Part shown: positions 1 through 64,000 of the stretch, piece by piece
Position numbering within the stretch: the stretch's first letter is position 1
How the letters are laid out: each line of letters begins with the position of its first letter
Notes under the pieces: generated by a model
Told to the model about the DNA's origin: nothing
Database searches by the model: none
Seen by the model: the letters and a program-made list of their open reading frames with translations, nothing else
Position numbers and translations under genes: made by a program
NCBI GenBank assembly: GCA_958510825.1
Contig: OY294044.1
Span: 38,985,816 to 39,049,815 of the forward strand
From: Brachypterus glaber
Lineage: Eukaryota; Arthropoda; Insecta; Coleoptera; Kateretidae
DNA length: 64,000 bases
Direction: 5' to 3'

Positions 1-1
1 A

Positions 2-535
2 TGGAGCTGGTGTGAGGATAGGGACATATGGCTTCGTGCTTCTTACGTTCCCACAAAATCTAATTTAGCAGATAAGGGTTCGCGTATTATATCACCAGAC
101 ACAGAATGGGAATTAAATAGTTTGGTATTTAGGGAGGTAGTGGATAGGTTTGGCAAACCAGACATTGATCTTTTCGCCTCAAATATTAATACTAAATGTC
201 AAGATTATGTTTCATGGCATAGAGATCCAAAATGTTTTGCTGTAGATGCTTTTACTCTTTCATGGCAGCCATATTACTTTTATGCTTTCCCCCCCTTTGC
301 TTTGATTCTTAGAGTCTTAAACAAGATAATTGCAGATAAAGCAGAGGGAATTATTGTTGTCCCTTATTGGAAATCACAACCATGGTTTCCACTCTTTCAA
401 AGTTTATCGGTAGGAGAGCCATTACTTGTTGGTCCTAATAAGAACCTTTTATCTTCACCTTTTAGCAACAATCATCCACTAATGGACTCCCTTATCCTGG
501 CTGTGACCACATTATCAGCGAAGCATATAGAATAA
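2..535 (+). CDS. DIRS-type retroelement, reverse transcriptase/RNase H C-terminal part (5' cut by window)
   Basis: The frame is open from base 2, so the protein continues leftwards out of the window. Early residues WLRASYVPTKSNLAD followed by SR match the end of the RNase H domain of DIRS-like elements. Next come DLFAS, a W-x-x-D region and YAFPPF, then a VPYW/QPWFP block, which is the conserved tail after RNase H in DIRS/PAT/Ngaro polyproteins. The frame ends at 535. A second frame opens at 439 and carries the tyrosine recombinase, so the two overlap by about 100 bases, a layout usual for DIRS elements. Seen: motifs and overlap. Known: domain order of DIRS elements. Inferred: the missing RT lies left of base 1. 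Confidence 0.8.
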   Translation, partial: WSWCEDRDIWLRASYVPTKSNLADKGSRIISPDTEWELNSLVFREVVDRFGKPDIDLFASNINTKCQDYVSWHRDPKCFAVDAFTLSWQPYYFYAFPPFALILRVLNKIIADKAEGIIVVPYWKSQPWFPLFQSLSVGEPLLVGPNKNLLSSPFSNNHPLMDSLILAVTTLSAKHIE

Positions 536-1467
536 AAAACTTACCTGAAGAATCACTATTTATCATTTTAAATTCATTATCAAAAGGAACAAAAGCACAG
601 TATAACACTGTGTATAAAAGATGGTGGAAATTTTGCACAGAAAATAAGGTGGATGTTTTCAGGGCAAAAATTCCTGAAATAATAAAATTTTTACAAAATC
701 ATTTTAACTCCAAAGAAAATAAATATGGCAGCTTCAACTCAGATAGATCTGCTTTATCCCTTATATCTTCAGAGAATATTTCAGAAAGTAAAGAAATAAA
801 AAGATTTCTAAAAGGGATTTCAAAACTAAGGCCTCAGAGACCAAAGTACAACACTATTTGGGACCCTGAAGTAGTATTAAACTATATTTCACAGTTACCT
901 CAAGATTTAAATTTTGAAGATGAAGGAAAGAAGCTTGCTACACTATTAGCTCTTACAACAGGCCATAGAATCCAGACACTATCAATTATTAAAATTGAGA
1001 ACATAATATTTTTAGAAGACCGAGTAAAAATTTTTATTCCGGATAGCATAAAAACAAGTGGAGCAAATAGAAGGCAACCTTGTTTTGAAATCAAATATTT
1101 TAATGAAAACCCAAGATTGTGTGTTGCTTCTACTCTTAATAATTACATTGAATCTACAATTGATGTGAGATCAGAAAAACAGGAATTTTTATTCATTGGT
1201 TCAAAGCCACCACACAATCAAGCTACAAGTCAGACGGTGTCTAGATGGATAAAAGAGATTCTTTCTAAGGCTGGCATCGACACTAATTTATTTACGGCAT
1301 ATTCAACACGGCATGCGTCCACCTCCAAAGCATTTAGAGCTGGTGTTTCAATTGAAGAAATTAGGAAATCAGCAGGATGGACACAAAAATCTAACACATT
1401 TTTAAGGTTCTACAATAGACCTATTGCAAAAGAGCAAGACTTTGCAAGAGGCGTATTAAATAACTAA
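439..1467 (+). CDS. Tyrosine recombinase of the DIRS-type element
   Basis: This frame is open from 439 and has no early in-frame ATG, so it may be made by frameshift or reinitiation from the overlapping RNase H frame. The N-terminal part (TKAQYNTVYKRWWKF and following) looks like a core-binding SAM-like domain. The catalytic part shows TTGHRIQTL (first Arg), YSTRHAS (the H-x-x-R box, here with Tyr at the His position), SAGW (His/Trp position) and FLRFYNRP with the nucleophilic Tyr. The enzyme would integrate a circular DNA copy without target duplication. No internal stop is seen, so this copy could be recent. I cannot tell whether the Tyr for His change is family-wide or a defect. Confidence 0.85.
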
Positions 1468-1810
1468 AAATAAATATTTATTATTTTTTTTTTGTTACCT
1501 ATGTTTTTCCTTTTGAAAATTAAAATTTAAAAATATGTTTTCATAAATATTGACAATTAATAGTTACAAAAGTAACCGCTAGGCGATACAGAGTTGCCAT
1601 TTCTACTGAAATCGATGAAGATTTCTGAAATATTAAAAAAAAAAAAAAAAAATAAATAAATAAAATAATAAAACATTTATAACAACTGAATATTTATATA
1701 GTTTTTATCTTTCTATTAAAAACTATGAAAAGACATACAAAATAAAAGACAAATAAAACATCATATTTTATTTATAAATATGGAAACAAAAACAAAGTTG
1801 TCTCTAAACC
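1468..1810. other. Non-coding 3' region of the DIRS-type element
   Basis: AT-rich, with a poly-A run at about 1635-1652. No coding potential seen. It links the recombinase gene to the terminal hairpin repeats. Confidence 0.5.
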
Positions 1811-2213
1811 ACTACTTAGTAAATAAATAGATCACTGCAATTCTACAGTGATCTATGAAGGAAGAAGCGCCGAAAAATAATTTTACGATCTAACGAACTT
1901 TAGGAAGTTCGATCGAAATTATTTGAGGCGCTTCTTCCGAAGAGATCACTCCCACCCATCCCAATACTTCAATTGTACATGAAAATTGTACCCCTTTTTT
2001 GTTTTTGTTTGAGCCTTTAAACGTAATGAAGGTCGGTATACAGGCACCTAACATACCGATATTTTTAAATTTTGAACATTTGTGCGACATCTAGCGTCTA
2101 GAGACGGTACTACTTAGTAAATAAATAGATCACTGCAATTCTACAGTGATCTCTTCGGAAGAAGCGCCTCAAATAATTTCGATCGAACTTCCTAAAGTTC
2201 GTTTGATCGTAAA
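1811..2213. repeat. Terminal repeats of the DIRS-type element with an inverted hairpin
   Basis: A 44-bp unit starting ACTACTTAGT occurs at 1811-1854 and again, as a direct repeat, at 2109-2152. After the first copy comes a long imperfect hairpin (about 1847-1950, stem GGAAGAAGCGCC... with ...GGCGCTTCTTCC). After the second copy the same hairpin sequence is present but turned round (2146-2213 is the reverse complement of about 1880-1950). Inside the unit, GATCACTG/CAGTGATC forms a second small hairpin. This fits the terminal/internal complementary repeats of DIRS or the split direct repeats of PAT/Ngaro elements; the left end lies outside the window, so I cannot decide which. Confidence 0.7.
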
Positions 2214-2218
2214 AATTT

Positions 2219-2959
2219 ATTCTCAGAAAAAGTATACCTACGTAGATTTGGGTATTTTAAAAATATCAAGCCATTGCTTCAACCTGTAAAATAGAAAACC
2301 CTGGCTATAAATTAAATCTCACTAAATTTGTGGTTTTATATACGTATAAATCCAAAATGTACAAGTTAATATAATCCCAACTTAAACTTACTTAAAAAAT
2401 GAAACTTTCTCCAGATTTATTCTTTTTACACTGCGGCAGCCAATGACACAGCAAGACATATGCCGATTTTTTGTGGAGCAGCGGTTACTAACCAAGTTAG
2501 GGGAATATATATTTCTCTCTATTTTTAACTCATCAATTAAACAGAGAAAGAGTAACATACTGGTTAACCGGCGTTACCACAAAAAATTGACTATAATTAG
2601 AAAAGTTTTTCTTGTATACTAATCACTCACTAAAAAACTATATATACACTTACACTACCGAAATTAATAAAAATAAAAAAACTACCATTTAAAAGTCTCA
2701 AAAATGCTCAAACATATAATAAATTATTCACAGATAAAGATATCAACATTTCAACCGCAAGTATTACCAGGAAAAACTAGTACGATAACAGAGACTACAA
2801 TTTCTGATGTTAAAATTCCTTATAAAGTTACAAAATCGCACCACCTAGTGTGGAAAATTTGAACCCCCTAGAATAAAGAATGCGTTTAATGGCTGCCAAC
2901 GTAGTGTCACTACTTATTTGTATTGGAATCCTGTTCCCCCACTCCTCAAGTTCATTGAT
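2219..2959 (+). repeat. Dispersed repeat, long copy
   Basis: From ATTCTCAGAAAAAG to TTCATTGAT this matches 22830-23253 with moderate divergence. The present copy has about 300 extra bases in two blocks (roughly 2272-2450 and 2463-2600). No coding potential. Class unknown; no terminal inverted repeat was found. Confidence 0.7.
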
Positions 2960-3175
2960 AAAAAACGCTATAAAAAAACATTTATTTCTCAAAAAAACAT
3001 ATTTCTATTTGAAAAAATTACAGAAATGTATAAAATTAAAAAAATAATGACAGAATTAAAAAAAATAACGGTAACAAAATAATAAAAAACAAGGTAGGTC
3101 ATGTAGCAGTTAAATATTTTCCCAAAACTTCATTCTTATACATTTTGGTACTGGCGTGTAAATTGTCTTAATTAG

Positions 3176-3328
3176 GGTCACTCGATCAGTTTTTGCTTTG
3201 TCTAGTTGGTGTGTTAGTTTGTTTTGGAGTTTGGTCGATTTGGGCTTTTGATTTGAGGTTAAAACTTCCACAAACCCAAACGGCTAACCACCAAAACACT
3301 AGACAAAGTAACAACTGATCGAGTGACC
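3176..3328. mobile_element. Foldback MITE, 153 bp
   Basis: Ends GGTCACTCGATCAG and CTGATCGAGTGACC are perfect inverted repeats, and the pairing continues with mismatches through CTTTGTCTAG. The flanks do not show a clear target duplication. No coding capacity. Superfamily not assigned. Confidence 0.75.
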
Positions 3329-3546
3329 ATAGTCTTAATAATTTTATTACTTTTTTATTCAATCGCTGAAGTCCACACTTGAGTCTAGTGTCATGCTATA
3401 AAGTCAGTGTCAATTTTGATTAAATTCATCATAATTTAGTTATAAAGTAGCATCCTCTGATCTAAAATAAAATGAATTTTATAAAGGGAGCTACTACAGT
3501 TACGAGTCAGAACTTCCAACCAGTCGAAACTCTAGCTCTGGGGCTA

Positions 3547-3686
3547 GGGAACGTTCAAGTGTTACGTAACGCAAATTTTGATCATTTTGGACCCCCCCTG
3601 TAACGCTATTTTCCTATACCATTAACATGGGCGTAACACTCCAAAATTACCCCCCTAGGAGCGTTACATAATACTTGAATGTTCCC
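3547..3686. mobile_element. MITE with GGGAACGTTCAAG ends, 140 bp
   Basis: Inverted ends GGGAACGTTCAAGTGTTACG and the complement near 3660-3686. Flanks read CTA on both sides (3544-3546 and 3687-3689), a possible 3-bp target duplication. Half copies of the same element lie at about 56864-56932 and 59819-59880. Confidence 0.65.
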
Positions 3687-3872
3687 CTAGTATTCCAACC
3701 ACTTGGTTTTAAAAATTTTAAAGCTTTTAAGGTATATTTTGGTCAGAATTGTATTCTCCCCGTTTGAATGGGGACTATGCCCCCTTTAAATGGGGACAAG
3801 GCAACAAAAACACCAAACAGGCAAAAAAACTGACCTAAACCAAAGAGTTAGGTTACGTTATGTTTAATATCT

Positions 3873-4267
3873 TGTTGGCGCCCCCTAGAACAATGGCCTC
3901 TTTGTCTATCTTATTTTGCTGACTTAAGCAGTATTCATTTAATATAAATAGAGCTCCGCCTAGATAACCCTCAGAGCTGTATTAGACCTGAGTTAGATCG
4001 CACGTATCTTAAATTAGAGTTATCTCAAATCTATCTCAAAGTTATAATCTTACAAGTATTAAATAAATATCATTATAAATATTAAACAAGTGTCTAAATC
4101 AAGAACATCTAGAACATTTAATCCTTATAGTGAAGAAACTGTGACCATAAATACAAAATAACTGTGAAGTTATAAAATAAGTTTCGGAACCTCTTAATAA
4201 AAGGTTGCCCTGGTGTCAGAAGTAAATTAACCTTTTTTTTATGTTGTGTTGATCAAGGAATACAACA
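3873..4267 (+). repeat. 5' LTR of gypsy element G1
   Basis: 395 bp, TGTTG...CAACA. By eye it differs from the 3' LTR at 22225-22619 at only about three positions, so the insertion is recent. A 4-bp target duplication ATCT (3869-3872 and 22620-22623) frames the element. The LTR holds a TATA-like box (3943-3950), an AATAAA (4062-4067) and an internal copy of the leader motif TGGTGTCAGAAGT (4211-4223). Confidence 0.95.
3943..3950 (+). promoter_or_regulatory. TATA-like box in the G1 5' LTR
   Basis: TATAAATA lies about 70 bp into the LTR and AATAAA lies about 115 bp after it, the expected order for U3-R signals. In the 3' LTR the box has changed to TATGAATA. Transcription start not determined. 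Confidence 0.4.
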
Positions 4268-4276
4268 TAGGAATTT

Positions 4277-4294
4277 TGGTGTCAGAAGTGGGAT
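4277..4294 (+). other. Primer-binding-site-like sequence of G1
   Basis: TGGTGTCAGAAGTGGGAT starts nine bases after the LTR end and has the TGG start typical of tRNA 3'-end complements. The partner tRNA was not identified. The first 13 bases recur inside the LTR. Confidence 0.5.
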
Positions 4295-4786
4295 ACTCCA
4301 AAAACATTTTGGATATTCAAATACGTTTGAATATTTTGGGTTATTGTGGTAACAAGAAGTGGTAATCCAGTTCCAATCACTGTGAGTTACAACTCTTAAC
4401 AAAAGTACCTACCTGCATCTTCATCCTGATTCGTTCTGTAGTATACTGGAGTACTGGAGTACGTCCTTGGAGTACAAGCTAGTACAGGAAGAGATATCCT
4501 TTGTACAGGAACTACAAGACGTAAGTCATTTTTCACTTTATAATATAAATGTTCATCCTATCCTGTATCCTATATAAATAAAACGATATAAATTATAAAT
4601 CTTATATATCTCAAAAAATAATAATATTTTTTGAGTCTCTATCTCGAAAATAATAATATTTTTGAGTCATCTTAAATCAATATAAAAAGAAATAAGTAAG
4701 AATTAAAATACGATAACTCATAAAACAAATAAAATACAATTATTATACAACTCTCCTTTGAATAATAAAAAAAAATTGTTCAAAGT
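4295..4786 (+). other. Untranslated leader of G1
   Basis: AT-rich leader between the primer site and Gag. A matching leader is present in G2 (about 16227-16715, opposite strand), with a small duplication near 16621 in G2. No gene seen. Confidence 0.6.
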
Positions 4787-4888
4787 TATATATTTCAATT
4801 TTAGATTTTAAGCTTTCACGGCCATTAAGATATAAAGAACTTTCACTTTCGGGTTTAGACCGTGTTAATGGATTTTCACTTTCCGACG

Positions 4889-4919
4889 TTTCGTCTCTTA
4901 CTACTAGAGACATCTTCAG
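4889..4919 (-). ncRNA. Hammerhead-ribozyme-like core, left flank
   Basis: On the - strand: CTGAAGA, a GTCTC/GAGAC stem with a nine-base loop, then GAAAC. This is the conserved core of hammerhead ribozymes, which are known from Penelope-like pLTRs. The cleavage site and stem III were not resolved. Confidence 0.5.
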
Positions 4920-4962
4920 GGGTTAATTTGAAACTAAGTTTCGAATCAACTTGTGTCACTAT

Positions 4963-5547
4963 TTATGACGAGTTGTGGTTATTCACCCGTGACGAGGTTT
5001 TTCCTATCAAAGACTTCCATATTGCAGGTAAGTGGTAACCAGTGTCCCGATTGATATTGTTAGGATGCTTGATGATTTCTATCGATTCCCGTATCTTCCT
5101 TGGCATTTTTCTGTTTTCTGTTAATATTTGTTTTGTTTCAGACAAATTGATTTTATGATCTGTTTCATGTACATGTTCGGCTACTGCCGATAAGGAAATT
5201 TGTTTCTTTCTTATATTGCGCTCATGCTCTTGAAGTCTTGTAGAAATTTTTCTCTTAGTTTCACCTATGTAAACCGTACCACAGGAGCAGGGTATTTTAT
5301 ATACGCCTTCTGAACTCAGGGGTATTTTGTCTTTTGTTGAAGTCAAACATTGACCTAATTTTTGGTTGGACCGAAATATAGGCTTAATATTTGACTTCTT
5401 CAAAAGTTTACCTATTTTATCCGTGATACCGGACAATAGTGACAATGACAGACAGACACAAGTTATACTTCCCCTATTATATTCCCACTTACCTGCAATA
5501 TGGAAGTCTTTAATAGGAAAAACCTCGTCACGGGTGAATAACCACAA
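4963..5547 (-). pseudogene. GIY-YIG endonuclease domain of a Penelope-like element
   Basis: The - strand frame contains GVYKIPCSCGTVYIGETKRK, then RLQEHERN and AEHVHETDHKI. The Y-K-I-P-C...Y-I-G-x-T...R...EH series is the GIY-YIG nuclease of Penelope-like retroelements, which lies C-terminal to the reverse transcriptase. The reverse transcriptase itself is absent, so only the 3' part of the gene is here. The last 23 codons lie in the inverted flank and can therefore also be read from the + strand on the other side (5486-5557). Function in life: nicking of target DNA for integration; here a remnant. Confidence 0.85.
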
Positions 5548-5599
5548 CTCGTCATAAATAGTGACACAAGTTGTTTCGAACTTAGTTTCAGATTAATCC

Positions 5600-5630
5600 C
5601 TGAAGATGTCTCTAGTAGTAAGAGACGAAA
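5600..5630 (+). ncRNA. Hammerhead-ribozyme-like core, right flank
   Basis: Mirror copy of the left core: CTGAAGA (5600-5606), stem GTCTC (5608-5612) with GAGAC (5622-5626), then GAAA (5627-5630). It reads outward into the G1 gag region. Confidence 0.5.
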
Positions 5631-5706
5631 CGTCGAAAAGTGAAAATCCATTAACACGGTCTAAACCCGAAAGTGAAAGTTCTTTATATATATTTCAAGT
5701 TCAAAA

Positions 5707-6885
5707 ATGTCTAACTCAAATCCAATAACATCAAGCCAAGAACCAAATCAAAATCAAAATGATATGATAAGCGACGATAATTCAATCATTGTAAACAATG
5801 ATCTTCCATTAACTGTACTTTTTAAGTTTATAAAACCATTTACGGGTGATAGGCTCGAACTTAACACGTTTATACAAAATACGAACAGTGCTTTCTCTTT
5901 AGCATCCCCAAATCAGAAAGATAGTTAATTGTTATTTGTTGTTGCACAGTTATCAAGCAATGTCGTAAATGAGTTGGAATTAACTGATATCGACTCATGG
6001 TACGAACTTAAACAAAAATTAAAACAATACTATAGTCAAACAAAGCATCTTGTACAAGCACACGAAGAATTAGAAACAGTCAGGCAATTTACAAATGAAT
6101 CTATAACTGATTATTTTAAAAGAATTGAAAAAATAAAAAATGAATGTATTCAATCTGAAATAAATAATTGTGAAGATTTTCAGGATTTACCTGGATTAAA
6201 ACGATCTATTCAGCGTACTGCTTTACGTAGGTTTATAATTCATTGTAAACCGGAAATCAGTCAAATGTTACGAGCTAGAGAACTTAATTCACTTAACGAC
6301 GCCTATAATCTTGCTCTGCAAGAAGAAAAAATAATCAATTATACAAAACAAAAAACGAATATAAATATGTATTGCAAATATTGTAAAAATAATTCACATA
6401 ACTCGCAAAATTGTCGCAAAAGAGGTCCCTATAGAGGTCCACCTATCAATACAAATCACAATAGGTATACAAATCCTAATTTTTCAAATAATAATTTTTA
6501 CAATAAACCTTCTACGTCAAATAATTATAATAATTCTTATCAAAATTTTTGCAATTATTGCAAAAAGCCAGGACATTTAATTTCTGAATGTAGAAAAAGA
6601 CAATTTAAAAATAATCAATTTTCTAATCCAAGAGTAAATCATTTAAACTGCCAGAGGTCCACTGTGTCGAATGTCCCTCAGGATACGGACCACAAAAAAG
6701 GCATTCCCATCTCAAATCCAGAATTAAATGAATGTGTAAATATTTCGCATAATATAAATCTTCAACCTAATTCAAATTTAAATACAATTACGTTTAATAT
6801 GACTAATGCCTTAAATAAACATATAACATTTTTAATTGATACAGGTTCTACTACGATTATTGTAAAATCAACGTACCTCATTTGA
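5707..6885 (+). pseudogene. gag: G1 Gag and start of protease
   Basis: Starts at the ATG shared with G2. An in-frame TAA at 5926-5928 interrupts it; G2 has a sense Leu codon there, so it is a private mutation. The middle holds helical capsid-like sequence (QFTNESITDYFKRIEKI). Two CCHC zinc knuckles follow (CKYCKNNSHNSQNC and CNYCKKPGHLISEC), the nucleocapsid part that binds RNA. The frame runs on into the aspartic protease with IDTGS, then ends in TGA at 6883-6885. The reading continues in the -1 frame, so protease is broken right after its active site in this copy. G2 has a deletion at the same place, so the intact form cannot be inferred. Confidence 0.85.
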
Positions 6886-8123
6886 CCCCCTTAGATAAGA
6901 ATGATCTCATTGAAATAAAAGGTATAACAAACGATAACTCCATACAATCCTTCGGGTCAGCAAATTTAGAATTTATTATAAATGACATAATTATTCCTCA
7001 CAAAAGTCATGTCGTCAGTGGTGGCGAATTAAATACAAATTTTAACGGTATTTTGGGTACTGATTTTCTTAAAAAACATAATGTCTTACTTGATCTTTGT
7101 AATAATAATATAATCATTGATAATAAAAAAATAAAACTTAATAAGGAAATTTCACCGAAAGAAATAATATTGGAAAAATCACAAACATCAGAAAATAAAA
7201 TAAAAATTCCGCCTTATTGTGAATTTATTGCTGAAATAAATATTTCACAGAATAATTTAAAATATGGTCTCATTGAGAAAAAACAAATTCATCCTAATGT
7301 TTTTATTCCCGATATTTTAATTAATAATGATAATCATAAAGCAATCATACCTATTTTAAATATGAATGAAAATGAAGTTTTAATTGAAAAACCTACTTTA
7401 GATTTAGTAGATTTAAATAAATTCGAAAAAATTAATTATTTTAATTCAAAAATAAATAATAATCAAACTAATAGAAATAAAATTTTAAAAGAAAAAATTC
7501 ATACTGATCACTTAACTTCCGATGAAAATCAAGCCATTCTAAATATTTGTAAAGAATTTTCAGATTTATTTCACTTACCTGGTGAATATTTAACTTCTAC
7601 AAAAACTCTAAAACATTCTATTCATACAAAACATGACGCTCCTATAACTTGTAAAACTTACAGGTATCCGAAAGTACATGAAAAAGAAGTAAATTCTCAA
7701 ATAAATCAAATGCTTGAACAAAATATTATCAGACATTCTAAATCACCTTATTCTAGCAATCTATGGATTGTTCCTAAAAAACTAGATTCCTCAGGTAAAA
7801 GAAAATGGCGACTTGTAATAGATTATCGGAAATTGAATGATATTACTATAGGCGATTCTTTTCCTTTGCCTAATATTGAAAATATCTTAGATCATCTCGG
7901 AAATGCTGTATATTTCACAGTTCTAGACTTATGCTCTGCTTTCCATCAAATTGAAGTGGAAGAATCAGATAAGTGCAAAACCGCTTTTTCTACTCCATCA
8001 GGACATTACGAATTTAATAGAATGCCTTATGGATTAAAAACCTCCCCCGCGAGTTTTGTTAGGACCATGTCGATAGTATTATCCGGCTTAATTGGCGAAA
8101 AATGCTTTTGTTATTTAGACGAT
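6882..8123 (+). CDS. pol: G1 Pol, part 1: protease end and reverse transcriptase to the active site
   Basis: Reverse transcriptase of the Ty3/gypsy type: LWIVPKK, WRLVIDYRKLND, FTVLDLCSAFHQIEV, F-N-R-M-P-Y-G-L and CYLDD in order. The frame is open and is cut after the codons for YLDD by the G2 LTR at 8124. It resumes in phase at 17149, after the CGAT duplication, with IIVYGKDLADH. No stop occurs in this part. Before the G2 insertion this stretch of Pol would have been continuous with the 954-codon frame to 20097. Confidence 0.9.
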
Positions 8124-8528
8124 TGTTGTATTCCTTAATCAACACAACAAAAAAAAAGGTTAATTTACTTCTGACACCAGGGCAACCTTTTGTTAAGAGG
8201 TTCCGAAACTTATTTTATAACTTCACAGTTATTTTGTATTTATAGTCACAGTTTCTTCACTATAAGGTTTAAATGTTCTAGATGTTCTTGATTTAGACAC
8301 TTGTTTATTATTTATAATGATATTTATTTAACACTTGTAAGATTATAACTTTGAGATAGATTTGAGATAGTTTTGAGATAACTCTAATTTAAGATACGTG
8401 CGATCTAACTCAGGTCTAATACAGCTCTGAGGGTAATCTAGGCGAAGCTCTATTTATATTAAATGGATACTGCTTAAGTCAGCAAAATAAGATAGACAAA
8501 GAGGCCATTGTTCTAGGGGGCGCCAACA
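8124..8528 (-). repeat. 3' LTR of gypsy element G2 (left end on this strand)
   Basis: 405 bp, TGTTG...CAACA. It matches the other G2 LTR at 16743-17144 with a few substitutions and a short poly-A indel. Compared with the G1 LTRs, both G2 LTRs carry about ten extra bases in the TATCTCAA region, so G2 belongs to a slightly different subfamily. Confidence 0.95.
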
Positions 8529-8781
8529 CCTCGGGGCTGTTATAGATTTTTGTTGAGCTTTTGAAAAAAGTGAGAACAAAAATCTCAAAAATGTTAAAAT
8601 ATAAAATTAACTTAAGATATTTGATTTTAAAATTAACTTAAGATACTTAATTTAAAAATTTGAGATATGTAAGATATATAAGATATTTGAACTTAAAACT
8701 AAAATATTTGATTAAAATAATGTAAATATATAAAATTATTAAAATAATATAAAGTATAAGTAAAGTATAAAATAATATATT

Positions 8782-11041
8782 TCAGTTTTGATTTATTTTC
8801 TTTTTCTTCTGAAGTCGACTGGAACGTCTAACTGAAGAAGTGGAATCTTGGGGCTCATCGTTCTGGGTTTTAGTTGTATACTCTAACGGAATGGGGTAGT
8901 TCAATCGTTGAAGTTCTGCGTCATAATGGATTAATGTTGGATGCTGAATGGGCTCTTTATGACATTGGTTGTAGATTTGTACGCATAGGCCACATGAAGA
9001 AGTTTTTCTTAAACATTTTCCTATAATGTTTGTGAATCCAAATTGTTTTAGAAGTTTGTATAAAATATATAATATTGCCAAGCCAGTGATTATTGAAAGG
9101 GTTGAAGTATACCAAAATGTTTGTTTGAATGGGGTAGTTCAATCGTTGAAGTTCTGCGTCATAATGGATTAATGTTGGATGCTGAATGGGCTCTTTATGA
9201 CATTGGTTGTAGATTTGTACGCATAGGCCACATGAAGAAGTTTTTCTTAAACATTTTCCTATAATGTTTGTGAATCCAAATTGTTTTAGAAGTTTGTATA
9301 AAATATATAATATTGCCAAGCCAGTGATTATTGAAAGGGTTGAAGTATACCAAAATGTTTGTTTGACAATAAAAGGTTTATTGAGTTGTTCTTGAAGTTG
9401 CTCATCAAACTGGTTAAGTTTTTGTTGGGCATATTTTAATTCATGAAGATCCAAATTATTTAATTTTATTGGATCCAAATGGATTTCGTTGAGTGCAAGA
9501 TTTTTTCTTAATTTTCGGCAGCAGTCATCTTGAGTTATATCTGTGAGTGGGATTTCGTTGGTTAGATTATATGTTTCCATAACCATTTTGTGTTTGTAAG
9601 GAAACTTGATTTGTGAATGCTTTACAATTCGACTTTAAATTTAAAAGTCCTGCGTTTTTTATGACTTCTTGAATGCTGTCATCTTTGTCACAAAGAATTG
9701 ATAATTGGGTTGGTTTGGAAGTTACATAGAACCATTGATTTTGTTGCAACTGGTGCCAAATTTCCATTTCTGCTACAAGATTTCTTGTTTGACAAGTTTT
9801 TGGGATTTTGATTGTTGTTTTCATGAGGAGTTGAACTTCACATTCGTCTGCTGTAGTTTTATTTAGAGTTGGTAGGTTTTTGCATATCCATTTTGAAGGA
9901 ATGTATTGAGTGCATCGTTCAAGATTTTCGATCATAATATAAAATGTCCGAGAAGAGGATAAAAGGATATAAGGTTTAGAAGGCTCAATATATGAAAATA
10001 AGGAAGCATCGTCTTTATGTGGGTTTGGAAGAGAGAATATTTGATACAAATCATATTCATTTGCTAAAACAATTGGTATCTCAAAAGGTATTACCAATAA
10101 TTTACTTTTTATAAATGATCTTAATGTTATTATTTTATAATTTTTTTTTTATTTTATAATAATGATAAATATTTTCTAAAGATAATGGAATAGGTAATGT
10201 ATATTTTGTAGATATTTTTTGTAACTCTCGATATAATGTTTCTGGTGATAAAATTCTATAGTTTATAATGCCATTTTGAATTAACGAAACGTCATTAACA
10301 TAGTTTTCTAAAAGAGTTTGAATTTCGTCAGTCATTTCAATAAGTAAGATTAAATGATTAGATATTTCAATTTCAAAATCCAACTGTTGTTTAAAATCTT
10401 GTACTTCTTGAGTAAATTTATTAAATTTTTCAATTATTTAATTATTATTTAAAGTTAAAATATTTTCATTCATGCGTATAACTGAATTATTAAAATTAGA
10501 TATTGTTTGAGATATTATTGAAACTTGCTGTTGCATTAAAAATTTGATTAATAGAGTCCGTATAAAATTGAGCATCATTAGCATCTGGTGTGCCAAAAAG
10601 CCATTTAAATGCGTCACCGACTATATTTAAGATACCACGTTTTCTGCGTGTAAGAACATTAAGTTCATGAGAGATTATTTTATAAGATTCTCTAATAGAT
10701 AAAAATTTAGTATTTATATATCTTAATTGATTTTTACAGTCTAAATTTATGCGATCGGCTTGTTACCAAATTGCATAGATCTAGTGATAAGGTATAATAG
10801 TTATAAATTTGGTTTATTTGATAATCAATGTGAGAAAGATTATAATAAGTTAAAAGTGCGAAGTTGTCATTTGATATATGCGTTTATCAAGATTATGGTA
10901 TAATAGACCAGCCGTTGTTTGAAATGGAATAATTTCATATTTATTGCTGAGACGTACTAGGCCTTTATTCGGTAAAGTCAGAAGGAAAATTACTAGGAAT
11001 ACTACGAAGGTCAATTTCTGATTCTGATTCAACATTTTCAT
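8782..11041 (-). pseudogene. env: G2 envelope glycoprotein, broken
   Basis: Homologous to the G1 env. It shares with G1 the frame break near 10675. Private damage: a stop in the coiled-coil region near 10436-10440, a deletion of about 26 bases near 10540, and a 238-bp tandem duplication of the C-terminal transmembrane part (8889-9126 and 9127-9364) that shifts the frame. The glutamate codon that is a stop in G1 (20827) is intact here. The C-terminal tail with a KKKKINQN-like end is preserved at 8782. Confidence 0.85.
8889..9364. repeat. 238-bp tandem duplication in G2 env
   Basis: Unit 8889-9126 is repeated at 9127-9364, joined at a short shared GAAT. By eye the copies are identical. G1 has the unit once. 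Confidence 0.9.
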
Positions 11042-11945
11042 TGTTTTCTTCAATGTTATTGTCTGAAACAATATACGGTTTTAATTTATTGAAATGATGC
11101 GTTTTAAGTTTATTATTTATAGATAGAGTCGCAGTATTATTATCATGTATTTGTACTATCTTATAGGGACCTTTATAATTCGGAGTAAGCTTTTTCTTTT
11201 TAATTTTAGATAAGCTGTCATATAATAATACTAACTGATCTGCGTAGAATTTATATTCTCTATTATGCGATTTATCGAAGTAATTTTTTGAACTTTGTTT
11301 TGCTTTTATTTGATTATCTCTTGCAGTTTCTCGTAAAATTCTTAATTTATTAGTTATATCATTAGCTAGATCTGAATAATTAGGTTTAAATTTTGGAGAA
11401 TTTATATGGCTAGGGATTCTTGCACGTTGTCCAAAGACTAATTCGTATGGGGTTTTTTGAGTGGACTTATGTATACTTGAGTTATAACTGAAAATTGCTA
11501 AATTTAAAAATTCGTCCCAATTGTTTTGGTCTTTATTAACATAGCATTTAAAATATTCTTTTAATGTTAAATGGGTACGTTCTAGTGCTCTATTACTTTC
11601 AGGATGATAAGGAGTTGTAAACTTATGTTTTATTGTTAAAAGTTTATTAAGTTCCTTTATAATATTTGAGGTAAATTCGCGACCTTGATCTGATAAGAGT
11701 ACATTAGGAAAACCGAACTGTGAACAATATTTTATTAAATATATAGCAATAGTTGTTGCTTCATGATTTTGCATAGCAAATGCTTGGATGGATTTAGTTA
11801 AATCATCTTGAATTGTTAGAATAAATCTGTTATTATTTTGAGTTTCTGGTAAAGGTCCGATTACATCCATTGCAATTTTTTCATTAAATTTAGAAGCTGT
11901 GGTAGTTATTAACATGGGGCTTTTATTATGTCTAAAGTCTGTTTT
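10965..11945 (-). pseudogene. pol: G2 integrase catalytic and C-terminal part
   Basis: Contains the integrase core with MDVIGP (first Asp), LLSDQGREF (second Asp) and ALERTHLTLKE (Glu), then the C-terminal LTPNYKGPYKIVQ domain. The Gly before ALERT seen in G1 is Arg here. It is separated from the upstream RNase H-macro frame by a one-base loss in an A run near 11990. The end is shortened by a stop that replaces a Ser codon of G1. Confidence 0.85.
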
Positions 11946-13492
11946 AGATTTTTGACAAATTTGACAATTTTTAATATAGTTTTTAATTTCTTTTTCATAT
12001 TATCCCAAAAATAATATTGTTTAATTTTTTCATAGGTTCGTTCAAAACCTTGATGACCTGCAGATGGCAAATCATGATTTTCTTGTAGAATAATTTTAAT
12101 TAGATCTGGGTCTGTTAAAGTAATACGTTCATCGGAAAGTATTTCATACTTAAAGTCCCTAAATAAAAAATATAATAAAGTATAAAATGTATCTTGTTTA
12201 ATAATATCATTATTTTCTGGAATATCTGGTATAGTAAAATATTTAGTTTCATTATGTTGCAATAAAAGTCTAAGATTATAAAGTGTGTCAAATAGAATTT
12301 CATAAAGTGCGGATTCATCTATAAATTCCTTAATAAAAGCTAAATAAAGAGATTGTTGAGGTAATCGTTTTAAATTTATTTCTTTTATTTTCGCATTAGG
12401 AATAGTTAAATTGTGTTTGTAAATATAATCAATGTATTTATTATTGTTTGATAAGTCACAGGATAAAGGAATTACAAACTTTTTTATCCTGTTTAAGGGA
12501 GTATTTACTATAGTTGGTTTAGGAATTCTAATTTCTCTTTGATGAAAATTTTGAAAGTTATCAAATGTTAAATCTTCTTCTGGTTGAATATAGTTAACAT
12601 TATGTTGTTCTTTTATAAAAATATATACTTTTATTTTTGAAACTTTAAAAATAAATTTAATTAAATTGAAAATAATATTCCATTCGAGTTTATCTAATCC
12701 ACAAGCGATTTGTGGCATAGAAACTTCAGTTTCTTTGAATTTTATTAATAACGATTTTAAATATTCTAAAGACTGAGAAACAGTTTTATAAGTAGGTTTA
12801 TCAAAATAATTTTCTTTTGTAATTAAGTAATATATTTTTCTACCATGTTCATTTATAAAAGCTACTTCACCTACTTTTTTATTTTGATTTTTGAGTACAT
12901 CGACAGACTTAAATTTGTTTTTAAAATCCAGTGCAATACCTTTATTCCTGTAAAAATCTTTTGATACACAGTGAGCTAATGATCTTTTATTTAAGGGGTT
13001 AAAAATGTTATCGTGAATTATTATGACATTCTCATTTTTAACATTTAAGTTATTATTTATGATTTTATCAATAGAAACTTGATTATTTGAATCAGTTTTT
13101 TCTAATTTTAAACGACTAAGTGCATCAGAATTAATATTGTCTTTTCCCGCTTTATATTTGATTTCATATTCGTAATCCATTAATTTTAAGCGCCATCTTA
13201 AGAGTTTACTAGAAGGGTCTTTGCAGTTATTTAACCAAATTAATGGTTTATGATCGCAATATATATCGAATTTTTTCCCAAAAAGATAAGGTCTAAAATG
13301 TTTACAAGACTCTACGATTGCAAACAATTCTTTTTCAGTAGTAGAATAATTTTGTTGCGCCTTGTTAAGGGTTTTTGAAAAATAGGAAATTGGTAAGTCC
13401 TTTCCTTGAGTTTCCTGCGATAATATGCCTGATATTTGGTCATTTGAAGAATCGCAAGTAAGACTAAATTTTTTATTAAAATTAGGATATTG
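11946..13492 (-). pseudogene. pol: G2 RNase H, macro domain and integrase zinc-binding region
   Basis: Continues from RT. RNase H shows TCDSSND and CDHKPLIWL; it is followed directly by the macro domain (12617-13027), a region of unknown function, and the HHCC zinc-binding part of integrase (AGHQGFERTYEKI). A stop near 13493 (Leu to TGA relative to G1) separates it from RT. Confidence 0.85.
12617..13027 (-). other. Macro domain in G2 Pol
   Basis: Same domain as in G1 at 18007-18420. LAHCVSKDF, NKGIALDFK, YYLITKE, KPTY and IACGLDKLEW are visible, with the catalytic Lys and Asp kept. Private changes versus G1: His for Arg in LAHC, Arg for Met before NKGIA, Glu for Lys before HGRK and Val for Asp before SKIKV. 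Confidence 0.8.
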
Positions 13493-14892
13493 TCATATAG
13501 GTTCCCTTGTTAAATTATTTTTTAATTTTTGAAAAGATAAATTACATTTATCTGTCCAGACAAACTGAGAATCTTTTTTTAATAATGTGTTTAAAGGTTT
13601 AGAGATTTTTGAAAAATCAGGAATAAATTTTCTATAGTAGCCAACTAATCCGAGGAAAGACTTTACGTCTTTTTGAGTTTTAGGAATAGCAATATTTGTA
13701 ATAGCTTCGACCTTTTCTGGATTTGGTCTTACACCTTTATCTGAAATAATGTGTCCTAAAAATTTAATTTCCCTATGTAAAAATTCACATTTATCGGGTT
13801 GCAATTTTAAATTGTGTTCCCTTAATCTTTGAAATACTGACCTAAGTTTATTAATATGATCAGCAAGGTCTTTGCCATAAACTATAATATCGTCTAAATA
13901 ACAAAAGCATTTTTCGCCAATTAAGCCGGATAATACTATCGACATGTTCCTAACAAAACTCGCGGGGGAGGTTTTTAATCCATAAGGCATTCTATTAAAT
14001 TCGTAATGTCCTGATGGAGTAGAAAAAGCGGTTTTGCACTTATCTGATTCTTCCACTTCAATTTGATGGAAAGCAGAGGATAAGTCTAGAACTGAAATAT
14101 ACAGCATTTCCGAGTTGATCTAAGATATTTTCAATATTAGGCAAAGGAAAAGAATTGCCTATAGTAATATCATTCAATTTCCGATAATCTATTACAAGTC
14201 GCCATTTTCTTTTACCTGAGGAATCTAGTTTTTTAGGAACAATCCATAGATTGCTAGAATAAGGTGATTTAGAATGTCTGATAATATTTTGTTCAAGCAT
14301 TTGATTTATTTGATTGATTTGATGTTTTGTATGAATAGAATGTTTTAGAGTTTTTGTAGAAGTTAAATATTCACCAGGTAAGTGAAATAAATCTGAAAAT
14401 TCTTCACAAATATTTAGAATGGCTTGATTTTCATCGGAAGTTATGTGATCAGTATGATTTTTTTCTTTTAAAATTTTATTTCTATTAATCTGATTATTAT
14501 TTATTTTTGAATTAAAATAATTAATTTCTTCAAATTTATTTAAATCTACTAAATCTAAAGTAGGTTTTTCAATTAAAACTTCATTTTCATTCATATTTAA
14601 AATAGGTATGATTATCATTATTAATTAAAATATCGGGAATAAAAACATTATGATGAATTTGTTTTTTCTCAATGAGACCATCTTTTAAATTATTCTGTGA
14701 AATATTTATTTCAGCAATAAATTCACAATAAGGCGGAATTTTTATTTTATTTTCTGATGTTTGTGAATTTTCCAATATTATTTCTTTCGGTGAAATTTCC
14801 TTATTAAGTTTTATTTTTTTATTATCAATGATTATATTATTATTACAAAGATCAAGTAAGACATTATGTTTTTTAAGAAAATCGGTACACAA
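13493..14892 (-). pseudogene. pol: G2 protease C-terminal part and reverse transcriptase
   Basis: Same RT motifs as G1 (WRLVIDYRKLND, YLDDIIVYGKDL). Damage: a two-base deletion near 14100 and a further frame change near 14620; a block next to VHEKEVNSQ of G1 is missing. Unlike G1, the YLDD region is uninterrupted here and shows the original continuation IIVYGKDLADH. Confidence 0.85.
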
Positions 14893-15174
14893 AATACCGT
14901 CAAAATTTGTTTTTAATTCGCCACCACTGACGACATGACTTTTGTGAGGAATAATTATATCATTTATGATAAATTCTAAATTTGCTGACCCGAAGGATTG
15001 TATGGAGTTATCGTTTGTTATACCTTTTATTTCAATGAGATCATTCTTATCTAAAGGGTAGAACCTGTATCAATTAAAAATGTTTATTTAAGGCATTAGT
15101 CATATTAAACGTAATTGTATTTAAATTTGAATTAGGTTGAAGGTTTATATTTTGCGAAATATTTACACATTTAT
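14893..15174 (-). pseudogene. G2 protease region with internal deletion
   Basis: Alignment with G1 shows about 40 bases lost just after the DTGS protease motif, plus a six-base loss upstream, so protease is broken in both elements. Confidence 0.7.
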
Positions 15175-16215
15175 TTATTTCTGGTTTTGAGATGGGAATG
15201 CACCTTTTTTGTGGTCCGTATCCTGAGGGACATTCGACACAGTGGACCCTTGGCAGTTTAAATGATTTACTCTTGGATTAGAAAATTGATTATTTTTAAA
15301 TTGTCTTTTTCTACATTCAGAAATTAAATGTCCTGGCTTTTTGCAATAATTGCAAAATTTTTGATAAGAATTATTATAATTATTTGTATAATTATTTGAC
15401 GTAGAAAGTTTATTGTAAAAATAATTATTTGAAAAATTAGGATTTGTATACCTATTTTGATTTGTATTGATAGGTGGACCTCTATAGGGACCTCTTTTAC
15501 GACAATTCTGCGAGTTATGTGAATTATTTTTACAATATTTGCAATACATATTTATATTCGTTTTTTGTTTTGTATAATTGATTATTTTTTCTTCTTGCAG
15601 AGCAAGATTATAGGCGTCGTTAAGTGAATTAAGTTCTCTAACTCGTAACATTTGACTGATTTCTGGTTTACAATGAATTATAAACCTACGTAAAGCAGTG
15701 CGCTGAATAGATCGTTTTAATCCAGGTAAATCCTAAAAATCTTCACAATTATTTATTTCAGATTGAATACATTCATTTTTTATTTTTTCAATTCTTTTAA
15801 AATAATCAGTTATAGATTCATTTGTAAATTGCCTGACTGTTTCTAATTCTTCGTGTGCTTGTTCAAGATGCTTTGTTTGACTATAGTATTGTTTTAATTT
15901 TTGTTTAAGTTCGTACCATGAGTCGATATCAGTTAATTCCAACTCATTTAGAACGTTGCTTGATAACTGTGCAACAACAAATAACAATAAACTATCTGTC
16001 TGATTTGGGGATGCTAAAGAGAAGGCACTGTTCGTATTTTGTGTAAACGTGTTAAGTTCGTGCCTATCACCCGTAAATGGTTTTATAAATTTAAAAAGTA
16101 CAGTTAATGGAAGATCATTGTTTACAATGATTGAGTTATCGTCGCTTATTATATCATTTTCATTTTGATTTTGATTTGGTTCTTGGCTTGATGTTATTGG
16201 ATTTGAGTTAGACAT
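15175..16215 (-). pseudogene. gag: G2 Gag
   Basis: Starts at the same ATG as G1 Gag. A Gln to TAG stop lies at 15733-15735, and a two-base difference near 15200 shifts the end. Both zinc knuckles are present. The Leu codons that are broken by a stop in G1 are intact, showing that the two copies carry different lesions. Confidence 0.85.
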
Positions 16216-16742
16216 TTTTGAACTTGAAATATATAACTTTGAACAAAAATTTTATTATTTAAAGGAGAGTTGTATAATAATTGTATTTTATTTGTTTTAT
16301 GAGTTATCGTATTTTAATTCTAATTTTTTTTTTTTATATTGATTTAAGACGACTCAAAAATATTTTTATTTTCAAGATAGACTCAAAAAATAATTATTTA
16401 TATCGTTTTATTTATATAGGATATATGATATGATGAACATTTATATTATAAAGTGAAAAAACTTGAAAAATGACTTACGTCTTGTAGTTCCTGTACAAAG
16501 GATATCTCTTCCTGTACTAGCTTGTACTCCAAGGACGTACTCCAGTACTCCAGTATACTACAGAACGAATCAGGATGAAGATGCAGGTAGGTACTTTTGT
16601 TAAGAGTTGAAACTCACAGTGATTGGAACTGGTTTGGAACTGGATTACCACTTCTCGTTACCACAATCACCCAAAATATTCAAACGTATTTGAATATCCA
16701 AAATGTTTTTGGAGTATCCCACTTCTGACATCAAAATTCCTA
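16216..16742 (-). other. Leader of G2
   Basis: Uninterrupted version of the G1 leader. It proves that the Penelope-like insert of G1 is an insertion, because GTTATATATTTCAAGTTC is continuous here. Contains the primer-site-like motif near 16715-16735 (reverse strand), changed at one position. Confidence 0.75.
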
Positions 16743-17144
16743 TGTTGTATTCCTTAATCAACACAACATAAAAGGTTAAATTACTTCTGACACCAGGGCA
16801 ACCTTTTATTAAGAGGTTCCGAAACTTATTTTATAACTTCACAGTTATTTTGTATTTATAGTCACAGTTTCTTCACTATAAGGTTTAAATGTTCTAGATG
16901 TTCTTGATTTAGACACTTGTTTATTATTTATAATGATATTTATTTAACACTTGTAAGATTATAACTTTGAGATAGATTTGAGATAGTTTTGAGATAACTC
17001 TAATTTAAGATACGTGCGATCTAACTCAGGTCTAATACAGCTCTGAGGGTAATCTAGGCGAAGCTCTATTTATATTAAATGAATACTGCTTAAGTCAGCA
17101 AAATAAGATAGACAAAGAGGCCATTGTTCTAGGGGGCGCCAACA
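16743..17144 (-). repeat. 5' LTR of G2
   Basis: 402 bp; see the partner at 8124-8528. Directly followed by CGAT and the continuation of the G1 RT. Confidence 0.95.
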
Positions 17145-17148
17145 CGAT

Positions 17149-20097
17149 ATTATAGTTTATGGCAAAGACCTTGCTGATCATATTAATAAACTTAGGTCAG
17201 TATTTCAAAGATTAAGGGAACACAATTTAAAATTGCAACCCGATAAATGTGAATTTTTACATAGAGAAATTAAATTCTTAGGACACATTATTTCAGATAA
17301 AGGTGTAAGACCAAATCCAGAAAAGGTCGAAGCTATTACAAATATTGCTATTCCTAAAACTCAAAAAGACGTAAAGTCTTTCCTCGGATTAGTTGGCTAC
17401 TATAGAAAATTTATTCCTGATTTTTCAAAAATCGCTAAACTTTTAAACACATTATTAAAAAAAGATTCTCAGTTTGTCTGGACAGATAAATGTAATTTAT
17501 CTTTTCAAAAATTAAAAAATACTTTAACAAGGGAACCTATATTACAATATCCTAATTTTAATAAAAAATTTAGTCTTACTTGCGATTCTTCAAATGACCA
17601 AATATCAGGCATATTATCTCAGGAAACTCAAGGAAAGGACTTACCAATTTCCTATTTTTCAAAAACCCTTAACAAGGCGCAACAAAATTATTCTACTACT
17701 GAAAAAGAATTGTTTGCAATCGTAGAGTCTTGTAAACATTTTAGACCTTATCTTTTTGGGAAAAAATTCGATATATACTGCGATCATAAACCATTAATTT
17801 GGTTAAATAACTGCAAAGACCCTTCTAGTAAACTCTTAAGATGGCGCTTAAAATTAATGGATTACGAATATGAGATAAAATATAAAGCGGGAAAAGATAA
17901 TATTAATTCTGATGCACTTAGTCGTTTAAAATTAGAAAAAACTGATTCAAATAATCAAGTTTCTATTGATAAAATCATAAATAATAACTTAAATGTTAAA
18001 AATGACAATGTCATAATAATTCACGATAACATTTTTAACCCCTTAAATAAAAGATCATTAGCTCGCTGTGTATCAAAAGATTTTTACATGAATAAAGGTA
18101 TTGCACTGGATTTTAAAAACAAATTTAAGTCTGTCGATGTACTCAAAAATCAAAATAAAAAAGTAGGTGAAGTAGCTTTTATAAATAAACATGGTAGAAA
18201 AATATATTACTTAATTACAAAAGAAAATTATTTTGATAAACCTACTTATAAAACTGTTTCTCAGTCTTTAGAATATTTAAAATCGTTATTAATAAAATTC
18301 AAAGAAACTGAAGTTTCTATGCCACAAATCGCTTGTGGATTAGATAAACTCGAATGGAATATTATTTTCAATTTAATTAAATTTATTTTTAAAGATTCAA
18401 AAATAAAAGTATATATTTTTATAAAAGAACAACATAATGTTAACTATATTCAACCAGAAGAAGATTTAACATTTGATAACTTTAAAAATTTTCATCAAAA
18501 AGAAATTAGAATTCCTAAACCAACTATAGTAAATACTCCCTTAAACAGGATAAAAAATTTTGTAATTCCTTTATCCTGTGACTTATCAAACAATAATAAA
18601 TACATTGATTATATTTACAAACACAATTTAACTATTCCTAATGCGAAAATAAAAGAAATAAATTTAAAACGATTACCTCAACAATCTCTTTATTTAGCTT
18701 TTATTAAGGAATTTATAGATGAATCCGCACTTTATGAAATTCTATTTGACACACTTTATAATCTTAGACTTTTATTGCAACATAATGAAACTAAATATTT
18801 TACTATACCAGATATTTCAGAAAATAATGATATTATTAAACAAAATACATTTTATACTTTATTATATTTTCTATTTAGGGACTTTAGGTATGAAATACTT
18901 TCCGATGAACGTATTACTTTAACAGACCCAGATCTAATTAAAATTATTCTACAAGAAAATCATGATTTGCCATCTGCAGGTCATCAAGGTTTTGAACGAA
19001 CCTATGAAAAAATTAAACAATATTATTTTTGGGATAATATGAAAAAAGAAATTAAAAACTATATTAAAAATTGTCAAATTTGTCAAAAATCTAAAACAGA
19101 CTTTAAACATAATAAAAGCCCCATGTTAATAACTACCACAGCTTCTAAATTTAATGAAAAAATTGCAATGGATGTAATCGGACCTTTACCAGAAACTCAA
19201 AATAATAACAGATTTATTCTAACAATTCAAGATGATTTAACTAAATTCATCCAAGCATTTGCTATGCAAAATCATGAAGCAACAACTATTGCTATATATT
19301 TAATAAAATATTGTTCACAGTTCAGTTTTCCTAATGTACTCTTATCAGATCAAGGTCGCGAATTTACCTCAAATATTATAAAGGAACTTAATAAACTTTT
19401 AACAATAAAACATAAGTTTACAACTCCTTATCATCCTGAAAGTAATGGAGCACTAGAACGTACCCATTTAACATTAAAAGAATATTTTAAATGCTATGTT
19501 AATAAAGACCAAAACAATTGGGACGAATTTTTAAATTTAGCAATTTTCAGTTATAACTCAAGTATACATAAGTCCACTCAAAAAACCCCATACGAATTAG
19601 TCTTTGGACAACGTGCAAGAATCCCTAGCCATATAAATTCTCCAAAATTTAAACCTAATTATTCAGATCTAGCTAATGATATAACTAATAAATTAAGAAT
19701 TTTACGAGAAACTGCAAGAGATAATCAAATAAAAGCAAAACAAAGTTCAAAAAATTACTTCGATAAATCGCATAATAGAGAATATAAATTCTACGCAGAT
19801 CAGTTAGTATTATTATATGACAGCTTATCTAAAATTAAAAAGAAAAAGCTTACTCCGAATTATAAAGGTCCCTATAAGATAGTACAAGTACATGATAATA
19901 ATACTGCGACTCTATCTATAAATAATAAACTTAAAACGCATAATTTCAATAAATTAAAACCGTATATTGTTTCAGACAATAACATTGAAGAAAACAATGA
20001 AAATGTTGAATCAGAATCAGAAATTGACCTTCGTAGTATTCCTAGTAATTTTCCTTCTGACTTTACCGAATCAAGGCCTAGCACGTCTCAGCAATAA
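17149..20097 (+). CDS. pol: G1 Pol, part 2: RT end, RNase H, macro domain, integrase
   Basis: Open without a stop to 20097. Domains in order: RT thumb (IIVYGKDLADH, LQPDKCEFL, FLGHIIS, FLGLVGYYRKFI); RNase H (LTCDSSND, CDHKPLIWL, SDALSRL); macro domain (18007-18420); about 170 residues of unknown function; integrase zinc finger (HDLPSAGH...CQICQ); integrase core with MDVIGP, LLSDQGREF and GALERTHLTLKE giving D, D, E; a C-terminal LTPNYKGPYKIVQ module. RT copies RNA, RNase H removes it, and integrase inserts the cDNA. The macro domain is not part of standard Ty3/gypsy Pol. The env frame starts within the last 100 bases. Confidence 0.92.
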   Translation: MIVYGKDLADHINKLRSVFQRLREHNLKLQPDKCEFLHREIKFLGHIISDKGVRPNPEKVEAITNIAIPKTQKDVKSFLGLVGYYRKFIPDFSKIAKLLNTLLKKDSQFVWTDKCNLSFQKLKNTLTREPILQYPNFNKKFSLTCDSSNDQISGILSQETQGKDLPISYFSKTLNKAQQNYSTTEKELFAIVESCKHFRPYLFGKKFDIYCDHKPLIWLNNCKDPSSKLLRWRLKLMDYEYEIKYKAGKDNINSDALSRLKLEKTDSNNQVSIDKIINNNLNVKNDNVIIIHDNIFNPLNKRSLARCVSKDFYMNKGIALDFKNKFKSVDVLKNQNKKVGEVAFINKHGRKIYYLITKENYFDKPTYKTVSQSLEYLKSLLIKFKETEVSMPQIACGLDKLEWNIIFNLIKFIFKDSKIKVYIFIKEQHNVNYIQPEEDLTFDNFKNFHQKEIRIPKPTIVNTPLNRIKNFVIPLSCDLSNNNKYIDYIYKHNLTIPNAKIKEINLKRLPQQSLYLAFIKEFIDESALYEILFDTLYNLRLLLQHNETKYFTIPDISENNDIIKQNTFYTLLYFLFRDFRYEILSDERITLTDPDLIKIILQENHDLPSAGHQGFERTYEKIKQYYFWDNMKKEIKNYIKNCQICQKSKTDFKHNKSPMLITTTASKFNEKIAMDVIGPLPETQNNNRFILTIQDDLTKFIQAFAMQNHEATTIAIYLIKYCSQFSFPNVLLSDQGREFTSNIIKELNKLLTIKHKFTTPYHPESNGALERTHLTLKEYFKCYVNKDQNNWDEFLNLAIFSYNSSIHKSTQKTPYELVFGQRARIPSHINSPKFKPNYSDLANDITNKLRILRETARDNQIKAKQSSKNYFDKSHNREYKFYADQLVLLYDSLSKIKKKKLTPNYKGPYKIVQVHDNNTATLSINNKLKTHNFNKLKPYIVSDNNIEENNENVESESEIDLRSIPSNFPSDFTESRPSTSQQ
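18007..18420 (+). other. Macro domain (TARG1/OARD1-like) inside G1 Pol
   Basis: About 138 residues in frame between RNase H and integrase. Seen in order: VIIIHDNIFNP, LARCVSKDF, NKGIALDFKNKF, GEVAFIN, YYLITKE, KPTY, SMPQIACGLDKLEW, IKVYIF. This order matches the ADP-ribose-binding macro fold of the TARG1/OARD1 branch. In human TARG1 the catalytic residues are Lys84 and Asp125; the matching Lys (codon 18220-18222, in ITKE) and Asp (codon 18343-18345, in CGLD) are present. If active it would remove ADP-ribose from Glu/Asp or hydrolyse O-acetyl-ADP-ribose. The family match is my reading, without a search. Confidence 0.82.
18421..18945 (+). other. Pol region of unknown function between macro domain and integrase
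   Basis: About 170 residues, rich in Asn, Ile and Leu, predicted mostly helical by eye (LYEILFDTLYNLRLLL). It is conserved in G2. I recognise no catalytic motif. It may be a linker to integrase or an accessory module acquired with the macro domain. Confidence 0.5.
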
Positions 20098-21981
20098 ATA
20101 TGAAATTATTCCATTACAAACAACGGCTGGTCTATTATACCATAATCTTGGTAAAACGCATATATCAAATGACAACTTCGCACTTTTAACTTATTATAAT
20201 CTTTTTCACATTGAGTATCAAATAAACCAAATTTATAACTATTATACCTTATCACTAGATCTATGCAATTTGGAACAAGCCGATCGCATAAATTTAGACT
20301 GTAAAAATCAATTAAGATATATAAATACTAAATTTTATCTATTAGAGAATCTTATAAAATAATCTCTCATGAACTTAATGTTCTTACACGCAGAAAACGT
20401 GGTATCTTAAATATAGTCGGTGACGCATTTAAATGGCTTTTTGGCACACCAGATGCTGATGCTCAATTTTATACGGACTCTATTAATCAAATTATAAATA
20501 ATCAAAAACAAACTGAAGTTTTAATGCAACAGCAAGTTTCAATAATATCTCAAACAATATCTAATTTTAATAATTCAGTTATACGCATGAATGAAAATAT
20601 TTTAACTTTAAATAATAATCTTGAAAAATTTAATAAATTTACTCAAGAAGTACAAGATTTTAAACAACAGTTGGATTTTGAAATTGAAATATCTAATCAT
20701 TTAATCTTACTTATTGAAATGACTGACGAAATTCAAACTCTTTTAGAAAACTATGTTAATGACGTTTCGTTAATTCAAAATGGCATTATAAACTATAGAA
20801 TTTTATCACCAGAAACATTATATCGATAGTTACAAAAAATATCTACAAAATATACATTACCTATTCCATTATCTTTAGGAAATATTTATCATTATTATAA
20901 AATAATAACATTAAGATCATTTATAAAAAGTAAATTATTGGTAATATCTTTTGAGATACCAATTGTTTTAGCAAATGAATATGATTTGTATCAAATATTC
21001 TCTCTTCCAAACCCACATAAAGACGATGCTTCCTTATTTTCATATATTAAGCCTTCTAAACCTTATATCCTTTTATCCTCTTCTCGGACATTTTATATTA
21101 TGATCGAAAATCTTGAACGATGCACTCAATACATACCAACTTTAAAGAAAACTACAGCAGACGAATGTGAAGTTCAACTTCTCATGAAAACAACAATCAA
21201 AATCCCAAAAACTTGTCAAACAAGAAATCTTGTAGCAGAAATGGAAATTTGGCACCAGGTGCAACAAAATCAATGGTTCTATGTAACTTCCAAACCAACC
21301 CAATTATCAATTCTTTGTGACAAAGATGACAGCATTCAAGAAGTCATAAAAAACGCAGGACTTTTAAATTTAAAGTCGAATTGTAAAGCATTCACAAATC
21401 AAGTTTCCTTACAAATGGTTATGGAAACATATAATCTAACCAACGAATTCCCACTCACAGATATAACTGAAGATGACTGCTGCCGAAAATTAAGAAAAAA
21501 TCTTACACTCAACGAAATCCATTTGGATCCAATAAAATTAAATAATTTGGATCTTCATGAATTAAAATATGCCCAACAAAAACTTAACCAGTTTGATGAG
21601 CAACTTCAAGAACAACTCAATAAACCTTTTATTGTCAAACAAACATTTTGGTATACTTCAACCCTTTCAATAATCACTGGCTTGGCAATATTATATATTT
21701 TATACAAACTTCTAAAACAATTTGGATTCACAAACATTATAGGAAAATGTTTAAGAAAAACTTCTTCATGTGGCCCATGCGTACAAATCTACAACCAATG
21801 TCATAAAGAGCCCATTCAGCATCCAACATTAATCCATTATGACGCAGAACTTCAACGATTGAACTACCCCATTCCGTTAGAGTATACAACTAAAACCCAG
21901 AACGATGAGCCCCAAGATTCCACTTCTTCAGTTAGACGTTCCAGTCGACTTCAGAAGAAAAAGAAAATAAATCAAAACTGA
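19997..21981 (+). pseudogene. env: G1 envelope fusion glycoprotein, broken
   Basis: Frame 2 begins with ATG at 19997 or 20003, then a hydrophobic signal peptide (VVFLVIFLLTLP). It overlaps the end of pol. At 20360-20362 a TAA stops this frame, and homology continues in the -1 frame. There a furin-type site RRKR precedes GILNIVGDAFKWLFG, a fusion-peptide-like segment; a coiled-coil region follows. A private TAG at 20827-20829 breaks it again. The C-terminal half ends with a transmembrane segment (STLSIITGLAILYILYKLL) and a basic tail. This is the F-type envelope layout of insect errantiviruses and relatives. Such env genes are usually expressed from spliced RNA. Confidence 0.85.
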
Positions 21982-22224
21982 AATATATTATTTTATACTT
22001 TACTTATACTTTATACTATTTTAATAATTTTATATATTTACATTATTTTAATCAAATATTTTAGTCTTAGGCTCAAATATCTCACATATCTCAAATTTTT
22101 AAATTAAGTATCTTAAGTTATCTTAAAATCAAATATCTTAAGTTAATTTTATATTTTAACATTTTTGAGATTTTTGTTCTCACTTTTTTCAAAAGCTCAA
22201 CAAAAATCTATAACAGCCCCGAGG
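21982..22224 (+). other. 3' untranslated region of G1
   Basis: Contains short degenerate repeats around CTTAAGATATTTGA. No clear polypurine tract precedes the LTR; the last bases are CCCCGAGG. The same layout is present in G2 (8529-8781). Confidence 0.6.
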
Positions 22225-22619
22225 TGTTGGCGCCCCCTAGAACAATGGCCTCTTTGTCTATCTTATTTTGCTGACTTAAGCAGTATTCATTTAATATGAA
22301 TAGAGCTCCGCCTAGATAACCCTCAGAGCTGTATTAGACCTGAGTTAGATCGCACGTATCTTAAATTAGAGTTATCTCAAATCTATCTCAAAGTTATAAT
22401 CTTACAAGTATTAAATAAATATCATTATAAATATTAAACAAGTGTCTAAATCAAGAACATCTAGAACATTTAAACCTTATAGTGAAGAAACTGTGACTAT
22501 AAATACAAAATAACTGTGAAGTTATAAAATAAGTTTCGGAACCTCTTAATAAAAGGTTGCCCTGGTGTCAGAAGTAAATTAACCTTTTTTTTATGTTGTG
22601 TTGATCAAGGAATACAACA
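22225..22619 (+). repeat. 3' LTR of G1
   Basis: 395 bp; nearly identical to 3873-4267. Followed by the target duplication ATCT at 22620-22623. Confidence 0.95.
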
Positions 22620-22829
22620 ATCTATAGATATACAACAATGCAAAATCGGTCGGAACTCCAGACACTCTGTTGTATAAATACTTGTAATAAAAAAATGTAC
22701 ATATGAAAATCTTATTTTTGAAATGCACACCCTATTTTTTCAGGTTCGAACTCTGGCTTTCTTCAGAAGTACTTTTTTTTCCAAAAAGCATGTCACCATA
22801 TTTAAAATGCCTTGAGCAAACAAATCTAT
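22620..22829. other. Unassigned spacer
   Basis: Spacer between the G1 3' LTR and the dispersed repeat copy. I see no gene or repeat structure in it. Confidence 0.4.
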
Positions 22830-23253
22830 TCTCAGAAAAAGTATACCTACATAGATTTGGGTATTTTAAAAATATCACAGCAAGACATGTTTAGAAAAGT
22901 TTTTCTTGTATACTAATCACTCACTAAAAAACTGTATATATACACTTACACTAGGGAAATTAATAAAAATAAATAAAAAAACTACCATATAAAAGTCTCA
23001 AAAATGCTCAACATATAATAAACTATTCACAGATAAAGATATCAACAACCGTAAGTATTACCAGGAAAAACTAGTACGATAACAGAGACTACAATTTCTG
23101 ATGATAAAATTCCTTATAAAGTTACGAAGTCGCACCACCTAGTGTGAAAAATTTGAACCCCCTAGAATAAAGAATGCGTTTAATGGCTGCCAACGTAGTG
23201 TCACTACTTATTTGTATTGGAATCCTTTTCCCCCACTCCTCTAGTTCATTGAT
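22830..23253 (+). repeat. Dispersed repeat, short copy
   Basis: Matches 2219-2959 in the same orientation, lacking two internal blocks. Both copies end at TTCATTGAT. They lie on either side of the gypsy nest. Confidence 0.7.
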
Positions 23254-23586
23254 CTAGATAAACATCTCGTTTATCTCTGAACTAACCTAAAAACTAGTTT
23301 TATTTGCCTAACCTAACTGTTAATAGTTATGTATATTAATATACAAGCTTAAAAAACTATTTTTATACAAAATATGTACATATTTTTAAATACATATTTG
23401 CAATTTATTTACAGAGAAGTACATTTATCTTTATTTATGAATTAAATTCGATTTTTTATTTTCATTGTAATATTTTTACATTTTATTTACAAGTCAAAAT
23501 CGTGTGTAAGTCAAAATTGGGTATTTATTTAATTTTTTATTTACATTTTTTTTACATTTTATTTACAAGTCAAAATTGGAAATATT
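23254..23586. other. Region after the BEL pol gene
   Basis: A 3' LTR of the BEL element would be expected here, but nothing matching the 5' LTR at 33196-33439 is visible. The phrase TTTTATTTACAAGTCAAAA occurs twice (about 23481 and 23559). No gene. Confidence 0.5.
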
Positions 23587-23941
23587 TTACTCATTTATAG
23601 GTAATACCGCAATCTTAGTAACTGAACGCAAGTATGTACCACTATTGGTTTTTACTTCAACTACCCTTACTTTAGAGTCCCTTCCTGGGATTACTTTAAT
23701 AATTCGACCCAGTTAAGTGGGGAACATTGTCCTCCTTTAATAAGACTAACATATTTTCTTTTAAATTATTTTGACTATTTTGCCATTTTGGACGACTTTG
23801 GAGTAAAGATAAATAATCTGTGTACCATTTTTTCCAAAAGGTTTGCTTTATTTTAATGCATACCTCCCAAAATTTGAGACGGTTATCGGGAATTTCAATT
23901 AAATTATTTTCTGGATAACTAGTTATAGGGGATCCTATCAA
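23587..23941 (-). pseudogene. BEL/Pao Pol C-terminal domain
   Basis: Contains RLKFWEVCIKIKQTFWKKW, LVLLKEDNVP and, after a frame shift near 23705, GRIIKVIPGRDSKVRVVEVK, ending at the stop 23587-23589. This is the DUF5641-type module that follows integrase in BEL/Pao elements. Confidence 0.75.
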
Positions 23942-24025
23942 AAAATGTCCTGGGGTCAGGTACGTTAAGTCAGTAGGATCGTTAGAAATTTGAGTTATAG
24001 GTCTCGAGTTAAGAATACCTTCAAT

Positions 24026-24720
24026 TTAAATAATTAAGCTATTAAACTCTTCATAGGTTAATAGGGAATTTCCCATTACTCTTTTTAAGTGAAATTTTGC
24101 ACATTTTACGCAAGCCTCCCAAAGGCCACCAAATACCGGGGAATAACTCGGTATAAACTTGAACTCAATACCTTCGTTGGCTGAGTAATTAATTATTTTA
24201 TTTTCATTTTTGTCATGCCCTTTATATAGTTCCGATAATTCGTTACAAGCTCCTTTAAAAGTTCCACCATTATCACAGTAAATTTGTTGAGGTTTACCTC
24301 TCCTAAAAATGAATCTTTTAAGGGCAGCTAAAAACGTTTCTGTTTTCATATCTGAAATGAGTTCTAAATGTACCGCTTTCACGGCAAAACACACAAATAC
24401 GGCAACGTAGCCTTTTGTAACTAACGTTTTTCTGGTCCTTGACTGTTTTATGCTAAAAGGACCACAAAAGTCAATGCCAACGTTTCTGAATATTTTGTTT
24501 GAGTTGACTCGGTCTTCATGAAGAGAACCCATCAACTGACTTGAAAGTTTAGCTTTAAGTCTAAAACATGTAATACAAGTATGAATATTTGCGTTTTGCA
24601 GTCTCCCTCCCACCCGAAGAAGAGATTCTTTGTCAATAAAAGGGTGTAAAGCTTTTAAATTAGTTTTAATTTCTTTTTCCGATTTTAATTTAATTTCTTG
24701 GGAAAAAAAATTGATTATTC
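24026..24720 (-). pseudogene. BEL/Pao integrase
   Basis: Shows CITCFRLKA (zinc-binding end), VGIDFCGPF (first Asp), IYCDNGGTFKGA (second Asp) and the FGGLWEACVK block around the position of the catalytic Glu. This belongs to the BEL/Pao integrase branch. The start and the join to the C-terminal domain are damaged. Confidence 0.8.
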
Positions 24721-25044
24721 AACTTTAATGATAATTTTTAAAGGATTATCCAATTCTAAAGGAGATAAATTACCAGTAATTTTATTTTTTGGATTTTTAG
24801 TATTGTTAAAAAATCTTACAATGTAGGCAACAACTCTTTGTAACCTAGTTAAATTTGAAAAATTTTCAAAAAATGTTTTTTGATTTGTAAGTACAAGAAC
24901 TTCTTTTGTTTTTATTTCTGGCAGAGGGGTAGAAACTTCAGGGTAATTTTTTAAATTATGAATAAAATTTATATTTTTTAAATTTTCTGGACCATGCCAC
25001 CAGAGGTCATGACACTTTAAAATTTTGAGGATCTAAACCTCTGC
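24721..25044 (-). pseudogene. BEL/Pao linker between RNase H and integrase
   Basis: Degenerate frames. Pieces such as WHGPENLK and LQRVVAYIVRF can be read on the - strand, matching the usual linker of BEL Pol. Several stops. Confidence 0.55.
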
Positions 25045-25430
25045 TTATACAGCTGGGTTTTGTTTTGAGCTGATGTACAACCAGTTAAATGACTCAGTTA
25101 ACTTCTGAATTTTTATAACTCTATTTGCTACGTATGGATTTAATTTTAATGGATTTAGCCAAGCAAGGGTAATGTTTGAATCGGAATATAAATAGACCGA
25201 ATTAATTTTTTCTTTGAGTAAGTTGTATATTTTACTAGTTAAATTAGATAATAGCAAAGCGCTATTTAATTCTAGTTTTGGAATTGTTAAATTTTTATTA
25301 ATCGGTGCAATTCTCGATTTTGAACATAATAATGTTACATTTACATTATTATTAACAATTGATCGCACAAATAAAACTGCACTATATGCATAAATCACAT
25401 ACTAATTGCATTAGTAAAATGTAAATTTCT
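25045..25430 (-). pseudogene. BEL/Pao RNase H
   Basis: Contains LLCSKSRIAPI, TIPKLELNSALLL and YLYSDSNITLAWL, the RNase H signature of BEL/Pao. Short and stop-bounded; remnant. Confidence 0.75.
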
Positions 25431-26118
25431 TGGAATCTCAATAACTGTCATTTTTGACAAATTTTCTGAAAATTCTAACTATAACTGTAACAGTTCTTGT
25501 GGAATAATATCATCCCACTTTAATTTATGAACCCACAGTTTTTGCATGATTACCTTTGCTTGTACCAAAATTGGTCCGACTAATCCTAATGGATCATAAA
25601 ATTTACATATGCAACTTAAAATTTGCCTCTTTGTCACGCAAGCTTTAAAATTACATTTTGGTACCGAAACTTCGAAATTGTCCGATTGTACATTGTAGGC
25701 TAAACCTAGAGTTTTTACTACATTATTTTTTTTTTATTTAGGTCAAATTTGTCTAAATGCTGAAGTTCCATATCTTCCAATAAAACTTCACTATTTGAAC
25801 TCCACTTGTGAAGTTCGAACGACCCTAACTTTAAATTTTGAATCAGCTGATTCTTAATTTCTATTAAATTTTCTACGGAATCGGAACCTGTCAAAACGTC
25901 ATCAATATAAGTGAAGGAAATTTTTCTTTTTCAGTATTTGCTAGTTCTACTAGACATCGTGTAGCTAAAAATGGCGAACTGCGCATACCATATGTTACGG
26001 TTAATAATCTAATACATTGAATATTCATTTGAGGATTGTCTCTCCACAAAATATTTTGTAACTGAATATGTTTTGGATCAATTAATATCTGCCTATACAT
26101 TTGCTTTATATCTGTCAA
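25431..26118 (-). pseudogene. BEL/Pao reverse transcriptase, C-terminal half
   Basis: DIKQMYRQILID (motif A region), YGMRSSPFLATRC, and TYIDDVLTGSDS (catalytic Asp pair) are readable on the - strand with frame changes, followed by CKFYDPLGLVGPI. The N-terminal half lies at 30504-31037; the gene is split by a non-LTR element. Confidence 0.8.
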
Positions 26119-26578
26119 TAATTCAATTCAATTCAATTCAATTTATTTCTTTCTCATAAATTTACAATAGAGCATATTATTTAACATCAGAATAATTTAT
26201 GAAAAAGTGGATCCGCCTAAGTAAAAATTGCTTGTTTTGCGGCATCCGCAAGGTTTTTTTAATAAATATAAGTAAATAATATACTAAAAAGATAATAAAA
26301 ATTAAGAAAATGTTAAATTATCAAAAAATAAAAAAGTATAAATCTAAGATATAATTAAAAAAAAAGAGCTCATGCAAAAAAAAATATTTAAAAATAACTA
26401 TTTAAAAAATAACTATATTAGTTACAGAAAGGAAAAAAAAAAATTAAAAAATGAAAAAAAAAAGAGAGATCAAGATTAATTTTTAGGGATAAATAAAACG
26501 AGTGAATATAAATATAATAACAAAAGGTAAGTAAAAACAATGTAGGTACAATCAATTAATAAAAAAACATAAAGTAAT

Positions 26579-27583
26579 CTATTGAATAGTTTTAAATATA
26601 CTTTTTATTTTGTTAAAATTTGTCTTTACAACGTCTTTTATTTTAGTTTTTATGTTTTTTATATGAATTGGTAATATATTATACAACTTAGGCGCATAAA
26701 AAAAGAAGGATCTTTGGATGTGTGACTTTTTAAATTGTGGTACCATCAAATAGTTATTTTGAACGGATCTTGTTAAGAAGTTGTGGTTTGGTTTCTGCAG
26801 TTTAGTGATGTTTAGACAAGCCCATAATATTGTTTGATAGCTGTAAAGTTGTTTAATAGATAAAATACCAAGTTCGGAATATAAAGCATCTGTAGAATAC
26901 CATATAGATTTTTTAAATAAAATTTTGATTAAAGTATTTTGAATTACTTCTAGTTTATGTATTAAATTTTCATATAGCCCGCCCCATACTATAATACAGT
27001 ATCCAACTATAAACCGGACCAGAGCTTCATAAACAATATACAAAAGTTTTTTATCTAGTATGTCTCTAATTTGAAGAAATCTGTATACGAGTCTTTTGAG
27101 CTTTGATACCAAATAAGAGATGCGATCAGACCAGTTCAGGTGCTGATCAACCATAACACCAAGATATTTTATATTTTTAGTTTTTAAGATGGATTTACAA
27201 TTGCAGTTTAAATTTTGACAGTGGTTTGTGTGTATTTTTAAAGTGTTAGTATCTGGCTGACCAGCAGCTGTCAACGAAAAAGTTAGAAATTTGGTTTTAT
27301 CAATATTAAGACTCAAAAGACTTTCATCAAGCCATTCTTTAATTAGAGACATTCCTAATTCGGCTTTCACAAAAACATTTTCCCCACTATCATCTACAAA
27401 AACTATAGAGGTGTCATCGGCAAAAGAAATCATAAACCCATCTGTAGGCAAATCATAGATACAATTTATATAAATTAAGAATAGAATGGGACCCAATACT
27501 GTTCCCTGGGGCACGCCCCTGGTGACTAGCAGAGGGTCACTTAAAGAGCCATTTATTTTGACAATTTGCCGACGACATCTCAA
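26579..27583 (-). pseudogene. Non-LTR A reverse transcriptase, C-terminal half
   Basis: GVPQGTVLGPILFLIYIN and FADDTSIVF (catalytic Asp pair) identify a non-LTR RT; the thumb region follows, with KYLGVMVDQHLNW. A long intact stretch of 334 residues. Upstream, AIFLDLAKAFDTVDH (motif A) is readable at about 27640-27690 behind stops. Confidence 0.85.
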
Positions 27584-28300
27584 ATAAAAATAAATAGATC
27601 TAAGGCAATCCCTCTGACACCAATCGATTCCAGTCTATTAATTAATAAATTGTGATCAACGGTGTCAAAGGCTTTCGCCAAATCTAAAAAAATTGCTAAT
27701 ATTTTTTTATTTTTGTTTAAGTTCTCCACAATTATTTTATTAAACTAAAATGGCGTCCTCTGTGCTTAAATTTTTTTGAAATCCAAATTGTTTATTGCTA
27801 AGTATTTTGTTGTCCTTTAAAAAGTTAATTAATCTACTTTTAATGCATTTTTCTAGAATCTTTGCTATATTGCTTATTACTGAGATTGGTCTATAGTTGG
27901 TTGCCTCGGTTTTACTACCGGATTTAAAAATTGGGGTTATAATTGACTCTTTTAAAGGTTCTGGTATGTTACCAGTGCTTAATATTAAATTTATTATATG
28001 TAAAATGGGGGTAGTTATATGTGGATGTGTAACTTTAAGAGTTTTAGATGATATTCCATCAGGTCCACATGCAGATTTGGTTTTAAGTTCATGTATATAC
28101 TGAATTATTTCATTCTTGTCTGTAGGGTACAGAAAAAGAGATTTTTTAAAGTTTTTATTATTTTTAATCATTTTTTCTCCTATATTAGTAAAAAAGTTGT
28201 TAAAGTAGTTCGAAACTGTCTTATCAGATGTAATGTTTTGCCCATGATCGTCAACTATATTAAGATTTTGAGAAATATTTTTTGTTTGATTATTAGACAC
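27584..28300 (-). pseudogene. Non-LTR A reverse transcriptase, N-terminal half
   Basis: KSACGPDGISSKTLK, FKSGSKTEATNYRPIS and NKQFGFQKNLSTEDAI are the first RT blocks. A stop near 27738 separates this from motif A. Confidence 0.85.
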
Positions 28301-28780
28301 ATCATTAATGACCTGCCACGTTTTTTTGTAGTTATTTTTTGCATTATTAAGTTTATCTTTATAGTATTCTGTTTTTGTAGATTTTATTAGTTTATTTAGT
28401 AGGGTCCTATAAAATTTGTATTCATTAAGGCACGCTTTATACTATTGATTAAACCTAGAGTAATCCAGGGTTTGAGTTTTTTGTTTCTATTTTTTAACTT
28501 TATAATTTTTGTAAGGTAAGACTGCAATTTATTTATAAAGTTTTTATACGCGCTTTCGGAATTTTTTTCTTGTAAAACATTTTTCCAGTTCTCTTTACTA
28601 AGGTCTTCATTTAATGTCGAATAATTAATGTTTTTTACTTCAGGGTGTGTTATTGTTTTGTTTATTTTTTTACTAGTTGCCTTAGGCGTAATACTTAATA
28701 GTGTACTGAAATGATCCGTTATGGCACTATTAAGCCTTGAATTTGTATTTTATTTCTAATATTTTTTTTTTACACCACAA
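28301..28780 (-). pseudogene. Non-LTR A region between endonuclease and RT
   Basis: Degenerate coding sequence on the - strand, readable only in short frames. Confidence 0.5.
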
Positions 28781-29300
28781 AAAAATGGTCAATTATTGAA
28801 TTACTTTCCCGTTCTTTTCTGGTTGCTATGTCAATATAGGAAAGCATAAGGTTTTGATTTAAAAAATTGACATAATTAAATACATCAATATCTCTATCAT
28901 CTAGTAAATTCTAATTCATGTCACCGGAAAAGATTTCGACATCGCATTTATTTAGAGTTGAGAAGTAATTTTCAATATTAGATATAAATATTTTTCTATC
29001 GCTACCATAAGGCCTGTAGCAGACGGTGATGCCATAACTTATATTATTAATACTGATTTTTTCTCTAAGCATGTTAATTTGACTGATTTTAACAATATCG
29101 ACAGCGGGAGTTACATGATTATTTATGTAAATTATGGTTCCATCATTTTTATTAAAATATGAATAGTTATAATAAATAGTAAAATTCGGTAACTGAAAAT
29201 CGTTTAAGTTCTCAACACAGAAGGTTTCTGATAGTATTATTAAATCAATATTTTTTAGATCAATAGTATGTAAATATATTAAAAGCTCAAGTTACATTTT
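28781..29300 (-). pseudogene. Non-LTR A AP-like endonuclease
   Basis: SETFCVENL, CYRPYGSD, SGDMN and SIIDHFFV can be read in order on the - strand, matching the EN blocks (E, CYRP, GD-N, S-x-x-DH). At least one stop follows GDMN. Confidence 0.7.
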
Positions 29301-29535
29301 ATCGATCTAATGTTCAGATGCAAGATAAAACTTACGGTTTTATTGTTAAAAAAATATATATTACTTGCTTGAGCTCTTATTTTTATTTTTTTTTTTGGTT
29401 TTTATCTCCTGTCGATCCTGAGGTTGAACCTTTTTTGTTTCTGTCTGTGGATTTGTTTCGTTGGCCTACAACTTCCTTTAATCTAGGTAGAGCAGTCAGA
29501 ACAGATTTTGGCGTTCCAGAGTAAGTAATATTTTT

Positions 29536-30253
29536 TTAATTTATATCTGGATTATTTTCTTTAAGTTGTTTTAATTCGTATTCTCTTGTAGGGGTGAGGT
29601 GCTTTGGTTGTACTGGAGTGGATGGTTCACTAAATACTTCTCTAAGTTCGGGAGCAGGAAATTCACTACCTTCTCCAAAATTTGTGTTTTGTAATTCTTC
29701 GTAAGAATATTTTTTATTGTTAATTTCTAGTTTATTATGTTTAATCTTAGCAGTAATGTTCTTTTGCTTAAGTTCTTCTATTTTTTGTTTTAGTAATTTT
29801 CTTTTTTCCAGTTCCTCTTTTGTATAATCGTTACTAGTCGAGATATTTTCCGGATTTAAAGCTTTAAGTTTGTAGATGTTTTTAAATATATAATTTTTTA
29901 TTAACTGATTTGTCAATTCAATTTTTACAGGTCTGTTGGTATTTTTTTTCCCCCAGACGGTAGATATTATTAATATCTGTTGTACGTACTTCTACGTCTA
30001 TGGTGCTTAAGATATTTTTTATTTTTGAAAATAAATTTTCGTTATCCACTACCTCCAAACCATAAACAAATATATTGTTTTTCTTTACGACTTTATTTAA
30101 ATATTCAAGCTGCTCCTTCAGTTGGTTGTTTTCAGATAGTATATCGTTGTTTTTTTGTTTTACTATTTCTAGTTCAAGCTTTAGGTTTTTTAGTTCTTGA
30201 ATGTCATTCTGGATGCCAATAACAATTTCATAAATCATGTCTACAGTAACCAT
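29536..30253 (-). pseudogene. Non-LTR A ORF1
   Basis: Begins with ATG at 30253. A coiled-coil region (IQELKNLKLELEIVKQKNN...LKEQLEYLNK) is followed by NIFVYGLEVV, an RRM-like start, and basic sequence. A frame change lies at about 29917. Such proteins bind the element RNA as trimers. Confidence 0.65.
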
Positions 30254-30503
30254 GATGCGTTTATTTTATAGTTACTGGTTTAAAATTGTTATCAACGCTG
30301 ATAAGATTAGTTTGTTTTAGTTCACAGTAAATACTAAGTTCTATCACTATTATTTCACTAAGTAATTTGATTTTAGGTGATTATAAATGCCTAAATTTTA
30401 AATCACACTTCCATTACATTTAAAAAAAAATTATTTAGGTTTAAAATTGAATTTTTTAGCGATTTTACGGAGAACTCACGACAGCGTACGCTCGACGTTA
30501 TAG

Positions 30504-31037
30504 CTACATCTCAAAAAACGAAAAAATAAATGCATGTTGCCTAAGACAAATTATAATATCAAAAAGTTCACTTTGAACAATCGCCCCGTTATACATCAGT
30601 TCGTTTAAAGAAATATTATTTTTTGATTTCATTGAACCGTCAAAAACACATCTCAGACGGGTCGTCTTTTTATCATCCCTGATTACAGGGAAATGTGCCA
30701 TAAAATATGTGCTATTATCATTTAAATTTATTTCATTTAAATCTATTATTTTAGCGTGCCCTTGTTATGATGAAATAAATTTTCATTTGAGTGCAACCGC
30801 TTTTCCAAGTTCAAAAACCTTTTGTGCACCACTGAAAAAAAAATCCCCTAGATTTAATTGCGAAATATCTTTTTTTAGTGGTAATTCTACTTGATATCTA
30901 TTACCAATTTTGGTAATAGAACTTTTGAAGCTGTTTTCACAGGCTTCCTGATCATTTTGAAATTCTGGAAATACCTGAGGAACTTTTTCAGTATCCCAAA
31001 AATTGCTAATTAAATTTTCAATATTATGGTTTATCAT
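30504..31037 (-). pseudogene. BEL/Pao Pol N-terminal part and RT start
   Basis: NLISNFWDTEKVP, GNRYQVELPLKKD and, after a frame change near 30710, FPVIRDDKKTTRLRCVFDGS with ISLNELMYNG are the typical RT lead-in of BEL/Pao. Confidence 0.8.
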
Positions 31038-31720
31038 ATGTAAAGATACAGAAACATTACATGCCTTTTTTTTTATTTATTTCTGGAATTTCTCCGCTAA
31101 CATAACCAAATAAGGTATTTTGTAAAACCAAACCTTTTTGGCCTGGTTTTATAGTTCCTGTTAATAAAATTTGAAAAAATATGTTTGAACCATAAAGAAT
31201 TTAAATTTCATTTGGAAAATTAAAATTATTATCTGATAAATGAATATCACTAGGAATATTGTTAGCTTTAAATTCATTATGTGATAAATCACATGTGATT
31301 TAGAGCAATAATAGAGCAATTAACATTTATAAAATAATCATATATATGAGATTTTACATTTAAATTTGCCGCCTTATTAACTTTAGACGAAGTATTTGTA
31401 ACCCCTAAATTGTTAAATTTTGATTAAAAATCTTGCAATCTATTTTGTCTGCTAAATTTTTAGTAATTAAAGAACTTTCTGAGCAAGAATCTTAAGTCCC
31501 CGAACTTTAATATATTTACCAGTTTTGGACATGATTTGAACCGCTACCGTTGGTAATAAAACTAGTTTCTTTTTGAGTTATTCTGCTTACGGAAACTACA
31601 CTAGATTTTTCGTCGACGTGCAGTTGGGTATTATGGGGTCCACTACAAGTTTGACATTTAAAATTATATTTACATTCGCCAGAATGACTGTTTAAACAAA
31701 TCTTACAATGTTTATTCGTT
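31038..31720 (-). pseudogene. BEL/Pao protease region
   Basis: Degenerate. LPTVAVQIMSKTGKYIKV and DSCSESSLITKNLADKI are readable on the - strand and fit the protease segment; the active site cannot be confirmed. Confidence 0.5.
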
Positions 31721-32530
31721 TCAATAAATTAAATTCGTTCATTTATAGAGGCTAATTTAAATTTGTTGCAATTGTAAACTCTATGGCCATTTGCTGAACA
31801 AAATTGGCATTTTAAAATTCTATTTGAAGAATTATTTTTATTATTAACAGTTAAATTCGAAGTTTTTATATAATAATATTTTAAATATGTGATTATTAAT
31901 GATTAATGTTTCATTGTTGAATCTTACATCGAGCAACTTTAAGGCTTCGGAGTAAGACTCATTAATAATAGGCAAGTTATTAATTAAATTTAAGGCTTCA
32001 TTTTTGAGATAACTCCTTAAATAAAAAAGTTTCTCGACATTAGATAAGTTTTTATTGTTATCTATAACAGCATTAAACATATCCCTAAAAGGTTTATATT
32101 TATGCAAATTAGTGCCATTAAAATTAGGAATATTTACAAAAGGCAATCTTGTATTAGAAATACCTACATTTAAATGCGTTTCAGATGCCTCAGTTTTGGG
32201 TACCTCGACTGGTGCCTGCACATTTTTATTATGCTTAGTGTGCTTTGAAAGAATTATATTAATGTTCGACAATACATCAAAATATGTAATTTCAAATGCA
32301 TCGAAACTTTCATTGTCATTTTTATCATAACATTTAATTTCAGCATCAGTTTCCTGAAACTTTTCATAATTTTGTTCAAGATGTTCTTTTCTAGTCAATA
32401 CTTGTTCACATACTAAATCAGTTATCTCTACGTCCAACCTTTCTGAAATATAGGTGTTAATCCTATCTAAAAAAGTTTTACATTGCAGTCTTTTTTTGAT
32501 TAAAATTTTCTTTTCGTGTTTGGTACTCAT
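31721..32530 (-). pseudogene. BEL/Pao Gag
   Basis: ATG at 32530. RLPFVNIPNFNGTNLHKYKP, KLFYLRSYLKNEALNLI and SEALKLLDVRFNN are the Gag (DUF1759-like) blocks. Cys/His pairs for zinc knuckles (CQFCSANGHRVYNC, CKICLNSHSGEC) follow in another frame. Confidence 0.8.
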
Positions 32531-33195
32531 TTTAAAATCTGAGTAAATATTTCAAACAGAAAAATCTAACCTAAAAACTAAAAATTTTTACAAAATATTA
32601 CTATTAAGTTTAGTTTTAAGTTAAAACTAATTTTTTCTTCTTATAAAAAAAAGGAACTATTATATTAATTATAGTGCATAAAGTCTTTTTATAAACATTA
32701 AACTCTAAAACATTCGAATTTTCTTCGGTTTCCTTGAAACTCAATTTCAGCTGTTTCATATCAAAACAAGTTGACATTTCAGAAAAGGTGGTTCGTTGAA
32801 CTACTTGTAGATTTCATACCTTGTATCAGCTTCTGTTTTACCTCTGTAGAAGTTTTCTTATTCGCCGCTAGATGCCTTCACAGAACAGCAAACCTGTTTT
32901 AATTACAAAGTTGCCCACTAGATGGCCACACATTGATCATAGGGTGATTTTTCCAGAAAATTCTTGGATTTGCTTTTTTTACAAATCCTTGAACATCCTT
33001 GCCCACAAACACAATTTTAGCACAATCCTTATGCTTTTGCTCACTTTTCACTCTGTTTTATGCGAAGCACAGGTATTTTTTGCCAAAACACATGTTATTT
33101 TGTTAATTTCACTTTGTTTTATTCCCGGTTTTACGACGTGGTTACGATTTTTTCACGTTTTTCACTTGATCCGGGTCTGAATGACCAATTTTTAA

Positions 33196-33439
33196 TGTCT
33201 GGTTCGGTTTCTCGATAAATAATGGACTGTAGTTTTTTGTTTTTGTATTTATTTTGCACAAACTTTTGGTACATAATAATTTTACAATTTATTCTTCGTC
33301 ATAAACGTGGACGCCTTGATTGAGAATTTCTACTCGACTGCGCAGTAACGTAGACTGCTGTATGAGGTGCGCTAGTGCCAGACTGCAATTTATAGCGCCC
33401 TCTATAATATTTTTGTGTTGGGTAATTTTGTTCCCAACA
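33196..33439 (-). repeat. 5' LTR of the BEL/Pao element
   Basis: On the - strand it starts TGTTGGGAAC and ends CAGACA (244 bp), followed by ATTGGTCATTCAGACCCGG, a plausible primer site upstream of gag. AATAAA is present. No second LTR was found. Confidence 0.6.
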
Positions 33440-33737
33440 CCCTGTATATATATTTTTTTTTCATAAATATATTTATGTTTATATTTATCTATTTATAGTT
33501 TCCGATTTTAAGATTTTATTTTAGCGGGAAAGCATTATTGCTTTTTGTTTCCTTATTAATAAACAATAAAAATAGAGCAGTTTAAGTATTACCTAACTCA
33601 CTTTTTGGTCAATTTGACCTCCTCCGACCCCCTGGCGAAACACCGAAAATTGTCCGTTTTTAACAGCTTTATGATAAATTTTGCCACTGTTCGTGTGGTT
33701 TTAAAACAAATTATGGATCAGGTAGGTCTTTTATTGT
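33440..33737. other. Spacer without recognisable gene
   Basis: AT-rich then GC-richer sequence between the BEL LTR and the long inverted repeat. Nothing identified. Confidence 0.4.
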
Positions 33738-34732
33738 CAAAGGGCATAGCCCAATAAGATGGTGAAAAGTCCCCCCTCTGGGATTTTCACCGGACATAGG
33801 GCATTTTATTCGGTATCAAAAAAGACCAAGCCCCCTAAATTTTCAGCCCGCCAGGGCGCCTCTAGCGGCCGCTAGCGCAAAAAAAAACACTTTTTAGTAT
33901 TTTTGAGATAACTCGGGCTCAAAATAATATTTTTACATGCAGTTTGCGGCATTCGAACGGGCTATCAATGGAGTATATGTGTGATTTTTTTTAGATTTTT
34001 TGGCTTCATAACCAAAAAATGGCGGCCATTTCAATATTTGCAACGTGATTTTCAGGACTTTTTCTCTTCCCGGCACAAAATTAAAAAATGGCATTTTATA
34101 ACATTTTTCATTACCTTTCAGATGGTATATTGCGAATAAATTTTTAAGTGGCGCAAAAGGTCAAAAAAACGGCAAATATCCGATTTTGGTCATTTTCGAC
34201 CGATTTTTGACCGATTGCTGATCTTCTCGCGACGTTTTTGTGGGCAATGAGTCACTATCAAGTCCCTAAGACACTCAAACCCAAGTTTTAGTCCCTCAGG
34301 ATTCTTGAGTCAGGAAAGCTGCTCCTCGAAAACAGACCACTAAAATCGTTTTAGCACCGTCAAAAACCCCCAAGTCCCACTTTCCGGCCTTCACAATTTT
34401 TACATTATGATCCGTTCCGTCCGAAACCTATATTTCGACTTCATTTCTCACCGTCCAGAACATTTAATCAAGCAAGTAATGCCAGGAACAGCATCAGCGT
34501 CCTGAAAACCCCCAACCCTTGATATGATCCACCTCTATTTCCTTATATTCCTGGGATAGATAAAGACCGTTTCTAAAGGATAGGCATGTACTTACACTCC
34601 AACTAAATAATTTTGTCAACATGTTTGTTTAATAATTTTTATTTATTAGTATACTTGCAATTAATCTCATATGTACAAATTCTAGAATTCTATTCAGTCT
34701 CTTCAAAAATGTTATATTTATCTTAGAAAATG

Positions 34733-34945
34733 TTATTCATCGTCCTCTGAATCATCGTTGATGCACGCCACGACATTAATGCATGCCACGACATTATCGT
34801 CCAAGAAATATTTTGTTAAAATTTCGGCTGGTCTTACAATTCTATCTTCATATCGTCCGTTGGATAGATAATAAATAATTGCGGCCACATGAGCGCAGCA
34901 TCCTACTATCCGATTCCCATTCGCACAATCACAACAGTACCTCAA
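34733..34945 (-). pseudogene. SWIM-type zinc finger protein end, left arm
   Basis: RYCCDCANGNRIVGCCAHVAA followed by YYLSNGRYE, a SWIM finger (C-x-C...C-x-H) and an acidic tail. SWIM fingers occur in several eukaryotic DNA transposases such as MULE and KDZ groups. A 21-bp tandem duplication gives VVACIN twice. The rest of the protein is missing. Confidence 0.65.
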
Positions 34946-35172
34946 TATACCTCCAGGTCAAATTGAAAATAGACCTCAGAAATCGTTTTAGCCCCATCAA
35001 AAACTTCTTATAATCATTGCTGGCACTCCAGAGCCGAAGAAAAAAGTTTCGTTGCTTTGTTTTGTTATAGTTTCTTTACCATTTAAACAACAAACAAATC
35101 GTTTTTTCAAGGTAGGTTTTCGGACATTCACATAGAAATCAGTAGTAACAAACTGCGCGGTGTAGGTTCTTT

Positions 35173-36613
35173 GCCGGCACTTGGCACACTATGGAACGAA
35201 GCGGGTCATACGTTGGACATCGTATCTTTCTTGAAAACGGTAGTCGGGATTTTCATAAAATTTAGTATGTAGCTATTTTTAGGTACAAGGTAGCCTTTTA
35301 GCTAGGTTTAATTTTTGGCAAAAATCTGGAAATCTGGAAAATCTGGAAAAAATCTGGAAATATTCTGGAAAAATTCTGAAAAAGTTTTAAAATAGTGACA
35401 AAAAATTTTTATAAAAAAAGTGATAATAAAACAAACTAAATAAAGTAAATAATTTTTATATAGGTACTTTTATCAAAAACCAGTAATTCCCTAGCTTCCT
35501 TGAATAATTCCTTTACTTTATTTTTACAAGTAGGTCTCATACTGGAAATTACTGGATCTGAGGCTAACAATAAGCTATGCAAGATATCCTCATTGTTTGC
35601 CTCTCTAGACATTTTTCTTGCGTGATTTTCTCTGAATTTTTCCAGAATTTTCCAAAATAGCTAAATGTTTTAATTTTACTTGAAAGAGCCAAATTGTTTA
35701 CTTAAAATTATAATTTTACAAGTTATACACATTTTCCAGAATTCTTCCAAATTTGGGATTAAATACTGACGCAAAAATCTTTCTTGTACACTAAATGGTA
35801 AATATTAATAAGCAATTAAATTTATTTTTTTTAAACATTTCCAGATTTCCAATTAATTTCCAAAAACAAGGTTAAAACAAAATTCTTTTTTAGAAAATTG
35901 AAAAAAAGTTGAAAAAAATATATATTTTTTATTTATTTAAATTTTTGTCATCTGGGCCTTTTTTGGCAATTTTGCGAAATTTAAAACTACAGTAGTATTC
36001 TAACGCTTAAGCTAAGCTAAGCTAACGTAATTACCAGATAATATTACCCACCGCAAAGAAATTCTGTAAAAGTTTATGTGAAAAGTTATTTTTGTTTAAA
36101 GTTATTTTTGTTTATTGTTGTTTAAAACAGAAATTTAAATTAAAGAGGTTCTGGAGTTTTCTGGGGTCTGATTTTTGCATAAGTTTTTTCCTTACTTAAT
36201 CCACTATAATGTAGTTATAAAAAATTAAGGGACTTTGCGGGACTTTAACGAAAAAACAAGAAATGTCGGAAAATTAAAAAAAAAATGATAATACAAAAAA
36301 TAGGGGATATACAAAATATTTTATTTTTTTCTATAATACTCTTTTAAATTGTTATTATTGCGCAATTAATAGAAAACGATTATATTGTAAGATAACAAAA
36401 AAAAAGACTACAAATTTTCGTAGCATAATTAAGACATCTAATATAAGCGTTAATTTATCTAAGTAACCTTAGTTATAGATAGAAATTTTGCCTCTACTCA
36501 ATGTATAAGATAATTAACTATAAGAAAAATGCATTTAAACCCTTATTTTTTTTTGATTTTTTTTACCCGTTGTCCAGCCTATGGCCCGGTTCGTTCCATA
36601 GTGTGGCAGTTGC
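35173..36613. mobile_element. TIR element inside the inverted repeat
   Basis: Ends GGCACACTATGGAACGAA (35183-35200) and its complement with one mismatch (36591-36608) pair over about 45 bp. Inside: CTGGAAA repeats (35327-35390) and no usable reading frame. Non-autonomous; group not assigned. Confidence 0.5.
35327..35390 (+). repeat. CTGGAAA simple repeat
   Basis: Six irregular units of ATCTGGAAA type. Confidence 0.7.
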
Positions 36614-36837
36614 CTGAACTGCAAAATCGTGTCCGGGCGCGCTATTGCTGTTGAAGGCTACAAAACTTCTTTACGCGCAAGGTGAGCATGAGGCAAGAAA
36701 AGGATTTTGTTAATAAGATAATTAATAACACTCTGAGTCCGATATGATGGAAAAATTGCGAGGGCCAGGAAGTGGGACTTTTTGATGGTGCTAAAACGAT
36801 TTCCGATGTCTGTTTTCAGTTTGACCTGGAGGTATAT

Positions 36838-37027
36838 TGAGGTACTGTTGTGATTGTGCGAATGGGAATCGGACAGTAGGATGCTGCGTTCATGTGGCCG
36901 CAATTATTTATTATCTATCCAACGGACGATATGAAGAATTGTAAGACCAGCCGAAATTTTAACAAAATATTTCTTGGACGATAATGTCGTGGCGTGCATC
37001 AACGATGATTCAGAGGACGATGAATAA
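36838..37027 (+). pseudogene. SWIM-type zinc finger protein end, right arm
   Basis: Inverted copy of the left-arm finger: CCDCANGNRTVGCCVHVAA. A four-base loss after GRYEE shifts the frame; the acidic end DDSEDDE returns in another frame. Confidence 0.6.
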
Positions 37028-38016
37028 CATTTTCTAAGATAATTATAACATTTTCGAAGAGACTGAATAGAATTCTAGAATTTGTACATAAGAGATTAAT
37101 TGCAAGTATACTAATAAATAAAAATTATTAAACAAACATGTTGACAAAATTATTTAGTTGGAGTATAAGTACATGCCTATCCTTTAGAAACGGTCTTTAT
37201 CTATCCCAGGAATATAAGGAAATAGAGGTGGATCATATCAAGGGCTGGGGGGTTTTCAGGACGCTGATGCTGTTCCTGGCATTACTTGTTTGATTAAATG
37301 TTCTGGACGGTGAGAAATGAAGTCGAAATGTGGGTTTCGGACTTTTGTGAAGGCCGGAAAGTGGGACTTGGGGGTTTTTGAAGGTGCTAAAACGATTTTA
37401 GTGGTCTGTTTTCGAGGAGCAGCTTTCCTGACTCAGGAATCCTGAGGGACTAAAACTTGGGTTTGAGTGTCTTAGGGACTTGATAGTGACTCATTGCCCA
37501 CAAAAACGTCGCGAGAAGATCAGCAATCGGTCAAAAATCGGTCAAAAATGACCAAAATCAATATTTGCCGTTTTTTTCTTTTGCACCACTTAAAAATTTA
37601 TTCGCAATATACCATCTGAAAGGTAATAAAAAATGTTATAAAATGCCATTTTTCAATTTTGTGCCGGGAAGAGAAAAAGTCCTGAAAATCAGGTTGCAAA
37701 TATTGAAATGGCCGCCAATTTTTGGTTATGAAGCCAAAAAATCTAAAAAATATCACACATATACTCCATTGAAAGCCCGTTCGAATGCCGCAAACTGCAT
37801 GTAAAAATATTATTTTGAGCCCGAGTTATCTCAAAAATACTAAAAAGTGTTTTTTTTTGCGCTAGAGGCGCCCTGGCGGGCTGAAAATTTAGGTGGCTTA
37901 GTCTTTTTTGATACCGATTCGAATGCCCTATGTCCGGTGAAAATCCCAGAGGGGGGACTTTTCACCATTATTGGGCTATGCCCTTTGTTTAAAACTTTAG
38001 AAAACCAGTCTGGTTA

Positions 38017-38216
38017 NNNNNNNNNNNNNNNNNNNNNNNNNNNNNNNNNNNNNNNNNNNNNNNNNNNNNNNNNNNNNNNNNNNNNNNNNNNNNNNNNNNN
38101 NNNNNNNNNNNNNNNNNNNNNNNNNNNNNNNNNNNNNNNNNNNNNNNNNNNNNNNNNNNNNNNNNNNNNNNNNNNNNNNNNNNNNNNNNNNNNNNNNNNN
38201 NNNNNNNNNNNNNNNN
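38017..38216. other. Assembly gap, 200 N
   Basis: Exactly 200 N, 30 bases after the right arm of the long inverted repeat. Probably a nominal gap length. Confidence 0.95.
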
Positions 38217-39215
38217 CGAATCTGGCCTCAGAATATTTCTATTACCTAAGTTTTCTGAGAAAATGAGATAAAAATGTTAAAAAATCATTATTTTATCCCG
38301 ATTTTGTTCTAAAATCATGAGAGATAAAAATATTCCAAGGACAAATTTAGATTCGGCGACTCAATATTAGTTAAAAAATACCCAACTTAAAACATGGAAA
38401 CTTTAAATTCATAGGTAGAATCGGGTAGAATAAATAGGGATATTATGAAAAAAAAAATATTTAAAAAAAATGGGTAATGTGACAAAACTAAGTAGGGGTG
38501 GAGGGTAAGAAGAAGGGTGCATAAGGGGATAAGCTTATCGCCACGTACTCATGCTAAAAATTGTCAAAAATCATTACTAGGGGGTCAAAAATGAACTAAA
38601 AATATGTTTGGACTTTTTAAAAAACAAAAAAAATACACAATATTTTGTTTTATAAATTATTTTTAAATTGGCATAATTGACTGTACTAAAATTTAAAAAA
38701 TAAGAAGTGCTGGATTTTTTTAAGGTCAAATTTGGATTCTGCGCCTTTAAATTGATAAGAAAAATATATTTTTTGGGCTCGGGAAAAAAGTTTACACTGT
38801 GTACTTTATTTTTGTTTCTTTTTCATTTATTTACTTTTTACTAACAAACTAAGCAAAATAAAAAAATATTTGTATATATATTTTTGTAGAGAATTTTATA
38901 ATCTACAAATTAAGTTCTATAAAATTTTTATACAGATTTGATAGTTTTGCCACAAAAGAGCAATAAGTAAACTCTGCACTTTAATTTTAAGCTTTTTATT
39001 TTTTTTTCGCGTACTTACTCTGACAGTAGGTCCTTGGCATATATATTTTTGAGTTCCTCATATTTTTTTTAATATACCCTAAAATTTTTAAAATCCTACT
39101 GTTCTTTTTTAAGATTTTGAAAAAAAACGTCATTATTTCCTGGACTTATATAAAAAAAAGTTGAGATTTGTTGCCTAGTGACACGTATGTTTAAAAATAT
39201 GTTTATACATAATAT
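38217..39215. other. AT-rich region without recognisable gene
   Basis: Only stop-rich frames. No repeat match inside the window noticed. Confidence 0.4.
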
Positions 39216-40384
39216 CGTCGGCTTACAAGTAAAAGACACTAAGTCACTTTTTTGCAAAAATGGGATTTTAATGGCACTGTAATTAATTTTTGATGATCTA
39301 TGTATAGGTTAACCGAACTAACTTCTAGGTGGACTGCCAAGGGAGTTACCCACTATACAAAACGCACCAATTTGATTTTGATTAAATTTTTATCTGGCAA
39401 TAGGCACTAAGTCACTTAGTGCACTTAGTGCGTTTTACTTGTGGACTATTTCAAATGTTTCTGCACTAAGCGAATTTCCAAAAAGAGTAAATTTATAAAA
39501 ATGTGATTGCTTGAATCATTTATATGATACAATATCGCTTTATTTATTGTACTGGCAAACGCATTCAAATTTTGCTATTTAAAGTTGATGGAATAGAGAC
39601 AGAATAGAATAGAGAATTCAAGTTTAAAGTAAAACAAAAAAGTATAAATTAATCTTTATATTTATTAAAAATTATCTAAGGAGGCTTATTATATTATTAT
39701 TTTAATAAATATAAAGATGAACTTTTTTGTTTTACTTTAAACTTTAATCGCGTATTGTGACAAAACGGCAAAAGAATTAAAAAAAAAATGGTATTTACTT
39801 TTTTGTAGAAAATTAAGCAATCTTTGTTTTATTTATAATAATATTTTTATTATAATTCGAAATAGCCGAGATATAGACAAATAATTGAATAGGTGCAGAT
39901 TAATATAAAAAAAATATAAATAAAATAAAACTAACTGATAGATTTTTTAAATTTTGTTCCAAAAAAAAATCCAACCCCTTCTTTTAAAAATCTAGTTTTT
40001 GAAAATTTATGTAAACATCTTGTTTTCTACTTTATAGTTATACATTAAGTTTAATTAATAGAAGGTTTTTAATTTTAAATAGTTGTTTTTTATATTATTT
40101 TATTGACTTTGTGCTCTTTACTTGTAAGCCGACGTCGTGGGCCTACAAGTAAAAGGCACTAAGTCCATGTCTTTTTTTAAAATTTAGTTGAATTAATCTA
40201 CTTCAATTTTTCTTTATTTAACTGCAAATGGGACATTATTATGTCCAAACATGTCATTGCGATTTGTGGTAGTTTTTTTCCAAAAACAATTATTACAAAA
40301 ATTAAAAAGCAACAATGAAAGTTAAATTTGTCAATATCTCAAAACCATGTTTTTGGACTTAGTGCTCTTTACTTGTAAGCCGAT
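39216..40384. mobile_element. MITE cluster with CGGCTTACAAGTAAA ends
   Basis: The end motif with ACTAAGTC appears at 39216 (+), in a weaker form at about 39404-39445 (-), at 40107-40133 (-), 40138-40168 (+) and 40355-40384 (-). This gives a left unit of about 230 bp, a right unit of 247 bp and a middle part, all sharing ends. No coding potential. Confidence 0.6.
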
Positions 40385-42088
40385 GATATGTAATATTATT
40401 ACTTATGCCTTATACTAGTTTTAATAGAAATACTAACATTGAGAATTAAAAAAAGATTATTTATAAAATAATTTAACATTTAACAATTAGTGATAATAAT
40501 TTTTTTCCAGTCAAAACAAAGTATATTATTAATTTTTATTCTAAATTTTCCGCTTTCAAAGATTTTCTTTTTTCTTTAAAGATCCCTTTTTATTTTATTT
40601 TATTTATTTATCCACGTTTGAACAATATTTTTGTGTTCCGTGGAAACGGCTGGTACATACTATACATTGTTTTAAAAATTATATTATTGTGTCATATGCT
40701 GTTAAGTTGACTATAACTAGTGTTTTCTTTAATTTTTTTTTTATTTTGACAACTTCAACTACAACCATAGTTTACAATCAGAGATATGGCAAAGTTTGCT
40801 TTTTCAAAATATACACACGCAATGTAATAACAAATAAACGTTTACTACTACTACTACTGGCAATTATTTTAAATCTGGTACTGGAATATTCCATATTATA
40901 TACCCCATGTCATATTTATCTTAGGATCTAGTAATGATAAAGGATTTGTACAAAGCTTGAAGAAAATAAGTAATTTCGCAGAAAATTTATTAAATTAGTT
41001 TGTATTTAAAATTTCTAAACAAAATCTCTTAATAAATTAAAACTAAACATGTAAATTTACGTTTAAACGCCAAAAATAAAAATATTTTAAATATTTCGGA
41101 TAAAATTAAACAATTTAGAATTTTTTACCCGTAAACTACTCTATCTCTGCAAACACTGAAAGCGTATTTAAAACTGGTTATTCTAATTCTGATTTTACCA
41201 CATATTAATTACATATTTAATTTTTAAAGAATAAATTTTATAAAGTTCCTTTATTTGCACAATAATTGAAATTATTTCGCTTTGAAGAAAATAAGTAATT
41301 TCTAAGAAAATAAATCAAATTATTTTGTATTTACAAATGTTCTAAGCAAAATCATGTAAAAAGTTAATATTGCATAATTTATCCTGTTATCCTTATACTT
41401 TGTAGTTTAAGGAATATAATTTAGAATAAAATTTCATAATAGACAAAGAATTCTTTGAAAATTTTGATTCAAAAAGTAGAATTATTTTGCAATCCCTTTT
41501 TTATAAAGAATGTATGTAGGGTATAGGGTCAATTCATCTTAGTCTTCCTTCGTTCTTTGTAGTTAGTTTTCACTTTTTGTACTTTTCTCCTTTCGGGTAG
41601 TGCCACAAAATAAAAGTGCATGGAGAATCGCGTAGTGTCCTACTTTGGGAAACCCAAAAATTATTTTTGACAATTAAATTTCATAATTTTGAACATCTAT
41701 CAAATTTTAGATTAGCTTACAAAATGTTTAAATTCATAATGTGATACATCATTTGTAATAAAAATAAATAAATGTGTCGACAAGGACCTCAAAGCCTAGA
41801 ATTTATAAAGAATTTTTACAACGTTCTGGAATACATCACACATGCCTTTTTAAAGAAAAAGTTATATTTTTTAAATATTAACCTACTGAACTAAACTTAT
41901 TGAACAAATACATATTATTAATCTTTGTTGTTCTACTTATACTTATATATTAATATTAAACAATTATATTTTTATTTATTGGATATTTATATGGTTAACA
42001 GAACCACCGCTAGATGTAGTTACCCTAGATATTAATTAGACTGACCCCATTTAGCATTGCTTCTGAAAAGTTTGACACCAAGCTGCCG
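40385..42088. other. Non-coding region with a weak direct repeat
   Basis: Stop-rich. About 88 bp at 40955-41042 recur at 41279-41366. A segment with CCTTTCGGGTAGTGCCAC (41590-41610) recurs in reverse at 46780-46800. Confidence 0.45.
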
Positions 42089-42567
42089 CAGGGCCGTAGC
42101 GAAGGAGATTTGGTGGGGGGGAGGAGGTCAAAAATTACAACTTTTTTTAGCCTAAAAACACAACTTTTTTCCTCAAATGACTAAAAAAAAGGTCCCACCC
42201 TTTCTTAAAACTCAAAAAAAAAGTTAATGACTAAAAAAAAAATGGTCCGCCCTTCATGAAATATGCAAGTTTTATATTATGTATTATATTGTGAATCCAC
42301 GAAATATGCAAGTTTTTTAAAAATCCCAAAAAATATGCAACTTTTATTTTATTCCAAGGTTTTAAAAATCCCAACTTTTATATTTTTAAGCCATAAAATT
42401 ATTTAAAACTTTTTTTCCCAAAATTAAAAATGTATTATTTTATTTTTTTTTTAACCCATGAAATATGCAACTTTTATGTTTTTAATCCATGAAATATGCA
42501 ACTTTTTTGATTTCAAGATAGGTGAGGGGAGGCTCCCCCCCATCCCCCCCCCATAGCTACGGCCCTG
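42089..42567. mobile_element. MITE with CAGGGCCGTAGC ends, 479 bp
   Basis: CAGGGCCGTAGC at 42089 and GCTACGGCCCTG ending at 42567 are perfect inverted ends with G/C runs just inside. hAT-like end style, but a clean 8-bp duplication is not seen. Interior holds several ATGCAACTTTTAT-like units. Confidence 0.65.
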
Positions 42568-42769
42568 GCCGCTATATGGAGTGACTATACTTCAGTTCAA
42601 AAAATACTTTTTTCTACGATCTAATAGAAAAGTTAACATTCCTACAAAAACAAATGAAGTTTACAGACTACAAAATAACCTATTAGTATTTTACTTTTCT
42701 GCTCGTTACCGTGACAGTAAGCAGAAAAGTGATCGAGATGTTGGTCCGCCATTTTTTTAATATCAAATT

Positions 42770-43027
42770 ATTATTTATTTCAAATGCTCCGGGTATAACC
42801 ATACAGCAAAACATTGTTCAAAAAGTGACATTTGTCCGGTGTGCACGCTAGATCATAAACTAAAGGAATGCAAGTCTGCATTTAAAAAGTGTATAAATTG
42901 TACTAATAATAATATAAACTTTAGAACAAATTATGATATAAATCATTCGGCAAAAGACAATAACTGTCCAGTGTATAACAAGCAAGTTTCTTTTGCAAAG
43001 GCAAAAACCTGTTATTTAGAGCAATAG
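42770..43027 (+). pseudogene. Non-LTR B ORF1, zinc-knuckle end
   Basis: CSGYNHTAKHC, CPVCTLDHKLKEC and CINC are the Cys/His knuckles at the end of a jockey-like ORF1 protein. The start is missing, so the element is 5'-truncated near 42770. Confidence 0.75.
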
Positions 43028-43059
43028 CAACCATACCTTAAGAAAACATTAATAGAAAA

Positions 43060-44126
43060 TGAAAACAATCTTCTTAATCATAATTTTTGTGTTGTTCACC
43101 AAAATGCGCAAAGCATTACTAACAAACTCGAGGATTTTGAACTACTTTTAAAACAAGAAAACGTAGATGTTCTTTGTATTACTGAGACCCATATGAAACG
43201 TTATCAACTAAATTTAATTAGTTATGAGAAATATAATGTTACTAGTAGTTTCTGTAGGACAAAAAATGAAAAAGGCGGTACTCTTATTTTAACTAAAGAT
43301 ATATACACTGTAAAAGAACTTAGTAACATTGTAGATCTCAGTGTTGAGCTACATGTTGAGTTTTCTGCTATTGAGATTAAACTTAAAGTGGATTTTATTT
43401 GCATAGTCTCTGTCTGTAGGCCCCCAAAAGGAAATTTACAAATATTTAATGAAAAACTAGAAAAATGTCTATGTGAATTAAACAATAAAAATTACACAAA
43501 AATAATTATATTTGGTGACCTAAATATTAATGCACTGGAAGATAAAGATAAGGGCCTGAGTGACCTGATGAACCTTATGAATTCGTTTTGTTTACAATCA
43601 CTTTTTTATGAACCAACAAGAGTAACACCAACAACTGCAAGGGCTATTGATTATATGTTTACAAATTTTAATTATGAAATATTAGACAAATATGTAATTC
43701 ATAACGGTCTGTCGGATCACTCGGCACAAAAAATTTGTTTTCCGGTGTACAATAAAATAATTAAAAACAATTTTACTTTTAGATCCTTTTCACAAAAAAA
43801 TATAAAAACTTTTTTAAATCATTTGTCAAATGAAAATTGGGATGAGATATATAATGCTCAAACTGTGGATAATAAATTTTCTAGCTTTGCCAATATTTTT
43901 AACTACTACTTTGACATATCATTTCAAATAGTCAAATCTTCTAATGTTCAACAAACAAATGACAAATCATGGCTAACCAAAGTCTTAGAAGTATCTAGTA
44001 AAAAATTAAAACTATTATTTGAATTAAAAAATAGCGGGCACATTGACCCTGAATATTATAAAAAGTATAAATCGATATACCGAAAATTATTAAGATCGGC
44101 AAAAAACTGCATTATAACAGGATAAT
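43060..44126 (+). CDS. Non-LTR B AP-like endonuclease
   Basis: HQNAQSITNKLEDFE, CITETH, GGTLILTK, GDLNINAL, AIDYMFTN and LSDHSAQ appear in order and give the EN active-site set (N, E, D-N, D, SDH). Open to 44126 with one stop near its start. It nicks target DNA for target-primed reverse transcription. Confidence 0.85.
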
Positions 44127-45062
44127 TTCAAACTCAAATAACAAGCAAAAAACAGTTTGGAAACTTATTAATAAAAACACGAAAAGCAAAAATAAACAAA
44201 CAGAGGCGTCGTTAAAAATAAATAATAATAAATAAATAATATTGAAACTAAGAATATTAAGCAAATTGCAAATGCATTTAATGATTTTTTTGTTAAAATA
44301 CCGCATAAACTTGTATCTAATTTAAATAATAATAATACTTATTCTCAAAAAACACACATAAACCAAACTTTAACTTTAAAACCTATAACGGAAAACGAAT
44401 TACTTAAAATTATACGTAATTTAAAAAATACAAATTCATGCGGTCCTGATGGTTTTCCTTCAAAAATAATAAAAATTAGTGCAAATTATATAGTAGGTGC
44501 GTTGTGTAATATAATAAATAAATGCTTAACGAAGGAACTTTTCCTGATTTATTAAAAACTGCTAAAATTGTACCCATTTTCAAAAAGGGATGTGCAAAGG
44601 AATTGTCCAATTAAAGGCATATAGCCTTGCTCTCTATCTTTTCCAAGATAATTGAAAAGGCTATTGCTATACGTATAATTGAATTTCTTAAGAATTTTAA
44701 AATTTTAGTCAAGCAGCAACATGGATTTCGTCAGAAAAGATCAACAATTACAGCATTAGTTAGGCTATTAGACTATATTTATAAAAATCTAGATAGCAGT
44801 GAAAAAGTTATGGCTTTATTTTTAGACCTCTCTAAAGCTTTTGATTGCGTTCCTCATAATATACTATTACTAAAATTAGAGTCTTTTGGCATACGTGGTA
44901 AATGTAATGATTTACTCAAACCTTATCTGTCTATAAGGCGGCAGTTTGTTTCTTTCCAGGGCACAGATTCGGAATTATTAAATGTGGACATTGGTGTCCC
45001 ACAGGGTAGTGTCTTAGGACCTTTACTTTTCTTAATTTATATCAATGATATTATTTTTCCAT
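44127..45062 (+). pseudogene. Non-LTR B reverse transcriptase, N-terminal and palm
   Basis: After frame changes at 44127-44330, NSCGPDGFPSK and FKKGCAKELSN are readable, then an open stretch with HGFRQKRSTITAL, ALFLDLSKAFDCVPH and GVPQGSVLGPLLFLIYIND. A stop at 45065 precedes the catalytic box. Confidence 0.85.
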
Positions 45063-45720
45063 CTTAAATGAATTCGTTGATTTTGCTGATGATGTAACAA
45101 TATTATCAGGTGGCAAAAACTTCATAGACAGATTAATAAGCGATTTGCATAATGTTCTTAAATATTTAAAAGAAAACAAACTGGTATTTAATCAAGATAA
45201 AACGTTAATAATGCAGTTTTTTTCAACAACTCATCAGTACAAATGCAGTCCTCTAATATATCTTAACAATCAAAGTTTAAAACAGGTGTCTAGTTACAAA
45301 TTACTTGGTATTTACCTTGATTTGTCATTAAATTTTAGAGAACATATAGATTATGTTTTTAAAAGAATTTGCAGCTATTGTTATGCCTTAAAGAGACTAA
45401 GACAAATTATTAATGTAGAGGCAGCTATTAATTTCTATCATTCGCATGTTGAATCTATTTTGCGTTACGGTATTGTATGTTGGGGAAATAGTTCCTCAGT
45501 AGATCGTTTATTTATATTACAAAAAAGATGTGTACGTTCCATTTTTGGTCTTCCATGGAATCATCATTGTAAAGAATACTTTAAGCAGAAAAATATTTTA
45601 ACTTTTCCTTGCCTCTATATTTTTGAAATTTTATCTTTTGTTCATTTAAATAAAGATGAATTTGACACATTAAACCAGTATCATAATTATAACACCAGAT
45701 TTGGTAACAACCTAGAATAA
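45063..45720 (+). pseudogene. Non-LTR B reverse transcriptase, C-terminal part
   Basis: FADDVTIL is readable at about 45077-45105 in a shifted frame, then NKLVFNQDKTL, SYKLLGIYLDLSLNF and RYGIVCWG. The reading ends at 45720. Confidence 0.8.
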
Positions 45721-46200
45721 ACTGTATAACAAACTTACTGAGGAACTAAAGTCCATTCAGCCAGTAAATACGTTTAAGAAAAAAATTAAAACAATATTAA
45801 TTAGTAATGCCTTTTACTCTCTTGATGAATACTTAAATTTTAGATTTTAATATATAAATATCTAACTATATATGGTGTAGTTATAGAAAAGGGTGAGCTA
45901 ATTTAAAATTAAATAAGATTCTACTATTTCAAATATGAAATACTATTATTTTTAATGACTATGTTTTTTTAACAAATAATTAACTTAACCAAATGTATAA
46001 AAACTTTTTTTTTGGTTTAGTATTTTTCCATCTTTTTTTTTTGTTTTTAAAAATAAATCAATTTAATACCCTCCTGTGACTGCACTGTGGTATTTAGATA
46101 TGCTATTTAGTTAAAGAACCAGGCTCTGTATTTTTAACTGTTGTTAATGTGACTTGTCCTATATCATTTGTAATGATCTTTGGATAAATAAACTTCTTAT
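45721..46200 (+). other. 3' end of non-LTR B
   Basis: Remaining coding tail (FYSLDEYLNF near 45815-45845), then 3' untranslated sequence. The end is placed by the TTATTCTTATA run near 46190; no target duplication found. Confidence 0.5.
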
Positions 46201-46899
46201 TCTTATATTTTGAATCAAATCTCAAATTCGTGTGCTAAATATTTGTGTGCTGTATATTTGTTGTTACGAAGGAACTATGGAGAGTTACTGTGATTAGGAT
46301 TTTACTTTTACACCAACAGATTTGCAGAAAATTGGACTCAAGTGCTGCCACCTTGTAGATCGTAGAAAAAATGTTGTTTGTATTACAAGCGCAAAATGTG
46401 ATTTCTGCTTTTAGAAATCATTTTACACTTAATATAAAAATAACTATTGAATCCTCTTATATTATTGGCAAGATAATACATAATTTTCTTATCTTAGTAT
46501 TTTATTTAATAGATAAGTATATATTTTAGATTTTTAATAGAAATTAGGGTTTTAAATCTTACTCACAAAACCTTATTTAGTAAAATTATATTCTGGTGAC
46601 ACTTGTCTATATCAAAAAATTATATTGTCAAATTAATTTTTATCGGATTGCCGAGTTAAGCTAATGCAGTCTTCTACATATATTTTTTTAAGCTCCGGCA
46701 CCGGAACCTTATAAAATGAAATTCCAAATCTCGTATCCCTAAGCTTAAGGGTTAAAAAGGGAGAAATTTGCGATGCTCATTTGTTATGTGGCGCTACCCG
46801 AAAGGAAGAAAAAACGAAAATCAGAGCAAAAACAGACCAAGTACAGAAGAACAAAGTAAACCCAGATGAAGACACCCTAGTAGGTAGGGTAGGGCAGGG
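46201..46899. other. Non-coding spacer
   Basis: Contains a reverse relative (46740-46900) of 41520-41640 and of 55440-55510 (CCCTACCTACCT type). No gene. Confidence 0.4.
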
Positions 46900-47082
46900 C
46901 ACATTGGCTTTTTTATTGATGCTTTTTTTTTGTCCCCCATTCAATATCATCATCTTCGAAGGGCCCTAGCTTCCTTATGGCTCATTTGTGGACCAACCTT
47001 TATAGGAACTTTTTTTGATATTTTTGGATGCAGAATTACCTCTTAAATTTTGGCATGCCAGTTATTGATCACCCTGTATAGA
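46900..47082 (+). mobile_element. Repeat ending in CACCCTG, copy 1
   Basis: Shares CTTCGAAGGGCC...GGACCAACCTTTAT...GGCATGCCAGTTATTG...CCCTG with 57752-57925 (reverse) and 58408-58530. CACCCTG followed by TA suggests a mariner-type end. Confidence 0.6.
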
Positions 47083-48151
47083 CTAGAATGTTAACAAAAA
47101 AATACTCTTTTAACAGAATCAGGTAATATAACAAAAAAAAAACTTTGAAAAAAATAATAAAAAACATTTTAATGTTCTTAAACATTTTATTCCTAAAAGT
47201 TAACATCAAATGTAAAGAACGATGCCAAACAAGCAGAGCCTTTTGTGGGATTAAATAATATGAATATTATATACCACTTTTGGTGATCGTACTTATATTT
47301 TCTGATAAGAGAAAAGCAGTTCCAAGCTGCCCCATAAATTAAGTCCCATGGGCCCAATGTGCCTCACCATGGTATTTAGCAAAAAAGTTTAAACAATAAT
47401 TAGCATCAAAAATTAACCGACTATTTTATAGGCTATGTTTTGCATAAATCATGTGTCTAAACTGTAATATAATTAAAAGAGGGTGTCGTATTTTGCGTTA
47501 AATCGCCTGCAACTATTTTACAAGATTTTGCAAGATTTTACATGCTTATCGATACATAAAAAATAAATAATTAGCCAAAATTTCAACATCCCGTAAATAC
47601 TTTAATTAATTATTTTAATTACGAATTTTGACATATCGTCGCACCAGAATAATAAAGCTGTAACTGCATTTTTTGAAAAAAAAAAATGAGCTATTAGCCT
47701 TTTTTGTCGGTATTATCAACTTTATCTCGTGTAAAAATATTTTTTACTTCAGATGTATATTAAGCGAGATACGAATGTAATAAAGTTGTATCTGCTGGCT
47801 TGTTTATAAAACTGTTAGAATAAAAAAACTGTATCTGCAAACTCAGTGTAAAATACTGCTGAGGACAAAATAATAATTTCCTCTGTAGGTCAAGGTTATT
47901 TTTTTTTTTTTGAAAAACAAAACAATTTAGAAAAAAAAAATAAAAAAAAAAATTAAAAAAAATAATTAATTTTTTCAAAAAAAAAAAGTTTCTTTTTCGA
48001 AAAACGAAAAATAAATAGAAAACAAATATTTAGAAGAAAGAGTTGTTTTTACCCCATTTTACCCACCCCGATTTTAACAATGGAGTGCAACAGCTTGGTA
48101 TTAACGTGCGTTTCAGTTATCTTAGTAAACAAATATTTTAAAAGGACCTAT
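47083..48151. other. Non-coding region
   Basis: Holds poly-A/T runs at 47900-48000 and motifs such as AATAAAGCTGTAAC (47650) related in reverse to the tandem units at 53997-54500. No gene. Confidence 0.4.
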
Positions 48152-48341
48152 AAAATTTTAAATTTTATATTTTACACCTACGCAAAGTAAAAACAATAGT
48201 GATTAATATGTAATAAACAGTAACTAAAAATCTTCTGATTTACATAAAAATTTTAAATTTTATATTTTACACCTACGCAAAGTAAAAACAATAGTGATTA
48301 ATATGTGATAAACAGTAACTAAAAATCTTCTGATTTACATA
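48152..48341 (+). repeat. 95-bp tandem duplication
   Basis: Unit 48152-48246 is followed by an almost identical unit 48247-48341. It lies upstream of the non-LTR ORF1 remnant and may be a 5' UTR promoter repeat of that element. Confidence 0.8.
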
Positions 48342-48399
48342 ACTAACTAATTAATAAGTGTAAGTGTTTATAGTATAAACCTAAAAAAACTTATCAGTA

Positions 48400-49124
48400 A
48401 ATATACAAAAGTTCAGTGATAAGGCAATGTGTTGTATATAACAATTTTAATTTTTGCATTTTACATTGTGCTCAAATAAAATGGATACTTTCGGCTGCTG
48501 TGATAGAAAATATATCTCGAGATATTGTTGTACTATATTTTTTTTCTTGTTTTCATAAAAATTATCTCAGACGAAACAATGATGTAGATTTTTTGGATAA
48601 CAGGAAAACATTGTCTTCCAAAAAATGCTAAAGAACTTTTAAAGAAAACGAGTCGGAACAGGAAACACTTAAAAAAAACACTAGAAAAAATGAAAATGAG
48701 ATTACTCTTAAAGATGAACAGTTAAAAACAATGAGAAGACGAAGCAGCATTTTTTATAATGACTCGCTAGACATGGAGCAACGTTACATTAATCAATATA
48801 ATAAGACGATGTCCAGCTTGAAAGAAAACTTGAAAAAAAAAAACAAAAACAATAAATTAACTTAAGGTGAAAGTTGATGATAATACTAAACAATTAAACT
48901 AAAATTTTGACGATACACTTAGGATGTGCCAATTAAATAAGGAACTTAAATCAAAACTTGGAGAAATGCAAATAGAAATTAACACAAATAAAAAAAGGAA
49001 TACTATAAAACGAAGAAATAAATCAAAAAAGTTTATGAAATTATTAAGTACTGTAACTGCTTTGAGGACATTAATAAAGTCTAAGGATATAACAACTACA
49101 AAACTTAGAAATAAACTAAAATAA
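48400..49124 (+). pseudogene. Non-LTR C ORF1, coiled-coil part
   Basis: Lys/Glu-rich frames (ESEQETLKKNTRKNENE, LNKELKSKLGEMQIEIN) read as a long coiled coil but are broken by stops, including TAA at 49122-49124 in the frame of the next feature. Confidence 0.45.
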
Positions 49125-49856
49125 ACAAACGGTAATGCTTTAAGCGAAACACGTAAAAAGAAAGAAAGTAACAAAAGAAAACCACTATATCCACGAACAT
49201 TTGTCAACGCAAGTACACAAACTTCAATCAAGAAATTTACAAAATCAAAAATAACTCAGACCAACACTGAAGCCAACATAGAAGAATATACAATTTCAAA
49301 GCAAACAGTGGAATCCAGCACTGAGGATTCACACCAAACAGAAGAGGGTACTATAACCAAAATGTTTAAACCAAATATTTTGATAGTTACTGGAACAGGT
49401 GGTAGGCATATGAGGGAAAGTTTTGAAAATATGCTACCAAATTTTCATATAACGTCTTATATAAAACCGAATGCAAATACAATAGATTTACTTGATACAG
49501 CTACTAGTAACTCAAAGCATTTTTCTAAGAGAGATATAATTATAGTTTGGATAATTAATAATGAAGTAAATAAAAAAATGCTGCACGACTTTATACTTTT
49601 GACAAATCACACTAACGTGATTTTCCTCACTGAAGTATACACTGTTAGTGATGAGCTTAACAAACAAATTTTTAAACTTAACACTCATTTGAGTAAAATT
49701 ATTAAATTTTTAAAGAAGCGGTATCCAATTTATACGTTTGATGTAAACAATGGCATGGATAAATCATACTACATATCTAGAATAAATTCAATAACAAAAA
49801 GAACTAGATTATTCATAATAAAAGCAGAAACCATAGTAATCGATTCATCGATATAG
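49125..49856 (+). pseudogene. Non-LTR C ORF1, SGNH-esterase-like part
   Basis: Open to 49856. NILIVTGTGGRHMRESF, SYIKPNANTIDLL and KRDIIIVWIINNE resemble in order the blocks of SGNH-hydrolase-like ORF1 proteins of CR1-type elements. The catalytic Ser block is not clear, so it may be inactive or only distantly related. A Glu run from GAA repeats (49881-49906) and a Gln-rich tail follow in the next frame. Confidence 0.5.
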
Positions 49857-49880
49857 CTAATTGAAGAAGTTTTAGTAGTA

Positions 49881-49906
49881 GAAGAAGAAGAAGAAGAAGA
49901 AGAAGT
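49881..49906 (+). repeat. GAA/AGA microsatellite
   Basis: About eight GAA units. Confidence 0.9.
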
Positions 49907-50782
49907 ATTGCCAATTAGAAGCACAAACCTAACTACCACTGACAGCGCAGAAAATCAGAATTTACACCAGGATCAGGACCAACAACACCAACATCAAGGA
50001 CAGAAACAGCAACAACAATACAATTCTTTTTTAGAGAACATGGATCTCATTCAAGTAGTAAATTAGACAAACTTTAGGTAGTAGCTTTGGACCCAAAACC
50101 TAGCAACATGCATTATAATAAGCATATTAATCGATATATTAACATCTTGTTTTTTTTTTAACACACAATGTATAAAACACAAGATTAATATGCTTGAATG
50201 TTTTCTTGAAGACAAAGATTATAATAAACCATAGAAAATATGTTATCTCTCCAAAATATAAATTTATTGTCTATTAAACAAACATTACAGCTACAATTGT
50301 TTCGACTTTTTTAACATAAAATCATTTTCAAGCTACAAATAATGAAAAATTATGTTGAAAATGGTACAATTTCTTTTAGAAAAACTTTATAAACAAATTA
50401 ACTTGAGTATACATTATTAGAAATGTCATACTAACCTTAACTATATTATTTTAATAAAATCTTAAAAATCTAAACAAAAAGAAAACTACAATAAGTTAAA
50501 ATAAAATAAATTAATGAAATCTAAAATTTAAAATTGAATAAAAATCTGGGACATCTATCATAAACTAAACCAAACTATATTTCAAACAGACTAAAGAAAT
50601 TATCTTTAAACTGCAAAAAAGTAGTTAAACATAAAAAAAGGAAAAAGATTAATTTATATTTAATTTGATAATTGGAATAAAATTGGAGAGGTGGCAGCAA
50701 ATTCATACCCAAAACTCAAAAACAAACCGAAAAGGAACGAAATTTTGAAAAGGTTATTAAACAAAAATATTTATTCCAAAGA

Positions 50783-51150
50783 TTAATGCCCTGTAAGGGG
50801 ACAAGCAACAATCTCCGGTCTAACATTTAAAACATTATTGTAAACATAAATGTTTAAAAAATCTATTTGTTCATTAACTAACCTATCCCTATGAAACTTT
50901 TTGTTGTACAAAATGGCGAATTGTTCTAGCAGATCTGTAACTCTATCGTTCCTAGAAATATGCAAAACACTTACTTCATTTTTATAGTCATGGTTGTTGC
51001 ACAACACATGGTTGGCAAAGTTGGGCTGTTTAGTTTAGACCTGCTAGATCAATATTATTTGCACGTAGTAAACGAAAGTGTTCGTTGGTTCTTATACAGA
51101 TTTTACGATAACTACGGCCTATGTAAAAGCTATCACAGGAACAGGTCAGT
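50783..51150 (-). pseudogene. GIY-YIG remnant of the second Penelope-like element
   Basis: On the - strand CSCDSFYIGRSYRK and TNEHFRLLRA are visible, then after a stop NHVLCNNHDYKNEV and NEQIDFLNIY. The Y-I-G-R...R...EH order marks the GIY-YIG nuclease. The first Tyr block and the reverse transcriptase are absent. Confidence 0.7.
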
Positions 51151-51855
51151 TTATAACTAGTTATGGGATAATAGGAGGTTGAGGTTGGAGGGGGCTGAAA
51201 AGGACACGGAAATTTTAAATTGAGATAAGAGTTTTTTGATTTTTAAGGAAGGGGGACCTATGTATGGAATACTACAAAAGAATGATGGGTTTAGGGTTGA
51301 AATAGGTGTAAGGGACTCTTGCTAAACTATATTTATGAAGTTTTATACTGTAAAGTTTTTTAATTATGTTTAAAGGTTAGTTATTAACTTCTGCCAAGTG
51401 AAAAATTGTGTCTAACTCTGTTTTAAAATCTGGTTTATTAAGGGGTAAGGAAAATAGTCTGTGAAAAAGGGAATGGAAAGCTGCCATTTTATGGCTAAAA
51501 GGGTTAAAGGCTTGAAAAGGAATTAAATGGGAAGTAGTTGTGGGTTTTCTATAAATGGAGATTTAAGAATTTCTTAATTTTATTAATGCTAGTCGTAGCA
51601 AAAAGATCCGATGGTACAATAAACTAAACTACGCCAGGAATAAAGTTTCTTTGGATATTTGTTCCTAAAGTCCTGCAAAAAGCTTAAAGTTTTTCCTAAG
51701 TTCATTCAAGTCAGAACGAAGAACAAATCTAAATCCGCAGCAACTGCCATAGATGCTGCAAAACAGGTTTGGCTTCAGTCAGAATTAAAATCAGCTTACG
51801 TCACCAGAGACAACTTGTATTTTAAAATTTGGATTCAATCTCCATGGGTCTATAT
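51151..51855. other. Interior of the second Penelope-like fragment
   Basis: On the - strand this would be the region before GIY-YIG; only stop-rich sequence is seen. A stretch at 51660-51840 (+) reads KSKSAATAIDAAKQVWLQSE but has no known match to me. Confidence 0.35.
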
Positions 51856-52322
51856 AATAATCTTCGGAATAAATATTTTTGTTTAATAACCTTTTCAAAA
51901 TTTCGTTCCTTTTCGGTTTGTTTTTGAGTTTTGGGTATGAATTTGCTGCCACCTCTCCAATTTTATTCCAATTACCAAGTTAAATATAAATTAATCTTTT
52001 TCCTTTTTTTATGTTTAACTACTTTCTTGCAGTTTAAAGATAATTTCTTTAGTCTGTTTCAAATATAGTTTGGTTTAGTTTATGTTAGATATACCAGATT
52101 TTTATTCAATTTTAAATTTTAGATTTCATTAATTTATTTTATTTTAACTTATTGTAGTTTTCTTTTTGTTTAAATTTTTAAGATTTTATAAAAATAATAT
52201 AGTTAAGGTTAGTATGACATTTCTAATAATGTATGCTCAAGTTAATTTGTTTATAAATTTAAAAAGTAAGTTTTTCTAAAAGGAATTGTACCATTTTCAA
52301 CCTAATTTTTCATTATTTGTAG

Positions 52323-52356
52323 CTTGAAAATGACTATATGTTAAAAAAGTCGAAAC
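52323..52356 (+). ncRNA. Degenerate hammerhead-like core
   Basis: CTTGAAAATGACT, then AGTCGAAAC, with GACT/AGTC able to pair. The first box deviates from CTGANGA. Mirror copy in the left arm near 50290-50330. Confidence 0.3.
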
Positions 52357-52439
52357 AATTGTCGCTGTAATGTTTGTTTAATAGACAATAAATTTATATT
52401 TTGGAGAGATAACATTTTTTCTATGGTTTATTTAAATCA

Positions 52440-53217
52440 ACTCCAATATGAGTAAGGATCAAAAATTTCTTAATTTAAAAATTATAATGTTATTTGCTTG
52501 GGTGAAACTTAGTTATTAGGGTCTGAAACTGATCATTTAAAAATTGATAAGTACGATGTTAGGTCTTACTATAATAGGGCTGCTCACATACATGGGGGTG
52601 TATTAACTTTAACACAGTCAGATATGGGTCTTGAAATAAAAACTTTAAAAAATGTTAATGATCATTTAAAAATTGATAAGTACGATGTTAGGTCTTACTA
52701 TAATAGGACTCACATACATGGGGGTGTATTAACTTTAACACAGTCAGATATGGGTCTTGAAATAAAAACTTTAAAAAATGTTAATGATTTATCAATTGAC
52801 TTGCGCTTTGAAGTTTCAGCTGTTAAAATTAAGAATTTATATATTTTAAATGTTTACAGATCTGACAAAGGGGACTTCAATATTTTTGTTGATAAGTTAT
52901 AAAGAGTTTTAAGTATAGTTAATCCAAAAAACAAAATTATTTTGGGGGGTGACTTTAATGTTTGTTTTAATACAGACGATAAAAATTCACATACTTTATG
53001 TGATTTTTTAGCATCTTTTGGCTTACATGCGAAAATTTCAGGTAAAACTAGGGGGAAAAATTGTCTTCACAATATTTTTGTTAATTTTGAGTTAAATAAC
53101 ACTGATTTTCCTATAGTTGATACAGCTTTTTCAGATCATAAGGGTTTTGGTGTAAAAATTCCTCTATATGATGGTGATACGCCCATGCCTCATGAAAAAA
53201 TTAAGAGATACCGGTAA
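52440..53217 (+). pseudogene. Non-LTR C endonuclease remnant
   Basis: IHGGVLTLT, LYILNVYRSDKGD, ILGGDFNVCF and FSDHKGFG follow the EN block order (CYRP-like, GD-N, SDH). It contains the 129-bp duplication and a stop after FVDKL. Confidence 0.75.
52531..52785 (+). repeat. 129-bp tandem duplication in endonuclease remnant
   Basis: GATCATTTAAAAATTGATAAG and the following sequence occur at 52531-52659 and again from 52660, with a small indel. Confidence 0.85.
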
Positions 53218-53841
53218 TATTAATATTACAAATAAAGTTGATTGTGCCAAATTTTTAGGTGTAAGCATAGATTCTAAGCTAAATTGGAGGAACTGTAGCC
53301 AACAGGTTAAGCAGCAACGTCTTTCTACTTAGAATGCTGAGTGAATGTGTGTCACAAGAGGTTTTAAAATCCGCCTATTTTTCGTTGTGTCACTCCATTT
53401 TAAGTTACGCTATCTTGGCTTGGGGTTCAGCTTCTGACTATGAGATAATATTTGGCCTTCAACGACGTAAGAATATTGGATGGTTTAGGTTACCTTGATG
53501 ACTGCCGGAACTCTTTTGTCAGTCTGAGAATTTTGACATTTCCATGTCAATATATTCTCGAGTGCGTATGCTATGTATAAACTAATTTAGAACATTTTAA
53601 ATCTCATACAGATATACATGCATATAATACCAGGAACTCTTCAATGTTAGTACCAAGGTTTTGTAGATTGTCAAAGAGTAAACAAATTCTAGAACACAAG
53701 GCAGCCATTATGTTTAATAAACTGCCAAACCACTTTAAGACTCTTTCTAACAAATTATTTAAGTCCCGAGTTAAATCATTTCTTTTAAAAAAAGCTTTTT
53801 ATTCATATGATGAATATTTTAATTGTAACTTTGTCTTCTAA
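53218..53841 (+). pseudogene. Non-LTR C reverse transcriptase C-terminal remnant
   Basis: KFLGVSIDSKLNW, LSYAILAWG and KAAIMFNKLPNHFK in different frames are the thumb and tail of a non-LTR RT. The palm is missing, so an internal deletion joined EN to the RT tail. Confidence 0.7.
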
Positions 53842-53996
53842 ATTATTTTTAATGTTTATAATACATGAAACATTTTCAAAAATTTTTACCAACGCAAGAC
53901 CTTAAAAGTTACTATACATTTTTTCAAAGAATGGTTATTAATTTTATATTCAGAAGGGTCAAATTAGTAAAAAACATAAATTTTCATATATGAAGA

Positions 53997-54540
53997 AGGT
54001 ATTTGGCATAAAAGCAATATTTGCCAGTTTGGACCAAACCAAACCACTTTATTATTCCAATCGAAATTACGCTGTTACATAAAATCACATTTTTAGATAA
54101 TTAAAACATATAATATTGGTAGCATAACATTTTTGAGTTCAGAATGGCCTAGTTAGTCAAATAATAGTCTTTTATGTATCACATTAAAAGATATTTGGCT
54201 TAAAACATATATTTTTAGTTACAGCTTTATTATTCTGATTTAAAACGCACTTAGTTACAAAAAATCATTTTTATTAATAAAACAAATTAATATTATGGAT
54301 ATAATGGTATAAGTTAAAAAGTTGTTAATTAAGAATAATACAGGCACATTGTTAGTCGCTTTCATAAAAGTTATATGGCTTTAAGTATAAACATGATTAA
54401 AACAAAGTAATTTAAATCTTTAAATCGCTGTATCTCAAAACTACTCTTGTGACAGATACAGCTTTATTATCCCAACGCGACGATTTGTCAACCCTACTGA
54501 AAATAACGGGTTTGTGCACCATTTATACCCGCCAAGACCC
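53997..54540 (+). repeat. Degenerate tandem repeat of about 185 bp
   Basis: Units start near 53997, 54185 and 54366, each with a TATTTGGCTTAAA-like start and an AGCTTTATTATTC-like middle. Confidence 0.5.
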
Positions 54541-56712
54541 GTCATTTTCAACAAGGAATACATGACTTGGCAACATTGCGATAGTTCAAATGTCAAATCT
54601 CATATCATGTCAAAATAATAACTTTGCACATTAAGTTCTACTTTGGGGCCCAGCGCTAAGGGTATACACATGTATTGTGTTGTGTTTACTGCGCTTGACT
54701 GTAAAATTAAAATATTTTTTTATGTTGTTAATTTTTACGGATATATCATGGTATAAAATACACAATGTGTAATTAGGTTGGACTTATCAGACTAGTTTTT
54801 CAGTGATTATCGAGTTGTTTTTGATGTATTTATACTAATAATTCATTTCAACGTTATTATATAGTAACCAAAAACATGCAGTGTAACCCCAGACTAGTAA
54901 TTTAATGTGGGACCCAACGTGTTAAATAACTTTATTTCGATGAAAAAGTTTTAAGAGACTTTTAAGCTGTAGTTTTAAATAGATACATTAATTTAATAGT
55001 GTACATTATTTTTATTATACATTTTAAATGTTTGTTGATGTTCAGATATACACAAAAAATCACTTTTTTTCAAGATGATAAATTATTTAGTTTATCACGA
55101 TGAATTCTCAACGAATTTTTAATAAAAAAAAACTGTTCATTTTTTTTTAACAAATAAATTAAGTTAACGGTTTTTCATCATGTCTTTCATTAATTTTCAC
55201 TTTTTTAAACAAAAACATATTGTTTTTATTTAGTCAAAAAATCGCCTTTAAAACGATATCCTTCTTTGGCTTAAAATTAAATGTAAATAGGAAAACAACT
55301 TAATAAAGCACGACAGAAATATTTGGTTGGTTTTCTTAAATAAAAATTATTGATAAAAGCCACAGCCACAGAAATGTTTGCACAGCGTTTGTTTATTATA
55401 AATATCTATTGAGAATAGTTCTATAGAAAGCGGGATATTTGCATAATTTCAGTGTGCCCATGGGCATGCATGTCCTAATGTGCCCCACTCTACCCTACCT
55501 ACCTATACCTAATTATATTTTTATTTTCAAAATCAAATTATACAAAAAAGTGTCGCAAGTAAAATTTTGCCCGAGTTTGATGCCCAATAACTTTACGTTT
55601 ACGAAAACGCTTACTATTTATTACATAAACCAAATTTTCCTTTTTTTGTATTCTTTAAGATAACGACACATATAATAGTAAGTATAATAAGTATAATTAA
55701 GTATAATTTATTTTATTTTATAGTTACTATTGATCCAATAAAATACTACGGAAGTTATTCCAATTATACTAGTTTACAAACTTTTATTTTATATCGATAA
55801 GCATCTCAGATGCTACATCTGGGATATATTCCAGATGCTTTTAATCTTAAGTTAATATTCTTAACTTATTTTTGGGATGCTGAATTCCAATTCTTCAAAA
55901 AATTAGAATTTACCGTTTTTTAAATATTTCACCCTAAAGTTTTAAAAATATTCGAGATAATTTTCTTTAAAGTCTTTAAAATGTGTAAAAAAACGTATAG
56001 TTGGGATTTTTTTACAAATTTGGATTTAGAATAAAAAATTTAAACAAATAGTTTTTCCATGTAGGTACTTTAATTTTTTTACAAGTCTTACCTGCTTTAA
56101 AAATTTACTGTCAAATTTCTTGAAAACGGTTCTTTTTTTTTGATAAATCTAAATTCGGCATCCAAAAATATAATATATTCTTATACGTCTTATTGTTATT
56201 ATAAGATAACGCCAAAAGCAACTGGAATATAAAACAACTATAAACTAGTGTTATTGCCAATAATATTGAATATCTTGGACAACATTTTAAGTGCGCCTCT
56301 TTTTTTAGAGTTCTATGTTATAATATTTAAATTTAAAATATGTTTATTTCTGTAGCCTCCCTGGTGGTATAATCCTGTAAGTACGACGGCTTCATCTGAG
56401 TGTTAATTTTAAATACAATATTAATTTTTTATTATTATTTTCAATATTTAATATTTTCTTGAGACTAAATAGTAGTTTGATGTTACTATAGTTTGAAGAA
56501 ATATATAGCAGCTTGACTAACAATTTTGTTTATTTTTTCAACCTAAATACAATGAATTTAAAAAATCCATGATAATACCGAAACTAATTTATAATTTTTT
56601 ATTTTTTTTTAGAAAAGTATTACCAGTAGTTTTTCTTTTTTATTGTAATGCATTTATATTTTTAAATTAATTCAAATTAGAGTTTAATATCATGCTGTAA
56701 GGCACGGTTCGT
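54541..56712. other. Non-coding region
   Basis: No gene found. A small hairpin lies at 55818-55839 (CATCTGG/CCAGATG). Confidence 0.4.
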
Positions 56713-57500
56713 CTAGGCGATTTTAAATGAAAATTTCGTGGATCTCTACATTTTTTGGACTAAAAAATACCTAATGACATAAGAAATCAATTCCCATTTG
56801 AAAGAAACCGTAAAAGATACACTTTTTAGACAGATAAAAAAACGTTTTTTTGGTATAGGAAAATATCATTACAGGGGTTCCAAAATGATCAAAATTTGCC
56901 TTACGTAATACTTGAACGTTCCCTAATAGGGCGTGTCAATAAAATCCCGAATTTGGAAATCGAAAACGCTCTCTGTCTCAAAAGTTTATCCTTATTAAAA
57001 AACGGTGGCCACTCAAAAATGAGCCAAATCGATTAATGTTTAGAGGTAGCTCAAAGAACTCAAACTTTGAAAAAAGTCAGTACCTGTTTTTCGGATAAAA
57101 AGTGATTGTATATAAAATTGCCGAAATTTTGGAGGGTTTCTTTGGTAATATTTAAAAACCACACTAATTTTGAGGAACTAAAAAAAATATCCTAAAAACA
57201 GGTACCGATTTGTTTCAAAGTTTAAGTGCTTTGAGCTACCTCTAAACATTAATCGATTTCGCTCATATTTGAGGGGCCACTGTTTTTTACTAAGGAGCAA
57301 CTTTTGAGCCAGAGTATTTTTGATTTCTAAAATCGGGATTTTTTGACACACCCTATTACTCAAAAAGACGTTTTTTTCTGTTTAAAAAAGTGTATATTTT
57401 ACGATTTTCTTTCAAATGGGAATTGATTTCTTATGTCATTAGGTATGTTTTAGTCCAAAAAATGTAGGGGTCCACGAAATTTTCATTTAAAATCGCCCAG
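56713..57500. mobile_element. Palindromic foldback element of about 790 bp
   Basis: The left half (56713-57100) pairs with the right half (57180-57500), with ends CTAGGCGATTTTAAATG and the complement. The left arm is interrupted by a half copy of the GGGAACGTTC MITE (about 56864-56932). Confidence 0.7.
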
Positions 57501-57582
57501 GTGATCACTTAAGTGATTGGGCGGCGCATGAGACAATTGTCACATGGGCCCAACTTTGAAACAGACATTTTGGTCTATTCAC

Positions 57583-57643
57583 GTGCGTAAACAATATTGC
57601 TATATTGGCAATATCGGCAAAAATAGCAATATTGTTTACGCAC
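57583..57643. repeat. Perfect 21-bp hairpin
   Basis: GTGCGTAAACAATATTGCTA and one more base at 57583-57603 pair perfectly with 57623-57643 across a 19-base loop. Confidence 0.85.
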
Positions 57644-57751
57644 CTGATTAACTCGACTAAACTGAGTTAACTTAAAAATTCTTTATTATGAATAATGTTA
57701 AACCATCATTGGTCCAAGTATTATATTTATAATCATTATAATCGTTACATT

Positions 57752-57925
57752 CAGGGTGATCAATAACTGGCATGCTAAAATTTAAGATATTCATCCAAAA
57801 ATATAAAAAAAAAAGTTTCTTTAACAGTTGGTCCAGAAATTAGTCCTAAGGGAACTACGGCCCTTCGAAGATGAATTGAACAGGGAACGGGAAAAAAATC
57901 ATCAATAAAATTATAATGCTCTAGG
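57752..57925 (-). mobile_element. Repeat ending in CACCCTG, copy 2 (reverse)
   Basis: Reverse copy of 46900-47082, with CAGGGTGATCAATAACTGG at its left end. Confidence 0.6.
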
Positions 57926-58164
57926 GCGATCCTTCATTTAAAACTGAGCAGAAAAGTATTCTTCACCAAAACATCTAAATTTAATATTAAAGGAGTAATA
58001 GCCTTTTAAAAAGTAACCTTTTTGAGGGCACAAATTGTTACTTCCTCTTAATTTTTCCTTTTTTTTTGAAAGGGGTTGCTCCTACAGTGTTACACTATTT
58101 GTCATTTTTTATGTATTTTTACTCAAGAAATCTATATTTTTTGCAAAAAATCAAAAAAAAAATA

Positions 58165-58260
58165 CACATAAAAAAGCTAGTTAAAAAGTTTGGGCAACAA
58201 TGTGTTAAGCTTCACATAAAAAAGCTAGTTAAAAAGTTTGGGCAACAATGTGTTAAGCTT
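58165..58260 (+). repeat. 48-bp perfect tandem duplication
   Basis: Unit 58165-58212 repeats at 58213-58260, in an AT-rich non-coding stretch. Confidence 0.9.
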
Positions 58261-58407
58261 CACATATTTTGTCCGTCTAGGCACGCCTCTGGACAAATCC
58301 TAAAAAATAAATCAACATAAACTTATTGCATTTATTAATACTAGTATACTTGCTTTAGCTTAAAGAGTACCAGATTTTTGAAAGAAACCTTATTTTTATT
58401 ACAATTT

Positions 58408-58530
58408 TAAAGGGCCGTAGCTCCCTTAGTGCTCATTTCCGGACCAACCTTTATGGCACCTTTTTTTAATATTTTTGGATGTAGGATTACCTCTTAAATT
58501 TTGGCATGCCAGTTATTGGTCGCCCTGTAT
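58408..58530 (+). mobile_element. Repeat ending in CGCCCTG, copy 3
   Basis: Direct copy of the core of 46957-47082, ending GCCCTG then TATA. Confidence 0.6.
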
Positions 58531-58969
58531 ATATCAATATAAATCAAGGTACCTTTTAATAACACAGGCACACAAAAAAAAACTAGTCTGTACTTTGATA
58601 ACCATATATGTGCTTCCATGTATTTTTTCGCTGAATCTGAATCCGAGGTCAGAATTGGCCCATCACCCACGGATTTTGAGATAACCTCAAAATTTGCTAA
58701 AATTGACCTTATTTTTGATAAAAGAGTTTATTAAGGATTGAAACGATATTTATACGTAGTTAGGTGAAAATGAATCTGCACTTAAATTGACCAACAACGT
58801 CAAGGTTTCGACATAACCTGGTAGTCAGTACCACCATGTATTTTTTTCCTCTGAATCCGAATCCGAGGTCAAAATTGGCCCATACCCCAAGGATTTTGAC
58901 ATAACCCCAAAAAAATTGCTAAAACTTACCTTATTTTTGATAAAATACCCTGGTAGAAAAATACATAAA

Positions 58970-59275
58970 TCTAACTTAACATAATATTAGATTAAAGACA
59001 TGTAGAGTCCCTAACGTTTTACAAAAACGTTTTAAAATACACAAATCTAACGTTAAAATCTAACGTTAGTTAGCTAACGTTTTTCTAACGTTAGAAATTG
59101 GTTAGAAATCTAACGTTTGTTGCTTGACATAAATCTAACCAATTTCTAACGTTATTTCATAACGTTAATCTAACCAATTTCTAACCTTATTTCATAACAT
59201 AAATCTAACCAATTTCTAACCTTTTTTTCTAACATAAACTAACCAATTTCTAACCTAATACTAACTTTTAAATAT
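58970..59275 (+). repeat. CTAAC-rich tandem repeat
   Basis: Irregular units of about 37-39 bp built on AATCTAACCAATTTCTAAC with CTAACGTT variants. Confidence 0.75.
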
Positions 59276-59461
59276 TTTTTTACCACAATAATCTTAAAAT
59301 TACGTACTACTATTTATTAAATATGTATAATTGAAAACACTATATAAAATGGCTTCGTGTTTTTATATATTTGTCCAGTTAGACTATTTCCATGTACGTT
59401 CTCTACTTGAAATATGCTATCATCTTTCAACATACATGTACATCTATTTTTACAGGCCTTT

Positions 59462-59737
59462 TTACATGGCAAGAACTGCCCATTGAGCAATTTTATGTCG
59501 AAAGGTTAGTTCGGTGGTTTCTTCAGGACTAATGTAGGACTCAAAATTGTTTTCAGAACAATCATATTCATATAAAGGCTCATATTCTTCAAGTAATTCT
59601 CGATTTTTTCCAATATCACTATCTTTATTTAATATTGAAAGGTTTTTATTCGTTTTGATATGCTCAAGATCTTCATGTACTTTGTTCATTTCTGAAGCAA
59701 GTAACCTATTAAAATGTCTCTTAGAATAAGTCTCCTG
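59462..59737 (-). CDS. Possible exon of unknown gene
   Basis: On the - strand a poly-T tract and CAG at about 59738-59750 look like a splice acceptor, followed by an open frame with HFNRLLASEMNKVHEDLEHI, an acidic stretch (LLEEYEPLYEYDCSENNFES) and TELTFRHKIAQWAVL, ending at 59462. In the adjacent frame CKKACKNRCTCMLKDD continues, which suggests either a frameshift or a donor near the stop (ATGTAAAA). I do not recognise the family. It may be a host exon or part of a DNA transposon protein. Confidence 0.35.
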   Translation of the reverse strand, partial: QETYSKRHFNRLLASEMNKVHEDLEHIKTNKNLSILNKDSDIGKNRELLEEYEPLYEYDCSENNFESYISPEETTELTFRHKIAQWAVLAM

Positions 59738-59818
59738 AAAAAAAAAACATATATTAATATAACAAGCCGCGAAGGTATGGAATGCTAAGCATTCTATTAT
59801 ATACTATTCACAGTAAAG

Positions 59819-59880
59819 GGAACATTCAAGTATTACGTAACGCAAAATTTGGCCATTTTTGAAACCAAAATTTTCTTTTA
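59819..59880 (+). mobile_element. Half copy of the GGGAAC MITE
   Basis: GGGAACATTCAAGTATTACG and the following GCAAAATTTGG match 3547-3590; the other end is missing. Confidence 0.6.
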
Positions 59881-59961
59881 TGAATCGATTAGGGATGCCC
59901 CTATGAACATTTTGGGTAAAAATTAAAAAATCTATCTACCGCTTTTTTTAATTTGATTTTT

Positions 59962-60298
59962 TTACGTTTTTAAGGGGAGTTTTCATTTCATAATGTAAAA
60001 AAATAAATTTCTTATTTTTTTTTGTCAAAAGAATGTTGTATTTATTGAACTGATTTCTTTTGGACATATTTATAAAACATATATAATATATTTTTTTTTT
60101 GCATTTTTAGTACATCTTGTCTTGTCTTCCAAAAGACTTTTTAAACTACTAAAAATGCAAAAAAAAAATTATATTCTTAATATGTTTTATAAATATGTCC
60201 AAAAGAAATCAGTTTAATATATAATACAATATTCTTTTCACAAAAAAAATTAAAAGTTTATTTTTTTCCAATTATGAAACGAAAAGGCCCCTTAACGT
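59962..60298. mobile_element. Palindromic MITE, arms of about 150 bp
   Basis: Arms 59962-60111 and 60148-60298 are inverted copies with a 36-base loop. Confidence 0.75.
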
Positions 60299-60310
60299 AT
60301 AAATTCGGAA

Positions 60311-60352
<42 letters not shown>

Positions 60353-60356
60353 TATA
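60311..60356. repeat. TA microsatellite
   Basis: Run of TA dinucleotides. Confidence 0.9.
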
Positions 60357-60561
60357 AATAAATATGTTAGTTATTTTAAAGGTTTTTTCACGCTTAATAC
60401 AATGGTGATTTGCAATCAAAAATCGGTTTACTGAGTCTCGAGATAATGGGGCACAAATAGTTAAATTATTTTAAAATTTGCAATTTTGCAAAAATAGGCA
60501 TTAAGAAAAAAGTAATATAGGACATGTAATAGCTCATTTTGAAGATCTTTTCATGTTGATT

Positions 60562-60792
60562 ATGAATGAAGCTGAAGTTTGCAACGTTTTTTTGAAACGA
60601 TAATTCAAATAGTGTATTAAAGTACTAGATTGTAACAACGTTTTTAGCGCACGAGTACAAGTTTAGAAAACAAGCCGCTTGCGGCGAGTTTTCTAAAGTA
60701 CTAGTGCGCTAAAAACGTGTTATGGAATAAGTGCTTTAATATACTATTTGGATTTTCGATGCAAAAAAACGTTGCAAAATTCAGCTTCATCA
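60562..60792. mobile_element. Palindromic MITE, arms of about 105 bp
   Basis: Arms 60562-60672 and 60690-60792 pair with mismatches; the centre is AAGCCGCTTGCGGCG. Confidence 0.7.
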
Positions 60793-60936
60793 TTATGATG
60801 ATGTCAACTTTTTAACTTTTTAAAAAATCGGTTCAAACGTTCTCGAAATATTTGACTTTATATAATAATAATTGTGGTCATATAAGTATTTAATTTTTTT
60901 CTTAACAGCTATTGTTAAAAACTGATACGTCTTATT

Positions 60937-61147
60937 CAGGCCCGTCGCGGGGGGGGTTGATTCCCCCTGGGCCCGGAGTTTCTGGGGGGGGCCCGGATTT
61001 CCTGAAATCCGAGAAAAAGTTAAATATTTTTAGGGGCATTGAACTTTTTTTTTCTTTTAGTCATCAAAAATTTTTGACAGGGATAAAAAAAATTGGGAGG
61101 GGCGTAGGTTGTTCCTCCCGAGCCCCGGTATTCTCTCGACGGCCCTG
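60937..61147. mobile_element. hAT-type MITE, 211 bp
   Basis: Ends CAGGCCCGTCG and CGACGGCCCTG are inverted with one mismatch. A perfect 8-bp target duplication GTCTTATT lies at 60929-60936 and 61148-61155, as expected for hAT elements. Confidence 0.85.
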
Positions 61148-61155
61148 GTCTTATT

Positions 61156-62459
61156 ACATATCATTTTAAATGAAATTTAATGGCAATACAATGAAAACTA
61201 AGTTTAACTTTTTTAAAACGGTTCTGTATTTCAGAATATATTGAACCAGAAAAAAAGCATCAATTTATTTTTTTCGAAAAGTCATGATTTTTTTCTTGGT
61301 CAAATATCTTCCTAACTACTGAAATGATTTTAAAAAGTAAAAATTGTTTTAATTGTCATTAAATGCCTTTTAATAGTATATTATTTACCAAGTGAGAGAA
61401 GTTTAACATTTTTGACCTGCGTCAAATTGCGGGAAAATATAGTATTTTTTTCACAACCAGTACAATTAATTAGCTATTTATTTATTTATTTTACTAAAAT
61501 TTAATGGAAAAGCTTATAAATTTAAAATATAACGCTGGCCGTTCGCGGCCATTAAAAAAACAAATGAATAACTTGACATTTCTGGCAGAAATTTTCTGGT
61601 GATCTGCTAAAATTATTAAGTTAGAAAGTGTTTCCGTGTGATAAAATATTTAAAAATGGAAAGTGAAATGCAAAGTGATGATTCTGGTACTCCCCCAAAT
61701 AAGGGGACAGGCGAAAACTGTGAGGGAGAGTCTATTGCCTCAAAAATCAATATATGGGGGTTGTACGTCTAATAATCTATGATCCTTACGGTAATATATG
61801 GCTTGTATAATCTATGGTTGAATATGATGGACCAATGATTTTCACTTTTCGAAGTGTTTTTTGTAAAACATGTTTTATAGGTACTAATTTAGTTAATATT
61901 TTTTAATTTATCATGCAATAAATAAATTTGGTGCCTAAAGACACTTGTAAATAGCAATTTAATTTAATAATTAAGTGAAACGTTAGATGCCAAAACAGCT
62001 GAATAAAAATTTATTATTAACCATGCTGCAATTTCATTATTTTTAGAACCTCTGACGTCATAGGTAGAGAAATCATATTTCTACCAATGAAAAGAACAGT
62101 AATAAAGATGTGGTTTTAGGCTGGTGGTGAAAAAAATTATTTGTAACAAGACCTATCTCAGATTTTACCAGTAGTAGTTTTTACAAAAAAAAATAAATAT
62201 ATGACACGTTGCACCGTGCAACGTGAAAGAAAAACAACTGAGAAATGGCGTTATTAAATTTTATAAAATCTATAAAAAAAATACCTAAAGGTGTGTAAAA
62301 ATATAAGTATTTTTGACTAGGTACATTTTCGAATTCATTACTGGTAATAGTAGGTAATCACCGATGTATTTTTACAAAACTTTACAAAATATTTAGAGGT
62401 TACTTCAACTTTACGTATTTATGAACTATAAACTAAACATGTAGTACATGTAGTACATA
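61156..62459. other. Mostly non-coding region with one small frame
   Basis: A 38-codon frame at 61656-61772 starts with AAAAATGGAAAG context (MESEMQSDDSGTPPNKGTG) and could be a broken ORF1 start, but nothing supports it downstream. A small palindrome CACGTTGCA/TGCAACGTG lies at 62205-62225. Confidence 0.3.
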
Positions 62460-63186
62460 CAGAGTGGTCCAAAAGTCACCCTCCCCCCCTCTTAACTTTT
62501 GAACGAGTTTAGATATCTACTTCAAATTTAGAACTCTTAAATAAGACAACTTAAACTATCTTTAAGCATATATTTGATACTTTTAGCTCTTAATATGTGG
62601 GCAGGGGGGCATGCGCATGGGGCAACATTTTTTTAAATGGAAAGGTTGGTCGTGTGATACATCATTTTAAAGCTTATAAAATTCTCCATTTAACTGTAAA
62701 TTTTTTATTTTTTTTTGAAACATTTTTTTTGGGTTTAAAATAGGGTTGAAAATGGGTATTTTTGTCAAAATTTCTCTAAAAAATCCAAACAATTTTTTAA
62801 AAATGCCTAATTTCATAATGAAAAAAAAGTAAATTATACTTTTAAACTAATTTTAGTTGACATAAATAAAAATTAACAAAAAAAAACTTAAAAATTTATT
62901 TTTTTAGCACAAAAAAACTGAAAAATCAAAACCTTAAAAAACATGTTTAAAATTTTTAAAAATGTATGGTTATATAGAGAAGGCTATAAAATGATGTATC
63001 ACACGAGCCCCCTTTCCATTAAAAAAAATCCCCCCATGCCCCCCTGCTCACATTTTAAGAGATAATAGTATCAAATATATGCTTAAAGATAGTTTAAGTT
63101 GTCTTATTTAAGAGTTCTAAATTTGAAATCGATATCTCAACTCGTTCAAAAGTTAAGAGGGGGGGGGTGACTTTTGGATCGCACTG
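62460..63186. mobile_element. Palindromic Tc1/mariner-like MITE, 727 bp
   Basis: Ends CAGAGTGGTCCAAAAGTCA and, reversed, CAGTGCGATCCAAAAGTCA, flanked by TA on both sides. Pairing continues for some 250 bp per arm. No transposase. Confidence 0.8.
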
Positions 63187-63188
63187 TA

Positions 63189-64000
63189 TATATTTGGAAA
63201 AACCTAAGTATGGGGTCAATTTGCCTGTATTATGAGATTATAAATCTTCTTAGAATAACACTTCATTAGCAATAAGATCTATAATCCAATGCTAGCTGCG
63301 GCTAGGACCCATAGGACCCATACTTGCATGTTTCAGGTACAAAGTTTTCATCGATGTATAGATTACTAGAGGCAAATCGTTTCCTTAAAATTTATATACT
63401 TATACAGAGTGTTCACACATTTAAGTTTTTTTTTGATAAAAAATTCATGTTTTATGTATTAATAATAATTTAACATAACACCACTTTTGTAATAAAAAAA
63501 ACTGTGTGTCTTCAGGGGGTGGATTTAGAAAAAAAAATATTTTAAGATTCAGTTTTAGCGACCTCAAAAACCCCATTTTGTAAATAAGCCGGCCATTTCA
63601 CACTGTATAGGCTTTAAAGTCCAAACCACGACGGGTTCAACAAGACGTTTTGCGGGGACCCCGTATATTTTTAAATTAGAATGTTGCATCCCAGAAAAAA
63701 GTTAATAAGACGCTATTTGCTCACCGGGAAGTCCGGAAAGAACGTCTTTTCTGGACGAGTCCAATTTCCGAGATGAAGAACGAGTATTTTAAGTCATGAC
63801 GCACGTGTACACAATTTTGTTAGACGGCCCCAGCAAAAATAACGCCTTAAAATTGAGTTAGGTTAATCTGCATATATCTGTTATTATTGACCTCAAAATA
63901 TATTTGAGTCAAATAATTTGACTGGCATTAGTAAAATGCCAAAAAATAAGGATATTTTTTTCGTCTTTCGCAAAAAAATAACAAAAAAAAAATGAAAAAT
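63189..64000. other. Non-coding region at window end
   Basis: CAGAGTGTTCACAC (63405) and TTTCACACTG (63596-63605) may bound another TA-flanked MITE of about 200 bp. No gene seen. Confidence 0.35.

What the first reader, a model, noticed from the sequence alone, without database searches (positions are those of the whole stretch)
18007..18420. A TARG1/OARD1-like macro domain built into a Ty3/gypsy Pol between RNase H and integrase
Seen: in one uninterrupted frame, RNase H (SDALSRL) is followed by about 138 residues with LARCVSKDF, NKGIALDFK, YYLITKE, KPTY and ACGLDKLEW, then the integrase zinc finger. Known: TARG1 uses Lys84 and Asp125, and these motifs match that pattern with both residues present. 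Inference: the element carries an ADP-ribosyl hydrolase, perhaps to counter host PARP-dependent defence or DNA-damage signalling at the integration intermediate. I know of no standard Ty3/gypsy Pol with this module.
Basis: partly seen in the sequence, partly recalled or inferred. Interest (0 to 1): 0.88.

Follow-up and report, generated by a model that had tools for sequence, protein, structure and literature searches.

The report
Retroelement-borne ADP-ribose-erasing enzyme
A virus-like jumping element in this genome carries, inside its own polymerase-integrase protein, what looks like an enzyme that animal cells use to strip ADP-ribose tags off proteins and DNA, with its catalytic residues kept.

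Summary

The host genome returned 150 macro copies (capped list), 132 without stops. Of 76 loci besides ligase 3: 54 RNaseH-macro-integrase, 4 RNaseH-macro, 7 integrase-macro, 9 Gag-macro, 2 no macro (most were chosen for a macro hit). Database proteins add two with the macro behind the protease.

Two additions. The stretch between macro and integrase zinc finger is probably a second, decayed macro domain. Macro and RNase H trees conflict (AU p 5e-4, 2e-8), so the module was swapped between element lineages or recaptured.

The window copy is split in RT by a nested element. Activity is untested. A review mentions fish retroviruses with macro-domain proteins, hence a new variant of a known kind.

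The parts
18007..18420 (+). TARG1/OARD1-type macro domain, catalytic Lys and Asp present
18514..18906 (+). probable second, decayed macro domain between the first macro and the integrase zinc finger; Lys equivalent kept, Asp equivalent variable between copies and families
17554..17865 (+). RNase H (RT_RNaseH)
   Evidence: Pfam PF17917 6.5e-36
18925..19098 (+). integrase H2C2 zinc-binding domain
   Evidence: Pfam PF17921 4.3e-22
19150..19437 (+). integrase core (rve)
   Evidence: Pfam PF00665 1.2e-10
17233..20097 (+). open frame holding the 3' part of Pol (end of RT to integrase C-terminus)
20938..21981 (+). Env fragment, baculovirus-F type
   Evidence: Pfam PF12259 4e-21, profile positions 307-571 of 609; separate ORFs 19967-20362 and 20524-20829 may be other parts of env (not tested)
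3873..4267 (+). 5' LTR of the outer element (TSD ATCT)
   Evidence: LTR pair 99.2% identical
22225..22619 (+). 3' LTR of the outer element
8124..17144 (-). nested element of the same family inserted in RT of the outer one; LTRs 8124-8528 and 16743-17144 (98.3%), TSD CGAT
12617..13030 (-). macro domain of the nested copy, 97% identical (4 of 138 residues differ)

Best explanation
The stretch is a TARG1-type (ALC1-like class) ADP-ribosyl hydrolase, captured from an animal OARD1-type gene by env-bearing Ty3/gypsy elements and kept as part of the Gag-Pol machinery. It most likely travels with reverse transcriptase and integrase in the particle and pre-integration complex. There it would remove ADP-ribose (or whole PAR chains) that host PARPs place on element proteins, on nearby chromatin or on the cDNA itself (ssDNA bases, phosphorylated ends), so that reverse transcription and integration can finish. 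Shown here: homology, fold, catalytic residues, constraint, recurrence, several placements within polyproteins, tree conflict with RNase H. Inferred: enzymatic activity, packaging, target, benefit and the source gene.
Against: No activity was measured. Within-family macro dN/dS (0.41) is higher than RNase H (0.12), H2C2 (0.18) or integrase core (0.21), so constraint is looser. Some related elements do without it. The window copy carries Arg at a position that is His in 71 of 73 loci, the nested copy carries Arg at a Met that is invariant in alignment A1, and the window's Pol is split. The target is unknown, and a binding-only (reader) role would fit most of the sequence data.
Confidence: 0.62

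Rival explanations
1. The domain is a reader: it binds ADP-ribose or PAR to bring the integration complex to PARP-marked damaged or open chromatin, and catalysis is secondary or absent.
For: Position next to integrase and C-terminal to integrase in one group resembles targeting modules (chromodomains at the Pol C-terminus are named in PMC12440569, passages). ADP-ribose binding alone needs the same fold.
Against: Both catalytic residues are kept in 73 of 73 loci, and the Gag-macro and protease-macro placements are far from integrase.
Confidence: 0.2
2. Passenger: capture was chance and the domain stays because it folds harmlessly in the polyprotein; it has no selected function.
For: Related elements lack it (L075, L076); looser constraint than RNase H.
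Against: Retention in sequences only 49-63% identical with catalytic residues kept, several separate placements, and conflict between macro and RNase H trees, which suggest repeated gain or exchange.
Confidence: 0.1
3. It acts in the producing or infected cell against an immune pathway (antiviral PARPs on Gag or Env, translation arrest), as proposed for viral MacroD domains, not at the DNA stage.
For: RNA-virus macrodomains counter host ADP-ribosylation (listing, passages of PMC7050489). One placement is on Gag.
Against: Class differs: the only solved structures passing 1e-3 by sequence are TARG1 entries, whose reported substrates include nucleic acid ends; most placements seen are in Pol.
Confidence: 0.25
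4. The linker 18514-18906 is not a decayed macro but an unrelated integrase N-terminal extension that happens to resemble one.
For: hhalign to 12 OARD1-type database proteins only prob 44.7; PDB profile search of the linker finds no macro; linker-only model pLDDT 65.8 with no Foldseek E below 1e-3; linkers of six other groups show no similarity.
Confidence: 0.15

Closest known systems
Human TARG1/OARD1 (C6orf130), ALC1-like macrodomain hydrolase
   Same: Fold, length, 42-43% identity in the structural alignment, Lys84 and Asp125
   Different: Stands alone in the cell; here it is fused inside Pol or Gag
DarG macrodomain (bacterial DarTG antitoxin)
   Different: 16-18% identity; part of a toxin-antitoxin pair
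Insect endogenous retroviruses / errantiviruses (Ty3/gypsy with baculovirus-F-type Env)
   Same: LTRs TG..CA, 4-bp TSD, Pol order RT-RH-IN, Baculo_F env
   Different: Extra macro domain (and probable decayed second macro in the window's lineage)
[quoted passage not shown] 2009, cited in PMC4977317)
   Same: Retroviral elements that took up a macro domain (one sentence read; the 2009 paper is not held)
   Different: Described there as additional ORFs in vertebrate retroviruses; macro class and position not seen by me
Lentiviral dUTPase between RNase H and integrase (recalled)
   Same: A captured housekeeping enzyme at the same Pol junction
   Different: Unrelated enzyme; no call tested this
Retroviral tether: original RNase H that lost its function, beside a newly acquired one (PMC12440569 passages)
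   Same: Decayed copy plus active copy in Pol
   Different: There RNase H, here a macro domain; the history here is inferred

Membership tests
TARG1/OARD1 (ALC1-like macrodomain hydrolases) | Macro fold closest to TARG1 | tested here: met
TARG1/OARD1 (ALC1-like macrodomain hydrolases) | Catalytic Lys84 | tested here: met
   73 of 73 loci
TARG1/OARD1 (ALC1-like macrodomain hydrolases) | Catalytic Asp125 | tested here: met
   73 of 73 loci
TARG1/OARD1 (ALC1-like macrodomain hydrolases) | Hydrolysis of acyl- or nucleic-acid-linked ADP-ribose | not testable with these tools
   Needs a bench assay
MacroD-type viral macrodomains | Closest relatives in the MacroD class | tested here: not met
   In the PDB by sequence only TARG1 entries pass 1e-3; alphavirus macros 9-13% identity vs TARG1 42-43% in the structural search
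Insect ERV / errantivirus (Ty3/gypsy) | RT-RH-IN order of Pol | tested here: met
Insect ERV / errantivirus (Ty3/gypsy) | Baculovirus-F-type Env | tested here: met
   PF12259 4e-21, partial
Insect ERV / errantivirus (Ty3/gypsy) | LTRs with TG..CA ends and 4-bp TSD | tested here: met
   TSD CGAT and ATCT
Insect ERV / errantivirus (Ty3/gypsy) | Place inside the errantivirus clade of an RT tree with named references | not tested
   Only an RNase H tree without named reference elements was made
Insect ERV / errantivirus (Ty3/gypsy) | Infectivity | not testable with these tools
   -
Decayed second macro domain (window 18514-18906) | Macro topology | tested here: met
Decayed second macro domain (window 18514-18906) | Catalytic dyad | tested here: not met
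   Lys equivalent invariant in 6 of 6 rows; at the Asp position 2 of 6 rows have Asp (window and a copy of its family), 4 have Thr or Ser (read in the hhalign register)

The most novel reading that the evidence does not exclude
Insects have an ADP-ribosylation-based block against reverse-transcribing elements, acting on cDNA or the pre-integration complex. LTR elements answered by repeatedly capturing and trading a TARG1-type eraser carried in the particle; in one lineage an older copy decayed into a structural domain beside integrase while an active copy was kept or taken on, as RNase H and its tether did in retroviruses.
Probability: 0.28. Interest if true: 0.93.

Novelty: new variant of a known kind. 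Interest (0 to 1): 0.82.

Why it matters
The viral ADP-ribosyl hydrolases in the review passages that I read are MacroD-type domains of RNA viruses (PMC7050489). Here a different class, one that also cleans DNA, sits in reverse-transcribing elements, at several places of Gag-Pol, in high-copy families. If active, it points to ADP-ribosylation as a real barrier to retroelement replication in the host (probably a beetle, inferred from the Harmonia relatives), gives a natural set of relatives with and without the module in one genome, and offers a case of enzyme decay and replacement inside Pol.

Tried and rejected
Chance resemblance: rejected by E 2e-32, fold and catalytic residues. Pfam gives no hit for the 138 residues alone; the Macro model reaches its cut-off for L014 and P0006 and stays under it for L030 (19.8 of 22) and P0004 (21.9 of 22), so Pfam is insensitive here and was not counted as evidence against. 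Unrelated linker: rejected for 18007-18420. Assembly artefact or single copy: rejected by the many copies on many contigs. MacroD-type viral macro: rejected.

Host OARD1 gene: not found. Searches with P0004 and P0043 fill the scored list with element copies, so I cannot say whether the module came from this host's gene. The host DNA ligase 3 (L029) has no Macro match at E 0.01, unlike that of Lepeophtheirus salmonis (P0004), so ligase 3 is not shown to be the source. One origin or several: the deep branches are weak (79/69); the Gag-macro form lies on the side of the OARD1-type rows, but that branch is weak too.

hhalign controls ran in global mode by a mistaken flag (A3 vs A1 90.8 there, 30 shuffles at most 0.2) and were repeated in local mode. 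A scan of IMG/VR (19 loci, 30-39% identity) was not analysed further. dS is saturated in many comparisons, so those ratios are rough. VIA on the 302-residue model listed only the first domain, hence the separate linker model. Basta et al. 2009 is not held. The AU group for the macro data follows the Pol lineage (the RNase H clade), the one for the RNase H data follows the 59-row macro tree (99/96); in the 19-row macro tree those three rows sit in one branch with P0126 and P0127 (85/82). Twenty-one rows were named; 19 entered (L065 and L059 gave no usable RNase H). Two of 28 macro copies, 1 of 26 linkers and 3 of 13 integrase cores hold a stop; the stop codons were skipped.

Full report

2. The surroundings. 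The + element runs from LTR 3873-4267 to LTR 22225-22619 (99.2% identical, TSD ATCT). It is interrupted inside RT by a second element of the same family in the opposite orientation, 8124-17144, LTRs 8124-8528 and 16743-17144 (98.3%), TSD CGAT. The nested copy has its own macro domain at 12617-13030 (-), 97% identical, in a 527-aa open stretch; its integrase lies in another frame. An Env fragment of the baculovirus-F type lies at 20938-21981 (PF12259, 4e-21). So this is an env-bearing Ty3/gypsy element of the insect ERV kind, and by LTR identity both insertions look young.

3. How common. A query with L. salmonis ligase 3, whose residues 800-938 are a TARG1-like domain, brought up a further set: 41 of its 44 matches lie in frames of 200-516 aa. 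Nine of this kind were opened and all nine are Gag followed by a macro; four printed stretches hold no other ORF of 120 aa or more. An Armadillidium OARD1 query brought up more families.

4. Architectures. I held 77 loci of this genome (L001 is the window itself), all but L029 (host ligase 3) and L075-L077 chosen because they had a macro hit. Order by best tblastn match, one strand per locus, for the 76: RNaseH-macro-IN 54; RNaseH-macro with no integrase match in the stretch 4; IN-macro 7; Gag-macro 9; RNaseH-IN without macro 2. In the IN-macro form the domain is in frame behind integrase and just ahead of Env-like sequence. L075-L077 were picked from an RT-RNaseH search as possible macro-less copies; two lack it, the third has it. 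From the databases: Harmonia Pols P0002 and P0003, Logan Pols P0125-P0127 with RNaseH-macro-IN, P0128 with the macro between protease and RT, P0129 (Molorchus minor) with Gag, CCHC knuckle, a protease-like stretch (by eye) and macro, and P0006 with an integrase C-terminus plus macro. I saw no stand-alone macro ORF in an element, but would not have recognised one as such.

5. Constraint. The Lys84 and Asp125 equivalents are present in 73 of 73 loci (L001-L074 without L029); the His of LAHC in 71, Arg in the window copy, Ser in L054, which is broken there. Among 131 protein rows (P0001-P0131, the window's own among them) Lys is kept in 131 and Asp in 129. Within the window's family (copies at least 85% identical) pairwise dN/dS is 0.41 for macro (28 copies), 0.35 for the linker (26), 0.12 for RNase H (26), 0.18 for H2C2 (25), 0.21 for integrase core (13). 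In 12 named pairs across families, or in one case within one, macro gives 0.08-0.29 in the 10 where dS could be computed. So the domain is constrained, but within the family less than RNase H.

7. Module exchange. In the RNase H tree the window, L011, P0002 and P0125 form one starred clade (100/99). The macro data reject that clade (AU p 5e-4). Conversely the RNase H data reject the grouping P0002+P0003+P0125 that is starred in the 59-row macro tree (99/96) (p 2e-8). L010 and the window differ at dN 0.25 in macro but 0.47 in RNase H and 0.69 in integrase core. Either elements swap the module, for example by template switching between co-packaged RNAs, or they recapture it; the host gene was not found, so I cannot separate these.

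8. Mechanism. TARG1 acts on acyl-linked ADP-ribose, on phosphates at nucleic acid ends and on thymidine-linked ADP-ribose in DNA; K84A and D125A are inactive in the assays named (passages of PMC7050489, PMC8501950, PMC5725667; PMC7050489 prints residue 125 as Glu). The host has PARP-family exons. In Drosophila without PARP-1 most misregulated mobile elements go up, some only without passing the authors' FDR, and the authors name possible indirect causes (PMC7712786, passages). Since the placements seen are on Gag or Pol, which are packaged (general knowledge), the common denominator is delivery with the particle. I therefore favour a role between reverse transcription and repair of the integration site. 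This is inference.

9. Prior art. Papers holding 'macro domain' with 'LTR retrotransposon' number 2 in the library; one is the fish review, which in one sentence mentions epsilon-like fish retroviruses with extra ORFs for CNPase or macro-domain proteins, citing Basta 2009 (original not held). The listings of the other searches showed no report of a macro domain in Ty3/gypsy Pol; only part of the longer lists was shown. In PMC12440569 (Troyka) the term 'macro' occurs 0 times; in PMC12992720 (insect ERVs) I saw passages for other terms only. Most subscription journals are not searched.

10. Verdict. Real, recurrent and constrained; a known enzyme class in a setting I could not find described. 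Activity and target open.

Noticed in passing
P0004 (Lepeophtheirus salmonis DNA ligase 3 isoform X1), residues about 800-938: A TARG1-like macro domain lies between the ligase domain and the BRCT domain of ligase 3; the host ligase 3 here (L029) has a long low-complexity stretch there and no Macro match.
   Followed up: partly
L030-L034, L071-L074: High-copy Gag-macro element; no other ORF of 120 aa or more in the four stretches printed, so perhaps mobilised in trans; no CCHC knuckle seen by eye where the macro begins.
   Followed up: partly
L077: A copy whose Pol linker runs directly into Env-like sequence in one frame without an integrase match, an internal deletion or recombinant.
   Followed up: no
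P0130 and P0131: TARG1-like domains fused to an ATPase-like protein (Entrophospora) and, by precomputed Pfam, to a protein with other domains (PF08719, PF13604; names NADAR and helicase-like recalled).
   Followed up: no
L078-L096: 19 IMG/VR loci encode distant TARG1-like macros, 30-39% identical, on contigs up to 394 kb.
   Followed up: no
window 18007-18420 and 12617-13030: The two macro copies of the window differ at 4 of 138 residues, among them conserved positions: Arg for His at residue 20 in the outer copy, Arg for Met at residue 28 in the nested copy.
   Followed up: partly
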